Of a DNA stretch of 64,000 nucleotides, positions 1 to 64,000 are shown in pieces. How positions within the stretch are numbered: the first letter of the stretch is position 1; the number at the start of each line of letters is the position of its first letter. The DNA lies in the NCBI RefSeq assembly GCF_022213955.1, contig NZ_JAKNTW010000001.1, positions 434,001 to 498,000 of the forward strand, given 5' to 3'. Both the position numbers and the translations under genes were made by a program. Under the pieces are notes generated by a model that did no database searches, had not been told where the DNA came from, and was given only the letters and a program-made list of their open reading frames with translations. This DNA is from Dolomitihabitans soli. Its GTDB lineage: Bacteria > Actinomycetota > Actinomycetes > Streptosporangiales > Streptosporangiaceae.

Positions 1-1
1 G

Positions 2-631
2 GACATCTGGACGGCCCCGATCACCGGCGGACCGCAGCGCAAACTCGTCTCGTTCGACGAGGACCAGGGCATCGACCTGGTGATCGCCGGCCGTAAGGCC
101 ATCTGGTCGCGCTGGAAGACGGGCGGCGTCTACCAGATGAGCCTCAACGGCGGGCGTTCCAAGCCGCTGCCCGGCACCACGGGGCACCGCCTGCTCGACT
201 GGCCCTGGACCGCTCCCTATCTGCCGGAGAAGGAGAAGAACGTCGTCCGCCGCTTCGGAACCGCGTACAACGCGGAGACCGGCGAGCGCCGGGAGATGAT
301 GAGCGAAGACCGCGGGTGGAACTGCGGGCTCACCTGGTGCCTGCTCGGCAGGAGCGCGCAGCACCGCGACGGTTCGGCAGGGCGCACGATGCCGGGGAGG
401 AGCATGAACACGCCCGCCCTCGACCGGTTCCTCACCCTCTTCCAGATGGGAAAGAAGGGGCTGAGCGGCATGGTGCTGTACGACCTGTCCACCGGGCGTG
501 CCGGTGACCTGGGCATTCGCCCGACGCGCAAGGGCACTCTCCGGGGCGAGCACGTCGACCGCCGTGCCACTGTGTTCCACTACGAATCGCAGGGCAAGAA
601 GGTGATCGTGGACCTCGCCTCGATCAAGTGA
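2..631 (+). CDS. Beta-propeller-like protein, 3' part only
   Basis: The frame is open from the first bases of the window, so this is the C-terminal part (209 residues) of a longer protein whose start lies outside. The N-terminal third visible here has short repeated blades (IWTAPITGG, IWSRWKTGGVYQMSLNGG) of the kind seen in TolB/WD40-like propellers. The last 120 residues carry no motif I recognise. No signal peptide or membrane segment is visible in this part. Function is unknown; a periplasmic or secreted propeller is plausible. A second propeller-like protein with similar blade sequences lies at 46515-47438. Confidence 0.7.
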   Translation, partial: DIWTAPITGGPQRKLVSFDEDQGIDLVIAGRKAIWSRWKTGGVYQMSLNGGRSKPLPGTTGHRLLDWPWTAPYLPEKEKNVVRRFGTAYNAETGERREMMSEDRGWNCGLTWCLLGRSAQHRDGSAGRTMPGRSMNTPALDRFLTLFQMGKKGLSGMVLYDLSTGRAGDLGIRPTRKGTLRGEHVDRRATVFHYESQGKKVIVDLASIK

Positions 632-633
632 GA

Positions 634-649
634 CCGGGCCGCGACCCGG
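634..649 (+). terminator. Weak hairpin after the partial propeller gene
   Basis: A CCGGG/CCCGG stem with a 6-nt loop begins 3 nt after the stop codon and is followed by CTT but no T-tract. It could be a weak terminator between the convergent genes ending at 631 and 775. Support is limited to the inverted repeat and its position. Confidence 0.25.
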
Positions 650-774
650 CTTCCGGGGTGGCTTCTCGGCGCCCGGGGTGCCGCATGCAGGTTTTCGGGC
701 GGCTTCCGGGGATCTGAGGGTGTCGCGGGGGCGGCTCTCCAGCGTCCGGAGTCGGTCGGCGAAGGGCGTGGGCC

Positions 775-2238
775 TCAGCGGCCGGCGAGCCGCCTGAGGG
801 TGTCGCGGAGCCGTCCGAACCGCATCGGCTCGGCGGGCTCGGCGTCCTCCTCCTGGACTGGGAACCGCTGGGTGGCCGGATGCGGATTCTGCGGGGCTTG
901 CTGGGGCCGCCCCGCGCGGATCCCGCGTAGGGTGCCGAGGGCTTCCGCCGCGCCGGGGCGCTTGGCGGGGGACTGGTCGCGCATCCAGCGGACCAGGTCC
1001 ATGACCTTCGCGTCGAGGTCGCCGTCCGCCGTCTCGGCGTCGGGACTGGGCTCGGGCAGCCGGCCGGTCAGGAGCTGGAAGGCGATCACGCCCGCCGCGT
1101 ACACGTCGGACGCGAAGGTCATCCGCTCCGGGCTGGTCTGGCACTCGGGGGCCACATAGTGCACGTCGAGCAGGCCGGGCAACTCGTTGGCCACGGTGTA
1201 GTCGCGCGGGCCCGGCTTGGCGTGGTCGAAGCCGGTCAGCATGGCCCGGCCCGCCTCGGTCACCAGCACGTTCGCGGGGCTGAGCGCGCGGTGCACGACG
1301 CCGTTCGCGTGGACGTGCGCCAGCCCGCGCAGGATGTCCTCCACCAGGTCGAGCGCCGGTTCGACCGGGCCGCCGGCGAGACGCAGGTGCAGCGCGTGCC
1401 CGTGGACGTCGTCGAGAACCAGGACGAACCGGCTCTCGTCGTCGATGCCGAAGAAGTCGCGCGAGCGGACCACGCACGGGTGCGCGGGAATCTTGGTCAG
1501 CGACCGGTACGCGTTGGCGATCCGCTGCCGCTCCGCCTCCCGCTGCTCCGTGATCGCCATCGGATCGGCCTGGTAGACCCGGAGCAGCACCGTCTCCGCG
1601 CCCCTGGCGGTCGCGTTCACCGCGCGGTACTCGGTGACCCGGTTGTCGCCCCCGAGTTGCTCCTCCACCTCCCAGTTGCCGAACCTGGGCGGGGTCGTGG
1701 AACGCCGCACCGCGCCGTTGAGCGCCTCCAGGATCGCTGTGCCGTACGGCTTGGCGTCGGGGCTGCATCCTCGTCTGACGCGTGAGACGTCGCCCAGCGT
1801 GGTGATCAGCCCGGTCAGGGTCGTGACGTTTCGTGAGTCGCGCCCGGCGGGGTCGACCAGGACCGCGTCGGGGGCGGTCAGCACCACCAGGCTGTCGACG
1901 TAGACGCGTTCCAGCTCGCGGTGCCGGTCGACGAGGAGGCCCTTGAGCGCCCGCGCGGTGCCTCTGACCTTGGCCACCGGGGATCCGAAGGCGCCGTGGC
2001 GCGGGGGGAACCAGCGGGTGCCCGCGACCTGGATCCGGCCGTGCGTCCCCTTGACGTCGATGATGCTGAGCGAGTGCCCGGTGAGCACGATCAGGTCGAC
2101 CTCGAAGATCTCCTCGCCGCGTGGCACCTCGATGTTGTGCAGCAACAGCCAGTCAGCGGGGGCGCTGTCACGCAGGTGCGCGATGACCCGCCGTTCGGCG
2201 TCGTTCACCGGACGTCCGCCGCCGACGATCTGTGCCAT
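775..2238 (-). CDS. NERD domain - degenerate protein kinase fusion
   Basis: A 487-residue cytoplasmic protein. Residues about 10-135 form a NERD (nuclease-related) domain, with conserved acidic residues and a DVKG motif near residue 61. Residues about 185-450 form a Ser/Thr kinase-like domain that keeps an APE-type motif (363-365) and the surrounding fold motifs. The key catalytic positions are altered: the VAIK lysine appears as Arg220, the catalytic loop reads HRALSPAN (316-323) instead of HRDxKxxN, and the DFG motif is replaced by GFD (336-338). That pattern indicates a pseudokinase that may bind nucleotide or protein rather than phosphorylate. NERD-kinase fusions are known in anti-phage systems such as PglW, but no Pgl/BREX partner genes are adjacent. 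The gene is monocistronic and divergent from the DJ-1/MarR pair. Confidence 0.85.
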   Translation of the reverse strand: MAQIVGGGRPVNDAERRVIAHLRDSAPADWLLLHNIEVPRGEEIFEVDLIVLTGHSLSIIDVKGTHGRIQVAGTRWFPPRHGAFGSPVAKVRGTARALKGLLVDRHRELERVYVDSLVVLTAPDAVLVDPAGRDSRNVTTLTGLITTLGDVSRVRRGCSPDAKPYGTAILEALNGAVRRSTTPPRFGNWEVEEQLGGDNRVTEYRAVNATARGAETVLLRVYQADPMAITEQREAERQRIANAYRSLTKIPAHPCVVRSRDFFGIDDESRFVLVLDDVHGHALHLRLAGGPVEPALDLVEDILRGLAHVHANGVVHRALSPANVLVTEAGRAMLTGFDHAKPGPRDYTVANELPGLLDVHYVAPECQTSPERMTFASDVYAAGVIAFQLLTGRLPEPSPDAETADGDLDAKVMDLVRWMRDQSPAKRPGAAEALGTLRGIRAGRPQQAPQNPHPATQRFPVQEEDAEPAEPMRFGRLRDTLRRLAGR

Positions 2239-2319
2239 CTCTAGCGTTCCGCCCTTCTACGCCGCTGCAGCATCACCTCCCCCCAGTATCGGGCGTTTCC
2301 CACCACGTTTGGGTCAAAC

Positions 2320-2378
2320 GACAACATACTGTCAAATTGACAACATATTGCCGATATGCCAATATGTTGTCATATCGG
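2320..2378 (+). promoter_or_regulatory. Promoter with interleaved palindromic operators for the DJ-1/MarR operon
   Basis: A TTGACA -35 box (2337-2342) and CAATAT -10 (2360-2365) are separated by 17 bp. They lie inside a perfect 13-bp inverted repeat (TGACAACATATTG, 2338-2350, against 2360-2372, 9-nt spacer). Two further palindromes interleave with it: TGTCAA-A-TTGACA (2330-2342) and CCGATATG/CATATCGG (2351-2358/2371-2378). A third half-site, GACAACATA, starts at 2320. Such an AT-rich dyad over a promoter, 24 bp before the first codon of an operon that encodes a MarR protein, strongly suggests autorepression. Confidence 0.8.
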
Positions 2379-2395
2379 ATGAAGGAAGGGCTCTG

Positions 2396-3025
2396 ATGAG
2401 TAAGAAGACCGTTCACTTGGCCGTCTACGACACGCTGGCCGACTGGGAGGTGGGTCACGCGATCAGTCACATCCGCAACGGCAGATGGCATCGCGAGCCG
2501 GGCGGCCTCGACGTGGTCACCGTGGCGGAGACCCTGGACCCGGTGACCACGATGGGCGGCGTCCGCATCGTCCCCGACCTCACCCTCGACCGGCTCGACC
2601 CGGCCGCCAGCGCGATGCTCATCCTCCCGGGGGCCGACGCCTGGGACGCGGGCGCGCTGACCGCCTTCGCCCGCAAGGCGGCCGCCTTCCTCGACGCGGG
2701 TGCCCCCGTCGCCGCGATCTGCGGGGCGACCGCCGGGCTGGCCGGGCAGGGCCTGCTCGACGACCGCGACCACACCAGCTCCGCCCTCGACTACCTGCGC
2801 TACCAGGAGGGGTACGGCGGGGCCGCGCACTACCGCGACGAACTGGCCGTCACCGACGGCGACCTGATCACGGCCGGCACGACGGCCCCGATCGAGTTCG
2901 CCCGCGAGATCCTCGGCAGGCTCGGCGTCTACACACCCGAGGTGCTCGACGCCTGGTACCGGCTGTTCAGCCGGCACGACCCCCAGGCGTACGGCGTGCT
3001 CGCGGCGGTGGCGGGGGAGGAGTGA
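2396..3025 (+). CDS. DJ-1/PfpI family protein
   Basis: A 209-residue DJ-1/PfpI (ThiJ-like) protein. The nucleophile-elbow cysteine is Cys109 in the sequence AAICGA, and the partner glutamate is Glu18 (ADWEVG), both typical of the family. Members include glutamine amidotransferase-like stress proteins, isonitrile hydratases and glyoxalase-III-like enzymes; the precise reaction cannot be told from sequence. The ATG at 2396 was chosen because the longer open frame upstream runs through the operator, and a purine-rich GAAGGAAGG site precedes this ATG. It overlaps the next gene (MarR) by 4 nt, so the two are translationally coupled and probably respond to the same electrophilic or oxidative signal. 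Confidence 0.85.
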   Translation: MSKKTVHLAVYDTLADWEVGHAISHIRNGRWHREPGGLDVVTVAETLDPVTTMGGVRIVPDLTLDRLDPAASAMLILPGADAWDAGALTAFARKAAAFLDAGAPVAAICGATAGLAGQGLLDDRDHTSSALDYLRYQEGYGGAAHYRDELAVTDGDLITAGTTAPIEFAREILGRLGVYTPEVLDAWYRLFSRHDPQAYGVLAAVAGEE

Positions 3026-3495
3026 GCGGCGAGGAGGCGGACCTGCTGTCGGGCACGGCGCTGGCGGTCTTCCGGCTCAACGGCCAGTTCCTCGAGGTGT
3101 CGGAGAAGCTGGCCAGGCCGGCCGGGCTCACCGCCGCCTGGTGGCAGGTGCTCGGCGCGGTCCTGCGCACCCCGTTGCCCGTGGCCGGAATCGCCCGCGC
3201 CATGGGCATCACCCGCCAGGGCGTCCAGCGGACGGCCGACCTCCTCGTCGAGGGCGGCCTGGCCGAATACCGGCCGAACCCGGCCCACCGCAGGGCGAAG
3301 CTGCTGACCCCGACCCCGGCCGGGAGAGCCGCCATCCGGAAGATCGATCCCGGCCACCGCCGGCTGGCCGAGCTGCTGGCGGCCGAACTCGGCCTGCCCG
3401 CCTTCCGTGACGCCCTGCACGCCCTCGAAACCCTCGTAAGGGCCCTCGACGCGGTCGCCGGTCAGGTGGACGACGGCCCGCCGCCCGGCGGGTGA
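3022..3495 (+). CDS. MarR family transcriptional regulator
   Basis: A 157-residue winged-helix protein starting with GTG inside the stop codon of the DJ-1 gene (GTGA overlap). The recognition region AGIARAMGITRQGVQRTADLL, followed by a wing with EYRPNPAHRRAK, is characteristic of MarR. It probably binds the palindromes at 2320-2378 and represses its own operon until a ligand or oxidation releases it. There is no obvious conserved redox cysteine, so a small-molecule ligand is more likely than direct thiol sensing (inference). Confidence 0.85.
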   Translation: MSGEEADLLSGTALAVFRLNGQFLEVSEKLARPAGLTAAWWQVLGAVLRTPLPVAGIARAMGITRQGVQRTADLLVEGGLAEYRPNPAHRRAKLLTPTPAGRAAIRKIDPGHRRLAELLAAELGLPAFRDALHALETLVRALDAVAGQVDDGPPPGG

Positions 3496-3599
3496 TCGCA
3501 CCCGGACGGCACGGCCCGACGCGGGTCCCGCAGTTCGGCCGCAGTCGGTTCGAGCGCATCGTGGTGATCGCACCCGGGACAGCACGGCCCGACGCGGGT
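3491..3599. repeat. Two ~37-bp near-identical direct repeats between convergent genes
   Basis: The segment beginning GGTGATCGCACCCGG occurs at 3491-3526 and again at 3563-3599, with one indel and few substitutions, 72 nt apart. The first copy overlaps the end of the marR gene and the second abuts the stop codon of the convergent amidotransferase gene. Each copy contains CCCG...CGGG elements that could fold. The function is unknown. Confidence 0.7.
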
Positions 3600-3600
3600 G

Positions 3601-4317
3601 TCAGCGGGCCGTGACGACGGTGGCGAAGCGTTCGGCGACCTCGCGCCAGATCGGGGTCGAGGCCGGCTCGTCGGCCACCGCGCGCGCGTGCAGTTCCGCA
3701 GGGTCGAGGCCCTGCTCGCGCATCCCCGCCAGGTTCCAGTACGGGATCCGCTCGGGCGTGACCTCGGGGTGGAACTGCACGCCCCAGGCCCGATCGCCCA
3801 GGCGGAACGCCTGGTAGGGGCAGCTGTCCGTCTCCGCGAGCCAGACGGCGCCCGGCGGCAGGCCGACGATCGCGTCGATGTGGTGCTCGATCGCGGTGAC
3901 GACACCGGGCAGGCCGTGGAAGAGCGGGTCGTCCGCCGCCTCGGGCCTGATCGTGATCGGCGTGCTGCCGTGCTCCGGCGCGCCGGCGTCGCCCAGCACC
4001 CGACCGCCGGCGACGGAGGCGATCATCTGGCCGCCGAGGCAGATGCCGAACAACGGCACCGAACCGGTCAGGGCCTGCGCGACCAGCGCTCGCGTGGCCG
4101 GGAGCCACGGGGCCTTCTCGTCGTCGTCGGGGAGGTAGCCGCCGCCGAGGACGAGCAGCGCGTCGTGCTCCAGCGTCGCGGGCAGGGGAGAACCGTCGAA
4201 CGGGGTGCACACGTCCACGGCGAGCCCGGCGGTGGTCAGCCACTCGCCGAACCGGCCGGGGCCGCCGTTCACGCCGTTCTGTACGGCCAGCACTCGGAGA
4301 TCGTCGGGCATGGCCAA
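3601..4317 (-). CDS. Class I glutamine amidotransferase-like protein
   Basis: A 238-residue stand-alone GATase1-fold protein of the GMP-synthase-like group. The nucleophile is Cys93 in FGICLGGQM, and the His-Glu pair of the triad is His183/Glu185 in GVQFHPE. Stand-alone members hydrolyse gamma-glutamyl amides or supply ammonia to a partner enzyme; no synthetase partner is encoded next to it. The start could be the ATG at 4317 or the one six bases downstream; both give an intact domain. Single-gene transcript, convergent with the marR gene. Confidence 0.85.
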   Translation of the reverse strand: MAMPDDLRVLAVQNGVNGGPGRFGEWLTTAGLAVDVCTPFDGSPLPATLEHDALLVLGGGYLPDDDEKAPWLPATRALVAQALTGSVPLFGICLGGQMIASVAGGRVLGDAGAPEHGSTPITIRPEAADDPLFHGLPGVVTAIEHHIDAIVGLPPGAVWLAETDSCPYQAFRLGDRAWGVQFHPEVTPERIPYWNLAGMREQGLDPAELHARAVADEPASTPIWREVAERFATVVTAR

Positions 4318-4381
4318 TCAGGCTACCCGGCGTAGGTCACCCCGCCCCGTCCGGGCCCCCGATCCCGGTCGGTGCCGGCCG

Positions 4382-4603
4382 TCAGGAGGACTGGGCGGAG
4401 AGCCGGTCGAAGAGTTCGAGCGCGGCCTGCCGTACCTCGTCGGGGGTGATCCCGTCGAGGGCGGTCCGGGCCTGGGTGACGTCCCGCGTGGTGGCGCAGG
4501 TGATCGCCACTGAGGTGGCGGCGGCGCGGTCGACGGATCCGGCCGGCGCGGTGTCCGCCATCTCCTGTGCGCTCGCCGCGAGGTCGAGGTTGTCTCTGGT
4601 CAC
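4382..4603 (-). CDS. Small hypothetical protein (73 aa)
   Basis: A short, acidic, alanine-rich protein predicted to be helical, with no transmembrane segment. The GTG at 4603 is preceded by AGGAG at suitable spacing, so it is preferred over the ATG at 4627. The reading frame has the high G/C third-position bias of true genes here. I do not recognise a family. It lies downstream of the SDR gene on the same strand, with about 60 nt between. Confidence 0.5.
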   Translation of the reverse strand: MTRDNLDLAASAQEMADTAPAGSVDRAAATSVAITCATTRDVTQARTALDGITPDEVRQAALELFDRLSAQSS

Positions 4604-4666
4604 TGGTGTGCTCCTCGATGGTGTCATGCCGACGCGGAAGTCAAGAGTGGCATACCACCTGTCACC

Positions 4667-5404
4667 TCAGACTCTCGGGCCCGGGGCGCGCCGGAAATTG
4701 AACGGTTCGCTCTCCCGTCCGGGCACGACGAACCAGCACTCGCCGGTGCCCTCGCTGTCGAGCAGGCGCATGAACGCGTCGCCGACGGCGGAGACGGGGA
4801 GGATGGGGAAGCCCATCTCCTCCAGCGCGGCCTTGTTCCCGCCGAGGATGGCCGTGTCGGCGAAAGACGGGCACAGGCCCTGCACCTTGATCCCGAGTGG
4901 TCGCAGGTTCTCGCCGAGGGAGCGGACGAAGCCGACGACTGCGTGCTTGTTGGCGGCGTAGACGGGATCGGACGGGATGCCGACGATGCCCGCCATGCTC
5001 GCGGTCGCCACGATCGTGCCGCCGCCGGCGGCGGTCAGCGCCGGGATCGCCGCGTGCGCGCCGTACACGACGCCGTCGAGGTTGACGCCCATCACCCGGC
5101 GGTAGCGCGTCGCGTCGAAGTCGTCGCCCAGCCCGAAGCCCGAGGCGAGGCCCGCGTTGAGGAAGACCAGGTCGAGCCGGCCGTACCGGTCGAGGGCGGT
5201 GGCCACGGCCGCCTCGTTGTCGGCCAGGCTCGACACGTCACAACGCACGTACGCCGCGCCGATCTCCTCGGCCGTGGCCTTGCCCGCCACGTCGTCGATG
5301 TCGGCGAGCACGATCCTGGCCCCGGTGGCGGCGAGCCGCCGGGCCGCTTCGGCGCCGATTCCCCCGGCGCCACCCGTGATCAGTGCGACTTTTCCGTCGT
5401 TCAC
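4667..5404 (-). CDS. SDR family oxidoreductase
   Basis: A 245-residue classical short-chain dehydrogenase. It has a TGGAGGIG nucleotide-binding loop at the N terminus, an NAG motif, a catalytic Ser in IVATAS, and a YAANK active-site Tyr/Lys pair. An acidic residue after beta-2 (LADIDD) suggests NAD(H) preference. The GTG start at 5404 overlaps the stop codon of the acyl-CoA dehydrogenase gene (GTGA), so the two are coupled. The likely role is oxidising a hydroxyacyl or alcohol intermediate of the same catabolic pathway (inference). The long frame upstream of this GTG belongs to a different frame of the dehydrogenase gene and is not part of this protein. Confidence 0.88.
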   Translation of the reverse strand: MNDGKVALITGGAGGIGAEAARRLAATGARIVLADIDDVAGKATAEEIGAAYVRCDVSSLADNEAAVATALDRYGRLDLVFLNAGLASGFGLGDDFDATRYRRVMGVNLDGVVYGAHAAIPALTAAGGGTIVATASMAGIVGIPSDPVYAANKHAVVGFVRSLGENLRPLGIKVQGLCPSFADTAILGGNKAALEEMGFPILPVSAVGDAFMRLLDSEGTGECWFVVPGRESEPFNFRRAPGPRV

Positions 5405-6630
5405 AGGGGAAGCCCTCCGGTGGCCGCGTTGGTGGAACCGGTGTCCCGGTACGCGGCGATCGTACGCTCGGCGATGCGCATCTGGTGGATCTCGTCGGCG
5501 CCGTCGGCGAAGCGGGCCCAGCGGGCGTGCTGGAACATGTTGGCCAGCGGGGTGTCGGTGGAGTAGCCGAGCGCGCCGTGCACCTGGATCGACCGGTCGA
5601 CGATCCGGTTGAGGCTGTTGGCCACGAAGTGCTTGGCCATCGACACCTCGGTGCGGAAGTCCTCGCCCTTGTCGATCTTCGACGCGGCGTGCAGGACCAT
5701 GAGCTTGCACTGGTAGAGCTCCATCGCCGAGTCGGCGATGAGCCACTGGACGCCCTGCTTGTCGGCCAGCAGGGAGCCGTGGCTGTAGCGGTTGAGCGCG
5801 CGGTCCACCATCATGTCCAGCGCCGTCTCGGCCTGCGAGATCCAGCGCATGCAGTGCGCGAGACGCGCCGGGCCCAGGCGGTACTGTCCGAGCCGGTGGC
5901 CGTTGCCGCGCCCGCCGAGGATCTGGCCGTCGGGCACCCGCAGGTCGGTGATGACGATCTCGCTGTGGCCCGTCGAGCCGTGCATCGTCTCGACCTCGCG
6001 CACGTCGTTCCACCCCTGCTGCGGGATGTCGACGAGGAACGCGGTGTTGGCGCCGCGCGAGCCCTCGGGCACGTCGGGCTCGGTCCGGGCGATGAGGATG
6101 GCGAAGCTCGCCCGCCGGGCGCCGGAGATGAACCACTTGTGACCGTTGATGACCCACTCGTCGCCATCCTTGACGGCGTGGGTGCGGATGAGCGTCGGGT
6201 CGGAGCCCGCCACCTCGGGCTCGGTCATCGCGAAGCACGACGTCTTGAACCCCTGGAGCAGCGGCTTGAGGTACTTCTCCCGCTGCTCGTCGTTCGCCCA
6301 GTGCAGGAGGGTGTGCATGTTCCCCTCGTCGGGGGCCGAGCAGTTGAACACCCACGGCCCCAGCCGGGTCTTGGCCGCCTCCGACTGCACCATGGCCAGC
6401 TCCACGTGGCCCAGGCCCATGCCGCCCCACTCCTTCGGCATGTGCGGCAGCCACAGGCCTTCGTCGCGGGCCTTCTTGCGCAGGTCGAAGATCACTCGGA
6501 GGTACTCCTCGCGGGAGGAGCCCTCTCCTTCGAGTCCCTCGACCGCCGGCATGATCGTGTCCCGGACGAAGGTCCGCACCCGCCGGCGGATCTCCTCGTG
6601 CTCGGGGGCGAGTGTGAAGTCGATGGCCAT
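5401..6630 (-). CDS. Acyl-CoA dehydrogenase (ACAD10/11-like)
   Basis: A 409-residue flavoprotein dehydrogenase that introduces an alpha-beta double bond into acyl-CoA and passes electrons to ETF. Signature stretches are CFAMTEPEVAGSDPT (substrate/FAD contact), WVINGHKWFISGA, and the C-terminal GALGYSTDTPLANMFQ and ADGADEIHQMRIAERTI. The length matches the family. It is first in a two-gene operon with the SDR and is divergent from a TetR gene, with two palindromes between them, so TetR control is likely. The chain-length specificity is not readable from sequence. Confidence 0.92.
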   Translation of the reverse strand: MAIDFTLAPEHEEIRRRVRTFVRDTIMPAVEGLEGEGSSREEYLRVIFDLRKKARDEGLWLPHMPKEWGGMGLGHVELAMVQSEAAKTRLGPWVFNCSAPDEGNMHTLLHWANDEQREKYLKPLLQGFKTSCFAMTEPEVAGSDPTLIRTHAVKDGDEWVINGHKWFISGARRASFAILIARTEPDVPEGSRGANTAFLVDIPQQGWNDVREVETMHGSTGHSEIVITDLRVPDGQILGGRGNGHRLGQYRLGPARLAHCMRWISQAETALDMMVDRALNRYSHGSLLADKQGVQWLIADSAMELYQCKLMVLHAASKIDKGEDFRTEVSMAKHFVANSLNRIVDRSIQVHGALGYSTDTPLANMFQHARWARFADGADEIHQMRIAERTIAAYRDTGSTNAATGGLPL

Positions 6631-6644
6631 AGGACTCCTATCCT

Positions 6645-6682
6645 TGATGCGATCGCATCATGTTTTCAGGCATCTGCCTGAA
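6645..6682. promoter_or_regulatory. Two palindromic operators between acyl-CoA dehydrogenase and tetR
   Basis: TGATGCGATCGCATCA (6645-6660) is a perfect 16-bp palindrome. TTCAGGCA-TC-TGCCTGAA (6665-6682) is a second inverted repeat with 8-bp arms. Both sit in the 77-bp gap between the divergent dehydrogenase start (6630) and the regulator start (6708), the expected place for TetR binding sites controlling both genes. The first one overlaps the dehydrogenase promoter region. Confidence 0.75.
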
Positions 6683-6707
6683 TACCGTAATCCACTCGGG
6701 AGCGCAC

Positions 6708-7379
6708 ATGCCACCCAACTCCGGAGCGACCAGCAGGCGACTGCTGGAGGCGGCCGAACGCCTGTTCGCCGAGCGGGGCATCGACGGGGTGTCGCTTCGC
6801 GAGATCAACGCCGCCGCCGGGCAGCGCAACTCGACCGCCCTGCAGTACCACTTCGGGGACCGCGCCGGGCTGCTCGGCGCGGTGCTCGCCAAACACCAGC
6901 CCGAGATCGAGGTCCGCCGCAACCAGCTCCTCGACGAGTACGAGTCACACGGCGACCTGCCTCTCGCCCAGGCCCGGCGCAGGCTGGCGGGCGCGTTCGT
7001 CCGGCCGATGGCGGCCAAGCTCGCCGATCCCGACGGCGGGCGGGCCTATCTGCGGATCATGGAGCAACTCGTTCAGCGGACCGACCTGCGCACACTGCAG
7101 GAAACTCAGTCAGGCCGCAGCGTCAACCGGTGGCGCGAACTCGTCGCGCCGCTGCTCCCCGAGGTCGCGGTGCGGGAGCTCCACCAGCGCTTCATGGCCA
7201 TCCGGGTGACCTATGTGGAGCTGGCCAGGCGCGCGGCGGGGCCCGAGGGCAAGGACGACCGGCTCTTCATCAGCCACCTGGTCGACGTGGTGTCGGCCGT
7301 ACTGGCGACCGAGGTGTCCGAGGAGACCGCCCGCCTGCTGGCGGAACGCAGCCGCAGGAAGGCCGCCGCCCAGCCCTGA
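6708..7379 (+). CDS. TetR family transcriptional regulator
   Basis: A 223-residue TetR protein with an N-terminal helix-turn-helix at about residues 10-55 (the segment around VSLREINAAAGQRNSTALQYHF) and a variable ligand domain. The second possible start at 6708 (MPPNSG) was chosen because an upstream ATG at 6660 would add 16 residues encoded by the operator itself. It is divergent from the acyl-CoA dehydrogenase/SDR operon and probably represses that operon and itself, with an acyl-CoA or related compound as inducer (inference). Confidence 0.88.
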   Translation: MPPNSGATSRRLLEAAERLFAERGIDGVSLREINAAAGQRNSTALQYHFGDRAGLLGAVLAKHQPEIEVRRNQLLDEYESHGDLPLAQARRRLAGAFVRPMAAKLADPDGGRAYLRIMEQLVQRTDLRTLQETQSGRSVNRWRELVAPLLPEVAVRELHQRFMAIRVTYVELARRAAGPEGKDDRLFISHLVDVVSAVLATEVSEETARLLAERSRRKAAAQP

Positions 7380-7618
7380 CCCAGCCGCGGGCCCTCTGAC
7401 CTCAGCCGCAGGGCGGGCCGGACCGCGGCGGCACCCGCGTTGCGGCCTCGTCAATACGGCGGCGCGGGAACCTCGCCGAACCGGCGCTCCGCCATGACAC
7501 GGCGGCGGCCCGGTACCCCGTTGACGGACACACCCTGCCCGGCGCGCACATATGGGTCCCCCACGAATGATGATCTGTGCTGGCTTCGCGCGGTATATAT
7601 GAGAGACTGCACGTCTGC

Positions 7619-7695
7619 GGGGCGGTAGCTCAGCTGGTCAGAGCAACGGACTCATAATCCGTCAGCCGTGGGTTCAAGTCCCACCCGCCCTACCA
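7619..7695 (+). tRNA. tRNA with CAT anticodon (probably elongator tRNA-Met)
   Basis: The cloverleaf is complete: acceptor GGGGCGG/CCGCCCT (G1-U72 wobble), D-stem GCTC/GAGC, anticodon stem ACGGA/TCCGT with loop CTCATAA, T-stem GTGGG/CCCAC with loop TTCAAGT, discriminator A, and an encoded CCA (7693-7695). The CAT anticodon fits elongator Met; a lysidine-modified tRNA-Ile2 has the same anticodon and cannot be fully excluded. Initiator identity is unlikely because the 1-72 mismatch and GGG/CCC anticodon stem are absent. Confidence 0.9.
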
Positions 7696-7917
7696 CTTAT
7701 CACCTGGGCGATTCCGGTTGACCTGGGCGTTCATCCGAGCCGCGCCGTACGGCCGTGTGCAGCCACAAGCGGGCAAAAGCAGCCGCATGCCACGGGTCGC
7801 GGAACATACGCGGAATGGTTCCGGGGCTCCACGGCACCTGGGGCACGATCCCGCACACCTATGTCCGCCTCACCGCGGCCCGGTCGATTTGCGGGAGAGG
7901 CGGGCCGGAGCAGGAGG

Positions 7918-9216
7918 TCACGGCAGTGGCGGGAGGAGGTGGTCGTGCAGCCAGGCGGTGAAGAACGCCTCCAGCGGACGTCCCGCGTGCCGGGCGGCCA
8001 GCGTGGTGAAGCCGCACGTCGTGACGGTGCCGTGCCGGTTGGCGGCGGTCCACTCGCGGAGCAGCGCGAAGAACGCGGCGTCGCCCAGGACGCGCCGCAG
8101 GGCGTGCAGGGTCAGCGCGCCGCGCCGGTAGACCCGGTCGTCGAAGATCTGGTGCGGGCCGGGCGCGGCGAGCGCGAAGTCCCGCGGCGCGGCGGTGAGC
8201 CTGCGGTGCCAGCGTTCGGCGTGTGCGCCGGCGGGTTCCTCGCCGCACGACTCCGACCAAAGCCATTCGGCGTAGGTGGCGAACCCCTCGTGCAGCCAGA
8301 TGTCGTTCCAGGCGGCGAGCGTCAGGCTGTTGCCGAACCACTGGTGGGCCAGTTCGTGCGCGACCAGCCGTTCGCTGCCGCGCCGCCCGTCCACGTGGTT
8401 CGCCCCGAACACGGACATCCCCTGGGCCTCGACCGGGATGTCCAGCTCGTCGTCGGTGACGACCACCGTGTACGACGCGAACGGGTAGGGGCCGAAGATC
8501 CGTGCGAAGGCCGCCAGCATCTGGCCCTGGCGGCCGAAGTCGCGCCGTACCCTCGCGGCGAGGTGCCTTGGGTAGGCGAGCACCTGCGGCGTGGTCCCGC
8601 CGACCTCCTCCACCTGGTATCTGCCGATCTGCACGCTCGCCAGGTAGGTCGCCATGGGCGTGTTCTCCTCGTACACCCACGTCGTGGTCGAGGCCGCGCG
8701 CCGGGTGCCGGCGGGCCGGCCGTTGCAGATCACGTGGTACGGCGACGCGGTGGTGACGGCGATCCGGTAGGTGGCCTTGTCGCCGGGCCGGTCGTTGCAG
8801 GGGAACCACGACGGCGCGCCGATCGGCTGCCCGGCGACCAGCACGCCGTCGTCGAGCTGTTCCCAGCCCAGCCCGCCCCAGTGGCTGGGCACCGGGCGGG
8901 GCGAGCCCGAGTAGTGGATCTCGACGGTGAACTCCCGTCCGGCGGTCATCCCGCCGGGCACGGTGACGTGCAGTTTCGCCCCCCGTTGGAGGTGGCGGGC
9001 GTTCTTCCCGTCCACCAGCGTCCGGCCGGCCCGCAGGCCGTACAGGTCGAGGGTGAGGGTGTCGAGCGGGGCGGTCGCGACGGCGGTCAGGCGGGCGACG
9101 CCCGTCAGCCGGTTGGGGCCGACCTTGTAGTCGAGCGCCAGGTCGTAGTGGCCGACGTGGTAGCGGTCGTCGCCGTGGCCCGGGAAGTACGGGGCGGGGG
9201 AGGTGCGGGGAGTCAC
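7918..9216 (-). CDS. M1 family zinc metallo-aminopeptidase
   Basis: A 432-residue short-form M1 peptidase. Zinc ligands are HELAH (287-291) and Glu310 (WLHEGF). The exopeptidase signature is the variant EAQGMS (from Glu263) in place of GAMEN, and the transition-state tyrosine is Tyr363 (DRVYRRG). No signal peptide is visible, so it is probably cytoplasmic. The GTG at 9216 starts 23 nt after the stop of the NRPS-like gene, so co-transcription is likely. The frame stays open far upstream inside the NRPS gene but that part has no peptidase homology. It could process N-terminal residues of peptides; a link to the NRPS product is speculative. Confidence 0.88.
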   Translation of the reverse strand: MTPRTSPAPYFPGHGDDRYHVGHYDLALDYKVGPNRLTGVARLTAVATAPLDTLTLDLYGLRAGRTLVDGKNARHLQRGAKLHVTVPGGMTAGREFTVEIHYSGSPRPVPSHWGGLGWEQLDDGVLVAGQPIGAPSWFPCNDRPGDKATYRIAVTTASPYHVICNGRPAGTRRAASTTTWVYEENTPMATYLASVQIGRYQVEEVGGTTPQVLAYPRHLAARVRRDFGRQGQMLAAFARIFGPYPFASYTVVVTDDELDIPVEAQGMSVFGANHVDGRRGSERLVAHELAHQWFGNSLTLAAWNDIWLHEGFATYAEWLWSESCGEEPAGAHAERWHRRLTAAPRDFALAAPGPHQIFDDRVYRRGALTLHALRRVLGDAAFFALLREWTAANRHGTVTTCGFTTLAARHAGRPLEAFFTAWLHDHLLPPLP

Positions 9217-9239
9217 TCGTGCGCTCGCAGGGCCTCGTG

Positions 9240-12200
9240 TCAGGCCGACGCCGGGCGCGGCCACGCGGCGATCGGGTTGCCGAACCAGCGGGTGCCGGCG
9301 GGCACGGACTCGCCACGCATCACCAGGGATGCCGGGCCGACCGTCGTGTCGGCCCCGACCGTCGCGGCGGGCAGCACGACCCCGTGCGGGCCGAGAGTGG
9401 CTCCATCCTCCATGACCACAGTATCGATGCTCATCACGCGGTCGTGGAACAGGTGGGTCTGCAACACGCAGCCCCGGTTGACCGACGCGCCGTCGCCCAC
9501 CCTGACCAGGTCGGCCTCCGGCAGCCAGTAGGTCTCGCACCACACGCCCCGGCCCACCCGCGCGCCGAGCGAGCGCAGCCACACGTTCAGCGGCGCGGTG
9601 CCCAGCCACGGCTCGGCGAACCAGGGCGCGGCCAGCACCTCCACGAAGTTGTCGGCGAGTTCGTTGCGCCACACGAACGAGCTCCACAGCGGCCGGTCGC
9701 CCGGTGTGATCCTGCCGACCAGCGCCCATTTGGCGGCCGTCGCCACCGCCGCGGCCGGCACGCCCGCGCCGATCAGCACCAGGCCGCCGAGCAGCGCCGC
9801 GACCGCGAAGCCGTACGACGCCGCGAGGGCGGTGAGGGCGGCGGCGACGAGCAGCGCGACCGCGACGGTGCACATCGCCGGGACGAGCCTGCACAACTCC
9901 ACCGCCGCCCTGGCGACCTTCAGCCCGGTCGGCGGCGCGTAGGTGCGGCTCAGGTCGCCCGCCGCCGCCTTCCTGCGCAGCTCCACCGGCGGCATGCCGA
10001 GGTAGGACGATCCCGCCCGGACCTTCTTGGGCGCGGCCGACAAGACCCCGACCAGGCCGTCCTTCGGCACCTTGCGCCCGGGGGCGGTCATCCCCGAGTT
10101 GCCGAGGAAGGCGCGTTTGCCGATCCGCACACGATCGACCCGCAGCCGCCCGCCCACCAGCTCGTACGGCGCGACCATCGTGTCGTCGGCCAGGAACGCG
10201 CCGTCGCCGACCGAGGTCATGGACGGCAGCGCCAGCACGGTCGACAGCTCGACGTTCCTGCCCACCTTCATGCCCAGCGCCCGCAGCCAGACGGGCGTGG
10301 CGGTGCTGGCGTACAGCGGGAACAGCCAAACCCTGGCCATCCCCATCAGCAGCCCGCCGGCCCACGCCTGCCACGCGACCCGGCTGTGCACCGGATGCTC
10401 ACCGCCGTGCATGCCGACGGCCAGCAGCCGCACGCAGACCAGGACCACCAGCGCGAACGCCGCCATCGAGGTGACCGTCGCGAGCGGAACCCCGGCGAGG
10501 GCCGCGCCCAGCGCCCCGGCCGGCGTACGGGCGTCACGCACGGCCAGCCCCAGTACGGCGAGGCCGGGCAGCGCGGCGAGCGCCGGGATCAGGCCGAAGA
10601 CCAGCGCAGACACGCCGTACACCGCCGCCCATCGCCGGCTCCGCGGCGGGCGGGCGCCGGACGGCGGCTTGCGCGCCCGGCCCTTCCTGGCGGCGGGCAC
10701 CCCGGCCCACCGCTCACCGGACGGGACCGGCCCGGAGATCGCGGAACCGGGCGCGACCTGGGCGTTCTTCCCGATCTTCGTGCCGGGCAGCAGGGTGGCG
10801 CGGGAGCCGACGGTGGCGCCCGCGCCGATCCGGATCTCGCCGACGTGCAGCAGGTCGCCGTCGAGCCAGTGGCCGCTCAGGTCCACCTCGGGCTCCACGG
10901 CCGCGTTCCTGGCCAGTCGCAGCATCCCGGTGATCGGCGGCAGCGCGTGCAGGTCGGCGTCCCTGCCGATGGTCGCGCCGAGCGCTCTGGCGTACAGCGG
11001 GATCCACGGCGCGTCGGCCATCGCGCCGACGCCGAGCCGCGCCGCGAACTGCTCGGCCGCCCACAGCCGCAGGTGCTCGCGCCCGCCGCGCGGGTAGACG
11101 CCGGGACGCAGCCCGCGCAGTACGAGCCGGGCGAATCCGGCGGACAGCCCCAGCCGTCCGGGCGGGGAGACGACCAGCAGCCAGCCCAGCAGCACCCACC
11201 ACCACGAGACGGCGGGCAGCCACGGCGCCGGGGCGAGGGCGGCGGCGAGGCCGCAGAGCGCGGCGACGCCGACGACCCAGCGCAGCGCGCCGACGGTGAG
11301 CAGGGGGATCATGAGCGCGGCCTGCGCCGCGGCGGCCCGGCGGGACACCGGCCGCACGTCGCGTCCGGTGGCCGCCTGGCCCGCCGGGTCGCTCCGGGAC
11401 AGGTGCGCGGCGAGCCCGCGCCGGGTCGGGTGGTCGTAGACGTCGCCGACCGTGACGCCGGGGTGTTCGGCGCGCAGCGCGGACACCAGGCGGGCGGCGG
11501 CGAGGCTGGTGCCGCCCTCGGCGAAGAAGTCGGCGTCCGGCCCGCCGCCGCCGCCGAGCACCGAGGTCCACGCCTCCGTCAGCCACGCGGGGACGCTCGG
11601 GTCCGCGGGGGCGGGGGCGTCCGGCAGCGGCCACGGCAGGGCGTTCCTGTCGATCTTCCCGGAGGTCCGGGTGGGCAGGTCGGCCACGATCGCGATCCGC
11701 GGCACCAGCGCGGCGGGCAGTGCCTCGCCGAGCCGAGCCCGCGCGCCCGCCTGGTCGAATCCGTCGCCGGGCACGACGTAGCCGATGAGGAGCTGGTTCC
11801 CGCCCGGCGTCGTGCGCACCGCGGCGGCGGCGCCGTTGACGCCGGGCAGGCTCTGCAGGGCCGCGTCGACCTCACCGAGTTCGATGCGCCGTCCGCCCAG
11901 TTTGACCTGCTCGTCCGCCCGCCCGACGAAGATCAGTCCGGCCGGTTCCGCCTGGACGAGGTCGCCGCTGCGATAGGCCCGGTCCCAGCCGAGGGCCGCC
12001 AGCGGCGCGTACTTCTCCGCGTCCTTGGCCGGGTCCAGATAACGGGCCAGGCCGACGCCGCCGATCACCAGCTCGCCGGTCCCGCCCATCGCCACCGGCG
12101 CGCCGCCCGGCCCCACCACGGCCAGTTCCCAGCCGTCCAGCGGCAACCCGATCCGCACCGGCCCCTCGCCGGTCAGCAGCGCCGCGCACGCGACGACGGT

Positions 12201-13361
12201 GGCCTCCGTGGGACCGTAGGTGTTCCACACCTCACGCCCGGGTACGGCCAGCCGCTCGGCCAGCTCGGGCGGGCACGCCTCGCCGCCGAAGATGAGCAGC
12301 CGGACGTCGTCCAGCGCCCCGGCCGGCCACAGCGCGGCCAGCGTGGGCACCGTGGAGACGACGGTGATCCCGTTCTTGACCAGCCACGGGCCGAGGTCCA
12401 TCCCGGTGCGCACGAGGGCGCGCGGGGCGGGCACCAGGCAGGCGCCGTTCCGCCAGGCCAGCCACATCTCCTCGCAGGAGGCGTCGAAGGCCACCGACAA
12501 CCCGGCCAGCACGCGGTCGCCGGGGCCGATCGGCTCGTCGGGGAGGAAGAGCGCGGCCTCGGCGTCCACGAACGCCGCCGCGTTGCGATGGGTCACCGCG
12601 ACGCCCTTGGGGGTTCCGGTCGAGCCGGAGGTGAAGATGATCCACGCGTCATCGTCCACCCCGGGACGACTCCCGGGGGCGTGACCCGGTTCGTCCACAT
12701 CCCCGGCTGGAATATCGACCCGGCCCACTCTCACCTGGGCTTCGTCATCGTGGGAACGGGGGGCGCGGTCCGGCTCGTCGGCACCGGGGAGGCGCGCCGG
12801 TTCGTCCGGGCGGGGTGCGAGCGCGTCGCCTGGCTGTTCGGCGGCCGGCTGGGAGCGGTGCTGTCCGGCGGCCCGCTGGGAGCGGTGGGCCGGGCCGGAA
12901 ACCGGGGTGATGCGGTGGTTCTCGCCGATGACGGCGGAGATCGCGGCCTCGGTGAAGACCAGGGTGGCGCGTTCGTCGGGGTCGTCGGCGTCGACGGGCA
13001 CGTAGGCCGCGCCCGCGGTGAGCACGCCGAGGATCGCGACGTACAGGTCGGCGGTGCCCGACGGCACGCGCACGCCCACCCGGTCGCCCCGCCGTACGCC
13101 CGCCGTGCGCAGCCGCTCCGCCAGTGCGCCGGCCTCGGCCAGCAGAGTGGCGTAGTCGAGGCGGACGTGACCGTCGTCGAGGGCGGCGGCTCCGGGGAAT
13201 CGGCCGGCCGTCTCGTCGAGCAGGTCCAGCAGCGTGCGCGGCGCGGGCGCCGGGCCGGTGGCGGTGTACACCGCCGGGACCGGCGCCGCGGGCGGCGGCG
13301 GGAGGCGGTCCGGCAGGTCCGGCAGGTCCGGTCGGCTGGTGTCCGCTACTGATGTGCGCAA
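9240..13361 (-). CDS. Pls/PosA-like non-ribosomal peptide synthetase with membrane C-terminal domains
   Basis: About 1373 residues. The N-terminal half is an amino-acid adenylation domain with the P-loop TSGSTGTPKG and the NTYGPTEA and YRSGDL motifs, followed near residue 610 by a carrier protein with the FFAEGGTSL phosphopantetheine site. The C-terminal half has several hydrophobic segments and three left-handed beta-helix (hexapeptide acyltransferase) blocks. That layout is typical of the epsilon-poly-lysine synthetase (Pls) / NRPS terminal-domain family, which joins amino acids into isopeptide homopolymers or short peptides at the membrane. The TTG at 13361 is preceded by GGGGAG at good spacing; an ATG at 13469 would add 36 unconvincing residues. 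About 80 low-complexity residues (DNA 12660-12905) interrupt the adenylation domain before the P-loop. Confidence 0.85.
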   Translation of the reverse strand: MRTSVADTSRPDLPDLPDRLPPPPAAPVPAVYTATGPAPAPRTLLDLLDETAGRFPGAAALDDGHVRLDYATLLAEAGALAERLRTAGVRRGDRVGVRVPSGTADLYVAILGVLTAGAAYVPVDADDPDERATLVFTEAAISAVIGENHRITPVSGPAHRSQRAAGQHRSQPAAEQPGDALAPRPDEPARLPGADEPDRAPRSHDDEAQVRVGRVDIPAGDVDEPGHAPGSRPGVDDDAWIIFTSGSTGTPKGVAVTHRNAAAFVDAEAALFLPDEPIGPGDRVLAGLSVAFDASCEEMWLAWRNGACLVPAPRALVRTGMDLGPWLVKNGITVVSTVPTLAALWPAGALDDVRLLIFGGEACPPELAERLAVPGREVWNTYGPTEATVVACAALLTGEGPVRIGLPLDGWELAVVGPGGAPVAMGGTGELVIGGVGLARYLDPAKDAEKYAPLAALGWDRAYRSGDLVQAEPAGLIFVGRADEQVKLGGRRIELGEVDAALQSLPGVNGAAAAVRTTPGGNQLLIGYVVPGDGFDQAGARARLGEALPAALVPRIAIVADLPTRTSGKIDRNALPWPLPDAPAPADPSVPAWLTEAWTSVLGGGGGPDADFFAEGGTSLAAARLVSALRAEHPGVTVGDVYDHPTRRGLAAHLSRSDPAGQAATGRDVRPVSRRAAAAQAALMIPLLTVGALRWVVGVAALCGLAAALAPAPWLPAVSWWWVLLGWLLVVSPPGRLGLSAGFARLVLRGLRPGVYPRGGREHLRLWAAEQFAARLGVGAMADAPWIPLYARALGATIGRDADLHALPPITGMLRLARNAAVEPEVDLSGHWLDGDLLHVGEIRIGAGATVGSRATLLPGTKIGKNAQVAPGSAISGPVPSGERWAGVPAARKGRARKPPSGARPPRSRRWAAVYGVSALVFGLIPALAALPGLAVLGLAVRDARTPAGALGAALAGVPLATVTSMAAFALVVLVCVRLLAVGMHGGEHPVHSRVAWQAWAGGLLMGMARVWLFPLYASTATPVWLRALGMKVGRNVELSTVLALPSMTSVGDGAFLADDTMVAPYELVGGRLRVDRVRIGKRAFLGNSGMTAPGRKVPKDGLVGVLSAAPKKVRAGSSYLGMPPVELRRKAAAGDLSRTYAPPTGLKVARAAVELCRLVPAMCTVAVALLVAAALTALAASYGFAVAALLGGLVLIGAGVPAAAVATAAKWALVGRITPGDRPLWSSFVWRNELADNFVEVLAAPWFAEPWLGTAPLNVWLRSLGARVGRGVWCETYWLPEADLVRVGDGASVNRGCVLQTHLFHDRVMSIDTVVMEDGATLGPHGVVLPAATVGADTTVGPASLVMRGESVPAGTRWFGNPIAAWPRPASA

Positions 13362-13657
13362 GCTGCTCCCCTGATCCGGGTGATCGGCGGTCGTCGTGAG
13401 ACCACGCGGCTCGGTGACCCACCCGAGCGATCGTGCCGCCGGGCCGCCCTCTGGGCGCTCGGGTGTCAACGGCTCTCACGCTCGCGAATATTCCGTGAAC
13501 CCCGTAACCATATGGGTTCCGGGTGGGGAACCATGCTCATGGGGGCAACCGAAATGAGGTCAAGGTGGAGCGTCAGCCATCGAAAAAGCCTCTCCGGAGG
13601 CTTCAGGTGGAGAATCTTCCCTAGATCGCCAAGGGGTCGTCCCGCAGGCCGGAGGGG

Positions 13658-14992
13658 TCAGGGGGCCAGGGCGGACTCCCGCGCGGTGTCGGCTTCGGGC
13701 CTGGGCTCCACGCGCCGCCGTACGGCGAGGCCGAAGGCGACCACGAGCAGGCCGAGAACGCCGGAGAGCACGAACGGGCCCGCCGGTCGCCAGGTGTCGT
13801 ACAGGACGCCCCCGAGGGCGGAGACGGTCATGATGCCGGCGGCGCCGCACAGCGTGTGCACCCCGAAGGCGGAGCCGCGTACCCGGGCGGGGACCTGCTG
13901 GGCGAGGAGCGGGCCCGCGGTGGTGATGCCGGCGATCTCGCCGATGCCGATGAGCACCGCGACGAGCATCATGCCCGGCCCGAGCGGATCCTCGATCAGC
14001 AGCGTGGAAAGGTAGGCGGCCGCGGCGACGGTCTGGGCGAGGATCACCAGGTCCTGGCGTCTCATCCGGTCGCCCAGCCAGCCGAACAGCGGCGCGCAGA
14101 GCAGCGCCACCGTCTGTGAGATCCCCACGACCGCGCCGGCCCTGGCCAGGGCCTCGGCGCTGGACAGGGTTCCCGCCCGGGTCGCGCTGTCGACGATCCA
14201 CAGGGTCATGAAGGCCACGACGACGGCGAGGTCGGCCCTGGCCACGAACGAGGCGGCGTAGGAGAGGGCGACGCCCGGATCGCGGACGAGCGCGACGCCC
14301 TCGCGCACCAGGCGGGGCAGCGGGGTGCGCTCGCCGGTCGTGGTCACCTTCGCCTTGGAGAGGGTGAGCCACAGCACGGCCGCGACCACCAGGATGCCGG
14401 CCGCGACCAGCAGGAACGCCAGCCGGGTGGCCGCCACCGGGTCGAGCCCGGAACCTTCGAGGGCGTCGGGCAGGCGGACCATGACCAGTACGGCGAGCAC
14501 CGCGCCGAGCCCGCCGAAGACGCCGATGAGCCCGTAGGACTTGCCGCGTGACCGGCTGCGCACGTAGTCGATCGCGATCGTCGACAACATGGCGTTCAGG
14601 GCGGCGACGCCGAGGCCGAAGATCACCCGGAGCGCGACGAGCGTGGCGGTGTCGCCGGCGAACGGGAACAGGGCCGTGCCGATCGCGGTCAGCACCAGTC
14701 CGGCGATCACGATGGGGCGGCGGCCGAAACGGTCGGCGAGCGCGCCGTACCAGGCGAGGCTGAGGATCATGGCGAGTTCGGCGGTGAATCCCAGCAGCCC
14801 GACGACCCTGCCCTGCGCCGACTCGGGGACGCCGAGGATCGTGCTCAGGATGTGCGGCTGCGCCGACGGTAGGAACGAGATCACCGCCGTTGCGGCCGTC
14901 GCCATGGTCAGCAACGCCCACATGTTGCCCTTGGAGATGCCGTCGGCGAGCTGCGTGCCGAGCACGCGTCGCGAGGGCGGAGTCGCGGCCAT
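13658..14992 (-). CDS. MFS transporter
   Basis: A 444-residue major facilitator with about 12 hydrophobic helices. The loop between helices 2 and 3 has the signature GALADRFGRRP, and the second half has the matching GWLGDRMRRQD. The substrate is unknown. The start ATG at 14992 is preferred, because the much longer upstream frame is antisense to the methyltransferase gene. It lies upstream of the Pls-like NRPS on the same strand (297-nt gap), so export of the NRPS product or of a toxic intermediate is possible but unproven. Confidence 0.88.
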   Translation of the reverse strand: MAATPPSRRVLGTQLADGISKGNMWALLTMATAATAVISFLPSAQPHILSTILGVPESAQGRVVGLLGFTAELAMILSLAWYGALADRFGRRPIVIAGLVLTAIGTALFPFAGDTATLVALRVIFGLGVAALNAMLSTIAIDYVRSRSRGKSYGLIGVFGGLGAVLAVLVMVRLPDALEGSGLDPVAATRLAFLLVAAGILVVAAVLWLTLSKAKVTTTGERTPLPRLVREGVALVRDPGVALSYAASFVARADLAVVVAFMTLWIVDSATRAGTLSSAEALARAGAVVGISQTVALLCAPLFGWLGDRMRRQDLVILAQTVAAAAYLSTLLIEDPLGPGMMLVAVLIGIGEIAGITTAGPLLAQQVPARVRGSAFGVHTLCGAAGIMTVSALGGVLYDTWRPAGPFVLSGVLGLLVVAFGLAVRRRVEPRPEADTARESALAP

Positions 14993-15103
14993 GGGACGAT
15001 CATGGCATGGTACGCGTTCCTTCAACCGTAATTCCCGATATGTGGCGTAATGATGATTTCGCAGTAAGATCGCCTGAGATGCGCTGACCAGGGAAGGGCG
15101 GCA

Positions 15104-15910
15104 ATGGATCCGAACGTGATCGGGGGCGGTTTCGACCCCAATATTCCTAATTCGGCGCGAATGTATGACTACTTTCTGGGCGGCAAGAACAACTTCCCGG
15201 CCGATCGTGAGGCCGCCGAGAAGGTGTTGCGATATGTCCCGGAGATTCCCCTCGGCGCCAGGGAGAACCGCGGGTTCCTCGCCCGGGCCGTGCGGTTCAT
15301 GGCCGAGCAGGGAATCGTTCAGTTCCTCGATATCGGCGCCGGCCTGCCGACGCAGCCCAACGTGCACCAGGTGGCGACCGAAGTCGCCCCGGACGCGCGA
15401 ACGGTGTACGTGGACAACGACGAGCAGGTGCTCACGCACGCCCGGGCGTTGCTCCAGGACAGCGCGAACGTGCTCACCGTCGCGGGTGATCTGCGCAGGC
15501 CGCTGCAGATCCTGGCGAATCCGGAGGTGCGGGCGCACCTGGACTTCGACCGGCCGATCGCGGTCCTGATGCTGGCCATCGTCCATTTCATCCCGGACAG
15601 CGATGATCCAGCCGGGATCGTCGCGGAGTTCAGGAACGCGCTCGCGCCCGGCAGCCACATGGCGATCTCGCACGCGGTCGTCGACCAGGCTCCCGAGTTC
15701 GGGCCCGCGGTGGAGGGGATCTACCAGGCCGCCTCGACGCCGTTCGTCGCGCGGCGGTCGAGCGAGGTCGAGCCCTTCTTCAAGGGACTCGACCTGGTCG
15801 AGCCCGGAGTGGTCAACCTGCATGAATGGCGGCCAGACGGGGACTATGTGGTGCCATTGCTGGAAAAGGCGAAAGCCTATTTCCTGTGCGGTGTGGGGAA
15901 GATCACGTAG
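15104..15910 (+). CDS. S-adenosylmethionine-dependent methyltransferase (PF04672-type)
   Basis: A 268-residue protein of the actinobacterial S-adenosyl methyltransferase family (Methyltransf_19). Hallmarks are the N-terminal NSARMYDYFLGGKNNFPADREA, the SAM loop FLDIGAGLPT near residues 74-83, and VDNDEQVLTHARALL. Members are present in many copies in streptomycetes and relatives; substrates are largely unknown. RBS AGGGAAGGG precedes the ATG. It is divergent from the MFS gene. A paralogue with the same motifs lies at 28909-29715. Confidence 0.9.
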   Translation: MDPNVIGGGFDPNIPNSARMYDYFLGGKNNFPADREAAEKVLRYVPEIPLGARENRGFLARAVRFMAEQGIVQFLDIGAGLPTQPNVHQVATEVAPDARTVYVDNDEQVLTHARALLQDSANVLTVAGDLRRPLQILANPEVRAHLDFDRPIAVLMLAIVHFIPDSDDPAGIVAEFRNALAPGSHMAISHAVVDQAPEFGPAVEGIYQAASTPFVARRSSEVEPFFKGLDLVEPGVVNLHEWRPDGDYVVPLLEKAKAYFLCGVGKIT

Positions 15911-16015
15911 TTTGTGATGGTTGGGGTGAGTGGCGACCGTTTATATGTACTTCGTCATGTCCATGGAGTGGCAGTGGCGTGAAATCGCCGTCATTGCAGG
16001 GAGTGGGGTGGGTGC

Positions 16016-16885
16016 ATGGTAAGGGGAAGCTCATGGTGGGGCATCGGTTTCCTGGCGATGGCCGGCGGCGCGGTCGTGCTGGGCTGGGCGGCCGGACTGG
16101 AGAGAACCTCCGGCGGGGTGTTCCTGGTACTGGCCCTCGTCATCGTCGCCCTCATCGCCCACACCTACCTGAAGGCGAGGGAGCGGGCGGCGACCGAGGA
16201 ACATCTGCTCGCCGTGGAGAGAGAACGTGTCAGGCAGTCGATTCTCATGGTCATGGACCCGGCTCTGACCGAGGACGAGCGGCTGGCCGTGGTCGACGGT
16301 TTCATCCCGCGGCTACGTGAGGCGGGTCTGCCCGATCCCCGGCACGGTCCCTGCCGCGACCGGTTCGTTCTGGTGGCCGACCTGGCACGGTCGTCGCGCG
16401 AGCTGATGGACCGGGCGCGCAAGGCGGCCTTCGCGATCAGGGACTCGAAGGTCACCCGGTTACGCATGCTCGACGGCGTCGCCAACGACCGCCTCCTTCC
16501 CCAGCAGATCTGGGAGATCGCCAGGCTGTTGCGGATGCAGTCGGAACTCGCCGTGGAGCAGGCGCAGGCCGTACGGGAAATGGTGACGCCCGAGCTGACG
16601 GCGGTCCTCGAACCCCAGAAGGCGGTGCTTCGGCGGTCGGTCGAGGCCGTCTCGGAACGGGTGGCGGCGCTGGAGGGCTACGCGCTCCGGGTCAGGGCCG
16701 CGGACGCCGCGCTGCGGGCCCGGGAGGCGCTGGACAACAACGAGAAGTACCGTGAGCTGCTGGCCCACGCGGACGACGCCGCGGAGCTGCGGCAGCTCGC
16801 CGCGCACGGCGAGGCGCTGGAGCAGGCGCTGGCCAGCAGCGTCCGCGAGGCGATCGAGGCGGGGCGGACCCTCAGCGTACGGTGA
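16016..16885 (+). CDS. Membrane-anchored coiled-coil protein of unknown function
   Basis: A 289-residue protein with two N-terminal transmembrane helices (about residues 8-28 and 34-52) followed by a long, charged, helical cytoplasmic region with heptad-like segments (for example around VEAVSERVAALEGYALRVRAADAA). I do not recognise a family. It stands alone between the methyltransferase and the glycerol operon. Downstream DNA contains a short tandem repeat and a probable gene relic. A scaffolding or stress-related role would be guesswork. Confidence 0.7.
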   Translation: MVRGSSWWGIGFLAMAGGAVVLGWAAGLERTSGGVFLVLALVIVALIAHTYLKARERAATEEHLLAVERERVRQSILMVMDPALTEDERLAVVDGFIPRLREAGLPDPRHGPCRDRFVLVADLARSSRELMDRARKAAFAIRDSKVTRLRMLDGVANDRLLPQQIWEIARLLRMQSELAVEQAQAVREMVTPELTAVLEPQKAVLRRSVEAVSERVAALEGYALRVRAADAALRAREALDNNEKYRELLAHADDAAELRQLAAHGEALEQALASSVREAIEAGRTLSVR

Positions 16886-16889
16886 CCGG

Positions 16890-16980
16890 ACGTCACCGCG
16901 AGGGCAGGTGCCGGGTGGACGGTCACCGCGAGGAGAGCCACCGCGAGGGCAGGTGCCGCGAGGGCAGGTGCCGGTGGACA
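16890..16980 (+). repeat. Degenerate tandem repeat (CACCGCGAGGGCAGGTGCCG)
   Basis: About four partial copies of a unit close to CACCGCGAGGGCAGGTGCCG occupy 16890-16980, two of them followed by GGTGGAC. The array begins directly after the stop codon of the preceding gene and runs into a coding-like relic. It looks like local slippage or duplication within degraded coding DNA. Confidence 0.6.
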
Positions 16981-17108
16981 GCTGCTCGGCCGACTGGAGG
17001 CGGGGATCGCCGAGCACCACCGGGGCGATCCCCGCCACCTACCGCGAGCCCCGCACCGAACGGCTCATGGACGAGCTGGAGACGCTGGTGCGGGCGCGCG
17101 GCGACTGA
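16970..17108 (+). pseudogene. Probable frameshifted 3' remnant of a gene
   Basis: One frame reads GQLLGRLEAGIAEHHRGDP (from about 16976) and then a neighbouring frame reads ATYREPRTERLMDELETLV...RARGD to a TGA at 17108. Both halves have the codon bias of real genes here, and joined they look like one continuous protein tail, so a frameshift near 17030 is likely. No start or function is recognisable. It ends 6 nt before the convergent glpK stop. Confidence 0.35.
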
Positions 17109-17114
17109 TCGGAA

Positions 17115-18632
17115 TCAGGAGACGTCGACCCAGTTCAGGGTCCGTTCGACGGCCTTCTTCCAGCCCGCGTAACCATGCTCGCGCTGGTCCTCCGACCACT
17201 GCGGCTGCCAGCGCGTGGCCTCGTTCCAGTTCTGCTTGAGCTCCTCGGTCGACTTCCAGAAGCCCACCGCCAGCCCTGCCGCGTAGGCCGCGCCCAGCGC
17301 GGTCGTCTCGGCGACCACCGGCTTGGACACGGGCACGCCGAGGACGTCGGCCTGGATCTGCATGCACAGGTCGTTGGCGGTGACCCCGCCGTCCACCCGC
17401 AGCACGTCGAGGGTGACCCCGGAGTCCTGCCGCATCGCCTCGACGACGTCGCGGCTCTGGTAGCAGATGGCCTCCAGGGTGGCGCGCGCGATGTGCGTGT
17501 TGTCGTTGAAGCGGGACAGCCCGACGATGGCCCCCCGGGCGTCGGACCGCCAGTACGGCGCGAACAGGCCGGAGAACGCGGGCACGAAGTAGACGCCGCC
17601 GTTGTCCGCGGCCTGCCTGGCCAGCGCCTCGCTCTGGGCCGCGCCGGCGATGATGCCGAGCTGGTCGCGCAGCCACTGCACGGCCGACCCCGTCACCGCG
17701 ATGGAGCCCTCCAGCGCGTACACCGGAGCCTCCTCGCCGAAGCGGTAGCAGACCGTGGTGAGCAGCCCGTTCTGTGAGTGCACCAGCTCGGTGCCGGTGT
17801 TGAGCAGCAGGAAGTTGCCGGTGCCGTAGGTGTTCTTCGCCTCGCCCACCTCGAAGCAGACCTGCCCGACGGTCGCGGCCTGCTGGTCGCCGAGGTCGCC
17901 GGAGAGCGCGACCTCGCCGTGCAGCGGGCCGTTCGCGCGGGTCAGGCCGTACAGGCCGGGGTGGGAGGAGGGCTTGATGGCCGGGAGCATCTGGCGCGGC
18001 ACGCCGAAGAACGACAGCAGCTCGTCGTCCCAGTCGAGGGTCTCCAGGTCCATCAGCATCGTACGGCTGGCGTTGGTGGGATCGGTGACGTGCACGCCGC
18101 CGTCGATGCCGCCGGTCAGGTTCCACAGCAACCAGGAGTCGGTGTTGCCGAAGACGGCCTCGCCCGCCTCGGCCGCCTGGCGCACGCCGTCGACGTTCTC
18201 CAGGATCCACTGGATCTTGCCGCCGGAGAAGTAGGTGGCCGGCGGCAGACCCGCCCTGCGGCGGATGATGTCGCCCCGGCCGTCGCGGTCCAGCGCCGAG
18301 GCGATGCGGTCGGTGCGGGTGTCCTGCCAGACGATGGCGTTGAAGTACGGCCGGCCGGTGACGCGGTTCCACACCACCGTCGTCTCCCGCTGGTTGGTGA
18401 TGCCGAGCGCGGCCAGGTCGGCGGCGACCAGTCCGGCCCTGGTCATCGTGGTCTCGATCACCGCACGGGTTCGTTCCCAGATCTCGGTCGGGTTGTGCTC
18501 GACCCAGCCGGGCTGCGGCAGGATCTGCTCGTGTTCCAGCTGGTGGCGGGCGATCTCGTTGCCACCGTGGTCGAAGATCATGAATCGCGTGCTAGTCGTT
18601 CCCTGGTCGACTGCTCCGACGAAGTCAGGCAT
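17115..18632 (-). CDS. glpK: Glycerol kinase
   Basis: A 505-residue FGGY-family kinase that phosphorylates glycerol to sn-glycerol-3-phosphate with ATP. It has the N-terminal ATPase motif [15 protein letters not shown], the substrate segment [11 protein letters not shown], the VWQDTRT motif and C-terminal VDGGVTAND and [15 protein letters not shown]. Length and motifs match GlpK over its full span. It follows glpF by 38 nt on the same strand, giving a classical glycerol uptake and activation operon. No glpD or regulator gene is adjacent. Confidence 0.97.
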
Positions 18633-18670
18633 GAGATCGGCGCCTCCTCTGGCGTGGTCCTTCGGTCGTT

Positions 18671-19489
18671 CTACTCATTGGTCGGGGGCGGTACCCTGCC
18701 CGCCTCGGGCTGTACCACGGCGGGCAGGAACCGGGCGATCAGGACCTGGTACAGGCCGGCGCCGAGCAGTCCGCCGAGCAGCGGGCCGACGATCGGCACC
18801 CAGAAGTAGAGCTGGCCGTACTGATCCTGCCAGGCCGTCTCGTAGCCGGTGAGGAAGGATGCCAGTCGTGGTCCGAAGTCGCGGGCCGGGTTGATGGCGT
18901 ACCCCGCGTTGGTGCCCCAGGCCATGCCGATGGCCACCACGACCAGGCCGATTACGACCGGCGCCAGGTTGGCCATGGGGGGCGAGCTGTTCATGTCGGT
19001 GAGGGCGAGGACGAGGAAGAGCAGGATCGCGGTGCCGATGATCTGGTCGCGGAAGCCGCCCCAGGTGCCGACGGGCAGGGTTCCGTTGCCAGGCAGGGTG
19101 GAGAACACTCCCTGGGTCTTGATGGTGAGCCCGGGGTCGGCGTTCTGCAGGACCTCGGTGTAGTTGAAGCGGACGATGAGCGCGGCGACGAACGCGCCGG
19201 AGAATTGCGCGGCGCAGTACGGCAGGACCTTGCGCCAGGGAAATCCCTTGAACGCGGCGAGCGCGACGGTGACCGCCGGGTTGAGATGGCCTCCGCTGAG
19301 CCGGGCCGCGACGTACACGCCAAATGTGACACCCAGGCCCCAGGCCCAGGCGATGCTGTCATGGTCTCCGATGCCGCCCGCGACGACCTGGGCGACCACC
19401 CCGACTCCGAACAGAATAAGGATCATCGTGCCGGCGAACTCGGCCGCCATCTCGCCGAGCAAGCCCTTGATCTTCAGTCGTTCCGCCAT
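18671..19489 (-). CDS. glpF: Glycerol uptake facilitator (aquaglyceroporin)
   Basis: A 272-residue MIP-family channel with six membrane helices and the two half-helix motifs: [10 protein letters not shown] near residue 70 and [12 protein letters not shown] near residue 196. The aspartate after the second NPAR is diagnostic of glycerol-conducting members as opposed to water-only aquaporins. It is the first gene of the glpF-glpK operon. The upstream region contains a GAGAT-CGAA-ATCTC dyad that could be an operator. Confidence 0.95.
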
Positions 19490-19826
19490 ATCCGCTCCTC
19501 ACGGCGCTGTGCGGGTCACCGGGAGATCGAAATCTCACGGTTGCCCGGGACGTTAGGTGCGGAATCGAGCTGGGTCAACGACTACATGACGAGAATGCCG
19601 AATGATGGTCAGTATTGCCAGTAAGCAGTACGATTGCCTGACTTTTTGGTGAAGCCATAATCGGATATTTCGTCGGCCCCCAAGTCGATCGGCGGCGGCG
19701 TTCCGATGCGCGGGCCCCGCAGACCGACCCTCCGGCCAAGCCCTGCGGCCGACCCTCCGGCCAGGCCGCGTGGCGCCGCGGTCTCGCCGGTCCGGTCGGC
19801 GCGGGCCGCCTTCGGACGCCGGCCGG
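19490..19826. other. 337-bp region upstream of glpF and downstream of the acyltransferase gene
   Basis: Noticeably less GC-rich around 19560-19680 than its surroundings. It holds a GAGAT-CGAA-ATCTC inverted repeat (19523-19536) 34 bp before the glpF start, a candidate operator for the glycerol operon. On the minus strand a 73-codon frame runs from the stop codon of the acyltransferase gene (see 19609-19830). I see no RNA gene or terminator with a T-tract. Confidence 0.5.
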
Positions 19827-19830
19827 TCAC
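19609..19830 (-). CDS. Possible small coupled ORF (73 aa)
   Basis: A GTG at 19830 overlaps the acyltransferase stop codon (GTGA), the coupling arrangement common in this window. The first half is low-complexity, Arg/Gly-rich, and the second half (DLGADEISDYGFTKKSGN) has an ordinary composition but is encoded in lower-GC DNA with weaker codon bias. No family is recognised. It may be chance. Confidence 0.22.
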   Translation of the reverse strand: MTGRRPKAARADRTGETAAPRGLAGGSAAGLGRRVGLRGPRIGTPPPIDLGADEISDYGFTKKSGNRTAYWQY

Positions 19831-20951
19831 AGCACCCGCTTGGCCCCCGGCAGGGAGCGGACCAGGTAGGCCGCCGCCCAGCAGATCGGCAGGGCGAACG
19901 CCGCCACGACGGCGAACTTGACGATCGCCGGCGCGTGCAGGCCGCTGAACGCGTGACCGAGGCCGACCAGCACCACCGGGTGGATGAAGTAGACGGTGTA
20001 CGCCTGCTGCGAGAGGAACCGCCCGCGCTTCCCCTGCCGGTCGAAGCGGTCACGGAAGAGCACCAGCAGCCCGAGGATGACACCGGTCGCGAAAACCGTC
20101 TCCCAGAGCGACTGGACCAGGGTCTGCGCGGCTCCCGGGGGAGTGATCACGACGACGGGCAGCAGCGCCGCCGTGACCGCGCTCGCGACCAGGAACCCGA
20201 TCCTGCCCGCCCGCCGGGGCAGGCTCGCGAACCAGCCACGGCGATAGGCGACCACCCCGACGGCGAACAGCCCGGCGTACTGCGGGAGATAGGCGGCGGA
20301 CGGAAGCCCCAGCACCGGCACGTACAGGCCGATGGGCACGACGAGCCGCCACAGGAACGTCACCACGACCAGCCCCGCGGTGAACCCGGCGATGGCGCGC
20401 GCTCGCGGCGCGGCGGCCGGAACCTCGCGGACCGGACCGGCGAAGCGCCGGGCGACCGCGTAGACGGCGGCGAACAGCAGCAGCACCTCGACGAACCACA
20501 TCGGGCCCGGATCCCAGCTGTACAGGTAGAACAGCCAGTACGGCAGGCCGGGGTCGCCCGTGGCGGCCGCCACCGAGGGGTAGGACCCGAAGTTCACCAG
20601 CGGGCGCAGCACGAGCAGGAAGACCAGCAGCGGGATGCCCAGCCGGATCAGCCGGTCCCGGAAGAAGGCCCGGCCGCCCTTGCGGTCGAGTGCCCCGGGC
20701 GTGAAGAAGCCGGAGACGAGGAAGAAGAAGCCCATGAAGAACGCCTGGTTGAAGCTGACCAGGAGATCGAGCGCGAGGCCCGAGGGGTCTTTCGCCGGCT
20801 CGGTGTAGAACCAGAGCGGGATGTTGCCGTACGTCACCGCCACGTGGTGCAGCACGACCAGGACGGTCAGCGCGACCCGCAGGTTGTCGACGTAGTACAG
20901 CCGGCCGGAGGAGATGGAGACGGGGGTCGCGGTGGTCTGGGCGGGGGTCAT
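19827..20951 (-). CDS. Acyltransferase 3 family integral membrane protein
   Basis: A 374-residue polytopic membrane protein (about ten helices) of the acyltransferase-3 family, which acylates sugars, lipids or antibiotics from a cytoplasmic donor. The N-terminal YVDNLRVALTVLVVLHHVAVTYG carries the conserved catalytic-type histidine and the R/H motif of the family, and VSGFFTPGALDRKG the next conserved loop. It overlaps the upstream TetR gene by 4 nt (ATGA), so expression follows that regulator. The acceptor is unknown. Confidence 0.85.
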   Translation of the reverse strand: MTPAQTTATPVSISSGRLYYVDNLRVALTVLVVLHHVAVTYGNIPLWFYTEPAKDPSGLALDLLVSFNQAFFMGFFFLVSGFFTPGALDRKGGRAFFRDRLIRLGIPLLVFLLVLRPLVNFGSYPSVAAATGDPGLPYWLFYLYSWDPGPMWFVEVLLLFAAVYAVARRFAGPVREVPAAAPRARAIAGFTAGLVVVTFLWRLVVPIGLYVPVLGLPSAAYLPQYAGLFAVGVVAYRRGWFASLPRRAGRIGFLVASAVTAALLPVVVITPPGAAQTLVQSLWETVFATGVILGLLVLFRDRFDRQGKRGRFLSQQAYTVYFIHPVVLVGLGHAFSGLHAPAIVKFAVVAAFALPICWAAAYLVRSLPGAKRVL

Positions 20952-21586
20952 GAGGAGGGCTCCCTGCGGGTGGCGTGCTCGAAGAGGTCGGCCAGTTCAC
21001 GCGCGTGCGCGTCGAGATCGTGCTCGGGATGGGCCGACCAGTAGGCGAACATGCTGTCGACCGAGGCCGAGTGGCTGATCGCCATCACCCGGATGTCGAA
21101 CTCCCTGAACTCCCCGGTCTGCTGGCCCAAGAGGTAGATCTGCTCCAGCGACCTGAACAGCTCCTCACTGCTCTCGATGCCGTAGCGGGGGGTGCCGTCG
21201 GGCCTGCGGAGGTTGTGGAAGATCTCGTTGAGGGCCTTGAGCCGGGTGCGGTGCCCGCGCATGTGCTCGGCCACGGTGAGGATCTGCGTGCGCAGCAGCC
21301 CGAGCGCGGTCTCCTGGTCCGCCATGCGGGCCAGGGCGAACGTCACGACGTCGGCGTAGACCTGGTCGACGACCTCCTCCATCAACTCGTCCTTGCCGGC
21401 GAAGTGGTAGGAGATCACGCCCTTGCTGATGCCGGCGTGCTTGGCGATGAGTGCGAGGGACGCCTTGCCGAATCCGGCTTCGGCGATCACCTCGATGGCC
21501 GAGTCGATGATCTGGGCGCGTCGCGCCTGTTCGATGAACGACCGTTTCTTCTGGCCGTCTGGTTCATTTTCTGACCGCACGGCCAA
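20948..21586 (-). CDS. TetR family transcriptional regulator
   Basis: About 212 residues with the helix-turn-helix SLALIAKHAGISKGVISYHFAGKDEL near residues 43-68 and a C-terminal ligand domain typical of TetR_C members. The first codon is either TTG at 21586 or GTG at 21580; there is no Shine-Dalgarno sequence, so the transcript may be leaderless. An inverted repeat (21568-21609) spans the start, suggesting autorepression. It is coupled to the acyltransferase gene by ATGA overlap and probably controls it. Confidence 0.85.
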   Translation of the reverse strand: MAVRSENEPDGQKKRSFIEQARRAQIIDSAIEVIAEAGFGKASLALIAKHAGISKGVISYHFAGKDELMEEVVDQVYADVVTFALARMADQETALGLLRTQILTVAEHMRGHRTRLKALNEIFHNLRRPDGTPRYGIESSEELFRSLEQIYLLGQQTGEFREFDIRVMAISHSASVDSMFAYWSAHPEHDLDAHARELADLFEHATRREPSS

Positions 21587-21609
21587 AAATTAGTACATGC
21601 GGCCAGAAA
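21568..21609. promoter_or_regulatory. Inverted repeat across the tetR start
   Basis: TTTCTGACCGCA (21568-21579) and TGCGGCCAGAAA (21598-21609) are complementary at 11 of 12 positions, with an 18-nt spacer. The repeat straddles the TTG/GTG start of the tetR gene, the position expected for an autoregulatory operator. Confidence 0.55.
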
Positions 21610-21693
21610 TGGCGAATCAGCCCTACTACGCCGGCTTCGAGAGCGTCTCCACCAGGCGGGCGAAGCAGGTCACGCGCGCCCGGCGGCAGGGTG

Positions 21694-22518
21694 TCACCGC
21701 GCGGTTGCCCGGCGTTCCCGGGCCGCCGCTCCGCCCAGCTCGGCCACGGTGGTGGCGATCAGCCCGCGCAGCAACTCGCCCGCGAGCCTCTCGTGCTCGC
21801 CGACGACCGGCTCCCCGCCGGCGACCATCGACCGGTAGGCCGCCCGCTCGCCCTCGTCCGGGTACGGCATCGCGGTCAGCGCGGCGACAACGGCGATCCC
21901 GTCACCCGAGGGGGCGACGGCGACGGCGTGGGTGCGCAGCCCGGCCTCGTCCGGCCGGCCGTACCAGCCGCACTTGACGCCCACCTCGGCGGCGGCGCGG
22001 CCGAGGCCGGCGGCGACCGTCTCGGCGATGGCGAACGTGTGCTCCGCCTGCCGCATCCACGACAGGGTCGCCTCGGCGGCGGGGTCGCCTCCGGCGGCGG
22101 CCAGGGCCAGCGCGCCGTACGCGGTGACGACCTCGTCGGCGGCGGCCTCGACGCCGCCGAACCAGGTGGGGTCGGCGCCGGAGACCTGCCAGGTCACCCC
22201 GGTCCGCTCGCGGAGCGTGCCGAGGATCGCCTGCGGGCCTGCCGACCACCACAGGCGGAGGGTGGCGGGGTTGTCGGAGCGGAGCACGGCCGGTTCGGCG
22301 TCCGCCCGCCACTTCGCCGGGTCGGCGGCGTAGGGGCCGTGGCAGTGCGCGGCGGCCCAGCCGTACAGCGGCTTGAGGAGGGAGGCGCAGCGCAGCCGGA
22401 GGTCACCGGAGCGGGCGCCGGCGGCGCGGGCGGGCGGCCCGCCGTACCCGAGGGTGCGGCCGGCGGCCTGGGCGGAGGCGCCGGGCGGCAGGTCGGCGAA
22501 CAGCGGATGGAAACTCAT
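21694..22518 (-). CDS. Serine beta-lactamase-fold protein (class A-like)
   Basis: A 274-residue protein with the order of penicillin-recognising motifs: SLLK (SxxK, catalytic Ser) and RSDN (SDN loop), while the third motif is VKCG instead of KTG/KSG. No export signal is visible, unlike true secreted beta-lactamases. It may be a cytoplasmic serine hydrolase of the DUF1343/serine hydrolase type, or a degenerate lactamase. The ATG at 22518 overlaps the stop of the upstream transporter gene (ATGA), so the two are coupled and the hydrolase might act on the transported compound (inference). Confidence 0.7.
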   Translation of the reverse strand: MSFHPLFADLPPGASAQAAGRTLGYGGPPARAAGARSGDLRLRCASLLKPLYGWAAAHCHGPYAADPAKWRADAEPAVLRSDNPATLRLWWSAGPQAILGTLRERTGVTWQVSGADPTWFGGVEAAADEVVTAYGALALAAAGGDPAAEATLSWMRQAEHTFAIAETVAAGLGRAAAEVGVKCGWYGRPDEAGLRTHAVAVAPSGDGIAVVAALTAMPYPDEGERAAYRSMVAGGEPVVGEHERLAGELLRGLIATTVAELGGAAARERRATAR

Positions 22519-23954
22519 GTGTAGACCGCCAGCAGGATGCCGTAGAGGGCGACGACGGGGATCATCACCAGCCAGGACGACAGGAGCTGCCACTTCAGGG
22601 AGTTGGACTCCGCCAGGCCCATCTGGCCGATCATGTCGGGGTTCGGGAACGGACCCAGGCCGTCGGTCTGGGCCGTTGCCAGCAGTACCGTCGTCCAGGC
22701 CTCTGGGCTGATTCCCAGGCTGGTGGCGACCGGCCCGAAGACCTTGGCGAGCAGGACCGCCTGGGCGGCGGCGGCGCCCGCGATCCCGATCCAGCCGACC
22801 AGCAGCACCGAGACGGCGAACAGGTAGGGGCCGAGGGAGGCCAGCCCGTCACCGAAGCGGGCGACGATGTCGTCGTAGGGCTTCATGGTGTCGATGAGCT
22901 CGAACAGGATCGCCAGGAACCAGAACAGGAAGAAGATTCCCAGCAGGCGGCCGGCCCCGGCGTACACCCCGTCCATGACCTTCCCCGGTCCCGACCGCGA
23001 GGCGAGCCCGACGACGGCGATCATCACGACCATGGCGATCGGCACGAACGTGGCGCCCGCCTGGGTGATCGACGCGAAGACGACCATGACCGCGAAGGTG
23101 AACAGGAAGGCGAACGCGGCACGCTTGACCTGGGGGGTCGTCTCGACCGTGTTGGCGGCTGTCGTCCTGCCCTCGGGATAGGCGAAGCGGCCCTCGGTGC
23201 GCCGCTGGTTCCAGGCGACGACCAGGAACCCGGCGACCCAGGTCATCAGCGCCACCGGGCCGCCGACCGTGACCACGTAATCGATCCAGCTCACCTTCGA
23301 CGACTCGAAGACCGCGATCGTGGCCGGTGCGAACGGGCTGAGGATGAGCCCGCCCAGGCCGCTGAAGAAGAACATGGCGGCGGTGGCGGGCGGTGTGTAG
23401 CCGACGGCGGCGGCGAGCGGGATGATGATGGGCGCGACGATCGCCACCGACCCGGCCAGCGTGCCCAGCGCGAAGGCCAGCAGGGCGCAGGCGACCATCA
23501 CCCCGATCCGCACGCGGATCCTCGTGGTCACGCCGATCCGGTTCACGATGCCCGCCACCAGGTAGTCCGCGACTCCCGCGCGGCGGATCACCTCGCCCAG
23601 CCCCGCGCCCAGCATGATGATGACGCCGAGCAGGGCGACGAAGTTGCCCAGCGACGAGAGCAGGATGGGTCCGAGGGCTACCGGGCCCACTCCGGCGAGG
23701 ATGACCGCGCACACGATCGCCCCGAGCGTGGCGAGCACCATGTCGACCCCGAAGAGCGCCAGGAGTGCGTAGACGACCACGGGAACCAGGCCCCACAACC
23801 CCGGTCTGTCCGCCCAGAGGTGTACCCCGACACTGGTGAGCAGCGCCAACACGAACAGCGATGAGGCGGCTGCGCGCTGGCGCCCGGTCATCTCCAGCCG
23901 GTAGATATTCGCCTGGTCAGGCGGGTTTGCGGATGCAACGTCGGTCGAGGCCAT
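22515..23954 (-). CDS. Ion-transporter superfamily permease (GntP/DcuC/CitM-like)
   Basis: A 479-residue integral membrane protein with about 12-14 helices. Internal duplication is suggested by paired segments of the type SSLGNFVALLGVIIMLGAGLGEVIRR and the conserved re-entrant-like region GTLAGSVAIVAPIIIPLA and TAQTDGLGPFPNPDMIGQM. Such proteins carry carboxylates, gluconate or similar anions, or act as Na+/H+ antiporters; I cannot choose. It is first in a two-gene operon with the beta-lactamase-fold protein and divergent from an SDR gene. Confidence 0.75.
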   Translation of the reverse strand: MASTDVASANPPDQANIYRLEMTGRQRAAASSLFVLALLTSVGVHLWADRPGLWGLVPVVVYALLALFGVDMVLATLGAIVCAVILAGVGPVALGPILLSSLGNFVALLGVIIMLGAGLGEVIRRAGVADYLVAGIVNRIGVTTRIRVRIGVMVACALLAFALGTLAGSVAIVAPIIIPLAAAVGYTPPATAAMFFFSGLGGLILSPFAPATIAVFESSKVSWIDYVVTVGGPVALMTWVAGFLVVAWNQRRTEGRFAYPEGRTTAANTVETTPQVKRAAFAFLFTFAVMVVFASITQAGATFVPIAMVVMIAVVGLASRSGPGKVMDGVYAGAGRLLGIFFLFWFLAILFELIDTMKPYDDIVARFGDGLASLGPYLFAVSVLLVGWIGIAGAAAAQAVLLAKVFGPVATSLGISPEAWTTVLLATAQTDGLGPFPNPDMIGQMGLAESNSLKWQLLSSWLVMIPVVALYGILLAVYT

Positions 23955-24127
23955 TCATCAGCCCTCTCGCTTCGGCTTGATTATGCGAGCCGACCTTACC
24001 CAAACCATGACAAACAGGAAGTAAATCGCTTTGCGTCCGCCAAAACTGCTGGTCCGAATCTCGCCAGTTCTGGATCCTGTGTTCGATCTATGGTCGGTTC
24101 ATCGACGGACGACAGACAAGGAACATC

Positions 24128-24934
24128 ATGGATCTGCAGCTTTCCGGCCGGGTGGCGGTCGTCACCGGAGCGTCCAAGGGCATCGGCCTGGCCGTGGTCC
24201 GGACCCTGCTCGCCGAGGGGGCCCGCGTGGTGGCGGCGTCCCGCAAGGGGAGCCCGGAACTCGACGCCCTGGCCGGCCCGAACCTGGTTCACGTGCCGGT
24301 CGACCTGACGGACCCCGAGGCGCCCGCCCAGGTCGTGGCGCGCGCGGTGGCGGCGTTCGGCGGGCTCGACATCCTGGTGAACAACGCCGGCGGCCCGCCG
24401 CCCGGAGCGAGCCTGCCGCGCTTCGCCTTCCTCACCCCGACCGATGACGACTGGCGGGACATGTTCGAGTTCAACCTGTTCGCCGTGGTCAGGGCCGTCC
24501 GCGCCGCCATCCCCGAGATGCTCGGCCGGGGCGGCGGCGCGATCGTCAACGTCTCCTCGACCAGCGGCCGGCAGCCCGCGCCGATGAACGTCGACTACAA
24601 CGCGGCCAAGGCGGCGCTGAACAACGTCGGCAAGGCGCTGTCGGAGGAGTACGGCCCGCAGGGCATCCGGGTGAACACCGTGTCACCCGGGCCCGTGCGG
24701 ACCGCCTGGTGGACCGAGGAGGGCGGCGCGGCCGACATCCTCGCCGCCGCGATGGGCACCGACCGCGACACCGTCATGGACACCACGGCGCCGGAGATGA
24801 TGAAACTGACGACCGGCCGCCTCGTCGAGCCGCAGGAGGTCGCCGACGTGATCGCCCTGCTCGTCTCGCCCCGCTCGGGGAGCACGACCGGCGTCGACTA
24901 CGCCGTCGACGGCGGGTTCCTCAAGGAGGTCTGA
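24128..24934 (+). CDS. SDR family oxidoreductase
   Basis: A 268-residue classical SDR with TGASKGIG, LVNNAGG, the Ser of NVSSTSG, the YNAAK Tyr-Lys pair and VNTVSPGPVRTAWW. A basic residue after the second strand (ASRKGSPEL) suggests NADP(H). Substrate unknown. Its stop is only 2 nt from the convergent stop of the PaoC-like gene, so the two transcripts must overlap or terminate inside each other. Confidence 0.9.
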   Translation: MDLQLSGRVAVVTGASKGIGLAVVRTLLAEGARVVAASRKGSPELDALAGPNLVHVPVDLTDPEAPAQVVARAVAAFGGLDILVNNAGGPPPGASLPRFAFLTPTDDDWRDMFEFNLFAVVRAVRAAIPEMLGRGGGAIVNVSSTSGRQPAPMNVDYNAAKAALNNVGKALSEEYGPQGIRVNTVSPGPVRTAWWTEEGGAADILAAAMGTDRDTVMDTTAPEMMKLTTGRLVEPQEVADVIALLVSPRSGSTTGVDYAVDGGFLKEV

Positions 24935-24936
24935 CC

Positions 24937-27138
24937 TCAGAGCAGCTTGTCGGGAGTGATCGGCAGGCTCCTGACACGTTTTCCCGTCGCGTGGTGGACG
25001 GCGTTGGCGACGGACGCGCAGATGCCCACCGCGCAGATCTCGCCGAGTCCCCTGGCTCCGAGCGGGTTGGCGTTGGTGTCGGGTTCCTCCACGAAGATGA
25101 CGTCGATCTCACCGATGTCGGCGTTGACGGGTACGTGATAGTCGGTCAGGGCGGGTGAGATGAAGCGTCCCGAGACGGGATCGGGGCGCTGGTTCTCCAT
25201 CAGCGCCGCGCCCAGCCGCATGATGATGCCGCCCTGCGCCTGGTTCCGCGCCGTCTTCGCATTGAGCACCCGGCCGATGGAGAACGCGGCCACGTGGCGG
25301 ACCACCCGGACCCGGGGCAGGTACCGGTTGATCCGCACCTCGGTGAAATGCACGCCGAACGTGGCCATCGCGTGCTCGGCGTCCTCTCCCTCGGGCTGGA
25401 AGTCGCCGTCGCCGCGCAGCGTGTTGATCCGGTTACGGCGGAGCAGCGCGCGGTAGGACTCCCCGTCGCCTGGACGGTCCCGCAGCCGGAGCCCGCCCTC
25501 GTGGGCGACGACGTCGTCGGGGTCCGCGCCGTGCAGGGGGGATCGGCGGTCGCCGACGGCCAGGTCGATCGCGGCCCGGAGCGCGTCGGCGGCGGCGAGC
25601 TTGACCGCCGATCCGGTGCTGCCGGAGGTCATCGAGCCGAAGGTGGGCGCGGCGGCGGGCAGGGCGCTGTCGCCGTGCTGGAAGGTCACGGCCGCGGTCG
25701 GCAGCCCGAGCCCGTCGGCGGCGATCTGACTCAGGGTGGTGAGCCCGCCGCCGCCGATCTCCACCATGCTGCTCCGGATCACCGCGGTGCCGTCGTCGGT
25801 GAGGTCGACGGTGGCCTGCGCGGGCCGCTGGTGCTCGGTGCGCTGCCCGCCCGCCATGCCGTAGCCGATGAGGTCGTCGCCGTCGCGGGCCGAGCCGGGC
25901 TCCGGGTTCCTCCGGTCCCAGCCGAACCGTTCCGCCGCCTGGTCGTAGCAGGCCAGCAGCTGCTTGCCGCTCCACGGCCGCCCCGACACGGGATCGACGT
26001 CGGCGTGGTTGCGGCGCCGCAGCTCCAGCGGGTCCATGCCGAGCCGGTGGGCCAGCTCGTCGAGGGCGGACTCCAGGGCGAACGCGCCCGCGCTGTCCCC
26101 CGGGGTCCGCATGGCGCCGCCGGTGCCGGTGTTGACCTTGGTCACCCGGATTCTGGCGTAGAGGTCGGGAACGGCGTAGACGTACGGCGTGATGGCGGAG
26201 GCGGTCTCCTGCCTGTCGTCGATGAAGGAGGTCTGGTTCACGCTGTCGTGGATCAGCGCCCGCAGCCGTCCGTCTTGGTCGGCGCCGAGCCGTACGGTCT
26301 GGACGGTCGCGGCCATGTGGCCGGTGCCGGTGAACACCTGCTTGCGGCTGATCGTCACCCGCACGGGACGGCGGACGACCCGGGCGGCCATCGGCGCGAG
26401 GAAGACGTGCGGCCACGAGTATGACTTGTTGCCGAATCCGCCCCCGACGAGGGAGCAGTACATCCGTACCCGGTCCTCGGGCACGCCGAAGGCGATCGCG
26501 ACCAGCGGCCGGTGCATGTGCACCGACTGGGTGGAGTCGTAGATGGTCAGCCGGTCGCCCTCCCAGTAGGCCAGCGTCGAGGAGGGTTCGATGGGGGCGT
26601 GGCTGAGCGCGGCGGTGCGGTACTCCTCCTCCACCCGCACCGGAGCGGCCGCCAGGGCCGCCTCGGCGTTCCCGCGCCGGTACTCCGAGGGCACCCGGGC
26701 GAGCCCGTTCTCACGCGGGATGTACGCCTGGGACAGGGCCGCGTCGAGGGTGGGCACCGGGCTCGTCCGGTGGTAGTCGACCACGACCAGGGTGGCGGCG
26801 TGCTCGGCCTGCTCCCTGGTCTCGGCCACCACGACGGCGATGTACTGCCCGGCGTAGTGGATCCGGTCGTCGACCAGCGGCATCCGGCCCTCCGCCGTGT
26901 AGGGCGTCGGGGGCACCGCCGCGAAGTCCGGCCGGTTCAGGTGTGTGATCACCGCGAGTACGCCGGGGGCCCGCTCGGCCCGCCGTGTGTCGATGCCCCG
27001 CACCCTGCCCGCGGAGATCGCGCTGCCCAGCAGGACCGCGTGCGCCGTCTCGGCGACCCGCACGTCCTCGGTGTAGCGGGCGGCGCCGGTGACCTTGTCC
27101 CCGGCCTCCACCCGCGAGATCGCCTTGCCGATCGCCAT
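24937..27138 (-). CDS. Molybdopterin-binding subunit of aldehyde oxidoreductase (PaoC/YagR-like)
   Basis: A 733-residue large subunit of the xanthine oxidase family that binds the molybdenum cofactor. It contains the N-terminal GAARYTEDV domain, IEPSSTLAYWEGDRLTIYDSTQ, the Moco-binding GGGFGNKSY, RTPGDSAGAFALES, and the catalytic glutamate Glu701 in GARGLGEI. Its length matches E. coli PaoC (about 730). The ATG at 27138 is used; a GTG at 27144 overlapping the previous stop would give a GTGA coupling. It is the last gene of an operon with the Fe-S and FAD subunits. The substrate is probably an aldehyde or N-heterocycle. The much longer open frame upstream is antisense/out of frame to the FAD subunit. 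Confidence 0.92.
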   Translation of the reverse strand: MAIGKAISRVEAGDKVTGAARYTEDVRVAETAHAVLLGSAISAGRVRGIDTRRAERAPGVLAVITHLNRPDFAAVPPTPYTAEGRMPLVDDRIHYAGQYIAVVVAETREQAEHAATLVVVDYHRTSPVPTLDAALSQAYIPRENGLARVPSEYRRGNAEAALAAAPVRVEEEYRTAALSHAPIEPSSTLAYWEGDRLTIYDSTQSVHMHRPLVAIAFGVPEDRVRMYCSLVGGGFGNKSYSWPHVFLAPMAARVVRRPVRVTISRKQVFTGTGHMAATVQTVRLGADQDGRLRALIHDSVNQTSFIDDRQETASAITPYVYAVPDLYARIRVTKVNTGTGGAMRTPGDSAGAFALESALDELAHRLGMDPLELRRRNHADVDPVSGRPWSGKQLLACYDQAAERFGWDRRNPEPGSARDGDDLIGYGMAGGQRTEHQRPAQATVDLTDDGTAVIRSSMVEIGGGGLTTLSQIAADGLGLPTAAVTFQHGDSALPAAAPTFGSMTSGSTGSAVKLAAADALRAAIDLAVGDRRSPLHGADPDDVVAHEGGLRLRDRPGDGESYRALLRRNRINTLRGDGDFQPEGEDAEHAMATFGVHFTEVRINRYLPRVRVVRHVAAFSIGRVLNAKTARNQAQGGIIMRLGAALMENQRPDPVSGRFISPALTDYHVPVNADIGEIDVIFVEEPDTNANPLGARGLGEICAVGICASVANAVHHATGKRVRSLPITPDKLL

Positions 27139-27140
27139 GG

Positions 27141-28112
27141 TCACCCCAGCTCGCTCAGGGCCTGGCGCACGACGCGCCTGACCAGCTCGACCTTGTACGC
27201 GTTGTGCCGCTGCGGCTGCGCCCCGCGCGCGGCGGCGTCTCCGGCGGCGGCGATCGTCTCCTCGTTCAGCCGGGCGCCGACGAGGGCCTCCTCGGCCGCC
27301 TGCGAGCGCCACGGCTTGGCCGCCACGCCGCCCAGGGCGACCCTGGCCGAGCGCACGGTCCCGCTTCGCACCTCGACCGCCACCGCCGCCGAGACCAGCG
27401 CGAAGGCGTAGGAGGCGCGTTCGCGGAACTTCACGTAGTGCGAGCGGGCCGCGAACGGGCTGTCCGGCAGCTCGACCCCGACGATTAGCTCGTCGCGGCG
27501 TAGCTCCGTCGTCACCTGGGGAGTGTCGCCGGGCAGGCGGAAGAACTGGTCGACGGGGATCCTGCGCCGCCCGCGCGTCCCCTCGGTGAGCACGACCGCG
27601 TCCAGCGCCTGCAGGGCGACGGAGAAGTCCGAGGGGTGTACGGCGACGCACTGGGAACTCGCCCCGAAGATCGCCTGGGCATGGCTGTCCCCCTGGAGCG
27701 CCGAGCATCCGGAGCCCGCGTTCCGCCGGTTGCAGGCGAACTCGGGCAGCCGGAAGTAGGTGCAGCGGGTCTGCTGGAGCAGGTTGCCGCCGACGCTGGC
27801 CCGGTTGCGGATCTGCGGTGAGGCCCCCGAGCGCAGCGCCTCGGACAACACCGGGTAGGCGCGGCGAAGCCGGCTGTCGTTGGCGGCGTTGCGGCACATC
27901 GCCCCCAGGCGCACGCCGCCGCCGGGCAGCCAGCGGACCTCGTCGAGGCCCAGCCCGTTGACGTCCACGAGGTGCGAGGGGCCGCTGATCCCGTCGCGCA
28001 TCAGGGTGACCAGGTCGGTGCCGCCGGCGATGAGCGCCGCCCCCTCGTCCTGGGACAGGATGCGCAGTGCCTCGGCGACGTCGCCGGCACGGGTGTAGTG
28101 GAACGGGCGCAT
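27141..28112 (-). CDS. FAD-binding subunit of aldehyde oxidoreductase (PaoB/YagS-like)
   Basis: A 323-residue medium subunit. It has the FAD segments LIAGGTDLVTLMRDG and IRNRASVGGNLLQQ. The cysteine-rich insert TRCTYFRLPEFACNRRNAGSGCSA would hold the extra [4Fe-4S] cluster that distinguishes PaoB-type from xanthine dehydrogenase FAD subunits. The ATG at 28112 shares a base with the stop of the Fe-S subunit gene (TGATG). It transfers electrons between the Fe-S centres and FAD in the PaoABC-like heterotrimer. Confidence 0.92.
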   Translation of the reverse strand: MRPFHYTRAGDVAEALRILSQDEGAALIAGGTDLVTLMRDGISGPSHLVDVNGLGLDEVRWLPGGGVRLGAMCRNAANDSRLRRAYPVLSEALRSGASPQIRNRASVGGNLLQQTRCTYFRLPEFACNRRNAGSGCSALQGDSHAQAIFGASSQCVAVHPSDFSVALQALDAVVLTEGTRGRRRIPVDQFFRLPGDTPQVTTELRRDELIVGVELPDSPFAARSHYVKFRERASYAFALVSAAVAVEVRSGTVRSARVALGGVAAKPWRSQAAEEALVGARLNEETIAAAGDAAARGAQPQRHNAYKVELVRRVVRQALSELG

Positions 28113-28732
28113 CACGACCTGCCTTCGGCGGCCGACTCGACGGCCGCGACGATGTTCGGGTAGGCCGCGCAGCGGCAGAGGTTCCCGCTCATCAGTTCCT
28201 TGATCTCCGCCGTCGACGGGCGCGGGTTCTCCGCCAGCAGGCCGACGGCGGAGGTGATCTGGCCGGAGGTGCAGAAGCCGCACTGGAACCCGTCGTGCTC
28301 GACGAACGCCCGCTGGACCGGGTGCAGCCGATCGCCGTCCGCGAGTCCCTCCACGGTGGTGATCTCGGCGCCCTCGAACATCACCGCGAAGGTGATGCAG
28401 GACAAGATGCGCGTGCCGTCCAGGAGTACCGTGCAGGCGCCGCAGGCTCCCTGGTTGCAGCCCTTCTTGGGGCCGGTGAGCCCGAGGTCCTCGCGCAGCG
28501 CGTCCAGCAGGCTGGTACGCGGGTCCGTGCGCAGCGTGCGCCGCCGCCCGTTGACGGTGAGCGACACCGGCAGCGTCTCCGGCGGATCGACGGCGGCTGC
28601 GGCGGCGACCGCCGGCGCGGCGGCCGTCGCGGTCCCCGTGCCGCCGAGCGCGGCCAGTCCCGCCCCGGCCGTCAGGCTGCGGGACAGGAAGGCTCTGCGG
28701 CTCGGTGGGCTCTCACGGGTCGTCTCGTCCAT
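28112..28732 (-). CDS. Tat-targeted [2Fe-2S] subunit of aldehyde oxidoreductase (PaoA/YagT-like)
   Basis: A 206-residue small subunit. The N terminus has a twin-arginine signal (SRRAFLSRSL, with a hydrophobic Ala-rich stretch after it), so the assembled trimer would be exported folded. Two [2Fe-2S] clusters follow: CNQGACGACTV (ferredoxin type) and QCGFCTSGQ...NLCRCAAYP (four-helix type). The ATG at 28732, with GGGAG upstream, gives a normal Tat leader; an earlier in-frame start at 28915 would lie on the divergent methyltransferase gene. First gene of the three-gene operon. Confidence 0.92.
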   Translation of the reverse strand: MDETTRESPPSRRAFLSRSLTAGAGLAALGGTGTATAAAPAVAAAAAVDPPETLPVSLTVNGRRRTLRTDPRTSLLDALREDLGLTGPKKGCNQGACGACTVLLDGTRILSCITFAVMFEGAEITTVEGLADGDRLHPVQRAFVEHDGFQCGFCTSGQITSAVGLLAENPRPSTAEIKELMSGNLCRCAAYPNIVAAVESAAEGRS

Positions 28733-28908
28733 CTGGCTCCCTTTTCGCCGAGGGGTCAACCGGCTGAGCTTCGCCGGGCAGGGCCCATCTAATGGGGAGG
28801 AGTATAAAAACGAGCGAAGGGCGGGGGCAAAGATCGAATCGCTTGCCGGGTGGGGCCCGTGGTGGTGTGCTGACTCCGACAGCGTCCTGAGTCGATGAGA
28901 GGTGTCCC

Positions 28909-29715
28909 GTGACACGCCGTCACCCTGTGGAACCAGCCGAGATCGACACCAGCGTCCCGCACTCGGCGCGGATCTGGAACTACTGGCTGGGCGGCAAGGA
29001 CAACTATGCGGTCGACCGCGAGGCGGGCGACGCGTACGTGCGGACGTTCCCCGGCATCGTGGACGTCGCCCGCCACTCGCGGGCGTTCCTCGCCCGGGCC
29101 GTCAGGCACCTGGCGGGCGAGGCCGGGATCCGCCAGTTCCTGGACGTCGGCACCGGGCTGCCCGCCGTCGACAACACCCACCAGGTGGCCCAGCGGGTGG
29201 CCCCCGACTCGCGGATCGTCTACGTCGACAACGACCCGCTCGTGCTGGTCCACGCCCGTGCCCTGCTGACCAGCACGCCGCAGGGCGCCACCGACTACGT
29301 CGACGCCGACCTGCACAATCCGGCGGCGATCCTCCGGGCCGCCGCCGCGACCCTCGACTTCGAGCGGCCGATCGGGCTGATGCTGATGGGCATCCTGGGC
29401 CACGTCGGCGACTACGACGTGGCCCGGTCGATCGTGCGGCGGCTGCTCGACGGTCTGCCGTCCGGCAGCCACCTGACGCTCTACGACGGCACCAACGCGT
29501 TCAACGAGGCGTTCGAGGAGGCCCAGGAGGGCTACGACGACAGCGGCGCGATCCCGTACCGTCTCCGTACGCCCGAGGAGATCACCGGATTCTTCGAAGG
29601 GCTGGAGTTACTGGAGCCGGGCGTGGTGTCGGTCGCGCGCTGGCGGCCGGAGGCCGCCCCCTGGGGCGAGCCCGCAGACGTGGACGCCTTCTGCGGCATC
29701 GGCCGCAAGCCCTGA
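28909..29715 (+). CDS. S-adenosylmethionine-dependent methyltransferase (PF04672-type)
   Basis: A 268-residue paralogue of the protein at 15104-15910, with the same length and the same landmarks: HSARIWNYWLGGKDNYAVDREA, the SAM loop FLDVGTGLPA, and VDNDPLVLVHARALL. It starts with GTG after GAGAGG. It is divergent from the PaoABC-like operon. Substrate unknown; the family is strongly expanded in actinomycetes. Confidence 0.9.
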   Translation: MTRRHPVEPAEIDTSVPHSARIWNYWLGGKDNYAVDREAGDAYVRTFPGIVDVARHSRAFLARAVRHLAGEAGIRQFLDVGTGLPAVDNTHQVAQRVAPDSRIVYVDNDPLVLVHARALLTSTPQGATDYVDADLHNPAAILRAAAATLDFERPIGLMLMGILGHVGDYDVARSIVRRLLDGLPSGSHLTLYDGTNAFNEAFEEAQEGYDDSGAIPYRLRTPEEITGFFEGLELLEPGVVSVARWRPEAAPWGEPADVDAFCGIGRKP

Positions 29716-29972
29716 CCGATCGATGGCGGGGTCCTGACATGTGGTGATCGCGATCCGCTGTTCGGCGCATGGCTGGTCTGCGATCGTCTGGTCACCCCGA
29801 CACGTCGGAGATCAGCATGTCGTCGAACCGCCGGATCAGCCGGTGAGCCGCCCGCGTGGACAAACGCCGCCTCGTTCAAACCGGCCGCCACCGACAGTCA
29901 CGGAAACGGCGTGGAGCAGGAGGTCGTCAGGCTGTACGGCGTGCGTTGGCGGCCCCTGCCCGCCGGGGCGGG

Positions 29973-31064
29973 TCATCGCCCCGGCCCGGCGGGGCAGGGG
30001 CGGAAGCGTCCGTCGACCACGGTCGCCACCGGGACCACGAGCCGTTCCGCGGTCCGGCGGGTTCCGGTGGCGTCCTGGTAGGTGCGGTCCGTGCCGGCCA
30101 GCCGGAACACGGTCGCGTGCTGTACGGCTCCGGCGGCGGACAGCCAGGGGCCGGGCAGGCGCAGGACGCCCCGCGGGGTCGTGCTGACCGAGGCGACGGC
30201 CTCGGCCAGGGGCATGCCGCACATGAGCAGTTTGGTCACCGTGGTGGCGAGGTCGTGCACCGGGCCGCCGATGTTCCTGATGTGCACGTCGGTGCTGATC
30301 GAGTGGGGCGGGAAGCCGGCGGCGACGGCGGCGGTCGCGACGTCGAAGCTGAAGCTCGCCGCCCCGTGGCCCACGTCGAGCAGCACGCCGCGGTCGAGCG
30401 CGCGGGCCAGCGCGGGCGCCGGGGTGCCGTCCTTCCGCCACGGCCGCCCGATCTTCCCGTGATAGCAGTGCGTGATCACGTCGCCGGCGTCGAGCAGGTC
30501 GAGCACGTCCTCGATCAGCGGCGGCGCCTCGCCGATGTGCACGAGCAGCGGCAGCCCGGCCTCGCGCGCGACGAGCCTGCCGAGCTGGAGCGGCTGCAGC
30601 CCCATCCCGCCGACGATCGCTCCGCTCGACCGGACCTTCACGCCGCACACCAGGCCGCGGTGGCGCTCGATGGCGGCGAGCGTGGCGTCCACGTCGACGG
30701 ACCGCGGGTCGGCGGTCTCCCGCAGGTCCACCAGGCCGGTCGAGCCGATGTTCACCCAGGCGCGGACGCCCACCTCGGCCGCCGGCACGACGTACTTCGC
30801 GAGCCCGTCCAGCGTGGCCTGGCCGGCGCTGCCCGCGTCGGCCACCACGTGCACGCCGGTGTCCAGGCCGACGCGGTCGGGCGGGACGCCGAGCGAGGTC
30901 ATCCCGTCGTAGACGTGGGCGTGCAGATCGACCCAGCCGGGACCGACGCACAGGTTTCCCGGCGCGCGGTCGGCCTCCTCCAGCGCCATCGTGCCGTCGG
31001 GCCGCCGCGTCAGCCGCCCTGCCCGCTCACCCCGGCCGGGGTCGATGACCCGTACGAGCATCAC
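29973..31064 (-). CDS. Amidohydrolase/deacetylase family metallohydrolase
   Basis: A 363-residue amidohydrolase-superfamily enzyme. The metal centre is readable: His48/His50 (DLHAH), carboxylated Lys143 (GVKVRSSG), His176 (VHIGE), His199 (THCYHGK) and Asp259 (STDVH). This matches the deacetylase subgroup (EF_0837-like) acting on N-acyl amino acids or related amides. A GTG at 31064 is followed at once by an ATG at 31061; either may start. It lies downstream of the IclR gene on the same strand and is divergent from a PLP enzyme, suggesting a small catabolic pathway for an acylated amino acid (inference). Confidence 0.85.
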   Translation of the reverse strand: MMLVRVIDPGRGERAGRLTRRPDGTMALEEADRAPGNLCVGPGWVDLHAHVYDGMTSLGVPPDRVGLDTGVHVVADAGSAGQATLDGLAKYVVPAAEVGVRAWVNIGSTGLVDLRETADPRSVDVDATLAAIERHRGLVCGVKVRSSGAIVGGMGLQPLQLGRLVAREAGLPLLVHIGEAPPLIEDVLDLLDAGDVITHCYHGKIGRPWRKDGTPAPALARALDRGVLLDVGHGAASFSFDVATAAVAAGFPPHSISTDVHIRNIGGPVHDLATTVTKLLMCGMPLAEAVASVSTTPRGVLRLPGPWLSAAGAVQHATVFRLAGTDRTYQDATGTRRTAERLVVPVATVVDGRFRPCPAGPGR

Positions 31065-31111
31065 ATTCGATCCGCGTGTGCTCGGGCGACGACCTCCGCG
31101 GGATCAACCGT

Positions 31112-31159
31112 CGTCGGCCCGTTCGTCGGCCCGTTCGTCGGGCCGTTCGTCGGGCCGCT
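31112..31159. repeat. Four tandem copies of a 12-bp unit
   Basis: CGTCGGCCCGTT is repeated at 31112, 31124, 31136 (one change) and 31148 (two changes), running up to the stop codon of the iclR gene. The unit length is a multiple of three. In one minus-strand frame it would read repeated GPTN. It lies between iclR and the deacetylase gene. Confidence 0.75.
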
Positions 31160-31917
31160 CATCGGCTCGCTCGCGGGGATCCGAGCGCGGCGGAGATGCG
31201 GTCGGCGGCCGTCACCACGAGCGGTCCGAGCAGCCCGACGTCCTCGCCGGTCAGCGCGTAGGTCAGCCCGGACACGCTGACGCCCCCGATGGGGGTGCCG
31301 TGCCGGTCGCGCACCACGGCTCCGACGCAGCGCACGTCGCGCTCGTTCTCCTGCTCGTCGACGGCGTAGCCGCGTTCCCGTACGGCCGCCAGCTCCGCCA
31401 ACAGCCGGTCGGGCTCGACGATCGTCGCCGGGGTGTGGCCGATCAGCGGCGAGGTCGCGGCCAGGATCGCGCCCACCTCGTCCTCGTCCAGGCCGGCCAG
31501 GATCGCCTTGCCGATCGCGGTGCAGTGCAGCGCCAGTTGCATGCCGACCTTCGACGCCATGTGGTACGGCTGCTGCGACTCCACCTTGGCGAGGTACACC
31601 GCCACGGTGCCGCTGCGCACGGCGAAGTGGGCGGTGTGCCGGGTCTGCCGTTCCAGGTTGACGAGGATCGGCCGGGCCACCACGCCGAGGTCGCGGTCCG
31701 CCAGCGCCGATCCGGCCAGGGCGACCAGCGCGGGGCCCGACGCGTAGGCGCCGTCGCCGCCGGTCACCGCGTATCCCTCGGCGGTGAGGATCTGCAGGAT
31801 CCGGTGCGCGGTCGCCTTGTTGATGCCCGTCCGCTGGGCGATGTCGGCGAGCCGCCTGGGCTGATCGGGACTGGAGAGGGCGCGCAGCACGGCCAGCGTC
31901 TTCTCGATCGAGTTCAT
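31159..31917 (-). CDS. IclR family transcriptional regulator
   Basis: A 252-residue regulator with an N-terminal winged helix (MNSIEKTLAVLRALS and LADIAQRTGINKATAHRILQIL) and a C-terminal effector-binding domain (HCTAIGKAILAGL, YAVDEQENERDVRCVGAVV). The ATG at 31917 was chosen because the frame upstream is antisense to the divergent gene. The gene is followed by the deacetylase and is divergent from the threonine-synthase-like enzyme. A 7-bp perfect dyad in the shared promoter region is its probable operator. Confidence 0.92.
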   Translation of the reverse strand: MNSIEKTLAVLRALSSPDQPRRLADIAQRTGINKATAHRILQILTAEGYAVTGGDGAYASGPALVALAGSALADRDLGVVARPILVNLERQTRHTAHFAVRSGTVAVYLAKVESQQPYHMASKVGMQLALHCTAIGKAILAGLDEDEVGAILAATSPLIGHTPATIVEPDRLLAELAAVRERGYAVDEQENERDVRCVGAVVRDRHGTPIGGVSVSGLTYALTGEDVGLLGPLVVTAADRISAALGSPRASR

Positions 31918-31980
31918 GCGAGCACCTGACAGGGGTTGACCGTCGGGAACAAAGTCCGGCATATTCAACCATATAAGACA

Positions 31981-32001
31981 GCGTTTCACAGTACGAAACG
32001 C
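31981..32001. promoter_or_regulatory. IclR-type operator dyad
   Basis: GCGTTTC-ACAGTAC-GAAACGC is a perfect 7-bp inverted repeat with a 7-nt spacer, of the GTTTC...GAAAC type used by several IclR-family regulators. It sits 64 bp upstream of the iclR start and just after a TATAAG element (31972-31977). It could control both iclR and the divergent PLP-enzyme gene. Confidence 0.7.
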
Positions 32002-32068
32002 GATCACAACGGCACCGCCCCTGTTCGCCACGGCGGGACCGACGTCCCTCGCACCGCTACGCGGCACG

Positions 32069-32111
32069 TTCGCTTTCCTCCCCGGGGCTGAAGCCCGGGG
32101 TCTCCAGCGAA
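32069..32111 (+). mobile_element. IS200/IS605-like end hairpin (solo relic), or leader hairpin
   Basis: A nested inverted repeat: outer TTCGCT/AGCGAA (32069-32074/32106-32111) and inner CCCCGG/CCGGGG (32080-32085/32095-32100), with the text TTTCCTCCCCGGGGCTGAAG. This form closely resembles the right-end hairpin of IS200/IS605 (TnpB-type) elements. No tnpA or tnpB frame is adjacent, so it is a solo end. It lies 10 nt before the start of the next gene and could now act in its leader. Confidence 0.5.
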
Positions 32112-32121
32112 GGAACTCCCG

Positions 32122-33375
32122 ATGAATCTGGCCACCCACTACATCTGCGACGACTGCCACGCCCGCATCCCGCTGGACACCCCGGCGCTGCTCTGCCGGG
32201 CGTGCGGGGGACTGCTGGAGATCCACTACGACCTGGGCCGCGCGTCCGGGGAGATCCTGACCCGTGCCGCCGAGCGCCGCGACATCGGCCTGTGGCGCTG
32301 GGCCGACCTGCTCCCCGTGCCCCCGGGCACCGAGCCGTTGCATCTGGGCGAGGGCGACACCCCGCTCCTCACCACCCGGCTCCTCGGCGACAAGCTGGGC
32401 ATCCCCGGCCTGCTGGTGAAGAACGACACCCTCATGCCGACCGGCAGCTTCAAGGACCGGGGCTTCTCCGTCGCGGTCGGCTTCGCCAGGTCCCTGGGCG
32501 TCCGCGAGGCGTTCACCTACAGCTCGGGCAACGCCGGAGCCTCGTTCGCGACCTACGCCGCCCGCGCCGGGATCGCGGCCACGGTCCTGGTCGAGGACGT
32601 CGCCAACGACTCGAAGGTCGCCGCCATCAGCCTGTACGGCGCGCGTGTGCTCCGGCTCAGGTACCGCTCCAGCCTGGAGATCTTCGCCGGGGTCAGCGCC
32701 CTCGCGGAGGCCGGCTTCTACTCCTTCGTCAACTTCATCAACCCGGTCAGGCACGAGGGGATGAAGACCTACGCCTACGAGATCTGCGAGGCCCTCGGCT
32801 GGCGCGCCCCCGACGTGATGGTGCACCCGGTCGGCACGGGCGGCGGGTTGTGGGGCGCCTGGAAGGGGTTCCGCGAGTTGAAGCGGCTGGGCGTGATCGA
32901 CCGGCTGCCGAGGATGATCGGCGTGCAGGCGTCCGCCTCCGCCCCCCTGGTGCGCGCCTTCCAGAACGGGCAGAGCACGGCCGGTCCGCACGGCGACGCC
33001 CGGCGCACGGTGGCGCAGAGCATCGCCGGCGACGCGCCGATCCAGGGCGGCGCCCGGGTACTGCGCGCGATCTACGAGTCCGGCGGCCGGGCGGTCGCCG
33101 TGGACGACGCCGACCTGTTCGAGGCGATGCGGCTGCTCGGCGCGGAGGGCGTGGCGGCGGAGCCGTCGGCCGCCGCCTCGATCGCCGGCCTGCTGCGGGC
33201 CCGCTCCCAGGGCTGGGTGTCGCCGGACGACACCGTGGTCGCGGTGGTGACGGGTTCGGCGCAGAAGCAGCCGGAGGCGCTGGTCCGGGCCGCGCCGCCC
33301 ACGGACGGTGTGGTCAGCGCGGACCCCGCCGAGTTGCTCGCGCTGTTCGGCGAACCGACGGCGAGCGACCGATGA
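32122..33375 (+). CDS. Threonine synthase-like PLP-dependent enzyme
   Basis: A 417-residue fold-type II PLP enzyme. The N terminus has a zinc ribbon (Cys9, Cys12, Cys25, Cys28) as in archaeal-type threonine synthases. The PLP lysine is Lys111 in PTGSFKDRG, and the phosphate-binding loop is SSGNAG (134-139) with GTGGGLWG further on. Context (divergent from iclR and the deacetylase) argues for a specialised lyase or synthase of the threonine synthase family rather than the housekeeping enzyme, which normally sits with hom and thrB. Confidence 0.85.
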   Translation: MNLATHYICDDCHARIPLDTPALLCRACGGLLEIHYDLGRASGEILTRAAERRDIGLWRWADLLPVPPGTEPLHLGEGDTPLLTTRLLGDKLGIPGLLVKNDTLMPTGSFKDRGFSVAVGFARSLGVREAFTYSSGNAGASFATYAARAGIAATVLVEDVANDSKVAAISLYGARVLRLRYRSSLEIFAGVSALAEAGFYSFVNFINPVRHEGMKTYAYEICEALGWRAPDVMVHPVGTGGGLWGAWKGFRELKRLGVIDRLPRMIGVQASASAPLVRAFQNGQSTAGPHGDARRTVAQSIAGDAPIQGGARVLRAIYESGGRAVAVDDADLFEAMRLLGAEGVAAEPSAAASIAGLLRARSQGWVSPDDTVVAVVTGSAQKQPEALVRAAPPTDGVVSADPAELLALFGEPTASDR

Positions 33376-33410
33376 GCATGAGCGGCGCCGACGTGAGTCA
33401 GGCAGCCGGA

Positions 33411-33440
33411 GCGCCGCCGTCCCAGGGAGGACGGCGGCGC
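33411..33440. terminator. Bidirectional terminator hairpin
   Basis: GCGCCGCCGTCC and GGACGGCGGCGC form a perfect 12-bp stem with a 6-nt loop, placed between the convergent genes ending at 33375 and 33479. There is no T-tract, which is common for actinobacterial terminators. Confidence 0.75.
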
Positions 33441-33478
33441 GGTAGGGGTGGCCCGGTCGGCGCTACGCGTGTGGCGGG

Positions 33479-34951
33479 TTACGGGCGGGTGATGCCCACG
33501 GTGTAGGAGCCGGAGCCGCTGTAGGCGTGCACGCGGTAGCGGTAGGTGCCGGCGGTGCCGTTGTAGGACACGGTCTCATCGGGGTTGGGGGAGGTGCCGC
33601 TGGCCACGGTCACCCAGGTGGAGCCGCTCAGCTTCTGCAGGTAGAGGTCGAAGTCGACGCCGTTCGGGCCGTCCAGGCAGCCGCGGTGGGTGCCGGAGAC
33701 GGTCGACTGGTAGGAGCCGCCGGTCGGCTGGTAGACGTTCTGGTTGCTGGTCAGCGAGCCGGTGTAGGTGTTCTGGTAGCCGGTGCAGCCGGTCGGCGGC
33801 GGGGTGCCGCCGGTGGCGAGGGTGAGGCCGTAGGCGGTGAGCGCCTCGTTGACCGGCTGGAAGTAGGTGGTGCCGCCGGAGGTGCAGTTGCCGGAGCCGC
33901 CGGAGGTCATGCCCTGGGCCTGGCTGCCGGAGATGTAGGAGCCGCCGGAGTCGCCGGGCTCGGCGCACACGCTGGTGCGGACGACCTGGTTCACCGTGCC
34001 CTGCGGGTAGGTGACGCTGGTGTTGCGCTGCTGGATGGTGCCGCAGTGCCACTGGGTGGTGGAGCCGGAGCGGCAGACGGACGAGCCGACCGGCGAGTCG
34101 GTGGAACCCGCGACGGCGATGATGCCGGCGGTGTAGCCGTTGACGACGCCGGTGGCGGTCCACTGGGAGTTGACCGCGACCCACGCGTAGTCGTTGCCGG
34201 GGAACGACGAGCCCTGGAAGGTGCCCTGGGCGACCTGGTTGTAGCCGGTGGTGGCGTTGCCGGTCGAGCCGCAGTGCCCGGCGGTGACGAAGCCGTGGGT
34301 GGTGCCGCGGGTCACGCCGAAGCCCACCGAGCAGCGCCCGCCGCCGATGTAGAAGGCGTCGCCGCCGCGTACGTCATAGAGGGGGACGGGCTGCTCGGCC
34401 GACTGCTCGATCCGTACGGCGGCGCGGTCGGCGCCGCTGGCCGCGACGAACCGCTCGGCCGCGGCGGTGTCGGAGGCCAGCACCACGACGCTGTTGGTCA
34501 GCGTGTCCACGTACCACACCGGCACGGACTTGACCGCCGCCGCCTTGTCGAGCGCCTCCTTGGCGGCGTCGAGCGCGGCGAGGGGCCGGGCCACGACCTT
34601 GGCCTGTGCTCCGGCGGAGGTGATCTCGGCGGTCGCGGCGGCGTCCGTGGTGGCCACGACGAGCGCGCCGGTCCTGGTCACCCACGAGCCGCCGAAGCGG
34701 TCCCGCAGTTTCTTGCGGAGGGCGGGCTCGACCTGGCGGGCACGGCTCTCGTTGATCAGGCGGGCGGACGCTTCCTCAGCGGTGAGCCCGAGGTCGCGTT
34801 GCATCGCCTCGATCACGCCGGGCGGTGGCTTGGCGATCGCGGTGAGAGCCTCGGCTTGCGGAGCGGGTTCCGCCGCCGCGGGTGTTCCGGTGAGGATGAG
34901 AGCACTGATCGCGACAGCCGCGCCTGTGATCGACAGGCGGTTTCGGAGCAT
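33479..34951 (-). CDS. Secreted S1 family (streptogrisin/alpha-lytic-like) serine protease
   Basis: A 490-residue preproprotein. The signal peptide is residues 1-27 (cleavage after TPAAA). An inhibitory/foldase pro-region occupies about 40-190 and the mature chymotrypsin-fold domain 195-380. Catalytic residues are His226 (TAGHC), Asp254 (NDYAWV) and Ser335 (GDSGGS), with paired cysteines typical of streptogrisins. After a TPPPTG linker, residues about 388-490 form a pre-peptidase C-terminal (PPC)-like beta domain that may aid substrate binding or be removed. Monocistronic; next to a LysR gene on the same strand. Confidence 0.93.
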   Translation of the reverse strand: MLRNRLSITGAAVAISALILTGTPAAAEPAPQAEALTAIAKPPPGVIEAMQRDLGLTAEEASARLINESRARQVEPALRKKLRDRFGGSWVTRTGALVVATTDAAATAEITSAGAQAKVVARPLAALDAAKEALDKAAAVKSVPVWYVDTLTNSVVVLASDTAAAERFVAASGADRAAVRIEQSAEQPVPLYDVRGGDAFYIGGGRCSVGFGVTRGTTHGFVTAGHCGSTGNATTGYNQVAQGTFQGSSFPGNDYAWVAVNSQWTATGVVNGYTAGIIAVAGSTDSPVGSSVCRSGSTTQWHCGTIQQRNTSVTYPQGTVNQVVRTSVCAEPGDSGGSYISGSQAQGMTSGGSGNCTSGGTTYFQPVNEALTAYGLTLATGGTPPPTGCTGYQNTYTGSLTSNQNVYQPTGGSYQSTVSGTHRGCLDGPNGVDFDLYLQKLSGSTWVTVASGTSPNPDETVSYNGTAGTYRYRVHAYSGSGSYTVGITRP

Positions 34952-35029
34952 GAGTTCTCCTCAGGATCGGGGGGTGCCGTCACCGTACGGCCCGGCCCGA
35001 TCCCAGGGGACATACCAGATGCCCCCTCA

Positions 35030-35989
35030 TCACGGTGGTATGGAGAACTCGGGATTGCGCGCCAGCCAGTCGAGGTAGGTATGGCTGCGCCGTACCGCGT
35101 CCATGTGGGCGGCCTTCGCGTGCAGCACGATGCCGGGCGCGGTGCGCGCGGCGGCGGTGTCGGGGTGCCAGCCGAGGACCTGCCGCCAGCGCAGCGGCCC
35201 TCCCGCGATCGGCAGCAGCGCCAGGCCGGGGGTGAGGCGGAACGTCGCCTGGCACAGCGCGACGGCCCTGCCCACCTGGGCGAGGTGCACGCAGGTGGCG
35301 ACGTCCGCCTCGTAGATGGTTTTGGGGGTGAAACCCGCCTTTGCGCAGGCGGCGGCGAAGCAGTCGGCGAAGCAGCCCTCGCCCGGCGCCACCGCCCAGC
35401 TCGCCTGTGAGAAGGCGGCGAGGTCGGCCTCCGGCTCGCCGGCGAGCGGATGGTCCTCGCTGACGAGCGCGCAGACCGCGTCCACGGCGACGGTGCGCCA
35501 GGCGAGCTGCATGGCGGCAGGGGGGCGGCTCTCCCCGCAGACGCCCACCAGGGCGTAGTCGAGCCTGCCGTTCATCACCATTCCGGCCAGTTCCTCGGCC
35601 GACCAGGAGGTGAAGGTGCTGACGGACGCCGCCGGGTGCACGGTGGCGAGCCGGTCGACCAGTCCGCCGAGCAGCGGACTGTTGGTGGCCCCCAGCCGGA
35701 AGCGGTGTTCCGTGCCGGAGGAGTTGGCGAATCTGGCGGCTTCCTCCTGTAACTGGCGGGCCGCCGGTAGGAGGACCCTGGCCCGGGTGAGCACTAGTTC
35801 CCCGAGTGCCGTCGGCCGGGCCCCCATGTGGTCGCGATCGAACAGGGCTCCCCCGAGCACGCGCTCGATACGCTTGAGCTGGGCGGTCAGTGCGGGTTGC
35901 GCGAGTCCAAGCACGGTGGCGGCCTTGGACACGCTGCCCGCCTCTGCCACTGCGCGCACGATCCTGAGATGGCGGAGCTCGAGATCCAT
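35030..35989 (-). CDS. LysR family transcriptional regulator
   Basis: A 319-residue LysR regulator. The N-terminal helix-turn-helix is MDLELRHLRIVRAVAEAGSVSKAATVLGLAQPALTAQLKRIE, followed by an effector domain of periplasmic-binding-protein fold. It lies upstream of the secreted protease gene on the same strand with a 78-nt gap; control of protease expression is possible. The target and ligand are unknown. Confidence 0.9.
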   Translation of the reverse strand: MDLELRHLRIVRAVAEAGSVSKAATVLGLAQPALTAQLKRIERVLGGALFDRDHMGARPTALGELVLTRARVLLPAARQLQEEAARFANSSGTEHRFRLGATNSPLLGGLVDRLATVHPAASVSTFTSWSAEELAGMVMNGRLDYALVGVCGESRPPAAMQLAWRTVAVDAVCALVSEDHPLAGEPEADLAAFSQASWAVAPGEGCFADCFAAACAKAGFTPKTIYEADVATCVHLAQVGRAVALCQATFRLTPGLALLPIAGGPLRWRQVLGWHPDTAAARTAPGIVLHAKAAHMDAVRRSHTYLDWLARNPEFSIPP

Positions 35990-36029
35990 AGGCGCAACGT
36001 ATGGCGGGGATGACCCGCTGCCAATGCGC

Positions 36030-37070
36030 TTATGTCACGAAGTTTGACGAATCTGTGTCGGGGCTGTCATGAATGTCGCCGGTCATCTTGTGGGCGCGGG
36101 CGATGAGTTCGAAGGAACGAAGCCGGTTCGCGCCGCCGTACACGGTCGAGGTGATCATGAGTTCGTCGGCTCCGGTGCGCGCCCGCAGGGCCGCCAGGCC
36201 CGCGCGGACCTCCTCCGCGTCGCCGTGCACCACGTTGGCCTCCCAGGACTGGAGGAACTCCTCCTCCACCTCCGAGTAGGGGTGGTTCTCGGCCTCCTCG
36301 GGGCTGGGCACGGGGGCCGGCATGCCGCGGCGCAGCTTCAGCATGGCCAGGCTGCCGGTGCGGACCAGCCGCTTCGCCTGCTCGGAAGTGTCGGCGGCGA
36401 GCGCGCTCACGCCGATCATGGCGTACGGCCGGTCGAGGACGTCCCCCGGGCGGAAGTTCGTGCGGTAGAGATCGAGCGCCGGCTCGGTGTTGGCGGCGCT
36501 GAAGTGGTGCGCGAAGGCGAAGGGGAGGCCCAGGATCCCGGCGAGCTGCGCGCTGAACCCGCTGGAGCCGAGCAGCCAGATCGGCGGCCGGCCGCCGGGG
36601 TCGCGCGGCACGGCCCGGATCCGCTCGTACGGATGGCCGGGCTCGAAGGAACCGTCGAGGAACCCGGCCAGCTCGGCGACCTCCTGGGGGAACCGGTCGG
36701 CGTCGCCCCTGCGCAGCGCCTGCGCGGTGGCTCCGTCGGTGCCGGGCGCCCGGCCGAGGCCCAGGTCGATCCGGCCGGGGTGCAGCGCGTGCAGGGTGCC
36801 GAACTGCTCGGCGATGACCAGCGGCGCGTGGTTGGGCAGCATCACGCCGCCGGAGCCGAGCCGAAGCGTGCGGGTGGCGGCGGCGAGATGCGCGATCAGC
36901 ACCGCGGGGGAGGAGCTGGCCACGCTGGGCATGCCGTGGTGCTCGGCGACCCACAGCCGGTGGTAGCCCCACTCTTCGCCACGCCTGGCCAGTTCGGTGC
37001 TGGTCCGCAGCGCCTCGCCGACGGTGCTCCCGGCGCTGACCGTGGCCAGATCGAGAATGGACAGGGGCAC
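36030..37070 (-). CDS. LLM class flavin-dependent oxidoreductase
   Basis: A 346-residue bacterial luciferase-like monooxygenase with the TIM-barrel landmarks [30 protein letters not shown], and [17 protein letters not shown]. The GTG at 37070 is preceded by GAGG and aligns with the usual N terminus of this group; the longer upstream frame is antisense to the DUF6158 gene. It uses reduced FMN or F420; substrate unknown. Divergent from a pair of small genes. Confidence 0.88.
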
Positions 37071-37175
37071 GTCCGCATCGCCTCGTGCGATGCCGCGGAT
37101 CTGATCGGTCACCTGTGGGACAACCCGGAGACCGCCTCCGGATATTCCGGTGTGCCCTGGGTAGTGAGGACAGTT

Positions 37176-37400
37176 ATGACGATGGGAATCGATCCGCGAG
37201 AACTGCCCGAGGAAGACCTGCTCCGGGAGTTGGCGCACGTGCACCTGATGCGCAATGAGACGTTCAGGCACGGCTCCGATGACGCGCTGGACAACCACAC
37301 CGTCCGCACCAGGGAGCTTGAGACCGAATATCTCAGGCGCCACCCCGAGCGTGAGATCGACCCTTTGCGATTGCGGGAGGGAGCGCGTCAACGTGGCTAG
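37176..37400 (+). CDS. DUF6158 family small protein
   Basis: A 74-residue acidic/basic helical protein ([21 protein letters not shown], then [11 protein letters not shown] and [13 protein letters not shown]), a pattern I recognise as the actinobacterial DUF6158 family. The ATG at 37176 follows GAGGA at good spacing; a second ATG is at 37182. The function is unknown. It overlaps the next gene by 8 nt. Confidence 0.8.
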
Positions 37401-37638
37401 GAAGACCAGGGTCCATGACGTCCAGGCGTTGTCCGGCGCCGAGACCCACGTGTACGAGGCGGTCGCCGCGCTGGCCGTGGACGGGCGCATCGCGCACGTC
37501 CCGGACGTCGCCCAGATGACCGACCGCCCGGAATCGGATGTACGGCACAGCCTGCTGGTGCTGGTGGAGACCGGCTGGCTGATACCCAGGGGCGACGGGT
37601 TCGCGCTCGGACCCCATGACTGGGGGCTGGATTACTGA
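37393..37638 (+). CDS. Small winged-helix-like protein
   Basis: An 81-residue protein starting with GTG inside the end of the DUF6158 gene. The sequence [38 protein letters not shown] looks like a helix-turn-helix plus wing, so DNA binding is possible. The close overlap suggests that it is co-translated with the DUF6158 protein. No named family. Confidence 0.65.
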
Positions 37639-37669
37639 CCGGGCCGCCCCGGGGGGTCATCATGGGGGG

Positions 37670-38434
37670 ATGACCCCGTCCGCGGCCAGGCAGCTCTTCC
37701 GGGACGGGCTGCGCACGCCCACCGCCGGGTGGTGCCGTGGCTGGACCCAGGCCAACCTGCTCGCCGTGCCCAGCTCGCTCGCCTACGACCTGCTGCTGTT
37801 CGCCCAGCGCAATCCGCGCGCGTGCCCGGTGCTCGACGTCGGAGAGCCGGGCGCGTTCCGGACCGAGATCTTCGCCGGCGACCTGCGTACCGACCTGCCC
37901 GGATACCGCGTCTACGAGGACGGCGTCCCGGTGGCCGACCTGTCGGACGTGACCAGGATCTGGCGGGCCGACCTGGTCCCGTTCCTGATCGGGTGCAGTT
38001 TCACCTTCGAGGACGCCCTGCTGCGGGCGGGGGTGCCGATGCGGCATCTGGAGGCCGGCACCAACGTGCCGATGTACGTCACCTCGGTGCCCTGCCGCCC
38101 GGCGGGGGCGCTCGCGGGACCGCTGGTCGTCTCCATGCGGCCGGTGCCCGCCGCGCTGGTCGCCACCGCGGTCAAGATCACCTCCCGTTACCCGGCGGTG
38201 CACGGTGCGCCCGTCCATGTGGGGGATCCGGCGGCGATCGGGGTGGCCGACCTCGCCGCGCCCGACTTCGGCGACCCGGTGCCGCTGCACCCCGGCGACG
38301 TCCCGCTGTTCTGGGCGTGCGGCGTCACTCCGCAGGCCGCGGTGATGGCCGGCGGGATCCGCTTCGCGATCGGCCACCTGCCGGGCCACATGGCGATCAC
38401 CGACGTCCGGGACCACGAGTTCGACGTGGCTTAA
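37670..38434 (+). CDS. DUF1445 (putative hydro-lyase / D-glutamate cyclase-like) protein
   Basis: A 254-residue member of the DUF1445/UPF0317 family, related to mammalian D-glutamate cyclase. Recognisable segments are the N-terminal [47 protein letters not shown] and the C-terminal [10 protein letters not shown] with GHMAITD. The ATG at 37670 follows GGGG. The reaction is a predicted dehydration or cyclisation; the substrate is not known for bacterial members. Confidence 0.85.
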
Positions 38435-38497
38435 CGACCGTGTTCGCCCAGGTCGGCGGGGCGGCCAGGTGGCGCAATCCAGCTGTTATCCACTCTT

Positions 38498-38516
38498 CCC
38501 TACCGGATATGTAGGG
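38498..38516. promoter_or_regulatory. Putative GntR operator
   Basis: CCCTAC-CGGATAT-GTAGGG is an inverted repeat with 6-bp arms, 39 bp before the GntR start codon, followed by TATC TCTC. Position and dyad form suggest autoregulation by the GntR protein. Confidence 0.5.
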
Positions 38517-38554
38517 TATCTCTCGTCAGGTTCCGACGAGGCCGTGGAGAAGGT

Positions 38555-39310
38555 ATGACTGCGTCGGCCGTACCCCTCTTGACCGATGTGCGCAGGCGGC
38601 GGGCCGACCGCGCCAGGCAGGTGGCCGACGTGCTGCGGCGGCAGGTGGTCGGCGGCGAGTTCGGCGATCGGCCGCTGCCGCTGGACAGCGTGCTCGCCCG
38701 CAGGTTCGGCACCTCGCGCAACGCCATGCGCGCCGCCCTTGAGCTGCTTCGGGAGGAAGGGCTGGTCGAGCGCTGCCCGGGAGTCGGCACCACGGTGGCG
38801 AGGGCGAAGTACCCGCACGGGCTGGATCGCCTGCTCGGGCTGGCCGAGACCCTGCGCGAGCACGGCGAGGTCACCAACGAGGTCAGGACGATGGGGCTGA
38901 CCGTGCCGCCGCCCGCGGTCGGCGAGCGGCTCGGCCTGCCCGGCGGTGAGCCGGTCGTCTACGTCGAACGGTTGCGCCGCCTCAACGGGCTGCCGCTCTC
39001 GCTCGACCTCACGTACCTCGCCCGCGACGTCGGCGAGCCGCTGTTCGAGGCCGACCTGGAGCACAACGACATCTTCGTGCTCATCGAACGGCTCAGCGGG
39101 CAACCGCTGGGCCGGGCCGACCTGACGGTGGAGGCCGTCAACGCCGACGCGCACACCGCCGCCGTGCTCCAGACCCCGCCGGGCACGGCGCTGCTGATGG
39201 TCGAACGGCTGGCTCACCTGTCCGACGGGCGGCCGGTGGACCTGGAGTACATCCGCTTCCGGGGCGATCGGCTCACCATGCGCGGCCATCTGCTGCGCAC
39301 GACGGAATGA
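38555..39310 (+). CDS. GntR family (HutC/UTRA) transcriptional regulator
   Basis: A 251-residue regulator with an N-terminal winged helix (LDSVLARRFGTSRNAMRAALELLREEGLVERCPGVG) and a C-terminal UTRA effector domain (LPLSLDLTYLARD, VERLAHLSDGRPVDLEYIRFRGD). It leads a plus-strand cluster with a ferredoxin, a lipoprotein remnant and an AprA-like flavoprotein, spaced 15 nt or less or overlapping, so it probably controls them. Confidence 0.9.
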   Translation: MTASAVPLLTDVRRRRADRARQVADVLRRQVVGGEFGDRPLPLDSVLARRFGTSRNAMRAALELLREEGLVERCPGVGTTVARAKYPHGLDRLLGLAETLREHGEVTNEVRTMGLTVPPPAVGERLGLPGGEPVVYVERLRRLNGLPLSLDLTYLARDVGEPLFEADLEHNDIFVLIERLSGQPLGRADLTVEAVNADAHTAAVLQTPPGTALLMVERLAHLSDGRPVDLEYIRFRGDRLTMRGHLLRTTE

Positions 39311-39325
39311 TCAAGGAGAAACGGC

Positions 39326-39553
39326 ATGGCGCTGGCAGGAAACCGGGTCGACGTCCCGGTGACGATCGACGAGTCGCTCTGCATCGAGGGCTGCACGCTC
39401 TGCGTGGACGTGTGCCCGCTCGACTCGCTGGCGATCCACGAGGTGTCCGGAAAGGCGTACATGCACGTCGACGAGTGCTGGTACTGCGGCCCGTGCGCCG
39501 ACCGGTGCCCCGCCGACGCGGTCACCGTCAACATCCCCTACCTGTTGCGCTGA
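39326..39553 (+). CDS. AprB-like 2[4Fe-4S] ferredoxin
   Basis: A 75-residue ferredoxin with two cluster motifs: CxxxCxxCxxxC (CIEGCTLCVDVCP) and CxxCxxCxxxC (CWYCGPCADRCP). The first motif with three residues between the first two cysteines is as in the beta subunit of APS reductase. RBS AAGGAGAAA precedes the ATG. It is the probable electron partner of the flavoprotein at 39914. Confidence 0.9.
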   Translation: MALAGNRVDVPVTIDESLCIEGCTLCVDVCPLDSLAIHEVSGKAYMHVDECWYCGPCADRCPADAVTVNIPYLLR

Positions 39554-39563
39554 AGGACCCGCG

Positions 39564-39914
39564 ATGATTCGCCTTCCCCGCAAAGCCGCCGCGCTGATCC
39601 TCGTCACGGTCGCGACGCTGTCCGGGTGCTCGGTGGCCGGGAACGCGAGCGACGGCGGAGCCGTCAAGGTCGTCGTGGGCTACCAGTCCAAGACCATCAA
39701 CACGGTGACCGCCGGCACCCTGCTGCGCTCGCTCGGCTACCTGGAACGCCGCCTCGGCCCGAAGTACTCCGTCGAGTGGCAGGACCACGACACCGGCGCA
39801 CCGATCACCGCCAAGATGGCCCACCGGATCGTGGTGCTCGGCCGTACCGGGGCGCGCACGATCATCGACGAACCCGACGCCGCCTCGCGCGAGCGGATCC
39901 TGGAGGCGCTGTGA
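39564..39914 (+). pseudogene. Chimeric lipoprotein: substrate-binding protein N terminus fused to ABC ATPase-like tail
   Basis: A 116-residue frame. Residues 1-83 have a lipoprotein signal (ATLSGC, Cys22) and the start of a TauA/SsuA-type substrate-binding protein (KVVVGYQSKTINTVTAG and EWQDHDTGAPITA). Full-length members are about 330 residues and continue with a ligand-binding core that is missing here. From about residue 84 the text MAHRIVVLGRTGARTI resembles the end of an ABC transporter ATPase (AxRIVVLG). The simplest reading is an internal deletion that removed the rest of the binding protein, the permease and most of the ATPase, leaving an in-frame fusion at about nt 39813. It overlaps the next gene by one base (TGATG). 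Confidence 0.65.
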
Positions 39915-42634
39915 TGGAGATCCCCCCGCTCGAAGACGCCCTGCACCTGTCGTGTGAGGTGCTGGTCATCGGCGGCGGCACGGCCGGCACGATGGCCGCC
40001 ATCACCGCGGGCGAGGCCGGCGCCGACGTGCTGCTGCTGGAGAAGGCCCACGTACGGCACAGCGGCGCGCTGGCCATGGGCATGGACGGCGTGAACAACG
40101 CGGTGATCCCCGGCAAGGCCACCCCCGAGGACTACGTCGCGGAGATCACCAGGGCCAACGACGGCGTGGTCAACCAGCGGACGGTCCGCCAGACCGCCAC
40201 CCGCGGCTACGACATGGTGAAACGCCTGGAACGCTACGGCGTGAAGTTCGAGAAGGACGAGTACGGCGAGTACGCCGTGCGCCGGGTGCACCGCTCGGGC
40301 AGCTACGTCCTGCCGATGCCCGAGGGCAAGGACGTCAAGAAGGTCCTCTACCGGGTGCTGCGGCGGCGCGAGATCAGGGAGCGGGTGCGCATCGAGAACC
40401 GGTTCATGCCGGTCAGGGTGCTCACCGAGGGCGGCCTGGCGGTGGGCGCGGCCGGGTTCGACACCCGCAGCGGCGCCTTCGTGACCGTGTCCGCCGGGGC
40501 CGTCATCCTCGCCACCGGGGCGAGCGGCCGGCTCGGCCTGCCCGCCAGCGGCTACCTCTACGGCACCTACGAGAACCCGACCAACGCGGGCGACGGCCAC
40601 TCCATGGCCTACCACGCGGGCGCCGAGCTCAGCGGCATCGAGTGCTTCCAGATCAACCCGCTGATCAAGGACTACAACGGCCCGGCCTGCGCCTACGTCG
40701 CCAACCCGTTCGGCGGCTACCAGGTCAACAACCGGGGGGAGCGGTTCGTCGACTCCGACTACTGGTCCGGGCAGATGATGACGGAGGTGGCCAGGGAGAT
40801 CTCCTCGGCCAGGGGGCCGATCTATCTCAAGCTCTCCCACCTCCCCGAGGAGACCGTGTCCGCGGTGGAGAACATCCTGCACTCCACCGAACGGCCCACC
40901 CGTGGCACGTTCCACGCCGGGCGCGGCCACGACTACCGCACGCACGACGTGGAGATGCACATCTCCGAGATCGGCCTGTGCGGCGGTCACTCCGCCTCCG
41001 GGGTATGGGTGGACGAGCACGGCGCGACCACGGTGCCCGGCCTCTACGCCGCCGGCGACCTGGCCTGCGTCCCGCACAACTACATGATCGGCGCGTTCGT
41101 CTTCGGCGACCTCGCGGGGGCGCACGCCGCCGCCAACCACCAGGCTTCCGCCGACCTCCCCGCCGACCAGGTCGCGGCCGCCCACGAGCTGATCTACCGG
41201 CCGCTGCGCAACCCGGACGGCCCGCCCCAGCCGCAGGTCGAGTACAAGCTGCGCAGGTTCGTCAACGACTACGTGGCCCCGCCCAAGACCGACGCCAAGC
41301 TGACGATCGCGGTGGAGACCTTCGAACGGATGCGGGAGGAGATCGCCGGGCTCGGCGCCCGCACCCCGCACGAGCTGATGCGCTGCGTGGAGGTCTCCTT
41401 CATCCGCGACTGCGCGGAGATGGCCGCCCGCTCCTCGCTGGTCCGGACCGAGAGCCGCTGGGGCCTCTACCACGACCGCGCCGACCTGCCCGGACGCGAC
41501 GACGCCGCCTGGCTGTACCACCTCAACCTGCGTCAGACCGCCGCGGGCGAGATGGAGTTCGTCAAGCGTCCCGTCGAGCCGTACGTGGTGCCCGTCGAGG
41601 GGTTCGACCCGCCCACCGGCGAACCCGTACGGCTCGGCGCCCACACCTCCGGGGCCGTCCGCGCCGTGCCGCGCCGGGCGGCGACCGTCGGTCCGGTGAG
41701 CCGCTCCCCGCGGATCCTGGAGCTGCTCGGTCTCGCCGCCGGGCAGCCGTCCCTGGACGTGATCGCCCCCTACCTCGCCGACGAGGACCCCAAGGTGCGC
41801 AGGGCCGCGATCGCCACCCTGACCGAGACCGCCCCCGCCGGTGTGGGCCCCGCGCTGGTGACCGCGCTCGACGACCTCAGCGGCACCGTACGGCGGGCCG
41901 CCTCGGCCGGGCTGCGCGAACTGGTCGAGGTGCTCCCGGCCACGGCGGAACTGGCGGCGGGGCTGGCTGGCCGGGTGGCGAGCCAGGACCCGGTGGTCCG
42001 CGCCACGGCGGTCGACATGCTCAGGGCGCTGCGGCTGGGCGACCGGGCCGTCTTCGAGCGGGCCCTGCCGGACGACGACCACCGGGTGCGGATCGAGGCG
42101 ATCCGGGCCCTGACGTCGCTCGACGAGGGCGACGCGGTGGCCTCGGCCGCCGGCGACGCCGCCCGCGAGGTGCGCGTCGCCGTCGCCAGGGGACTGGGCA
42201 CGATCGGCGACCCGGCGGCGGCGGACCCGCTCGAACGGCTGGCCGGGGACCCGGATCCGCTGGTCAGGGCCGCCGCGCTGGAGGCCGCCGGGCAGGTCGG
42301 CTGCCCCTTCGAAGGTCTCGCCGTACCCGCGCTCGCCGATCCCGCCTGGCAGGTGCGGGTGGGTGCGGCGCGCTGCCTGGGCGCGGGGGATCCGGTGACG
42401 GCGGCGGGCCCGCTGACCACGGCGCTCGGCGACCCGCACCTCGACGTGCGCAAGGCCGCGGGCCTGGCGCTGCACGGCTGGGCCGGCCGTCCGGAGGTGG
42501 CGACGGCGCTGCGGCACGCGCTGGGTGACCCGGACGCCGACGTGCGCGCCCACGCCCGCCGGGCCCTTGACACCGCCGGCGTTCGGGTCGGGGACGACGC
42601 CGACCTGAGCGCGCTCGCCCGGCAGGCCCGTTAG
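39914..42634 (+). CDS. AprA-like FAD flavoprotein fused to HEAT repeats
   Basis: A 906-residue protein. Residues 1 to about 575 are a fumarate reductase/APS reductase alpha-type flavoprotein: the dinucleotide loop VIGGGTAGTMAA, RSGSYVLPMPEGKDVKK, VILATGASG, and GLYAAGDLACVPHNYMIGAF at the FAD site. Residues about 596-900 are HEAT-type helical repeats (units like DPKVRRAAIATL, DPLVRAAALEAAG, DPDADVRAHARRAL), an unusual addition that may bind a partner. With the ferredoxin upstream it probably forms a redox enzyme of sulfonate, sulfur or organic acid metabolism. The remnant of a sulfonate-type ABC system next to it supports a sulfur role (inference). Confidence 0.85.
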   Translation: MEIPPLEDALHLSCEVLVIGGGTAGTMAAITAGEAGADVLLLEKAHVRHSGALAMGMDGVNNAVIPGKATPEDYVAEITRANDGVVNQRTVRQTATRGYDMVKRLERYGVKFEKDEYGEYAVRRVHRSGSYVLPMPEGKDVKKVLYRVLRRREIRERVRIENRFMPVRVLTEGGLAVGAAGFDTRSGAFVTVSAGAVILATGASGRLGLPASGYLYGTYENPTNAGDGHSMAYHAGAELSGIECFQINPLIKDYNGPACAYVANPFGGYQVNNRGERFVDSDYWSGQMMTEVAREISSARGPIYLKLSHLPEETVSAVENILHSTERPTRGTFHAGRGHDYRTHDVEMHISEIGLCGGHSASGVWVDEHGATTVPGLYAAGDLACVPHNYMIGAFVFGDLAGAHAAANHQASADLPADQVAAAHELIYRPLRNPDGPPQPQVEYKLRRFVNDYVAPPKTDAKLTIAVETFERMREEIAGLGARTPHELMRCVEVSFIRDCAEMAARSSLVRTESRWGLYHDRADLPGRDDAAWLYHLNLRQTAAGEMEFVKRPVEPYVVPVEGFDPPTGEPVRLGAHTSGAVRAVPRRAATVGPVSRSPRILELLGLAAGQPSLDVIAPYLADEDPKVRRAAIATLTETAPAGVGPALVTALDDLSGTVRRAASAGLRELVEVLPATAELAAGLAGRVASQDPVVRATAVDMLRALRLGDRAVFERALPDDDHRVRIEAIRALTSLDEGDAVASAAGDAAREVRVAVARGLGTIGDPAAADPLERLAGDPDPLVRAAALEAAGQVGCPFEGLAVPALADPAWQVRVGAARCLGAGDPVTAAGPLTTALGDPHLDVRKAAGLALHGWAGRPEVATALRHALGDPDADVRAHARRALDTAGVRVGDDADLSALARQAR

Positions 42635-42958
42635 GACCTGCTCAGGGCCGTCATCAGCCGTCACCAGCCGTCACCAGAGGAACGGGGGCGGAGGCCGTCT
42701 CCGTGGGCGGTCGTGCGGGCTCGTCGTGCCGGTTGAAAGTTTCAGCGGGCCCGCTGTGGTCTACCTGTGGCGTTTATTTGTCGGGTAATCAAACTATTGA
42801 CGGTCCTGCCGGGCCCGTGTGAGCCTTTCGCCGGGCCGGTTCCCGGCTGCGTCCCGGCGGCCCGCGCAATGCACGCGGCGTGGCGGTCGATGGTCAGGAT
42901 CTCCGTCTCACCTGATCGTGCATGGCGGTTCTCCGTGATAGGCGAAGGAAGGCCGTAC
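42635..42958. other. 324-bp upstream region of the xyloglucanase gene
   Basis: Contains three copies of a 10-bp unit CCGTCAYCAG at 42648-42677, a pair of adjoining palindromes at 42734-42756 (listed separately), and an RBS GAAGGAAGG (42943-42951) before the start codon. The open frame extends back to 42767 but has no signal peptide there, so this stretch is taken as leader DNA. Confidence 0.6.
42734..42756. promoter_or_regulatory. Palindromic operator candidate for GH74 gene
   Basis: TGAAAGTTTCA (42734-42744, perfect around a central G) adjoins CAGCGGGCCCGCTG (42743-42756, perfect 14-bp palindrome). GAAA-n-TTTC dyads are known upstream of plant-polysaccharide genes in actinomycetes, where LacI-type repressors bind. 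No such regulator is encoded nearby. Confidence 0.5.
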
Positions 42959-45652
42959 ATGCGAAGAAAGCTCGTCTGCGCGATCGTGGCCGCCGTGATC
43001 GGCTGGGTCGGGGTGGTCAGCGCGGTCAACGCCGGGGCCTCGACCTCAGCCGCCCCCGCCGACCCGTACGCCTGGAAGAACGTGCAGATCGCCGGTGGCG
43101 GCTTCGTGCCGTCGGTCGTCTACAACCAGACCGAGAAGAACCTCATCTACGCCAGGACCGACATCGGCGGCGCCTACCGCTGGGAACAGTCGACCAAGTC
43201 CTGGACGCCGCTGCTCGACTGGGTCGGCTGGGACAAGTGGGGCTACAACGGCGTCGACAGCATCGCCACCGACCCCGTGCAGACCAACCGCGTCTACGCC
43301 GCCGTCGGCATGTACACCAACACCTGGGACCCCAACAACGGCGCCATCCTGCGCTCGTCGGACAAGGGCAAGACCTGGCAGACCACCCAGCTCCCCTTCA
43401 AACTCGGCGGCAACATGCCGGGCCGGGGCATGGGCGAGCGGCTGGCCGTGGACCCGAACAGGAACAGCGTCGTCTACTTCGGCGCCCCCAACGGCAACGG
43501 CCTGATGAAGAGCACCGACTACGGAGCCACCTGGGCGAAGGTGACCGCCTTCCCCAACGCCGGCAACTACGCCGCGGACCCCGGCGACCCGAACGGCTAC
43601 CTGAGCCACAAGCCCGGCGTGGTCTGGGTGACCTTCGACCCGTCCAGCGCCACCTCGGGCAACCTCACCCAGCGGATCTACGTCGGCGTGGCCGACAAGG
43701 AGAACTCCGTCTACCGCACCACGAACGGCGGCACCACCTGGGAGCGCGTCGCGGGCCAGCCCACCGGCTACCTCGCGCACAAGGGAGTCCTCGACCACAA
43801 GAACGGCTTCCTCTACATCGCCACCAGCGACACCGGCGGGCCGTACGACGGGGCCAAGGGCGACGTGTGGAAGCTCAACACCACCACCGGCGCGTGGACC
43901 CAGATCAGCCCGATCCCCTCCAGCAGCGCCGACGACTACTTCGGCTACAGCGGCCTGACCATCGACAGGCAGAACCCGTCGACCCTCATGGTCGCCACCC
44001 AGATCTCCTGGTGGCCGGACGTCATCTTCTTCCGCAGCACCGACTCGGGCGCCACCTGGACCCGCATCTGGGACTTCTCCTCCTACCCCAACCGCAGCTT
44101 CCGCTACAAGATGGACATCTCCGCCGCTCCCTGGCTGACCTTCGGCACCAACCCGCAACCCCCGGAGGTGACGCCCAAGCTCGGCTGGATGACCGAGTCG
44201 CTGGAGATCGACCCGTTCGACTCGAACCGGATGATGTACGGCACCGGCGCCACCATCTACGGCACCGAGGACCTCAAGACCTGGGACACCGGCGGCCAGA
44301 TCACCATCAAGCCGATGGTCAAGGGCCTGGAGGAGACCGCGGTGCTCGACCTGGTCAGCCCGCCGTCCGGCGCGCCCCTGGTCAGCGCGCTCGGCGACAT
44401 CGGCGGCTTCCGGCACACCAACCTCGACACCGTGCCCCCGATGATGTTCACCGCGCCCAGCTTCACCAGCTCCACCAGCCTCGACTACGCGGAGACCAAC
44501 CCGAGCGTGATGGTGCGGGCCGGCAACTTCACCGACGCGGACCGGCCCAATGACAGCCACGTCGCCTTCTCCACCGACGGCGGCGCCAACTGGTTCCAGG
44601 GCACCGAGCCCGGCGGCGTGAACGAGGGCGGCACCGTGGCGGCGGCCGCCAACGGCAGCCGCTTCGTCTGGGCGCCCAAGGGCGTCACCGTCCACTACTC
44701 GGTGGGCTACGGCAACACCTGGACGCAGTCCTCCGGCATCCCGACCGACGCGATCGTCGAATCCGACCGGGTCAACAGCAACAAGTTCTACGGCTTCAGC
44801 GGCGGCACGTTCTACGTGAGCACCAACGGCGGCCAGACCTTCGCCGCCACCGCCGCCACCGGGCTGCCCACCACGGGCAAGTTCAAGGCCGTCCCCGGGC
44901 GCGAGGGCGACATCTGGCTCACCGGCGACACCGGCCTCTTCCACTCCACCAACTCCGGCGCGTCGTTCACCAAGCTGACGAGCGCCACCAAGGGCGTCAA
45001 CATCGGGTTCGGCAAGGCCGCCCCCGGCGCGACCTACCCGGCGCTCTACGCGGTGGCCACCGTGGACGGCGTGACCGGCGTCTTCCGCTCCGACGACACC
45101 GGTGCGTCCTGGGTGCGGATCAACGACGACCAGCACCAGTACGGCAACATGGGGGAGGCCATCACCGGCGACCCGAGGGTCTACGGCCGGGTCTACCTGG
45201 GCACCAACGGCCGGGGCATCCTCTACGCCGACCGCACCGGCGGCCCGACGACCACCCCGACCGTGACCCCCACCGTGACCCCCACGGTCACGCCCACCGT
45301 GACCCCGACCGTCACCCCGACCGTGACCCCGACCGTCACCCCGCCGCCCGGCGGCTGCTCGGCCACCTACACGGTGACCAACTCCTGGCCCACCGGCTTC
45401 CAGGGCTCGGTGACGGTCAAGAACACCGGCACCGCACCGATCACCGGCTGGACGGTCAAGTGGACCTACGCCAACGGCCAGACGATAAGCCAGATCTGGA
45501 ACGGCACGCTCACCCAGACCGGGAGCAACGTGTCGGTGAAGAACGTGAACTGGAACGGCAACCTCGCCGCGGGCGGCACCGCCGACTTCGGCTTCACCGC
45601 CAACCAGTCCGGCACCAACCCCGTCCCGGCCGTCACCTGCACCACCGGGTGA
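42959..45652 (+). CDS. Secreted GH74 xyloglucanase with CBM2 cellulose-binding domain
   Basis: An 897-residue secreted glycosidase. A signal peptide covers residues 1 to about 32. A tandem seven-bladed propeller of family GH74 follows to about residue 760, with repeated sortilin-like blades (TWxxV, STDxGATW). The two catalytic aspartates are visible: Asp68 in ARTDIGGAYRW and Asp480 in ALGDIGGF. A Thr-Pro-Thr-Val linker (about 760-795) leads to a C-terminal CBM2 (CSATYTVTNSWPTGFQGSVTVKNTG ... NPVPAVTCTTG, with the terminal cysteine pair). It hydrolyses beta-1,4 bonds in xyloglucan at the plant cell wall. The ATG at 42959 has a strong RBS. Monocistronic. Confidence 0.95.
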   Translation: MRRKLVCAIVAAVIGWVGVVSAVNAGASTSAAPADPYAWKNVQIAGGGFVPSVVYNQTEKNLIYARTDIGGAYRWEQSTKSWTPLLDWVGWDKWGYNGVDSIATDPVQTNRVYAAVGMYTNTWDPNNGAILRSSDKGKTWQTTQLPFKLGGNMPGRGMGERLAVDPNRNSVVYFGAPNGNGLMKSTDYGATWAKVTAFPNAGNYAADPGDPNGYLSHKPGVVWVTFDPSSATSGNLTQRIYVGVADKENSVYRTTNGGTTWERVAGQPTGYLAHKGVLDHKNGFLYIATSDTGGPYDGAKGDVWKLNTTTGAWTQISPIPSSSADDYFGYSGLTIDRQNPSTLMVATQISWWPDVIFFRSTDSGATWTRIWDFSSYPNRSFRYKMDISAAPWLTFGTNPQPPEVTPKLGWMTESLEIDPFDSNRMMYGTGATIYGTEDLKTWDTGGQITIKPMVKGLEETAVLDLVSPPSGAPLVSALGDIGGFRHTNLDTVPPMMFTAPSFTSSTSLDYAETNPSVMVRAGNFTDADRPNDSHVAFSTDGGANWFQGTEPGGVNEGGTVAAAANGSRFVWAPKGVTVHYSVGYGNTWTQSSGIPTDAIVESDRVNSNKFYGFSGGTFYVSTNGGQTFAATAATGLPTTGKFKAVPGREGDIWLTGDTGLFHSTNSGASFTKLTSATKGVNIGFGKAAPGATYPALYAVATVDGVTGVFRSDDTGASWVRINDDQHQYGNMGEAITGDPRVYGRVYLGTNGRGILYADRTGGPTTTPTVTPTVTPTVTPTVTPTVTPTVTPTVTPPPGGCSATYTVTNSWPTGFQGSVTVKNTGTAPITGWTVKWTYANGQTISQIWNGTLTQTGSNVSVKNVNWNGNLAAGGTADFGFTANQSGTNPVPAVTCTTG

Positions 45653-45655
45653 CCT

Positions 45656-45824
45656 GACGTGCGGCCTCGCGGGAGCCCCGGCGGCCTTCCGCGAGGCGGT
45701 GCGACCGGTTGACGTGCGGCCTCGCGGGGCATGCCCGGCGGCTTTCCGCGAGGCGGCGTGACCGGTTGACGTGCGGCCTCGCGGGGAGCGCCCGGCGGCC
45801 CTCCGCGAGGCCGTGCAACCATTG
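45656..45824. repeat. Three tandem ~56-bp hairpin-forming repeats (terminator array)
   Basis: Units begin at 45656, 45711 and 45768 with GACGTGCGGCCTCGCGGG. Each contains a perfect 9-bp stem GCCTCGCGG/CCGCGAGGC (45664/45689, 45719/45746, 45776/45803) around a 15-18-nt loop. The array starts 3 nt after the xyloglucanase stop codon. It may terminate or stabilise that transcript. There are only three units and no spacers, so it is not a CRISPR array. Confidence 0.8.
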
Positions 45825-45905
45825 GAGGTGACCTCCGAAAAGGGGGACACGCCATTTTGATGGTCCCCCTATCCTTGGACGAAACGGATGTATCGAGGGG
45901 GACAG

Positions 45906-46418
45906 GTGGCTATCTCAGACGGGGTGCGGGGCGCCCAGCCGGGAGACGGCGACCCGGCGGTCTCCGGTCAGGAAGACCCGGCCCAGCCCGCGGTCGGCGA
46001 CGCGGACACGCTGAAGGTGGAGGCCGCTCGCCGTTCCGGCCTGCGCGGCTGGCGCGACGGTGTGCGGGCGACCCCCAGCGGCCGGCTCGCGGTGAAGATC
46101 GTCGTCGGGGTCATCGGGGCGCTCCTGGTGATCGGCGGTCTCATCCTGATCCCGTTCCCCGGGCCCGGCTGGCTCATCGTCTTCGCCGGCCTCGCCGTAC
46201 TGGCCACCGAGTTCCACTGGGCCCACCGCGTGCTGGAGTTCGGCAAGAAGACCCTCGCCGCCTGGACCGACTGGCTCAGGGACCGGGGCTGGACGATCCG
46301 CATCCTCGTCGTCGGCGTCACCCTGCTCGCCGCCGGAGCCATCATCTGGCTCGCGCTCAAGCTGAGCCTGGGCATCGACGTGGTCGCCGAAGCCCAGAAG
46401 CTGCTCATCCGCCGCTGA
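45906..46418 (+). CDS. PGPGW-motif transmembrane protein (TIGR02611-like)
   Basis: A 170-residue protein with a hydrophilic N terminus, two helices around the conserved IPFPGPGWLIVFAGLAVLATEFHWA segment and a third near the C terminus. This PGPGW signature defines a small actinobacterial membrane-protein family (TIGR02611-like) of unknown function. The GTG at 45906 with GAGGGG upstream is preferred over an ATG at 45888. Confidence 0.85.
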   Translation: MAISDGVRGAQPGDGDPAVSGQEDPAQPAVGDADTLKVEAARRSGLRGWRDGVRATPSGRLAVKIVVGVIGALLVIGGLILIPFPGPGWLIVFAGLAVLATEFHWAHRVLEFGKKTLAAWTDWLRDRGWTIRILVVGVTLLAAGAIIWLALKLSLGIDVVAEAQKLLIRR

Positions 46419-46514
46419 CGACCGGCCCTGGCCACAGCGCCACAGTGCTCACAGGGCCATACCAAAATGGGTGATTGGCCAGACCGGTGGCTGTATCTCC
46501 CTTAGGCTGCCGCC

Positions 46515-47438
46515 GTGTCGGTGAATATCGCGGTCGTCGCGCTACTAATGGTGTCAGGTGGGCTCGGGCAGGGCTCCGTGGAGGATGTCCGGTTACCCGG
46601 TACGGGGATAACTCTGCACGAGAGTTCCTCGGACGTGTTGACCCTCAAGGCGTACATGACCAGCAAATTGACTTATCTCCGCAGAGCCGATGGCGTCTTC
46701 GCCAAACGGGCCCCCCTGAACGAGGTCGCCGTCGCCCCCGGCGGCGCACGCGTGGTGGGCATCCCGACGCTCTACACCACGGGCGGCCGTGACTCCGTGG
46801 TCGTCATCGACGGCAAGACCGGCAAGACCGGCAAGACGATCAACACGGTCAAGGAGCCGCTGACCGCCTCCTACCCCTACTGGCACCGAGGCGGCCGGCA
46901 GGTGGTGCTGACGGTGGAGAAGAAGGTCGCCAAGAAGTGGAACACCATCGGCTTCACGATCGTCGACACCGTCGCCGGCACGGCCCGCTCGGTGACCGTC
47001 CCCGGCGTCGACAAGACCGCGACGTTCCACTGGGCCCCCGACGGCAGGCAACTCGTGGCGAGCCACGGCGATGGCGCCCGCTTCTACGGCATTGACGGCA
47101 AGGTCAGGCGCAACCTGACCCAGTCGGGCACCCCCACCGGCGGCGAGGACATCTTCTCCCCCTCGGGCAACCGCCTGTCCGCCTGGTGCCCCGCCCGCTT
47201 CCGCGAACACGTCTGCCTCGTCGACCGGGTCTCGGGCAAGGTCGTCAGCAGAGTCCCGATCAAACCTGAGACCATGTGGGGCTGGTGGGACGACACCCAC
47301 CTCATCGCCGTCCTCCCCACCAAGAACGCCTTCCGCGTCGCCGTCGTCACCACCACCGGCAAGGTAGCCCGCGTCCTCGCCGACATCCCAGCCGCCGACT
47401 GGAAAAAAGACCCCTACCTCGCCTACAACCGCCGCTAA
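46515..47438 (+). CDS. Beta-propeller-like extracytoplasmic protein
   Basis: A 307-residue protein with a hydrophobic N terminus (VNIAVVALLMVSGG) that could be a signal or anchor, followed by TolB/WD40-like blades (for example FHWAPDGRQLVASHGDGARFYGIDGKVRRNL and IFSPSGNRLSAW). It begins with GTG, and a second GTG is 6 nt downstream. It resembles the partial propeller protein at the start of the window in blade style. No enzymatic motif. Confidence 0.7.
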   Translation: MSVNIAVVALLMVSGGLGQGSVEDVRLPGTGITLHESSSDVLTLKAYMTSKLTYLRRADGVFAKRAPLNEVAVAPGGARVVGIPTLYTTGGRDSVVVIDGKTGKTGKTINTVKEPLTASYPYWHRGGRQVVLTVEKKVAKKWNTIGFTIVDTVAGTARSVTVPGVDKTATFHWAPDGRQLVASHGDGARFYGIDGKVRRNLTQSGTPTGGEDIFSPSGNRLSAWCPARFREHVCLVDRVSGKVVSRVPIKPETMWGWWDDTHLIAVLPTKNAFRVAVVTTTGKVARVLADIPAADWKKDPYLAYNRR

Positions 47439-47480
47439 CCCACCGCCGCCTTCTTTACCAGCTTCACCCCGCTGCACTCT

Positions 47481-47528
47481 TTTCGTACGGCAAGCCACAT
47501 CAACTTTCGTACGGCAAGCCACCTCAAC
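47481..47528. repeat. Two tandem copies of a 24-bp unit
   Basis: TTTCGTACGGCAAGCCAC followed by ATCAAC or CTCAAC is repeated head to tail (47481-47504, 47505-47528), one mismatch between copies. It lies between the convergent genes ending at 47438 and 47690. Function unknown. Confidence 0.75.
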
Positions 47529-47689
47529 GCCACCCGCCGTGGCCAGCACCGCCCGGCGGGTCCATGGCACTCACGAGCGGTGGCTGACCACCGCAACAAC
47601 GAACCGCCGGCGTGAGTTCTCCGCTCCAACCCCGCGCACGAATCCCGCCGACGCGTCGACCCGGAATCGGTGCCGGAGCCGCATCGCGG

Positions 47690-48292
47690 TCATCGGCGTG
47701 CGCGGTCGTAGACCAGGGCGATCTCGCCCAGGGCGCCGGTCTCCTGGTGGGTGAGCGTCCACTTCGATGCCGGCAGGCCGTCCTCGAACAGTCGCTGCCC
47801 GCCCCCGGCGATCTCGGGGAAGATCATGAGGTGCAGCCGGTCGAGCAGGTCTGCCGAGAGGAGCGGCTTGATGATGCTCGCGCTGCTGTTGACGAGGATG
47901 TCTCCCGTACCGGTGGCCTTGAGGTCGGTGACGACGTCCGCGGCGGGGGCGTTCACCACGCGGGTGCGTTCCCACGGAGCTTCGGTCAAGGTGGTCGAGA
48001 AGACCACCTTCTCTGTGTCGACGAGCCACTTCGCGTATCCGCGATCACGCGGATCGGCGTTCTCGTCTTCGGCGACCGACGGCCAGTACCCCAGGAATCC
48101 CTCGGCGTTGAGCCGGCCGAGCAGCGCCGTCGTCGCGCCCTCCCAGATGCGGGTCATGTGGTCCCGCGCGACCTCGGTGGTCACGTAAGGGGCGAACGCC
48201 CCGAAATCGCTGGGCCCGCCGGGGCCGTTGTAACGCCCGTCGAGGGTGAGGCTCAGGTTCGCGGTCACCCTGCGGCTGGTCGAGTTGGTCAT
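47690..48292 (-). CDS. RibD C-terminal/dihydrofolate reductase family protein
   Basis: A 200-residue DHFR-fold protein of the RibD_C family (NLSLTLDGRYNGPGG at the N terminus, then GDILVNSSASIIKPLL and LMIFPEIAGGGQRLF). Such stand-alone members reduce unknown substrates with NADPH and often sit beside regulators. It overlaps the upstream ArsR-SRPBCC fusion gene by 4 nt (ATGA), so both are one transcript. Confidence 0.87.
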   Translation of the reverse strand: MTNSTSRRVTANLSLTLDGRYNGPGGPSDFGAFAPYVTTEVARDHMTRIWEGATTALLGRLNAEGFLGYWPSVAEDENADPRDRGYAKWLVDTEKVVFSTTLTEAPWERTRVVNAPAADVVTDLKATGTGDILVNSSASIIKPLLSADLLDRLHLMIFPEIAGGGQRLFEDGLPASKWTLTHQETGALGEIALVYDRARR

Positions 48293-49134
48293 TTTGTGCC
48301 CCTTGTATCGGTGTCGTGCGAGTCTGCGGCAAGGGTCGCCGCGAGCTTGTCGAGGCTCTGGCCGAAGCCGATCTCGATGCCTGCGACGAAGTCCGCGGAG
48401 TCGACTGTGCTGTCGGTGATCCGGAAGTGGACGTCGAGGTCTGTGCCGGTGTCGGTGGGCCGGAGGCCGAGGTCGAGGTGGGCGGTGAAGGCGAGGCCGC
48501 CGTCGGGAAGCAGTGGGGAGAGCCGGTAGGCGAGGCGCTCACCGGGGCGTACGTCGTCGACGACTCCCTCCGCGCGCCCGGCGACCAGGTCGGAGCCGCC
48601 GGTGTCCTCGGCATCGCGGTACTCATGGACGATCCGCCCGCCCGGTCGCGCCTCGAAGACGAGCTCGGAGACGCGCAGGTCGTCGGGCGTCCACCAGTGG
48701 GCGAGCAGGGAGGTCTCGGTCAGGTGGCGCCAGACCAACTCGGGGCGCCCCGTCAGTGACCGGAGGAACCTGAACGAGCGGTCGTCGGCCCATCCCGGCT
48801 CCTGCGCGGCGAGCCGCTCTGTGTGGAGGCTGAGCCCGTAGCGGTCGTAGGTCTCGCGGGGGCCGCCGACCTGGTCCGCGGTGTCGGCGAGCCGGCTGAG
48901 CGCGGCCGCCAGGTCCCGTAAGGGTGCGGTCCGGAGCGCGTAGATGCGGCGCTGGCCGGTGCGCTGGGAGGTGACGACGCCCGCGCGCTCAAGGGCCTGC
49001 AGGTGCTTGGTCGTCTGCGGCTGGCGCGCCTCGGCGAGCTGGGCCAGGACGCCGACCGGCCGGGGCCGCTCGGCCAACAGGCTCACGAGCCGCCAGCGGG
49101 CCGGGTCGGCCAGTGCGGTGAGGAGTACGTCCAT
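48289..49134 (-). CDS. ArsR-family regulator fused to SRPBCC (AHSA1-like) domain
   Basis: 281 residues. The N-terminal 95 residues are an ArsR winged helix (MDVLLTALADPARWRLVSLLAE, RQPQTTKHLQALERAGVV). From about residue 115 an AHSA1/START-like SRPBCC domain follows (LVWRHLTETSLLAHWWTPDD, RPGGRIVHEYRDAED, VHFRITDSTVDSADF). Usually these two domains are encoded by adjacent separate genes; here they are one polypeptide. The SRPBCC cavity is likely the ligand sensor. It is coupled to the RibD-like reductase and has a dyad upstream. Confidence 0.87.
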   Translation of the reverse strand: MDVLLTALADPARWRLVSLLAERPRPVGVLAQLAEARQPQTTKHLQALERAGVVTSQRTGQRRIYALRTAPLRDLAAALSRLADTADQVGGPRETYDRYGLSLHTERLAAQEPGWADDRSFRFLRSLTGRPELVWRHLTETSLLAHWWTPDDLRVSELVFEARPGGRIVHEYRDAEDTGGSDLVAGRAEGVVDDVRPGERLAYRLSPLLPDGGLAFTAHLDLGLRPTDTGTDLDVHFRITDSTVDSADFVAGIEIGFGQSLDKLAATLAADSHDTDTRGTK

Positions 49135-49143
49135 AGGGGAAAG

Positions 49144-49161
49144 TATTCTCCATAGAGAATA
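49144..49161. promoter_or_regulatory. ArsR operator dyad
   Basis: TATTCTC-CATA-GAGAATA is a perfect 7-bp inverted repeat with a 4-nt spacer, directly upstream of the ArsR-SRPBCC start codon (49134). A GAATATTC palindrome follows at 49157-49164. AT-rich dyads of this form are usual ArsR sites; autoregulation is expected. Confidence 0.65.
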
Positions 49162-49239
49162 TTCGTGTCAAGGAATATCTGCTGTGGCGCCTCGGAGTGC
49201 GGGAGTCTTGAAGTCCGCCAGAAAAATGTTGTGGTGGGA

Positions 49240-49266
49240 TGTCGAGAACCCGCGCGCGGCTACGTC
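49240..49266 (+). promoter_or_regulatory. ECF42-type promoter
   Basis: TGTCGA (49240-49245) and CGTC (49263-49266) are separated by 17 nt, about 50 nt before the start codon of the DGPF protein gene. This matches the bipartite motif described for ECF42 sigma factors (TGTCGA at -35, CGTC at -10). The sigma factor is encoded by the second gene of the operon, implying autoactivation. Confidence 0.7.
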
Positions 49267-49316
49267 CCTGGAGTGAACGCGGCCACAATGGGGGCCGTAC
49301 CGCACTGAGGGAGAAC

Positions 49317-49727
49317 ATGATGGCCAAGTACCTGCTGCTCAAGCACTACCGGGGCGCGCCGGCATCGGTCAACGACGTGCCGATGGACCAGTGGACGCCG
49401 GAGGAGGTTTCGGCCCACGTGCAGTACATGCGTGACTTCGCCGCTCGGCTCGAGGGCACCGGCGAGTTCGTCGACGGTCAGGCGCTCTCCTCGGAGGGCA
49501 CGTTCGTCCGCTCCGACGGCGAGGGGCGGCCGCCGATCACCGACGGCCCGTTCGCGGAGACCAAGGACCTGATCGCCGGCTGGATGGTGATCGACGTCGA
49601 GACCTACGAGCGGGCGATCGAGTTGGCCGGCGAGTTGTCCGCGGCTCCGGGTGCGGGTGGGAAGCCGATCCACGAGTGGCTCGAGGTGCGCCCGTTCCTG
49701 GGCGCGCACTCGACTGTCACGGAGTGA
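49317..49727 (+). CDS. DGPF-motif YCII-related protein, ECF42 partner
   Basis: A 136-residue YCII-related protein with the DGPF signature in PPITDGPFAETKD and the N-terminal KYLLLKHYRG. Genes of this family almost always precede ECF42 sigma factors and are their targets; the biochemical role is unsettled, with no established anti-sigma function. ATG 49317 (or 49320) follows GAGGGAGA. It is 6 nt upstream of the sigma factor gene. Confidence 0.9.
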   Translation: MMAKYLLLKHYRGAPASVNDVPMDQWTPEEVSAHVQYMRDFAARLEGTGEFVDGQALSSEGTFVRSDGEGRPPITDGPFAETKDLIAGWMVIDVETYERAIELAGELSAAPGAGGKPIHEWLEVRPFLGAHSTVTE

Positions 49728-49733
49728 CGCACG

Positions 49734-50879
49734 GTGGACGAGGCCGTGCTGCGGACCCTCACCCCCACGGTGATCGGTGTCCTCGTCCGTCGCGGAGCTG
49801 ACTTCGCGGCGGCCGAGGATGCCGTGCAGGACGCCCTGGTCGAGGCCGTGCGCGTGTGGGCGGACGACCGGCCGCGAGACCCCAAGGGCTGGCTGGTCAC
49901 CGTGGCCTGGCGTAAGTTCCTCGACGCCGCCCGCGCCGACACCTCCCGGCAACACCGGGAGGTACGCGTCGAGGGCGAGCCCATGCCCGGCCCGGGCGAG
50001 GCGGTGGACGACACGCTCCAGCTGTACTTCCTGTGTGCGCACCCGTCCCTGACACCGGCTTCGGCCGTCGCGCTCACGCTGCGCGCGGTCGGCGGCCTGA
50101 GCACGCGTCAGATCGCGCAGGCCTACCTCGTGCCGGAGGCGACCATGGCCCAGCGGATCAGCAGGGCCAAGCGGACCGTCTCGGGCGTCCGGCTCAACCA
50201 GCCCGGTGACGTCGCCACGGTGCTGCGCGTGCTCTACCTGGTCTTCAACGAGGGCTACTCCGGCGATGTCGACCTAGCCGGCGAGGCGATCCGGCTCACT
50301 CGCCAGCTGGCGGCCAAGACCAACCATGAGGAGGTCGCGGGCCTGCTCGCGCTCATGCTGCTCCACCACGCACGGCGCCCGGCGCGGACCGGCCCCGACG
50401 GCAGGCTCGTGCCTCTTGCCGAGCAGGACCGCAGCCTGTGGAACACCCGCCTGATCGCCGAGGGCGTCGACGTGCTCCAGGCAGCCCTCGCCCGCGACCG
50501 CCTGGGCGAGTTCCAGGCCCAAGCCGCCATCGCCGCGCTGCACGCCGACGCCCAGACGGCCGAGGAGACCGACTGGGTACAGATCGTCGAGTGGTACGAC
50601 GAACTGGTGCGCCTCACCGACAGCCCGGTGGCCCGCCTCAACCGGGCCGTCGCGGTCGGCGAGGCCGACGGCCCGCGGGCCGGTCTGGCCGCCCTGGCGG
50701 AACTCGACCCCGCCCTGCCCCGCCACACCGCCGTCGCGGCGTACCTGCACGAGCGTGACGGTGACCCGGTGACCGCGGCACGGCTCTACGCCGAAGCCGC
50801 CCGATCGGCGCCCAGCCTCCCCGAACGCGACCACCTCACGCGACAGGCCGCACGGCTCAACGCGCGGCTGCGCGGTTGA
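49734..50879 (+). CDS. ECF42 group RNA polymerase sigma factor
   Basis: A 381-residue sigma-70-like factor, much longer than typical ECF sigmas. Region 2 (ADFAAAEDAVQDALVEAVRVWADDRP) and region 4 (GLSTRQIAQAYLVPEATMAQRISRAKRTV) are followed by a 200-residue helical, TPR-like C-terminal extension including VLYLVFNEGYSG, which is the hallmark of ECF42. The extension is thought to regulate activity in place of a classical anti-sigma factor. GTG start 6 nt after the DGPF gene; co-transcribed from the promoter at 49240. Confidence 0.92.
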   Translation: MDEAVLRTLTPTVIGVLVRRGADFAAAEDAVQDALVEAVRVWADDRPRDPKGWLVTVAWRKFLDAARADTSRQHREVRVEGEPMPGPGEAVDDTLQLYFLCAHPSLTPASAVALTLRAVGGLSTRQIAQAYLVPEATMAQRISRAKRTVSGVRLNQPGDVATVLRVLYLVFNEGYSGDVDLAGEAIRLTRQLAAKTNHEEVAGLLALMLLHHARRPARTGPDGRLVPLAEQDRSLWNTRLIAEGVDVLQAALARDRLGEFQAQAAIAALHADAQTAEETDWVQIVEWYDELVRLTDSPVARLNRAVAVGEADGPRAGLAALAELDPALPRHTAVAAYLHERDGDPVTAARLYAEAARSAPSLPERDHLTRQAARLNARLRG

Positions 50880-51125
50880 GCGGCGGGCATTCACCGACCC
50901 GATGGCGACGGCCTGCTCACCCTGTCGGCCGGCCGGACCGCGTCACTTGCCGGTCAAGAGGCCGATATCCCGTGCTCCTCGCTCCTGGCCGGCGATCACC
51001 GCAAGAGGAACCCCAACTGGACACTGCAGCGCAATGGCGGCCGCTGACACGTTCCTTGCCGGCTCCCCGACTTCGGACAAGGTGGTGAGAGTCATTCGAT
51101 AGATGGACGGCATCGCAAGGCGGGA

Positions 51126-51623
51126 TCATCGTCCCCGCTGCCGGATCAGGTGATCACACTCCTCGGTGGCGTCTTCGTAGCTGCTCAGCAGGAAGGTGTG
51201 GATCGTCGCCAGTTGGTCAGGAGAGAAGGTGGCCATCAATCGGCGGCTGCGGGCATCGATCCCCTCGTAGAACGAAGCGATTCGTGCGAGTCCTGGGGCC
51301 GAAGCCTCGACGAGTACGCGGCGGCGGTCCTGTGGGTCGGGTTGACGTCGGACGTATCCCGCCTTCTCCAGACGGTCGATCATGTGCGTGACCGCGCCGG
51401 TGGTGCGCCCGAGTTGGGAACTGAGTGCGCCCGCGGTGGAGGCTCCCGCGCGGTTGAGCGCGTGCAGGCAGAGCAGGTCGGTCTGGGCGATGCCGAGGTG
51501 CTGGGCGATCAGGTCGTTCAGACGTCCCAGGGCTCCGGCGAGGTCCGTCATGGACGTGACGATCCGGTCGGCCGGTTCCTCCATGTGATCGTCATGCGGT
51601 TTGACGGGCATGCGAGGCTCCAT
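51126..51623 (-). CDS. MarR family transcriptional regulator
   Basis: A 165-residue MarR protein with helix-turn-helix (TAGALSSQLGRTTGAVTHMIDRLEKAGYVRRQPDPQDRR) and flanking dimerisation helices. Divergent from a DHA2-type drug efflux gene, with an imperfect dyad between them, so it very likely represses the pump. A second ATG 12 nt downstream is possible. Confidence 0.9.
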   Translation of the reverse strand: MEPRMPVKPHDDHMEEPADRIVTSMTDLAGALGRLNDLIAQHLGIAQTDLLCLHALNRAGASTAGALSSQLGRTTGAVTHMIDRLEKAGYVRRQPDPQDRRRVLVEASAPGLARIASFYEGIDARSRRLMATFSPDQLATIHTFLLSSYEDATEECDHLIRQRGR

Positions 51624-51639
51624 TTATCTTCGCGATTCA

Positions 51640-51666
51640 GATACTTAGTGATGCAGCTAGTGTATC
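51640..51666. promoter_or_regulatory. Imperfect MarR operator between marR and MFS pump gene
   Basis: GATACTTAG (51640-51648) and CTAGTGTATC (51657-51666) form an inverted repeat with one unpaired base. It lies in the 76-bp gap between the divergent starts, the standard place for a MarR operator. Confidence 0.5.
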
Positions 51667-51699
51667 CGATGCCTACTTCTGCGAACTGGAGAGCCCTCG

Positions 51700-53163
51700 G
51701 TGTCTACCGACGCATCAGCCCCAGCCACCACACCTGTCACCGCCAGAGCGCGGACAGTGGCACTCGCCGTCATCCTGCTGGCGAGCTTCATGGACCTGCT
51801 CGACGTCACCATCGTGAACATCACTCTGCCCTCCGTCAGAGCGGAGCTCGATGCCTCGCCCGCGCACCTGCAGTGGATGCTCGCCGGCTACACGCTCACG
51901 TTCGCCCTGGGCATCATCACCGGGGCCAGGCTCGGCGACCTGTACGGCTACAAGCGCGTCTTCCTCGTAGGAATCGCGGGCTTCACCGTCGCTTCCGCCC
52001 TGTGCGGCGCCGCCCCCACCGCCGAGGTACTGGTGGGCGCCCGCGTCGTCCAGGGCCTCTTCGCCGCGGCGATGGTTCCCCAGGTGCTCTCACAGATCCA
52101 GCTCATGTACGCCCCGCACGAGCGCGGCGGAGCCATGGCGGCCTTCTCCTCCCTGTCCGGGCTGGCGGCCGCCACCGGGCCGATCCTCGGCGCGATGCTG
52201 CTGGAGGCCGACTGGTTCGGCCAGGGCTGGCGAACCGTGTTCTGGATCAACGTCCCCGTCGGCATCCTGGCATTCCTCACAGCCGCCGCCGTACTGCCGG
52301 AGGCACGCAGCACCACACGGCCACGCCTTGACCTCGCCGGCGTCCTCATCTCGTCAGCGGGTCTGGTCCTGGTCCTCTACCCGCTCATCAAGGGCAGCGA
52401 GCAAGGCAGCAGCTGGCCCCTATGGGCATACGTGAGCATGATCCTCGGCGTCACTGTTCTGGCCGGCTTCGTCCGGCATCAGTGGCACCTCTCCGGCCGA
52501 GGGAAGTCCCCTCTGATCGAGGTCGCGCTCTTTCGGGTGCGCTCGGTCGGCGGCGGCCTCCTGATCCAGTTTCTCTTCTTTCTCCCGGTGATGGGCTTCT
52601 TCCTCACCTTCATGCAACTCCTTCAGCCCGGCCTCGGCATGACACCCATGAGCGCCGGACTGACGATCCTGCCGTGGCCGATCGCCACCACCCTCGCAGC
52701 CGGACTCGGAGCGGCGGTGCTGCTTCCACGCCTCGGGCGCACCACGGTGCAGATCGGGCTCGTCGTGCTGGCCGCCGGCTTCGTTCTCCTCGCCGTGGCC
52801 GCGGACTCCGCCACACCCGCCACGAACTGGGTCAGCTTCCTGCCCGGTGTCGTCGTCGGCGGCCTGGGGATGGGGCTGACCGTGGCGCCGCTGGCCCAAC
52901 TGACTCTGGACAAGGTCCCCGCCAGCCATGCGGCTTCCGGATCCGGCCTGTTCAACACCGTCGCTCAGCTCGCCGCGTCCGTGGGAGTAGCCCTCTTCGG
53001 CACGGTCTTCTTCGCTCGGCTGTCCACCCACGCCGGCGAGCCGACCGGCGGATACACAACAGCCTTCACCGCCACCATCTGGGGCAGCCTCCTCCTGCTC
53101 GCGATCACCTTCGCCGTCAGTTTCCTGCTGCCGCGCAAAGGGGCTGTATCCACCCCGGCCTAG
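51700..53163 (+). CDS. MFS transporter, DHA2 (14-TMS) drug efflux family
   Basis: A 487-residue protein with about 14 hydrophobic helices. It has the DHA2 landmarks LDVTIVNITLPSVRAEL in helix 1, GARLGDLYGYKRVF in the first loop, and the antiporter motif C region (GLAAATGPILGAML). It would export hydrophobic drugs by proton antiport. GTG 51700 follows GGAGAG. Paired with the divergent marR. Confidence 0.92.
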   Translation: MSTDASAPATTPVTARARTVALAVILLASFMDLLDVTIVNITLPSVRAELDASPAHLQWMLAGYTLTFALGIITGARLGDLYGYKRVFLVGIAGFTVASALCGAAPTAEVLVGARVVQGLFAAAMVPQVLSQIQLMYAPHERGGAMAAFSSLSGLAAATGPILGAMLLEADWFGQGWRTVFWINVPVGILAFLTAAAVLPEARSTTRPRLDLAGVLISSAGLVLVLYPLIKGSEQGSSWPLWAYVSMILGVTVLAGFVRHQWHLSGRGKSPLIEVALFRVRSVGGGLLIQFLFFLPVMGFFLTFMQLLQPGLGMTPMSAGLTILPWPIATTLAAGLGAAVLLPRLGRTTVQIGLVVLAAGFVLLAVAADSATPATNWVSFLPGVVVGGLGMGLTVAPLAQLTLDKVPASHAASGSGLFNTVAQLAASVGVALFGTVFFARLSTHAGEPTGGYTTAFTATIWGSLLLLAITFAVSFLLPRKGAVSTPA

Positions 53164-53220
53164 GTGCTGACCCCGTCTCGCGAACCTGATCGCGGGCACC
53201 GGCAAATAGCAGGTGTGACG

Positions 53221-53817
53221 ATGATGGATCGATCAACCCCACCGGAGATCGAAATCGAGCAAAGTGACACGTCGCTGATCGACCGGTCACTGCGCGAACC
53301 AGAGATCTTCTCCCTCGTGTTCGACCGGTACGGAGGTCAGGTACACCGCTATCTGGCGCGGCGGGCAGGACCGGGCGACGCCGACGACCTGATGTCCGAA
53401 ACGTTCCTGGCAGCGTTCAAACAACGCGATCGCTTCACCTCCAGCCGAAGCCCCACCGGCGCACTGCCGTGGCTGCTGGGCATCGCGACCAATTTGCTCC
53501 GCATGCACCAACGATCCGAGGCCAGGCGCTGGGCCGCTTTGGCGCGTACCGGAGCTGAACCGGCGGTACCGGCGCCGGCCGATCAGGTGGTCGCCCGGGT
53601 CGACGCGGAAGTCGCCTTCCGGCTGATGGCCGGAGTGCTCGAAGAGCTGGCGGACGGTGATCGCGATGCGCTGTTGCTCTTTGCCTGGGCCGGGCTGACG
53701 TACGAGGAGATCGCCGTCGCCCTGGGCGTTCCCATCGGAACCGTCCGGTCACGCCTTCACCGAGCCCGGCTCCGGCTGCGCACCGCGCTCTCCGCCTCCA
53801 ACGACGAAAAGGAATGA
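53221..53817 (+). CDS. ECF RNA polymerase sigma factor
   Basis: A 198-residue sigma factor with region 2 (FSLVFDRYGGQVHRYLARRAGPGDADDLMSETFLAAF) and region 4 (DALLLFAWAGLTYEEIAVALGVPIGTVRSRLHRARLRLR). The ATG at 53221 with AGG upstream is preferred; an earlier ATG at 53164 lies immediately after the pump gene's stop. It overlaps the next gene (ATGA), whose membrane product is its probable regulator. Confidence 0.9.
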   Translation: MMDRSTPPEIEIEQSDTSLIDRSLREPEIFSLVFDRYGGQVHRYLARRAGPGDADDLMSETFLAAFKQRDRFTSSRSPTGALPWLLGIATNLLRMHQRSEARRWAALARTGAEPAVPAPADQVVARVDAEVAFRLMAGVLEELADGDRDALLLFAWAGLTYEEIAVALGVPIGTVRSRLHRARLRLRTALSASNDEKE

Positions 53818-54479
53818 CGACCATGGATGAGATCGAGCTGCTGAGCAGCATGGGAACGGATGTGCCGCCGGTGTCCGAGCGGGCTCAGGCCCAGACAAGG
53901 TCCGTGTTGCTGGCCGCGGCAACGGACGAACGCGGGAGTGCGGCCGAAACGCTCCTGCCGTCCGCGCCACCTCTGTCGCCCGCCCGCGACGGCCGGTTCC
54001 GAACCCGCCGAAGGCTGAAGCTCGGCCTCGTCGCCATTGGGCTGGCCCTCTCCGCGGCGATCATCCTCCCGTTGACGACCGGTACGGAAGACCCCGCTCA
54101 CGCGGCCTACCTCCTGACCAAGAACCCCGGCGGCACGATCACCATCACGATCAACCAGTTCACTGACGCGAAGAAGCTGGAGCAGGATCTGAGGCAGCTG
54201 GGGGTCGCCGCCGTCGTGGACTACGTGCCCGAGGGCAAGCGCTGCCAGGAACCGCGCGCCCGCTATCTGGGCACCCTTGTCAACCGCGTGGTTCAAGCGG
54301 ACGCGGGCGCGAGCTTCACGCTTCATCCGGAAATGATCGAGACCGGCCAGACCTTGGTGGCCACTGCGACGTTCAACGATCCCACCGATGCCGGCTCGGG
54401 CTCGGCGATCGGCTTCGAACTGGCGGAAGGCACGGTCGCGCCGTGCACACAACTCGACAGCGATCAAGCCGCCGAATAG
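53814..54479 (+). CDS. Membrane protein coupled to ECF sigma factor (putative anti-sigma)
   Basis: A 221-residue protein with an acidic N-terminal cytoplasmic region (about 1-65), one transmembrane helix (LKLGLVAIGLALSAAIILPL, about 68-88) and an extracytoplasmic domain. This arrangement and the ATGA overlap with the sigma gene fit the CU044_5270/anti-sigma-like partners of actinobacterial ECF operons. No HxxxCxxC zinc motif is visible, so it is not a ZAS-type anti-sigma factor. Confidence 0.7.
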   Translation: MTTMDEIELLSSMGTDVPPVSERAQAQTRSVLLAAATDERGSAAETLLPSAPPLSPARDGRFRTRRRLKLGLVAIGLALSAAIILPLTTGTEDPAHAAYLLTKNPGGTITITINQFTDAKKLEQDLRQLGVAAVVDYVPEGKRCQEPRARYLGTLVNRVVQADAGASFTLHPEMIETGQTLVATATFNDPTDAGSGSAIGFELAEGTVAPCTQLDSDQAAE

Positions 54480-54591
54480 GAGGCCGCCGGTGGCGCGCGG
54501 GTAGACGCATCTCAGGTTTCCAGCAGGAGCTTCGGGGCCGGCAGCGGGCCGCCGGGGAAGTGCTGTAGTGCCACCACGGGCTAAGGGCTTG

Positions 54592-54623
54592 GGGTGTGTG
54601 GGCGTTCCAACGCCCACACACCC
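54592..54623. terminator. Strong bidirectional terminator hairpin
   Basis: GGGTGTGTGGGCGTT (54592-54606) pairs perfectly over 15 bp with 54609-54623, leaving a 2-nt gap. It lies between the convergent genes ending at 54479 and 54772 and is the best stem in the window. Confidence 0.85.
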
Positions 54624-54771
54624 TCTCCCACCCGGGGAAACCTGTCAGGTGTCCGGACTCAGGCCGACCCGGCGGCGTGACCCGGTGCGGCCGGCTCTCG
54701 TCCTGCTCGGCGGGTGGTGTTGCCCGCTACGGTCGTGGAGGACCGTCGGCCTGGCGTTGCAGCTGTTCTCA

Positions 54772-55968
54772 TCAGCAGCCCTTGGCCGGCGGTGAGCAGA
54801 ATTGGACCTCGGGGTAGCGCGGGGAGGGCTTGTCGAGCAGGGGTTGCGGCTTGCCGCGCAGGTGCAGGTCGAAGAAGGCTGAGACGTACTTGCGGGTGAT
54901 GTCCATCGAGCGGGTTCCCTTCAGGCCGCCGCCGAGGTCCGCGCCGAGTTGCTGGATCAGCATGTCGTAGTCGGTGAAGGACGGGTGCAGCGCCCCCTCC
55001 ACCTCCAGCCAGCGTTTCCAACCGGTCATGTGCTCCCAGTCACGTTTCCACGTGTCGTCCTTCTCCTGCGTGCCGAAGATCAAGAACGGTCGTGCCAGTC
55101 CGCTCTCCGGGATCGGGAGGAAGAACCTGCCGTCCATGTTGATCCCGGCGCGTACCCGCGAGTCTCGCAGCATGGTCTCAGGGGCGGCGGCGCCTCCGGC
55201 GGAGCTGCCCGCCATCGCGATCCGGGACGGATCGATCAGAGCGGCGCCCTTCCACTTGGGGTGTGGACCGGTCAGCTGGTCGAGCACGAAGGAGATGTCG
55301 ATCACCCGGCTCCGGATCACCTTTCGGCCGAAGTCGTCGGGGTCGGCGTTGTCATCGGATTCGATCTCGCACGCGGCGCAGGTGGTGACACGCCCGTCGG
55401 GGAAGGTGGTGGCGAAGTTCTCGTAGGTGTGGTCGATGCTCGCCACCACGTACCCTCGGCTCGCCAGGTCCTCGGCCAGGCCCGTCAGTGAACTGCGCAC
55501 CCAGGTGAAACCTGGAGACAGCACCACGAGCGGCAGACCGCGCCGGCGCCCCGCCGGCTCGGCGTCGGCGAAGGCGTTCGTCCGGGTCCAGCTCAGTCCC
55601 TCGGGCGGTATCTTCTCCAGTTCCTCTATCCCTGAGCCCTTCAAGAGCAGCTCCGACTCCTTGGGCGTGACGTACGGCGCGCGCCGTTCGCCGCGTGCCT
55701 GCGTCGGATACCACAGGGAGACCATGAGCTCCCTGGCCTCGGCGGAGGGCACCCACGGGTCGGGGCGCGAGGTGTCCGTCAGGTGCAGGGATGTCGTGCC
55801 GACCTGGTGAGGGCCGGTCGGCTCGGGCAGAAACGGCGTGCTGATCGCGGCGGCGGCAGCGGCGGGGGCCGGCGCCGAGAAGGCGGGGGCCACGAGGGCG
55901 AGGAGTCCCGCGACCGTGGCCAGAAGCACCGGCTTCTTCCGTGCCGGGCGGGTGTTGTCATGTGGCAT
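54772..55968 (-). CDS. Secreted platelet-activating-factor acetylhydrolase-like alpha/beta hydrolase
   Basis: 398 residues with an N-terminal signal sequence (basic RPARKKP then a hydrophobic stretch ending near PAAAAAA). The hydrolase domain has LMVSLWYPT, LPLVVLSPGF, the nucleophile Ser in AGSSAGG, and a late His in ALHPSFTD, matching the PAF-AH p-II family. It would hydrolyse short acyl esters or polyester outside the cell. The ATG at 55968 starts the signal peptide; the longer frame upstream is not convincing. Confidence 0.85.
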   Translation of the reverse strand: MPHDNTRPARKKPVLLATVAGLLALVAPAFSAPAPAAAAAAISTPFLPEPTGPHQVGTTSLHLTDTSRPDPWVPSAEARELMVSLWYPTQARGERRAPYVTPKESELLLKGSGIEELEKIPPEGLSWTRTNAFADAEPAGRRRGLPLVVLSPGFTWVRSSLTGLAEDLASRGYVVASIDHTYENFATTFPDGRVTTCAACEIESDDNADPDDFGRKVIRSRVIDISFVLDQLTGPHPKWKGAALIDPSRIAMAGSSAGGAAAPETMLRDSRVRAGINMDGRFFLPIPESGLARPFLIFGTQEKDDTWKRDWEHMTGWKRWLEVEGALHPSFTDYDMLIQQLGADLGGGLKGTRSMDITRKYVSAFFDLHLRGKPQPLLDKPSPRYPEVQFCSPPAKGC

Positions 55969-56350
55969 GGGTTGATCTTGCGGCTTGGGGATCGCCGCCG
56001 GCACCGGTCGAAGGGCCCGTTGCCGCCGTTCCCAGCCGTACTTTCGACCGATTCCAGGCGGGTCGCGGCGGCGGGCTCGGTGGTTCTTCCGGGCCTGCGG
56101 GGCCGTTCCGCCCCTCGGCCGCGCGGTGTTCGGGGAGCGTTGAGGCCGCCGCGCCCGGCGGACGCCTTCCTGCGCCTGCTCGACCGGCTCGCCACCACCG
56201 GCTGCTCGCGCGTCGCCGTCCACTTCGACAAGCACCGAACGCCGTGCGGCTCCCTACCCTTCTGACCAGCGGGGATCAGGTGTGAGAGGCAGTTGATGGG
56301 GGACGGACACACGTGACGGCGCACGCTGAGCGGAGGCATACGGGGTCCCT
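55969..56350. other. 382-bp intergenic region with a coding-like relic
   Basis: Divergent spacer between the secreted hydrolase and the GH15 gene. The part 56080-56265 has coding-like codon bias on the plus strand (see pseudogene entry). No dyad or RNA gene stands out. The GH15 gene start is preceded by GGAGGC at 56333-56338. Confidence 0.5.
56080..56265 (+). pseudogene. Possible truncated gene relic
   Basis: A plus-strand frame from a GTG at 56080 to a TGA at 56265 has nearly all codons ending in G or C in its last 45 codons and an ordinary protein-like end (RLLDRLATTGCSRVAVHFDK). It lacks a convincing RBS and a recognisable family and could be the tail of a lost gene or a real small protein. 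Confidence 0.25.
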
Positions 56351-58174
56351 ATGAGCAGCACTCCGATCGCAGATCACGCCCTGCTGTCCGACTGCCACTC
56401 CGCCGCGCTCGTCACCTCCGGCGGCTCGGTGGACTGGTTGTGCTTTCCCCGGTTCGACAGTCCGTCGATCTTCGGCCGGCTGCTCGACGACGGTGCGGGG
56501 CACTGGTCGATCCGCCCGGCGGCCGACGGGGAGACCTCCCGGCGCTACCTCGACCACACGCTGGTGCTGGAAACGACCTTCCGGACGGCGACGGGCACCG
56601 TGCTGCTGACCGAGGCGCTGGCCATGGGGCTGGGGAACTCGGGTCACCGGCTCGGCGAGGGCGCCCCGCACCTGCTGCTCCGCTCGCTGACCTGCACGGA
56701 CGGCGAGGTCGACGTCGACGTCGAGTATGTCCCGCGGCCCGAGTACGGCATCGTCATGCCCCTGCTGTCGGAGGTGGAGGGCGGCGTCACCGCGCGTGGC
56801 GGAGCCGAGTGGCTGGTGCTGTCCACGCCCGTCCCGATGACGCTGGACAACTGCGGCGCGCACTGCCGTACGACGCTGAGGGCGGGAGAAGCCGTCGGCT
56901 TCGCTCTGCACCGCTCGACGCTGGAAGCGCTGCCCGCGCGGGTCTGGACGCAGGACGAGATCGCCGCGCTGCTGGCCGCCACCGTGGACGCCTGGCGGTC
57001 GTGGTCGGCGCTGCACCAGAACTACGAGGGGCCATGGCGTGAGCTGGTCCACCACAGCGGGCTGGTGCTGCAGGCGCTCACCTACCAGCCCAGCGGCGCC
57101 ATCGTCGCGGCCGCCACCACGTCGTTGCCCGAGGGGATCGGGGGGATACGCAACTGGGACTACCGTTTCTCCTGGGTGCGCGACGCCAGCTTCACCATGG
57201 AGGCGCTGTGGGTGGCGGCCTGCCCCGACGAGGCCGACCGCTTCTTCGCCTTCATGACCACTGCGGCGGCCAGTTCCATGGCGCGCGGGGAGTCGCTGCA
57301 GATCATGTTCGGCGTCGGCGGCGAGCACGATCTCACCGAACGGGTGCTGCCGCATCTGGCGGGATGGCGGGACAGCCGTCCGGTGCGGGTGGGCAACGGC
57401 GCGTGGAACCAGCGGCAACTGGATGTGTACGGCGAGCTGCTCGGCGCGGCCCATCGCCTGTCCGGCCAGCTCACCTACCTCGACCCGGACCTGCGCGACT
57501 TCCTCGTCGCCCTCGTCGACACCGCCGTGCTGCGCTGGGGGGAGACCGACCACGGCATCTGGGAGGTGCCGGGACGGCGCAGGCACTTCGTGCACTCCAA
57601 GGTCATGTGCTGGGTCGCGCTCGACCGCGGCATCGCCATGGCTGCCCGTCTGGACGCCGACGGCAGGGTCGCCGAGTGGAAGGCGGCGCGGGAGGAGATC
57701 CGGGAGACCGTGCTCCGCGACGGCTGGAACGACACGGTCGGCGCCTTCACCCAGTACTTCGGGTCCGCGGAGATCGACGCGTCCGCCTTGATGATGCCGA
57801 TCGTCGGGTTCCTGCCCGCCGACGACCCCAGGGTGCTGGCCACGATCGACGCCGTCGCCGATCGGCTCACCGACGGGCACGGCCTGGTCCGCCGTTACCG
57901 GAGCGGCGTCGACGGCTTGGCCGGCGAGGAGGGCGCCTTCCTGCTGTGCACCTTCTGGCTCGCGCAGGCGCTGGCCATGTCCGGTCAGCTCGGACGGGCC
58001 CGCGTCGTCTTCGCACGAGCCGCCCGCTTCGTCAACGACGTCGGCCTGCTCGCCGAGGAGGTCGATCCGGTGACCGGCGAGTCGCTCGGCAACGTTCCCC
58101 AGGCGTTCAGCCACATCGGCCTGGTCAACGCCGCCTGGGCGATCGCCGAGGCCGAAGCGTCACCCCGGGCGTGA
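56351..58174 (+). CDS. Glycoside hydrolase family 15 (trehalase/glucoamylase-like)
   Basis: A 607-residue cytoplasmic enzyme. The N terminus (IADHALLSDCHSAALV, VDWLCFPRFDSPSIFGRLLDD) is the beta-sandwich domain typical of bacterial GH15. The (alpha/alpha)6 barrel has GIGGIRNWDYRFSWVRDAS. The two catalytic glutamates are in HGIWEVPG (about residue 404) and LAGEEGAFLLCTFW (about 525). The closest characterised group is mycobacterial GH15 trehalase, so hydrolysis of trehalose to glucose is likely; glucoamylase activity is an alternative. Confidence 0.93.
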   Translation: MSSTPIADHALLSDCHSAALVTSGGSVDWLCFPRFDSPSIFGRLLDDGAGHWSIRPAADGETSRRYLDHTLVLETTFRTATGTVLLTEALAMGLGNSGHRLGEGAPHLLLRSLTCTDGEVDVDVEYVPRPEYGIVMPLLSEVEGGVTARGGAEWLVLSTPVPMTLDNCGAHCRTTLRAGEAVGFALHRSTLEALPARVWTQDEIAALLAATVDAWRSWSALHQNYEGPWRELVHHSGLVLQALTYQPSGAIVAAATTSLPEGIGGIRNWDYRFSWVRDASFTMEALWVAACPDEADRFFAFMTTAAASSMARGESLQIMFGVGGEHDLTERVLPHLAGWRDSRPVRVGNGAWNQRQLDVYGELLGAAHRLSGQLTYLDPDLRDFLVALVDTAVLRWGETDHGIWEVPGRRRHFVHSKVMCWVALDRGIAMAARLDADGRVAEWKAAREEIRETVLRDGWNDTVGAFTQYFGSAEIDASALMMPIVGFLPADDPRVLATIDAVADRLTDGHGLVRRYRSGVDGLAGEEGAFLLCTFWLAQALAMSGQLGRARVVFARAARFVNDVGLLAEEVDPVTGESLGNVPQAFSHIGLVNAAWAIAEAEASPRA

Positions 58175-58247
58175 CGGCACCGCCTGGGTGGTGTGTGAGG
58201 TCCGATGACCGCCGGTGCTCGGGAGCCGTCCGGCCGAGGATCGGCCT

Positions 58248-58721
58248 ATGAGTCATGACATCCGGGCCATCGAGCCCGACGTGGTGGGGTCGCTGCTGAC
58301 GATGGACGACGCTGGGCGGCCGCCGCAGATGGTCGTCGATGACGAGGGGGGCAGTCCGCTGCGTTGCTGCCTGGGCAAGGCACGTCCCGGGGAGCGGATC
58401 GCGCTGGTGACCTATGCGCCGTTGCGGCGCTGGGCGGCGGAGACGCGGGTGGACCCGGGCGCGTACGACGAGCAGGGGCCGATCTTCGTTCACCTGACCG
58501 GCTGCCCGGGGGCGGAGCCCGGCTGGCCCGGGGCGCACACCAGCCACCGGATGCTCCGTGCGTACGCCGCCGACGGCCACATCCTGGGGGGCCGCTATCT
58601 GGCTGAGGGGGCCGACCCCGAGGTGGCGCTGAAGGAGGCGTTCGAGGACGAGGAGGTGGCGGTGGTGCACGTGCGCGCGATCGAGTTCGGCTGTTTCCAG
58701 TTCGAGGTACGGCGCGGCTGA
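58248..58721 (+). CDS. DUF1203 family protein
   Basis: A 157-residue protein with GGSPLRCCLGKARPGERIALVTYAPL, GPIFVHLTGC and the C-terminal EVAVVHVRAIEFGCFQFEVRR, matching the DUF1203 family. Its function is not known. The ATG at 58248 aligns with family members; the GTG upstream at 58215 is unlikely. Downstream it converges with selD. Confidence 0.82.
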   Translation: MSHDIRAIEPDVVGSLLTMDDAGRPPQMVVDDEGGSPLRCCLGKARPGERIALVTYAPLRRWAAETRVDPGAYDEQGPIFVHLTGCPGAEPGWPGAHTSHRMLRAYAADGHILGGRYLAEGADPEVALKEAFEDEEVAVVHVRAIEFGCFQFEVRRG

Positions 58722-58930
58722 GAGCGGGTGTGCCCCACGGCGCGGACCCGTCCGCGGAGGCCGTCGCCGTCGCTGTTCTCGGCGCGGTCCAGCCGGTGGC
58801 CGCGTGGGTTCGCGGGCCGCGACGAGTACGGCATGCTGACCACACCCACCACCGCGCGGTCCGACCGGTGGTCGCTTGGGGTTCGCGGGAGTCCCGGTCC
58901 GGGGCAGTTGGTCGTGTGCGGGGGCCGGGG

Positions 58931-59920
58931 TCAGCGGATTTCGAGGGTGTGGGATCGGCGGGTGACCAGTTCGCCGATCACCGGGGCGCCGGGGATCTCG
59001 CCGGCGAGCAGGAGGCCGCCCGAGGTCTGGGCGTCGGCGAGGAGGAGGAGGGTCTCCTCGTCGGTGTCGCCGGGATCGGTGTGCGGGGCCACCCAGCCGA
59101 GGTTGCGGCGGGAGCCGCCCGGTACGTAGCCCTTGCCGGCGGAGTCGCGGGCCCCCTCGATGAACGGTACGGCCGAGGCGTCGAGCACCGCCGTCACCCC
59201 GGAGGCGCGGGCGAGCTTGTAGAGGTGGCCGAGCAGTCCGAAACCGGTGACGTCGGTGGCGCAGCGCACACCGGCCGCGAGGGCGGCGCGGGAGGCGTCG
59301 GCGTTGAGGCGGGTCATGGTCTCGATCGCCTGAGGGAAGATCTCGCCCGTCGTCTTGTGCCGGTTGTTCAGCACGCCCGAGCCGATCGGTTTGGACAGCG
59401 ACAGCGGCAGCCCGGCCCGGCCGGCGTCGTTGCGCATCAGCCGCGCCGGGTCGGCGGTGCCGGTGACGGCCATGCCGTACACCGGTTCGGGGCCGTGCAC
59501 GCTGTGCCCGCCCGCCAGGTGGCAGCCGGCCTGCCGGGTCACCGCCGCGCCGCCGCGCAGCACCTCCGCCGCGACCTCGTACGGCAGGTCCTCACGTGGC
59601 CAGCACAGCAGGTTGAGCGCGACGATCGGGGCGCCGCCCATCGCGTAGACGTCGGAGAGGGCGTTGGCGGCGGCGATCCGGCCCCAGTCGTAGGGGTCGT
59701 CGACGACGGGGGTGAAGAAGTCGGCGGTGCTGACGATCGCCTGCCCGTCGCCCAGCCGTACGACCGCCGCGTCGTCGCCCGTCTCCAGCCCCACCAGCAG
59801 TTCGCCGTGCGGGTCGACGGGGACGGTGACGCCGAGGCCGGCCAGCACGCCCTCCAACTCGCCCGCCGGGATCTTGCAGGCGCATCCGCCGCCCTGCGCG
59901 TAGTGCGTCAGCCGTCGCAT
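58931..59920 (-). CDS. selD: Selenide, water dikinase (selenophosphate synthetase)
   Basis: A 329-residue SelD that makes selenophosphate from selenide and ATP, the selenium donor for selenocysteine and 2-selenouridine. The catalytic loop is GGGCACKIP (Cys13 in the position of E. coli Cys17, Lys16), followed by GDDAAVVRLGDG, STADFFTPVVDDPYDWG, NALSDVYAMGG, LAGGHSVHGPEP and TSGGLLLAG. The ATG at 59920 is chosen because it begins directly before the active-site loop. It is the last gene of the minus-strand cluster that includes a probable selenoprotein (126-nt gap). No selA, selB or selC is in the window. Confidence 0.96.
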   Translation of the reverse strand: MRRLTHYAQGGGCACKIPAGELEGVLAGLGVTVPVDPHGELLVGLETGDDAAVVRLGDGQAIVSTADFFTPVVDDPYDWGRIAAANALSDVYAMGGAPIVALNLLCWPREDLPYEVAAEVLRGGAAVTRQAGCHLAGGHSVHGPEPVYGMAVTGTADPARLMRNDAGRAGLPLSLSKPIGSGVLNNRHKTTGEIFPQAIETMTRLNADASRAALAAGVRCATDVTGFGLLGHLYKLARASGVTAVLDASAVPFIEGARDSAGKGYVPGGSRRNLGWVAPHTDPGDTDEETLLLLADAQTSGGLLLAGEIPGAPVIGELVTRRSHTLEIR

Positions 59921-60046
59921 GCCCAGACTGTAACCCGCGGCGAACAGATCGTCACGAGCATTGGACGGCCGGTGGGCGGTGCTGCGCGTCGGTGAGTCCG
60001 GCGGGTGGGCGGGCGCGGGCATCGGGTGGGCCCGGCCGGTCGGTCG

Positions 60047-60538
60047 TCACGGGCGGCGGACGAGTTTCTGCCACAGGATTCGCGCGGCGAACGGCAGCGC
60101 GGCCGTCCGGCGTCCCGGTGCGACCAGGGCGGCCCCCCGCCACAGCAACCGCATGCCGTACAGCAGTTCCGTCGCGCCGGTGCCGTCGACCGCGACGGCG
60201 AGCGGCTTGGCGCACGGGGTCGCACCCGACAGCACGGGGAACTCCCCGGCCAGGTGCGGATCCCGGCACGACCTGACGATGACGGGTACGGCCAGCAGCC
60301 CGGCCAGCCGTTCGGCGATCGACGAGCAACCGCCACACGAGCTGTCGTAGACCACCACAAGCCTGGCCGTCGAAGTACCACGCGGGGCCGGGCAAGGGCC
60401 GGAGGGCCGGTGGTGAGAGGCAGCGCGGCGCGGGATGTCCGGCGGAGCGGGTGGCGTGGGGAGAGCTGGGTCGGGTGGGCGGAGCGCAGGTGTGGCCGGG
60501 GGAGGGGGAGACCGGAAGGGGAGGGGGTGGGGGGTCAT
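60047..60538 (-). CDS. Thioredoxin-like protein with CGGC motif
   Basis: 163 residues. The first 55 are Pro-rich and low complexity. A thioredoxin-like strand and redox motif follow, VVVYDSSCGGCSSIAERL (Cys68, Cys71), then a short domain with GATPCAKPLAVAVDGTG (the usual cis-proline region is not obvious). The start ATG at 60538 overlaps the stop of the membrane selenoprotein gene (ATGA). It probably reduces or receives disulfide/selenenylsulfide equivalents from its membrane neighbour (inference). The true N terminus might lie further in. Confidence 0.65.
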   Translation of the reverse strand: MTPHPLPFRSPPPPATPALRPPDPALPTPPAPPDIPRRAASHHRPSGPCPAPRGTSTARLVVVYDSSCGGCSSIAERLAGLLAVPVIVRSCRDPHLAGEFPVLSGATPCAKPLAVAVDGTGATELLYGMRLLWRGAALVAPGRRTAALPFAARILWQKLVRRP

Positions 60539-61260
60539 GGGAGGAGGGCCAGGGTGAGGGCGGTCGCGGTGGCGGTGGCGGTGGCGAGGGCCAGGAAGCG
60601 TTGGTTGGCGTGCCACAGGGTGGTCCAGCTCCCGTCGTCGCTGTGGGCCATGCTGACCGCGGCCATGATCCAGCGCGCCGCCGCGAAACCGGTGCCCGCC
60701 GCCAGCGCCCCGGGCAGCGGTACGGCCAGCACCAGCGCGGCCAGCACCAGGTGGGGCAGGGCGGAGGGGGAGTAGGTGCGCATCCCCGTCCCCATCTCGA
60801 AGCCGAACTGGATGCCGCCCGCCAGCCGTCCCCGGTTGAGCACGTGCTCGGGGACGAGCCGCCGGTTCTCCGGGACGGGCAGCGAGATCAGCCCCGCCTC
60901 ACGGAGCAGTACGGCCGCCGCCAGCAGACCGAGGACCGCCAGCCGCAGCGGGGCGGGGAGCAGGGACTGGACGACGCCGCCCGCCACGGCGGCGACGGCC
61001 GTCACGGTCCACGCACCCAGCAGCAGCCCCGCGCCGAAGCAGGCCAGGGCACCGGAACCGCGCCAGACCGACGCGCTCAGCAGGAACGCCGAGTTGTGGC
61101 TTCAAGTGCTGCCCGAGTTGGCGTATCCGGCGTTGAGCCCGGCCCACAGGAACAGGGCGAGGGCGGGGGCGGACGCGGCGGCGAGCACGGCCACGCCGAG
61201 GACGATCGGCAGGGCGACGCTCACGGGATGCAGGGCGAGCCGGGGCAAGGTAGTGATCAT
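60535..61260 (-). CDS. Probable polytopic membrane selenoprotein (in-frame TGA as selenocysteine, residue 53)
   Basis: Read from the ATG at 61260 to the TGA at 60535, the frame codes for 241 residues with a single in-frame TGA at 61104-61102. The protein on both sides is in the same frame with the same strong third-position G/C bias: a hydrophobic N terminus ([24 protein letters not shown]), then NSGST-U-SHNSAF, then further membrane helices (about five to six in all) ending in [11 protein letters not shown] stop-based reading would leave a 52-residue peptide and a GTG-started remainder (61005) missing the middle. A SECIS-like hairpin follows the TGA and selD is in the cluster, so selenocysteine is the best explanation. 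Size and neighbours recall MauE-type membrane proteins, but sequence similarity is weak. Confidence 0.7.
61059..61075 (-). promoter_or_regulatory. Bacterial SECIS-like hairpin
   Basis: In the mRNA, 26 nt after the UGA, CGCGUC and GGCGCG form a 6-bp stem (one U-G pair) closing a GGUCU loop. Bacterial SECIS elements have a small stem whose apical loop starts with G (GGU), placed about 16-37 nt from the UGA; here the first loop G is 33 nt downstream. The loop matches the GGUCU core of the E. coli fdhF element. A second, GUUCCU-loop hairpin (CUCGGC/GCUGAG) lies nearer the UGA and would stack on it. Confidence 0.65.
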
Positions 61261-61440
61261 GGGCTGGCTGTCGTGACGGCCACGCCGAGGACGATCGGCG
61301 GGGCGATGCTCGTGGTGCGCGGTGTGGTGGTCATGGGCGGTGGTGAGGCGATGCTCATGGTGTGCGGTTCATGGGCGGTGGTGAGGAGATGCTCGTGCCC
61401 GGGGTGGTGGTCATGGGCGGTGGTGAGGCGATGCTCATGG
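61187..61440. repeat. Repeats upstream of and within the selenoprotein gene
   Basis: A 37-bp segment of the gene (ACGGCCACGCCGAGGACG..., 61187-61223) is duplicated upstream at 61276-61312. Three ~30-bp copies of TCATGGGCGGTGGTGAGG follow at 61331-61360, 61369-61398 and 61411-61440. The 251-bp gap between this gene and the Tat-secreted protein gene is largely made of such repeats. It has no other recognisable element. Confidence 0.75.
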
Positions 61441-61511
61441 TGTGTGCGTGTGGTGGTCGTGGGTGGTGCGGTGATGCCCGCAACGTGTGGTGGTCGTGGG
61501 ACGGGCGCTGC

Positions 61512-62078
61512 TCACGGAGTGCGGCGTGATGTTCCCAGGCGGCACATCGCGATGGTGATGTCGGTGTATTCGCTCCCGTCCGTCCAGGTCACGGTGGTGA
61601 CCGCGTCCGAGCAGCGGTAGGTGTTCCCGGCGTTGGACCAGCGCCAGGCGTTCCGGGTGGAGGTCTCGCCGCACGCGGAGTCGATGCGGTAGGCGCTGAA
61701 CATCTCCTCACCGTCGCTGGAGCTCCGCGAGCCCTCGAAATGCCGTTGGTCCTCGTTGCACGGGTAGTCGCCGACGCGCCAGCCGCCGTAGCAGACGGCG
61801 GGGCCCGGTCCCCAGTTCGCCCGCATCTCGGTGTAGCCCTCGGAGTACGCGTCCCGGCAGTTGGGGGCCGTCCACTCGGAGGTGGGGCCGTCGGCGCGGG
61901 CCGCGCGCCTGGAGAACACCCAGTCGAACGGCACGAGCGTCGCCGCGACCGCCGAGACCACGAGCCCTTTCAGCAGCGTACGGCGGGCGACCGGGCTGTC
62001 GCCGATCACGGTGCGCACCCGGCTCGGGACGGCCCCGAGCGGCGGGGCGTCCATCGTGGGAATGGTGTCAGTGAACAC
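61512..62078 (-). CDS. Tat-exported cysteine-rich protein (MauA-like?)
   Basis: 188 residues, GTG start at 62078 with a perfect AAGGAGG at good spacing. A twin-arginine signal (SPVARRTLLKGL, hydrophobic stretch to about residue 50) precedes a Trp/Cys-rich domain with six cysteines (for example PNCRDAY, AVCYGGW, YPCNED, DSACGE, YRCSDA, AMCRL) able to form three disulfides. Length, Tat export and late Trp-Cys-rich segment recall methylamine dehydrogenase light chains, but the cysteine number is lower and I cannot prove a TTQ cofactor. It overlaps the upstream thioredoxin gene by 11 nt. It may be the substrate of the redox proteins in the cluster. Confidence 0.65.
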   Translation of the reverse strand: MFTDTIPTMDAPPLGAVPSRVRTVIGDSPVARRTLLKGLVVSAVAATLVPFDWVFSRRAARADGPTSEWTAPNCRDAYSEGYTEMRANWGPGPAVCYGGWRVGDYPCNEDQRHFEGSRSSSDGEEMFSAYRIDSACGETSTRNAWRWSNAGNTYRCSDAVTTVTWTDGSEYTDITIAMCRLGTSRRTP

Positions 62079-62580
62079 GGGTGCCTCCTTGGGCCGCGGT
62101 GACCGGTAGCCGCAGGACCTCGGCCAGCAGGGCGGGGACGTCGGTGTCCCCGTAGACGTAACGGCGGTCGGCGACCGTGCCCGCCGTGTCGACCACGTAG
62201 ACGCACGGCGTGTAGCCCTCGTACAGGTTCCGCCACAGGTCGGGGTCGGCCAGCGTGGTCCCGCCGCCGAACCGGGAGGCGGTCCGCTCGTCGGGGAGCA
62301 GCCCGATCACCCGGATACCGGCGAGATCGGGGGCGGCCTCCCACAGGGTGTGGCAGGTCGAGCAGGTGCCGTCCATCAGGAGGATCAGCGAGTGGGACTG
62401 GCCGGGGCCCGGCCACAGCGCGGGCGGCACCTGACGGGCGAGATCTTCCAGCCGGGCGCTCGACGGGTTCAGCGCTGTGTGCTCCAGTTTGCGCAACCGG
62501 GCGTAGACGGCGCCGATGGCCAGCACGGCGAAGCCCGATACGAGTACGGCGAGCAGCGAGACGGAGACGGAGAGGTTCAT
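62068..62580 (-). CDS. Membrane-anchored MauD/TlpA-like thioredoxin
   Basis: 170 residues. An N-terminal transmembrane helix (LAVLVSGFAVLAIGAVYARL) and a thioredoxin-fold domain with the motif CSTC (Cys73/Cys76 in MDGTCSTCHTLWE) and the cis-proline region EGYTPCVYVVDTAG. MauD proteins of this type handle disulfides during maturation of methylamine dehydrogenase. The ATG at 62580 overlaps the stop of the preceding gene (ATGA); an ATG at 62589 is possible. Immediately upstream of the six-cysteine secreted protein, its likely client. Confidence 0.8.
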   Translation of the reverse strand: MNLSVSVSLLAVLVSGFAVLAIGAVYARLRKLEHTALNPSSARLEDLARQVPPALWPGPGQSHSLILLMDGTCSTCHTLWEAAPDLAGIRVIGLLPDERTASRFGGGTTLADPDLWRNLYEGYTPCVYVVDTAGTVADRRYVYGDTDVPALLAEVLRLPVTAAQGGTRVH

Positions 62581-63311
62581 GAATCCCATTCGACTTTCAG
62601 CCCTGCCATCACGGCGGTGACGCGGTCACGTTCCTTCTTGTTCCAGAACTCCGCGGAGTCGAGCCGTTGCGGGAAGGCGATGGTGAAGATGCTGGTGGGG
62701 CTCGCGTAGATGTAGCGCCATTCGAGTGGGGTGCCGGCGAGCGCGTCGCGTTGCTTCGGGTCGAGGTCCAGGCGTTCCTTCCAGACCTCCGAGTTGCCGA
62801 TGACCGCGCCCTGCCAGTTCGGCAGGGCGTCGCGGCCGGCTCGCGCGTCCTTGGCCATGAGGAGGAACTCGTGACCGATGCCCAGGACCACCGTGCCGTA
62901 CTGCTGGACGCCCACCGGATTGCGCGGGGTCAGCTGGGCGCCATCCGCGGAGTCGGTGAACGTCACCGACGTCACGAGGCTGTTGAGCACGGCCGGTTTG
63001 GGCACGGGGCCGCCGAACCAGGTGGTCGCCTCGTTGTACGGGCCGGCCCAGATGAGACAGCTGTTGGAGCGGTCGGCGGCCTCGTAGAGGATCAGGTCGA
63101 ACCCCATCCGGCGGTAGGTCTTCCCGCTGCCTCCGGGGAAGATCTTCGTGGGGATCGCCCGGTGCCTTCCGGCGGGCGCGATGCTGTAGTTGCGTGCAGG
63201 TCCCTGCCCGGCGAGCCGGGTATGGCCGTGCCACGCCACCGCGCCCGCCTCCTCCGGCAGGTTTATCCGCACCCGCGCCCCGTCGGCGGAGATGCGCTCG
63301 GTCTGAATCAT
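62577..63311 (-). CDS. Unknown 244-residue protein, first gene of the mau-like cluster
   Basis: No signal peptide or membrane helix is visible. The sequence looks like a soluble beta-rich protein (RVRINLPEEAGAVAWHGHTRL, YSIAPAGRHRAIPTKIF, YIYASPTSIFTIAFP). I do not recognise a family. It overlaps the MauD-like gene by 4 nt and so is translated with it. It could be an accessory or catalytic subunit of the system. Confidence 0.7.
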   Translation of the reverse strand: MIQTERISADGARVRINLPEEAGAVAWHGHTRLAGQGPARNYSIAPAGRHRAIPTKIFPGGSGKTYRRMGFDLILYEAADRSNSCLIWAGPYNEATTWFGGPVPKPAVLNSLVTSVTFTDSADGAQLTPRNPVGVQQYGTVVLGIGHEFLLMAKDARAGRDALPNWQGAVIGNSEVWKERLDLDPKQRDALAGTPLEWRYIYASPTSIFTIAFPQRLDSAEFWNKKERDRVTAVMAGLKVEWDS

Positions 63312-63568
63312 GCGTCCAACCCGGATCGACTGGGGATCATGGCCCGAGTCAGCCTAAAAGGTCGATCGCCTCGTCAGCGCCGTTGGACACGGCCGTCTGG
63401 TAAAGGATTGGCGCAGGTCAGGCCATGGGACGGACGCTCAGCAGGTGCGGTCCTGGATGCGGCGGCGATGGAAGGCGAGAGCGGCCCCGGCCGACGCGGC
63501 GGTCCGTTCGTCCGCAGTGAGGCTACGGCCGACGAAGGACCGGGGCCGGACGCGTTCGCCATGCCGGA

Positions 63569-63889
63569 TCACAGGTAGAGGCCGGTCCCGTGGTCGGTCT
63601 GCTGGGTGGCCACGGCGTGCAGATCGCGTTCGCGCATGACCAGGTAGAGCTGGCCGTGCACCTCGACCTCGTACTGCTCCTCGGGGTTGAACAGCACCTT
63701 GTCGCCGACCTTGACCGCGCGCGCGTTGCCGCCGACGCCGCACACCTCGCCCCACACGAGCCGGTTGGCCATCTTCACGGTGGCGGGGATGACGATGCCG
63801 GCGGTGCTGCGCCGCTCCTCCGTCTCGTGCTCCACCTTGATCATCACGCGGTCGTGCAGCATCTGGATCTCGAACTTGGGGTCAGCCAC
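63569..63889 (-). CDS. GroES-like (Cpn10-related) protein
   Basis: 106 residues with the GroES fold signature: MLHDRVMIKVEHETEERRSTAGIVIPATVKMANRLVWGEVCGVGG, then VKVGDKVLFNPEEQYEVEVHGQLYLVMRERDLHAV. It keeps the mobile-loop region and roof but has a divergent C terminus. No groEL is next to it, so it is probably an auxiliary co-chaperonin-like protein of actinobacteria rather than the main GroES. Confidence 0.85.
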   Translation of the reverse strand: MADPKFEIQMLHDRVMIKVEHETEERRSTAGIVIPATVKMANRLVWGEVCGVGGNARAVKVGDKVLFNPEEQYEVEVHGQLYLVMRERDLHAVATQQTDHGTGLYL

Positions 63890-63962
63890 AACGAGAGTTT
63901 ATGCACTCCCCGACTCCCTCCGGCCGGCATCCGGGGACATGGACGGCCGGAGGGGGACGGGC

Positions 63963-64000
63963 ATGGAACGTGAACGGGCCGCCGGGGTCTACCGGCGCGG
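63963..64000 (+). CDS. Start of a gene cut by the window end
   Basis: An ATG at 63963 preceded by GAGGGGGACG opens a frame of 12 codons (MERERAAGVYRR) running off the window. The strong RBS and spacing suggest a real gene divergent from the GroES-like gene. Identity cannot be read. Confidence 0.45.
   Translation, partial: MERERAAGVYRR

Follow-up and report, generated by a model that had tools for sequence, protein, structure and literature searches.

Introduction

In Paracoccus, mauF is required for methylamine dehydrogenase (MADH). MauD and MauE act on disulfides, and together with MauF they are thought to serve the disulfides of the small subunit of that enzyme, MauA. The genes stand in the order mauFBEDACJGMN (excerpt of PMC4543880), and in an excerpt of a further paper MauF is an accessory protein, and its absence is offered as a possible reason for a lack of growth on methylamine (PMC2474590).

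A preliminary description of the locus studied here proposed a polytopic membrane selenoprotein of a new family. YeeE/YedE, SaoP and the SO_0444 efflux transporter, which we take to be multi-pass proteins, bear on that proposal. An excerpt of a catalogue from 2026, which covers 119 families and subfamilies of selenoproteins in prokaryotes, already includes these three as membrane transporters containing selenocysteine (Sec), and in this respect the proposal goes too far; the table in that excerpt has no MauF and no motif resembling SGSxUSxNS or WSPUG, and for the MauF-like family as such the proposal stands (PMC13188914). Excerpts of PMC12013277 and PMC9312934 lack the terms looked for, and in an excerpt of PMC1242214 the single mention of Streptomyces concerns a SelW-like entry. 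Judged from titles, a literature search brought up no paper that we recognised as joining MauF with selenium.

Here we analyse a 64,000-nucleotide stretch of the genome of Dolomitihabitans soli (the window). On comparative sequence evidence, it very probably carries a member of a new and widespread selenoprotein family, the selenocysteine form of MauF.

Results

A reading frame with a single internal UGA codon

The features of the locus are collected in Table 1. As first described, one minus-strand frame runs from 61260 to 60535, interrupted only by a TGA at codon 53 (61104-61102) and closed by a TGA stop. The third-position G/C bias claimed for both sides of the internal TGA is indeed there, with a GC3 of 0.92 on its 5' side and 0.94 on its 3' side. 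Standard gene calling recovers only a 156-aa ORF that starts at GTG 61005, and so loses the first 85 residues of the selenoprotein frame, as had been foreseen. The ATG at 61260 matches the starts of relatives, in which the UGA lies about 52 codons downstream of the start; no ribosome-binding site was apparent upstream of it in a simple check for motifs. Helices in a structure model of middling confidence, together with hydropathy, lead to the prediction that the protein is multi-pass.

Table 1 Features of the locus in window coordinates
Feature	Position	Strand	Remarks
selD, selenide water dikinase (Cys type)	58931..60022	(-)	TIGR00476, 382 bits (cut-off 125)
Small thioredoxin-like protein, CGGC motif	60047..60616	(-)	Start uncertain; beside the selenoprotein in 17/76 loci
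Putative MauF-family selenoprotein gene	60535..61260	(-)	241 aa, Sec predicted at 53; predicted polytopic membrane protein
SECIS hairpin (predicted)	61059..61075	(-)	6-bp stem, 5-nt loop GGUCU, loop 32 nt 3' of UGA, -8.0 kcal/mol
UGA codon, putative Sec53	61102..61104	(-)	Aligned with invariant Cys79 of Paracoccus MauF
TatCys, Tat-signal Cys-rich exported protein	61512..62078	(-)	In MauA's place; invariant 5 Cys, WxW and Asp
MauD-like thioredoxin-fold protein	62068..62589	(-)	N-terminal hydrophobic segment, CSTC
o244, first cassette gene	62577..63311	(-)	Family unknown; in 75/76 loci (iterated profile search)

The UGA codon and both of its flanks are conserved

Homologues were sought in 297 genomes of the family to which the window belongs, its own genome counted. 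Ninety-five homologous places were found, in 81 of these genomes, among them named Planomonospora, Nonomuraea, Sphaerisporangium, Actinomadura and Plantactinospora. Exactly one in-frame TGA is present in 93 of the 95; the remaining two are partial matches, one starting 3' of the Sec site and the other weak (E 2.4e-4). A nonsense mutation or a base-call error, the alternatives first considered, are excluded because the same TGA recurs in 93 of 95 homologous places.

Seventy-six loci were aligned, some genomes being present twice, from two collections (several of L039-L045 versus L010-L016). The TGA falls in one alignment column in 75 of them. The exception, L092 (genome G251), has a degraded N-terminal half and has lost the Sec site, and an intact copy lies elsewhere in the same genome. 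For residue conservation we used the 61 of 76 loci that remained after near-copies and cut or odd rows were excluded (alignment A3). In the 5' part or near the site the invariant residues of these 61 rows include G45, S49, G50, S51, Sec53, N56, S57, L61 and R67; far 3' of the TGA they include R134, P137, F152, G153, E155, G157, T158, G159, R161 and T162. Residues are therefore kept on both sides of the TGA, one of the checks that had been proposed, and a second, that homologues carry Cys or TGA at residue 53, also holds. A single Cys/Sec residue is invariant in the family.

Twelve of the 81 genomes (G286, G230, G268, G095, G245 and others) have several matches to the selenoprotein, four in G286 and two in each of the rest. 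Plasmid records gave no further match, and the public record of Nonomuraea gerenzanensis holds 10 features in total, none of which lies within the homologous stretch.

A conserved SECIS hairpin follows the UGA codon

The stem of the predicted hairpin begins at position 29 counted from the start of the UGA, and its six base pairs close a five-base loop. An excerpt of the 2026 catalogue gives the bSECIS rules as a loop of 3-9 nt with G in its first two positions, a stem of 4-16 bp, a loop 16-37 nt after the UGA and an MFE of at most -7.5 (PMC13188914), and the window hairpin lies within all four of these limits.

Of 51 distinct sequences, 50 can form all six pairs (305 of 306 cells), compared with none of the 51 when the pairing partner is slid by 1-3 bases. 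In 500 synonymous recodings the number that can do so averaged 5.6 and never exceeded 13. When the same comparison was made at other codon offsets within 420 bases, the best alternative reached 10 of 75, versus 74 of 75 at the true site. GGU is found in the loop of 51/51 sequences, against a mean of 22.7 in the recodings. Compensatory changes were observed at columns 30/44, where the pair is G-C in 14 sequences, U-A in 10 and U-G in 27, and where the third base of an Arg codon tracks its pairing partner. Within the family the loop reads GGUCU, GGUCC or AGGUU, its GGU overlying either a Val codon GTC (37 sequences) or, in another register, a Gly codon GGT (14 sequences); GTC is used for the loop Val in 37/37 cases as opposed to 551 of 1300 Val codons in gene bodies. 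The genome's own fdhA has a hairpin with an identical GGUCU loop 18 nt 3' of its UGA, and the loop of E. coli fdhF likewise contains GGUCU. We regard this as strong computational evidence for a predicted decoding of the UGA as Sec via the SECIS hairpin.

The genome encodes a selenocysteine system

The genome of the window (10.8 Mb, 81 contigs) was searched for selenocysteine genes, as had been suggested, and all those sought were found: tRNA-Sec (C66:27025-27116; 79 bits, cut-off 47), selA at about 240 bases from it (331 bits), selD (Table 1), and a SelB-like gene (C14:70127-71911) recognised as a two-piece match within one 620-aa frame, with 233.8 and 21.2 bits, each below the cut-off of 242.25. 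Near the SelB-like gene lies a gene for formate dehydrogenase alpha (FdhA) with one in-frame TGA (897 bits including neighbours). With tRNA-Sec, selA, selD, a SelB-like gene and a UGA-containing fdhA all present, the genome therefore very probably makes selenoproteins.

Across the family, a strong SelA match is present in 81/81 genomes that have the gene versus 98/216 that do not (Fisher p 1.4e-22, kinship not corrected). For this count, 15 of the 194 genomes with a SelA match had weak E-values and were scored as SelA-absent. In several genomes, for example G140, G095, G086 and G162, selA lies within 10 kb of the gene. Counting the window, selD adjoins the gene at 6 of 76 loci, most flanks being short.

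Remote members exchange selenocysteine for cysteine

A profile search of 396 Actinomycetota genomes gave matches in 37, the window's own included. Loci were obtained for 29 of the 36 others (L095-L123), and the site is readable in all of these except L095 and L104, i.e. in 27, the residue of L108 being read by eye; the 7 further matched genomes gave no locus, and SelA is present in 6 of them and absent in G583, which is 61% complete. Alignment A8 comprises 22 of 26 remote rows, and alignment A10 33 of 34 picked rows. These remote members are about 200 aa long and mostly read W-S-P-(U/C)-G at the site, which is TGA (Sec) in 23 genomes and Cys in 4. SelA was found in 23/23 of the remote Sec genomes as well as in the window's genome, and in 0/4 of the Cys genomes (Fisher on 24 and 4, p 4.9e-5, kinship not corrected). 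This split, Sec with SelA and Cys without it, is the clearest evidence from sequence comparison that the codon would mean Sec. By all the computational tests taken together, codon 53 is almost certainly a selenocysteine codon and the gene almost certainly a selenoprotein gene, as predicted from its sequence and that of its relatives.

In the remote Sec genes, GGT lies in the expected stretch in 17/22 and outside it in 5/22, and RNAalifold gave no joint SECIS fold across the 22.

Upstream in the Cys-type loci L111 and L120, PF07291 detects a MauE domain (E 7.6e-19 and 1.9e-15), and there is a MauD likeness (TIGR02661, 1.5e-12 and 2.6e-7, below its cut-off). Near the other two Cys-type loci no mau gene was seen within the viewed 1.5-kb flanks, those of L097 having their ORFs only listed; the flank of L102 encodes an LGFP-repeat Tat protein. 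In both L111 (511-2136) and L120 (1477-2907), from genomes without SelA, the Cys-type MauF homologue extends into a long C-terminal part. That of L111 gives weak beta-propeller matches (Gmad1, E 0.0025; TolB, 0.0096), recalling the propeller large subunit of methylamine dehydrogenase, and that of L120 gives none. At L116, L117, L120, L122 and L123 a Cys-rich protein that is exported by Tat and has CC and DCC motifs is encoded upstream of the MauF homologue and, by eye, looks more like MauA than does that of the window. The L120 protein has a TIGR02659 match (E 0.019), which lies over its signal.

The selenoprotein family is related to MauF

Three MauF proteins from annotated mau and related clusters, which share STWSPCGYSS with a single invariant cysteine, were used as reference. 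No Pfam or NCBIfam model matched any of the three. The selenoprotein found no fitting model in Pfam or NCBIfam 20.0 either, the best E among 61 members being 0.01 (Pfam) and 0.012 (NCBIfam, an efflux model matched by six members), and the NCBIfam 20.0 selenoprotein models were matched at E 0.1 by none of the 61 window-type or 22 remote members.

Profile comparisons, in which Sec was entered as Cys, which may favour alignment at that column, gave a different picture. By hhalign, the window clade matches MauF at 97.1% (E 7.7e-11, 159 columns) with Sec53 on Cys79; the remote clade matches MauF at 99.8% (E 2e-27); and the two clades match each other at 99.4% (E 2.9e-21), in an alignment that lies only 3' of the site. 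MauE, a membrane protein of the same clusters, served as negative control and gave 0.9% and 0.1%. That the protein is a MauF homologue is, on these profiles, hardly in doubt. Together, profile alignment and Cys/Sec exchange in relatives show the predicted Sec53 to occupy the place of MauF's single conserved cysteine.

Searched against Pfam at E up to 0.1, the remote clade matches DsbD_2 in 11/22 members (best 3.1e-6) and DsbD_TM in 3/22 (best 3.9e-6), as against 0/61 in the window clade for DsbD-type models. The remote clade also aligns with the genome's CcdA at the first SPC (hhalign 74%, E 2.7e-5); the direct CcdA match is 0.1% for the window clade and 2.2% for MauF. These profile matches indicate that the remote clade distantly resembles transmembrane domains of the DsbD type. 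The family is nevertheless not to be filed under DsbD/CcdA, because the second cysteine is absent and the window clade and MauF have no direct CcdA match.

Since searches with the structure model of the selenoprotein (pLDDT 70) gave no significant match in Foldseek and only a low Z in another structure comparison (5.7 at best among the 50 best rows), we claim no fold. CcdA does not figure in these 50 rows, a point to which we attach no weight. A sequence search of the PDB gave nothing for A3, and the matches for A2 and A8 (E 2.9; 0.094, to glyceraldehyde-3-phosphate dehydrogenase) were taken as chance.

The gene is part of a conserved cassette

In the window the gene order is o244, MauD-like, TatCys and, last, the selenoprotein, the first three overlapping by 13 and 11 bases when first start codons are taken. 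An iterated profile search found the o244, MauD-like and TatCys partners in 75, 75 and 74 of 76 loci, respectively; in L072 the Tat gene is 1.6 kb away.

o244 has no Pfam or NCBIfam match, and its identification as MauB, the beta-propeller large subunit of MADH, was rejected (profile comparison 0.2%). The MauD-like family matches MauD by hhalign (98.2%, E 2.7e-14). In the window's own genome, the MauD profile matched eight other places (E 0.01) and not the window's gene; because the profile misses this copy, "MauD-like" refers to family likeness at the profile level. In TatCys, C74, C96, C107, W145, W147, C156, D158 and C179 are invariant over 34 rows. Its mature domain did not align with MauA, the aligned part being the Tat signal (67%), and its structure model was useless (pLDDT 40.6). 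At 23 of 74 loci the TatCys stop shares bases with a start-like word, [AG]TGA. A 38-bp tandem repeat of 3.2 copies (61321-61444) lies between the TatCys and selenoprotein genes of the window, and the distance from the TatCys stop to the UGA is 407 nt there, the median over 74 loci being 161.

In 13/13 Sec clusters inspected, the MauD-like gene is preceded by an additional gene that has a CGC motif and by eye resembles MauE. On the other side, the CGGC thioredoxin-like protein is encoded between the selenoprotein gene and selD, and has conserved Cys also at 117 and 135. A scan of ten proteins or ORFs in 56351-63889 gave no match to any model for MADH, cupredoxins or MauG.

Discussion

Taking identity and role jointly, the explanation that we consider best, and probably correct on the evidence of sequence and gene neighbourhood, is the following. 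At UGA 53 the SelA/B/C/D system of this genome would insert Sec, guided by the SECIS hairpin. The resulting protein would act as a membrane redox partner with a single selenol; it would distantly resemble the DsbD/CcdA transmembrane part, with only the first of the two cysteines of that part kept. Sec53 would form a transient selenenyl-sulfide with the neighbouring MauD-like protein, at its CxxC, and reducing (or oxidising) equivalents would thereby be passed through the membrane or inside it. In turn, the MauD-like protein would set disulfides in TatCys, the Tat-exported Cys-rich WxW protein, in the way that MauD, MauE and MauF may do for MauA. For the role on its own, i.e. a redox partner that works with the MauD-like protein to mature the exported protein, homology and neighbours incline us towards this reading by a little.

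A MauF homologue could also use its Sec as a metal ligand or as a peroxide-reducing centre rather than in disulfide exchange. The one invariant chalcogen residue, which by itself makes no intramolecular disulfide, would suit such a use, but 75 of 76 loci include a gene for the CxxC partner, and some remote members have matches to DsbD-type models. We consider this reading possible, though improbable.

A bolder extension of the redox-partner reading is that the cassette serves the selenium-dependent maturation of an exported enzyme with a new tryptophan-derived quinone-like cofactor and no MADH large subunit, which we hold to be unlikely. TatCys might in that case carry the cofactor with its WxW, Asp and disulfides, and the Sec-containing MauF and the MauD-like protein might help to make it, a division of labour that is just as speculative. 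So too is the suggestion of a DsbD-like carrier with one chalcogen, in which Sec would be the redox centre within the membrane.

We also weighed whether the protein is a YeeE/YedE-type importer of a selenium or sulfur compound feeding the adjacent SelD, an idea that arose from resemblance by eye and from the adjoining selD. One of 61 members has a weak match (E 0.018) to DUF6691, which is presumably YeeE-related. YeeE/YedE selenoproteins exist (excerpt of PMC13188914), and selD does lie downstream in the window. Against this, PF04143 is matched neither by the members nor anywhere in the window's own genome, the match to MauF is strong, and the conserved neighbours are the MauD-like and Tat Cys-rich genes, selD being beside the gene in 6 of 76 loci. 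The idea was dropped on the absence of PF04143 from the genome and on the MauF result, and an importer now appears very unlikely.

It is less likely still, to the point of being negligible, that suppression or a changed code makes the UGA an ordinary amino acid, a reading for which we found no support: the window gene and many homologues terminate in TGA, remote relatives in SelA-less genomes have Cys, and the SECIS loop is common to fdhA. That the TGA is a true stop, whether through nonsense mutation, sequencing error or the presence of two genes, with a product from GTG 61005 only, would accord with what standard calling yields, but has practically no chance of being right given that 93 of 95 places share this TGA, that flanks and SECIS are conserved, and that 81/81 genomes have SelA.

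The preferred reading, a Sec form of MauF acting as redox partner, would have several consequences. It adds a widespread family (81/297 genomes of the family; 37/396 of the phylum when the window's genome and those with Cys forms are counted) whose members are cut short by standard gene calling. For MauF it provides a hypothesis for the catalytic residue, the invariant cysteine being Sec where SelA is present and Cys where it is not, among the members read. For actinomycetes it offers a possible reason beyond formate dehydrogenase for keeping a Sec system, and it raises a testable question, namely which exported Cys/Trp-containing protein requires a selenium membrane partner.

Among known systems, YeeE/YedE (PF04143, GUxSG) is alike in being a membrane transporter family with one Sec (excerpt of PMC13188914), whereas the window family has no PF04143 match and its motif is not GUxSG. 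TsoA/TsoB/TsoC/TsoX/TsoY and Sao are likewise selenoproteins within multi-gene clusters, but their motifs differ from that of the window family (same excerpt, PMC13188914). With DsbD/CcdA (PF02683, PF13386) the remote Sec/Cys members align at the SPC motif of CcdA; those proteins have two intramembrane cysteines, whereas the selenoprotein family lacks the second and keeps one invariant Cys/Sec. MauF of Paracoccus denitrificans (mauFBEDACJG) differs in having Cys, within STWSPCGYSS, where the window protein would have Sec, within SGSxUSxNS, and the likeness extends to the neighbourhood, MauD-like and Tat-exported Cys-rich genes adjoining the window gene.
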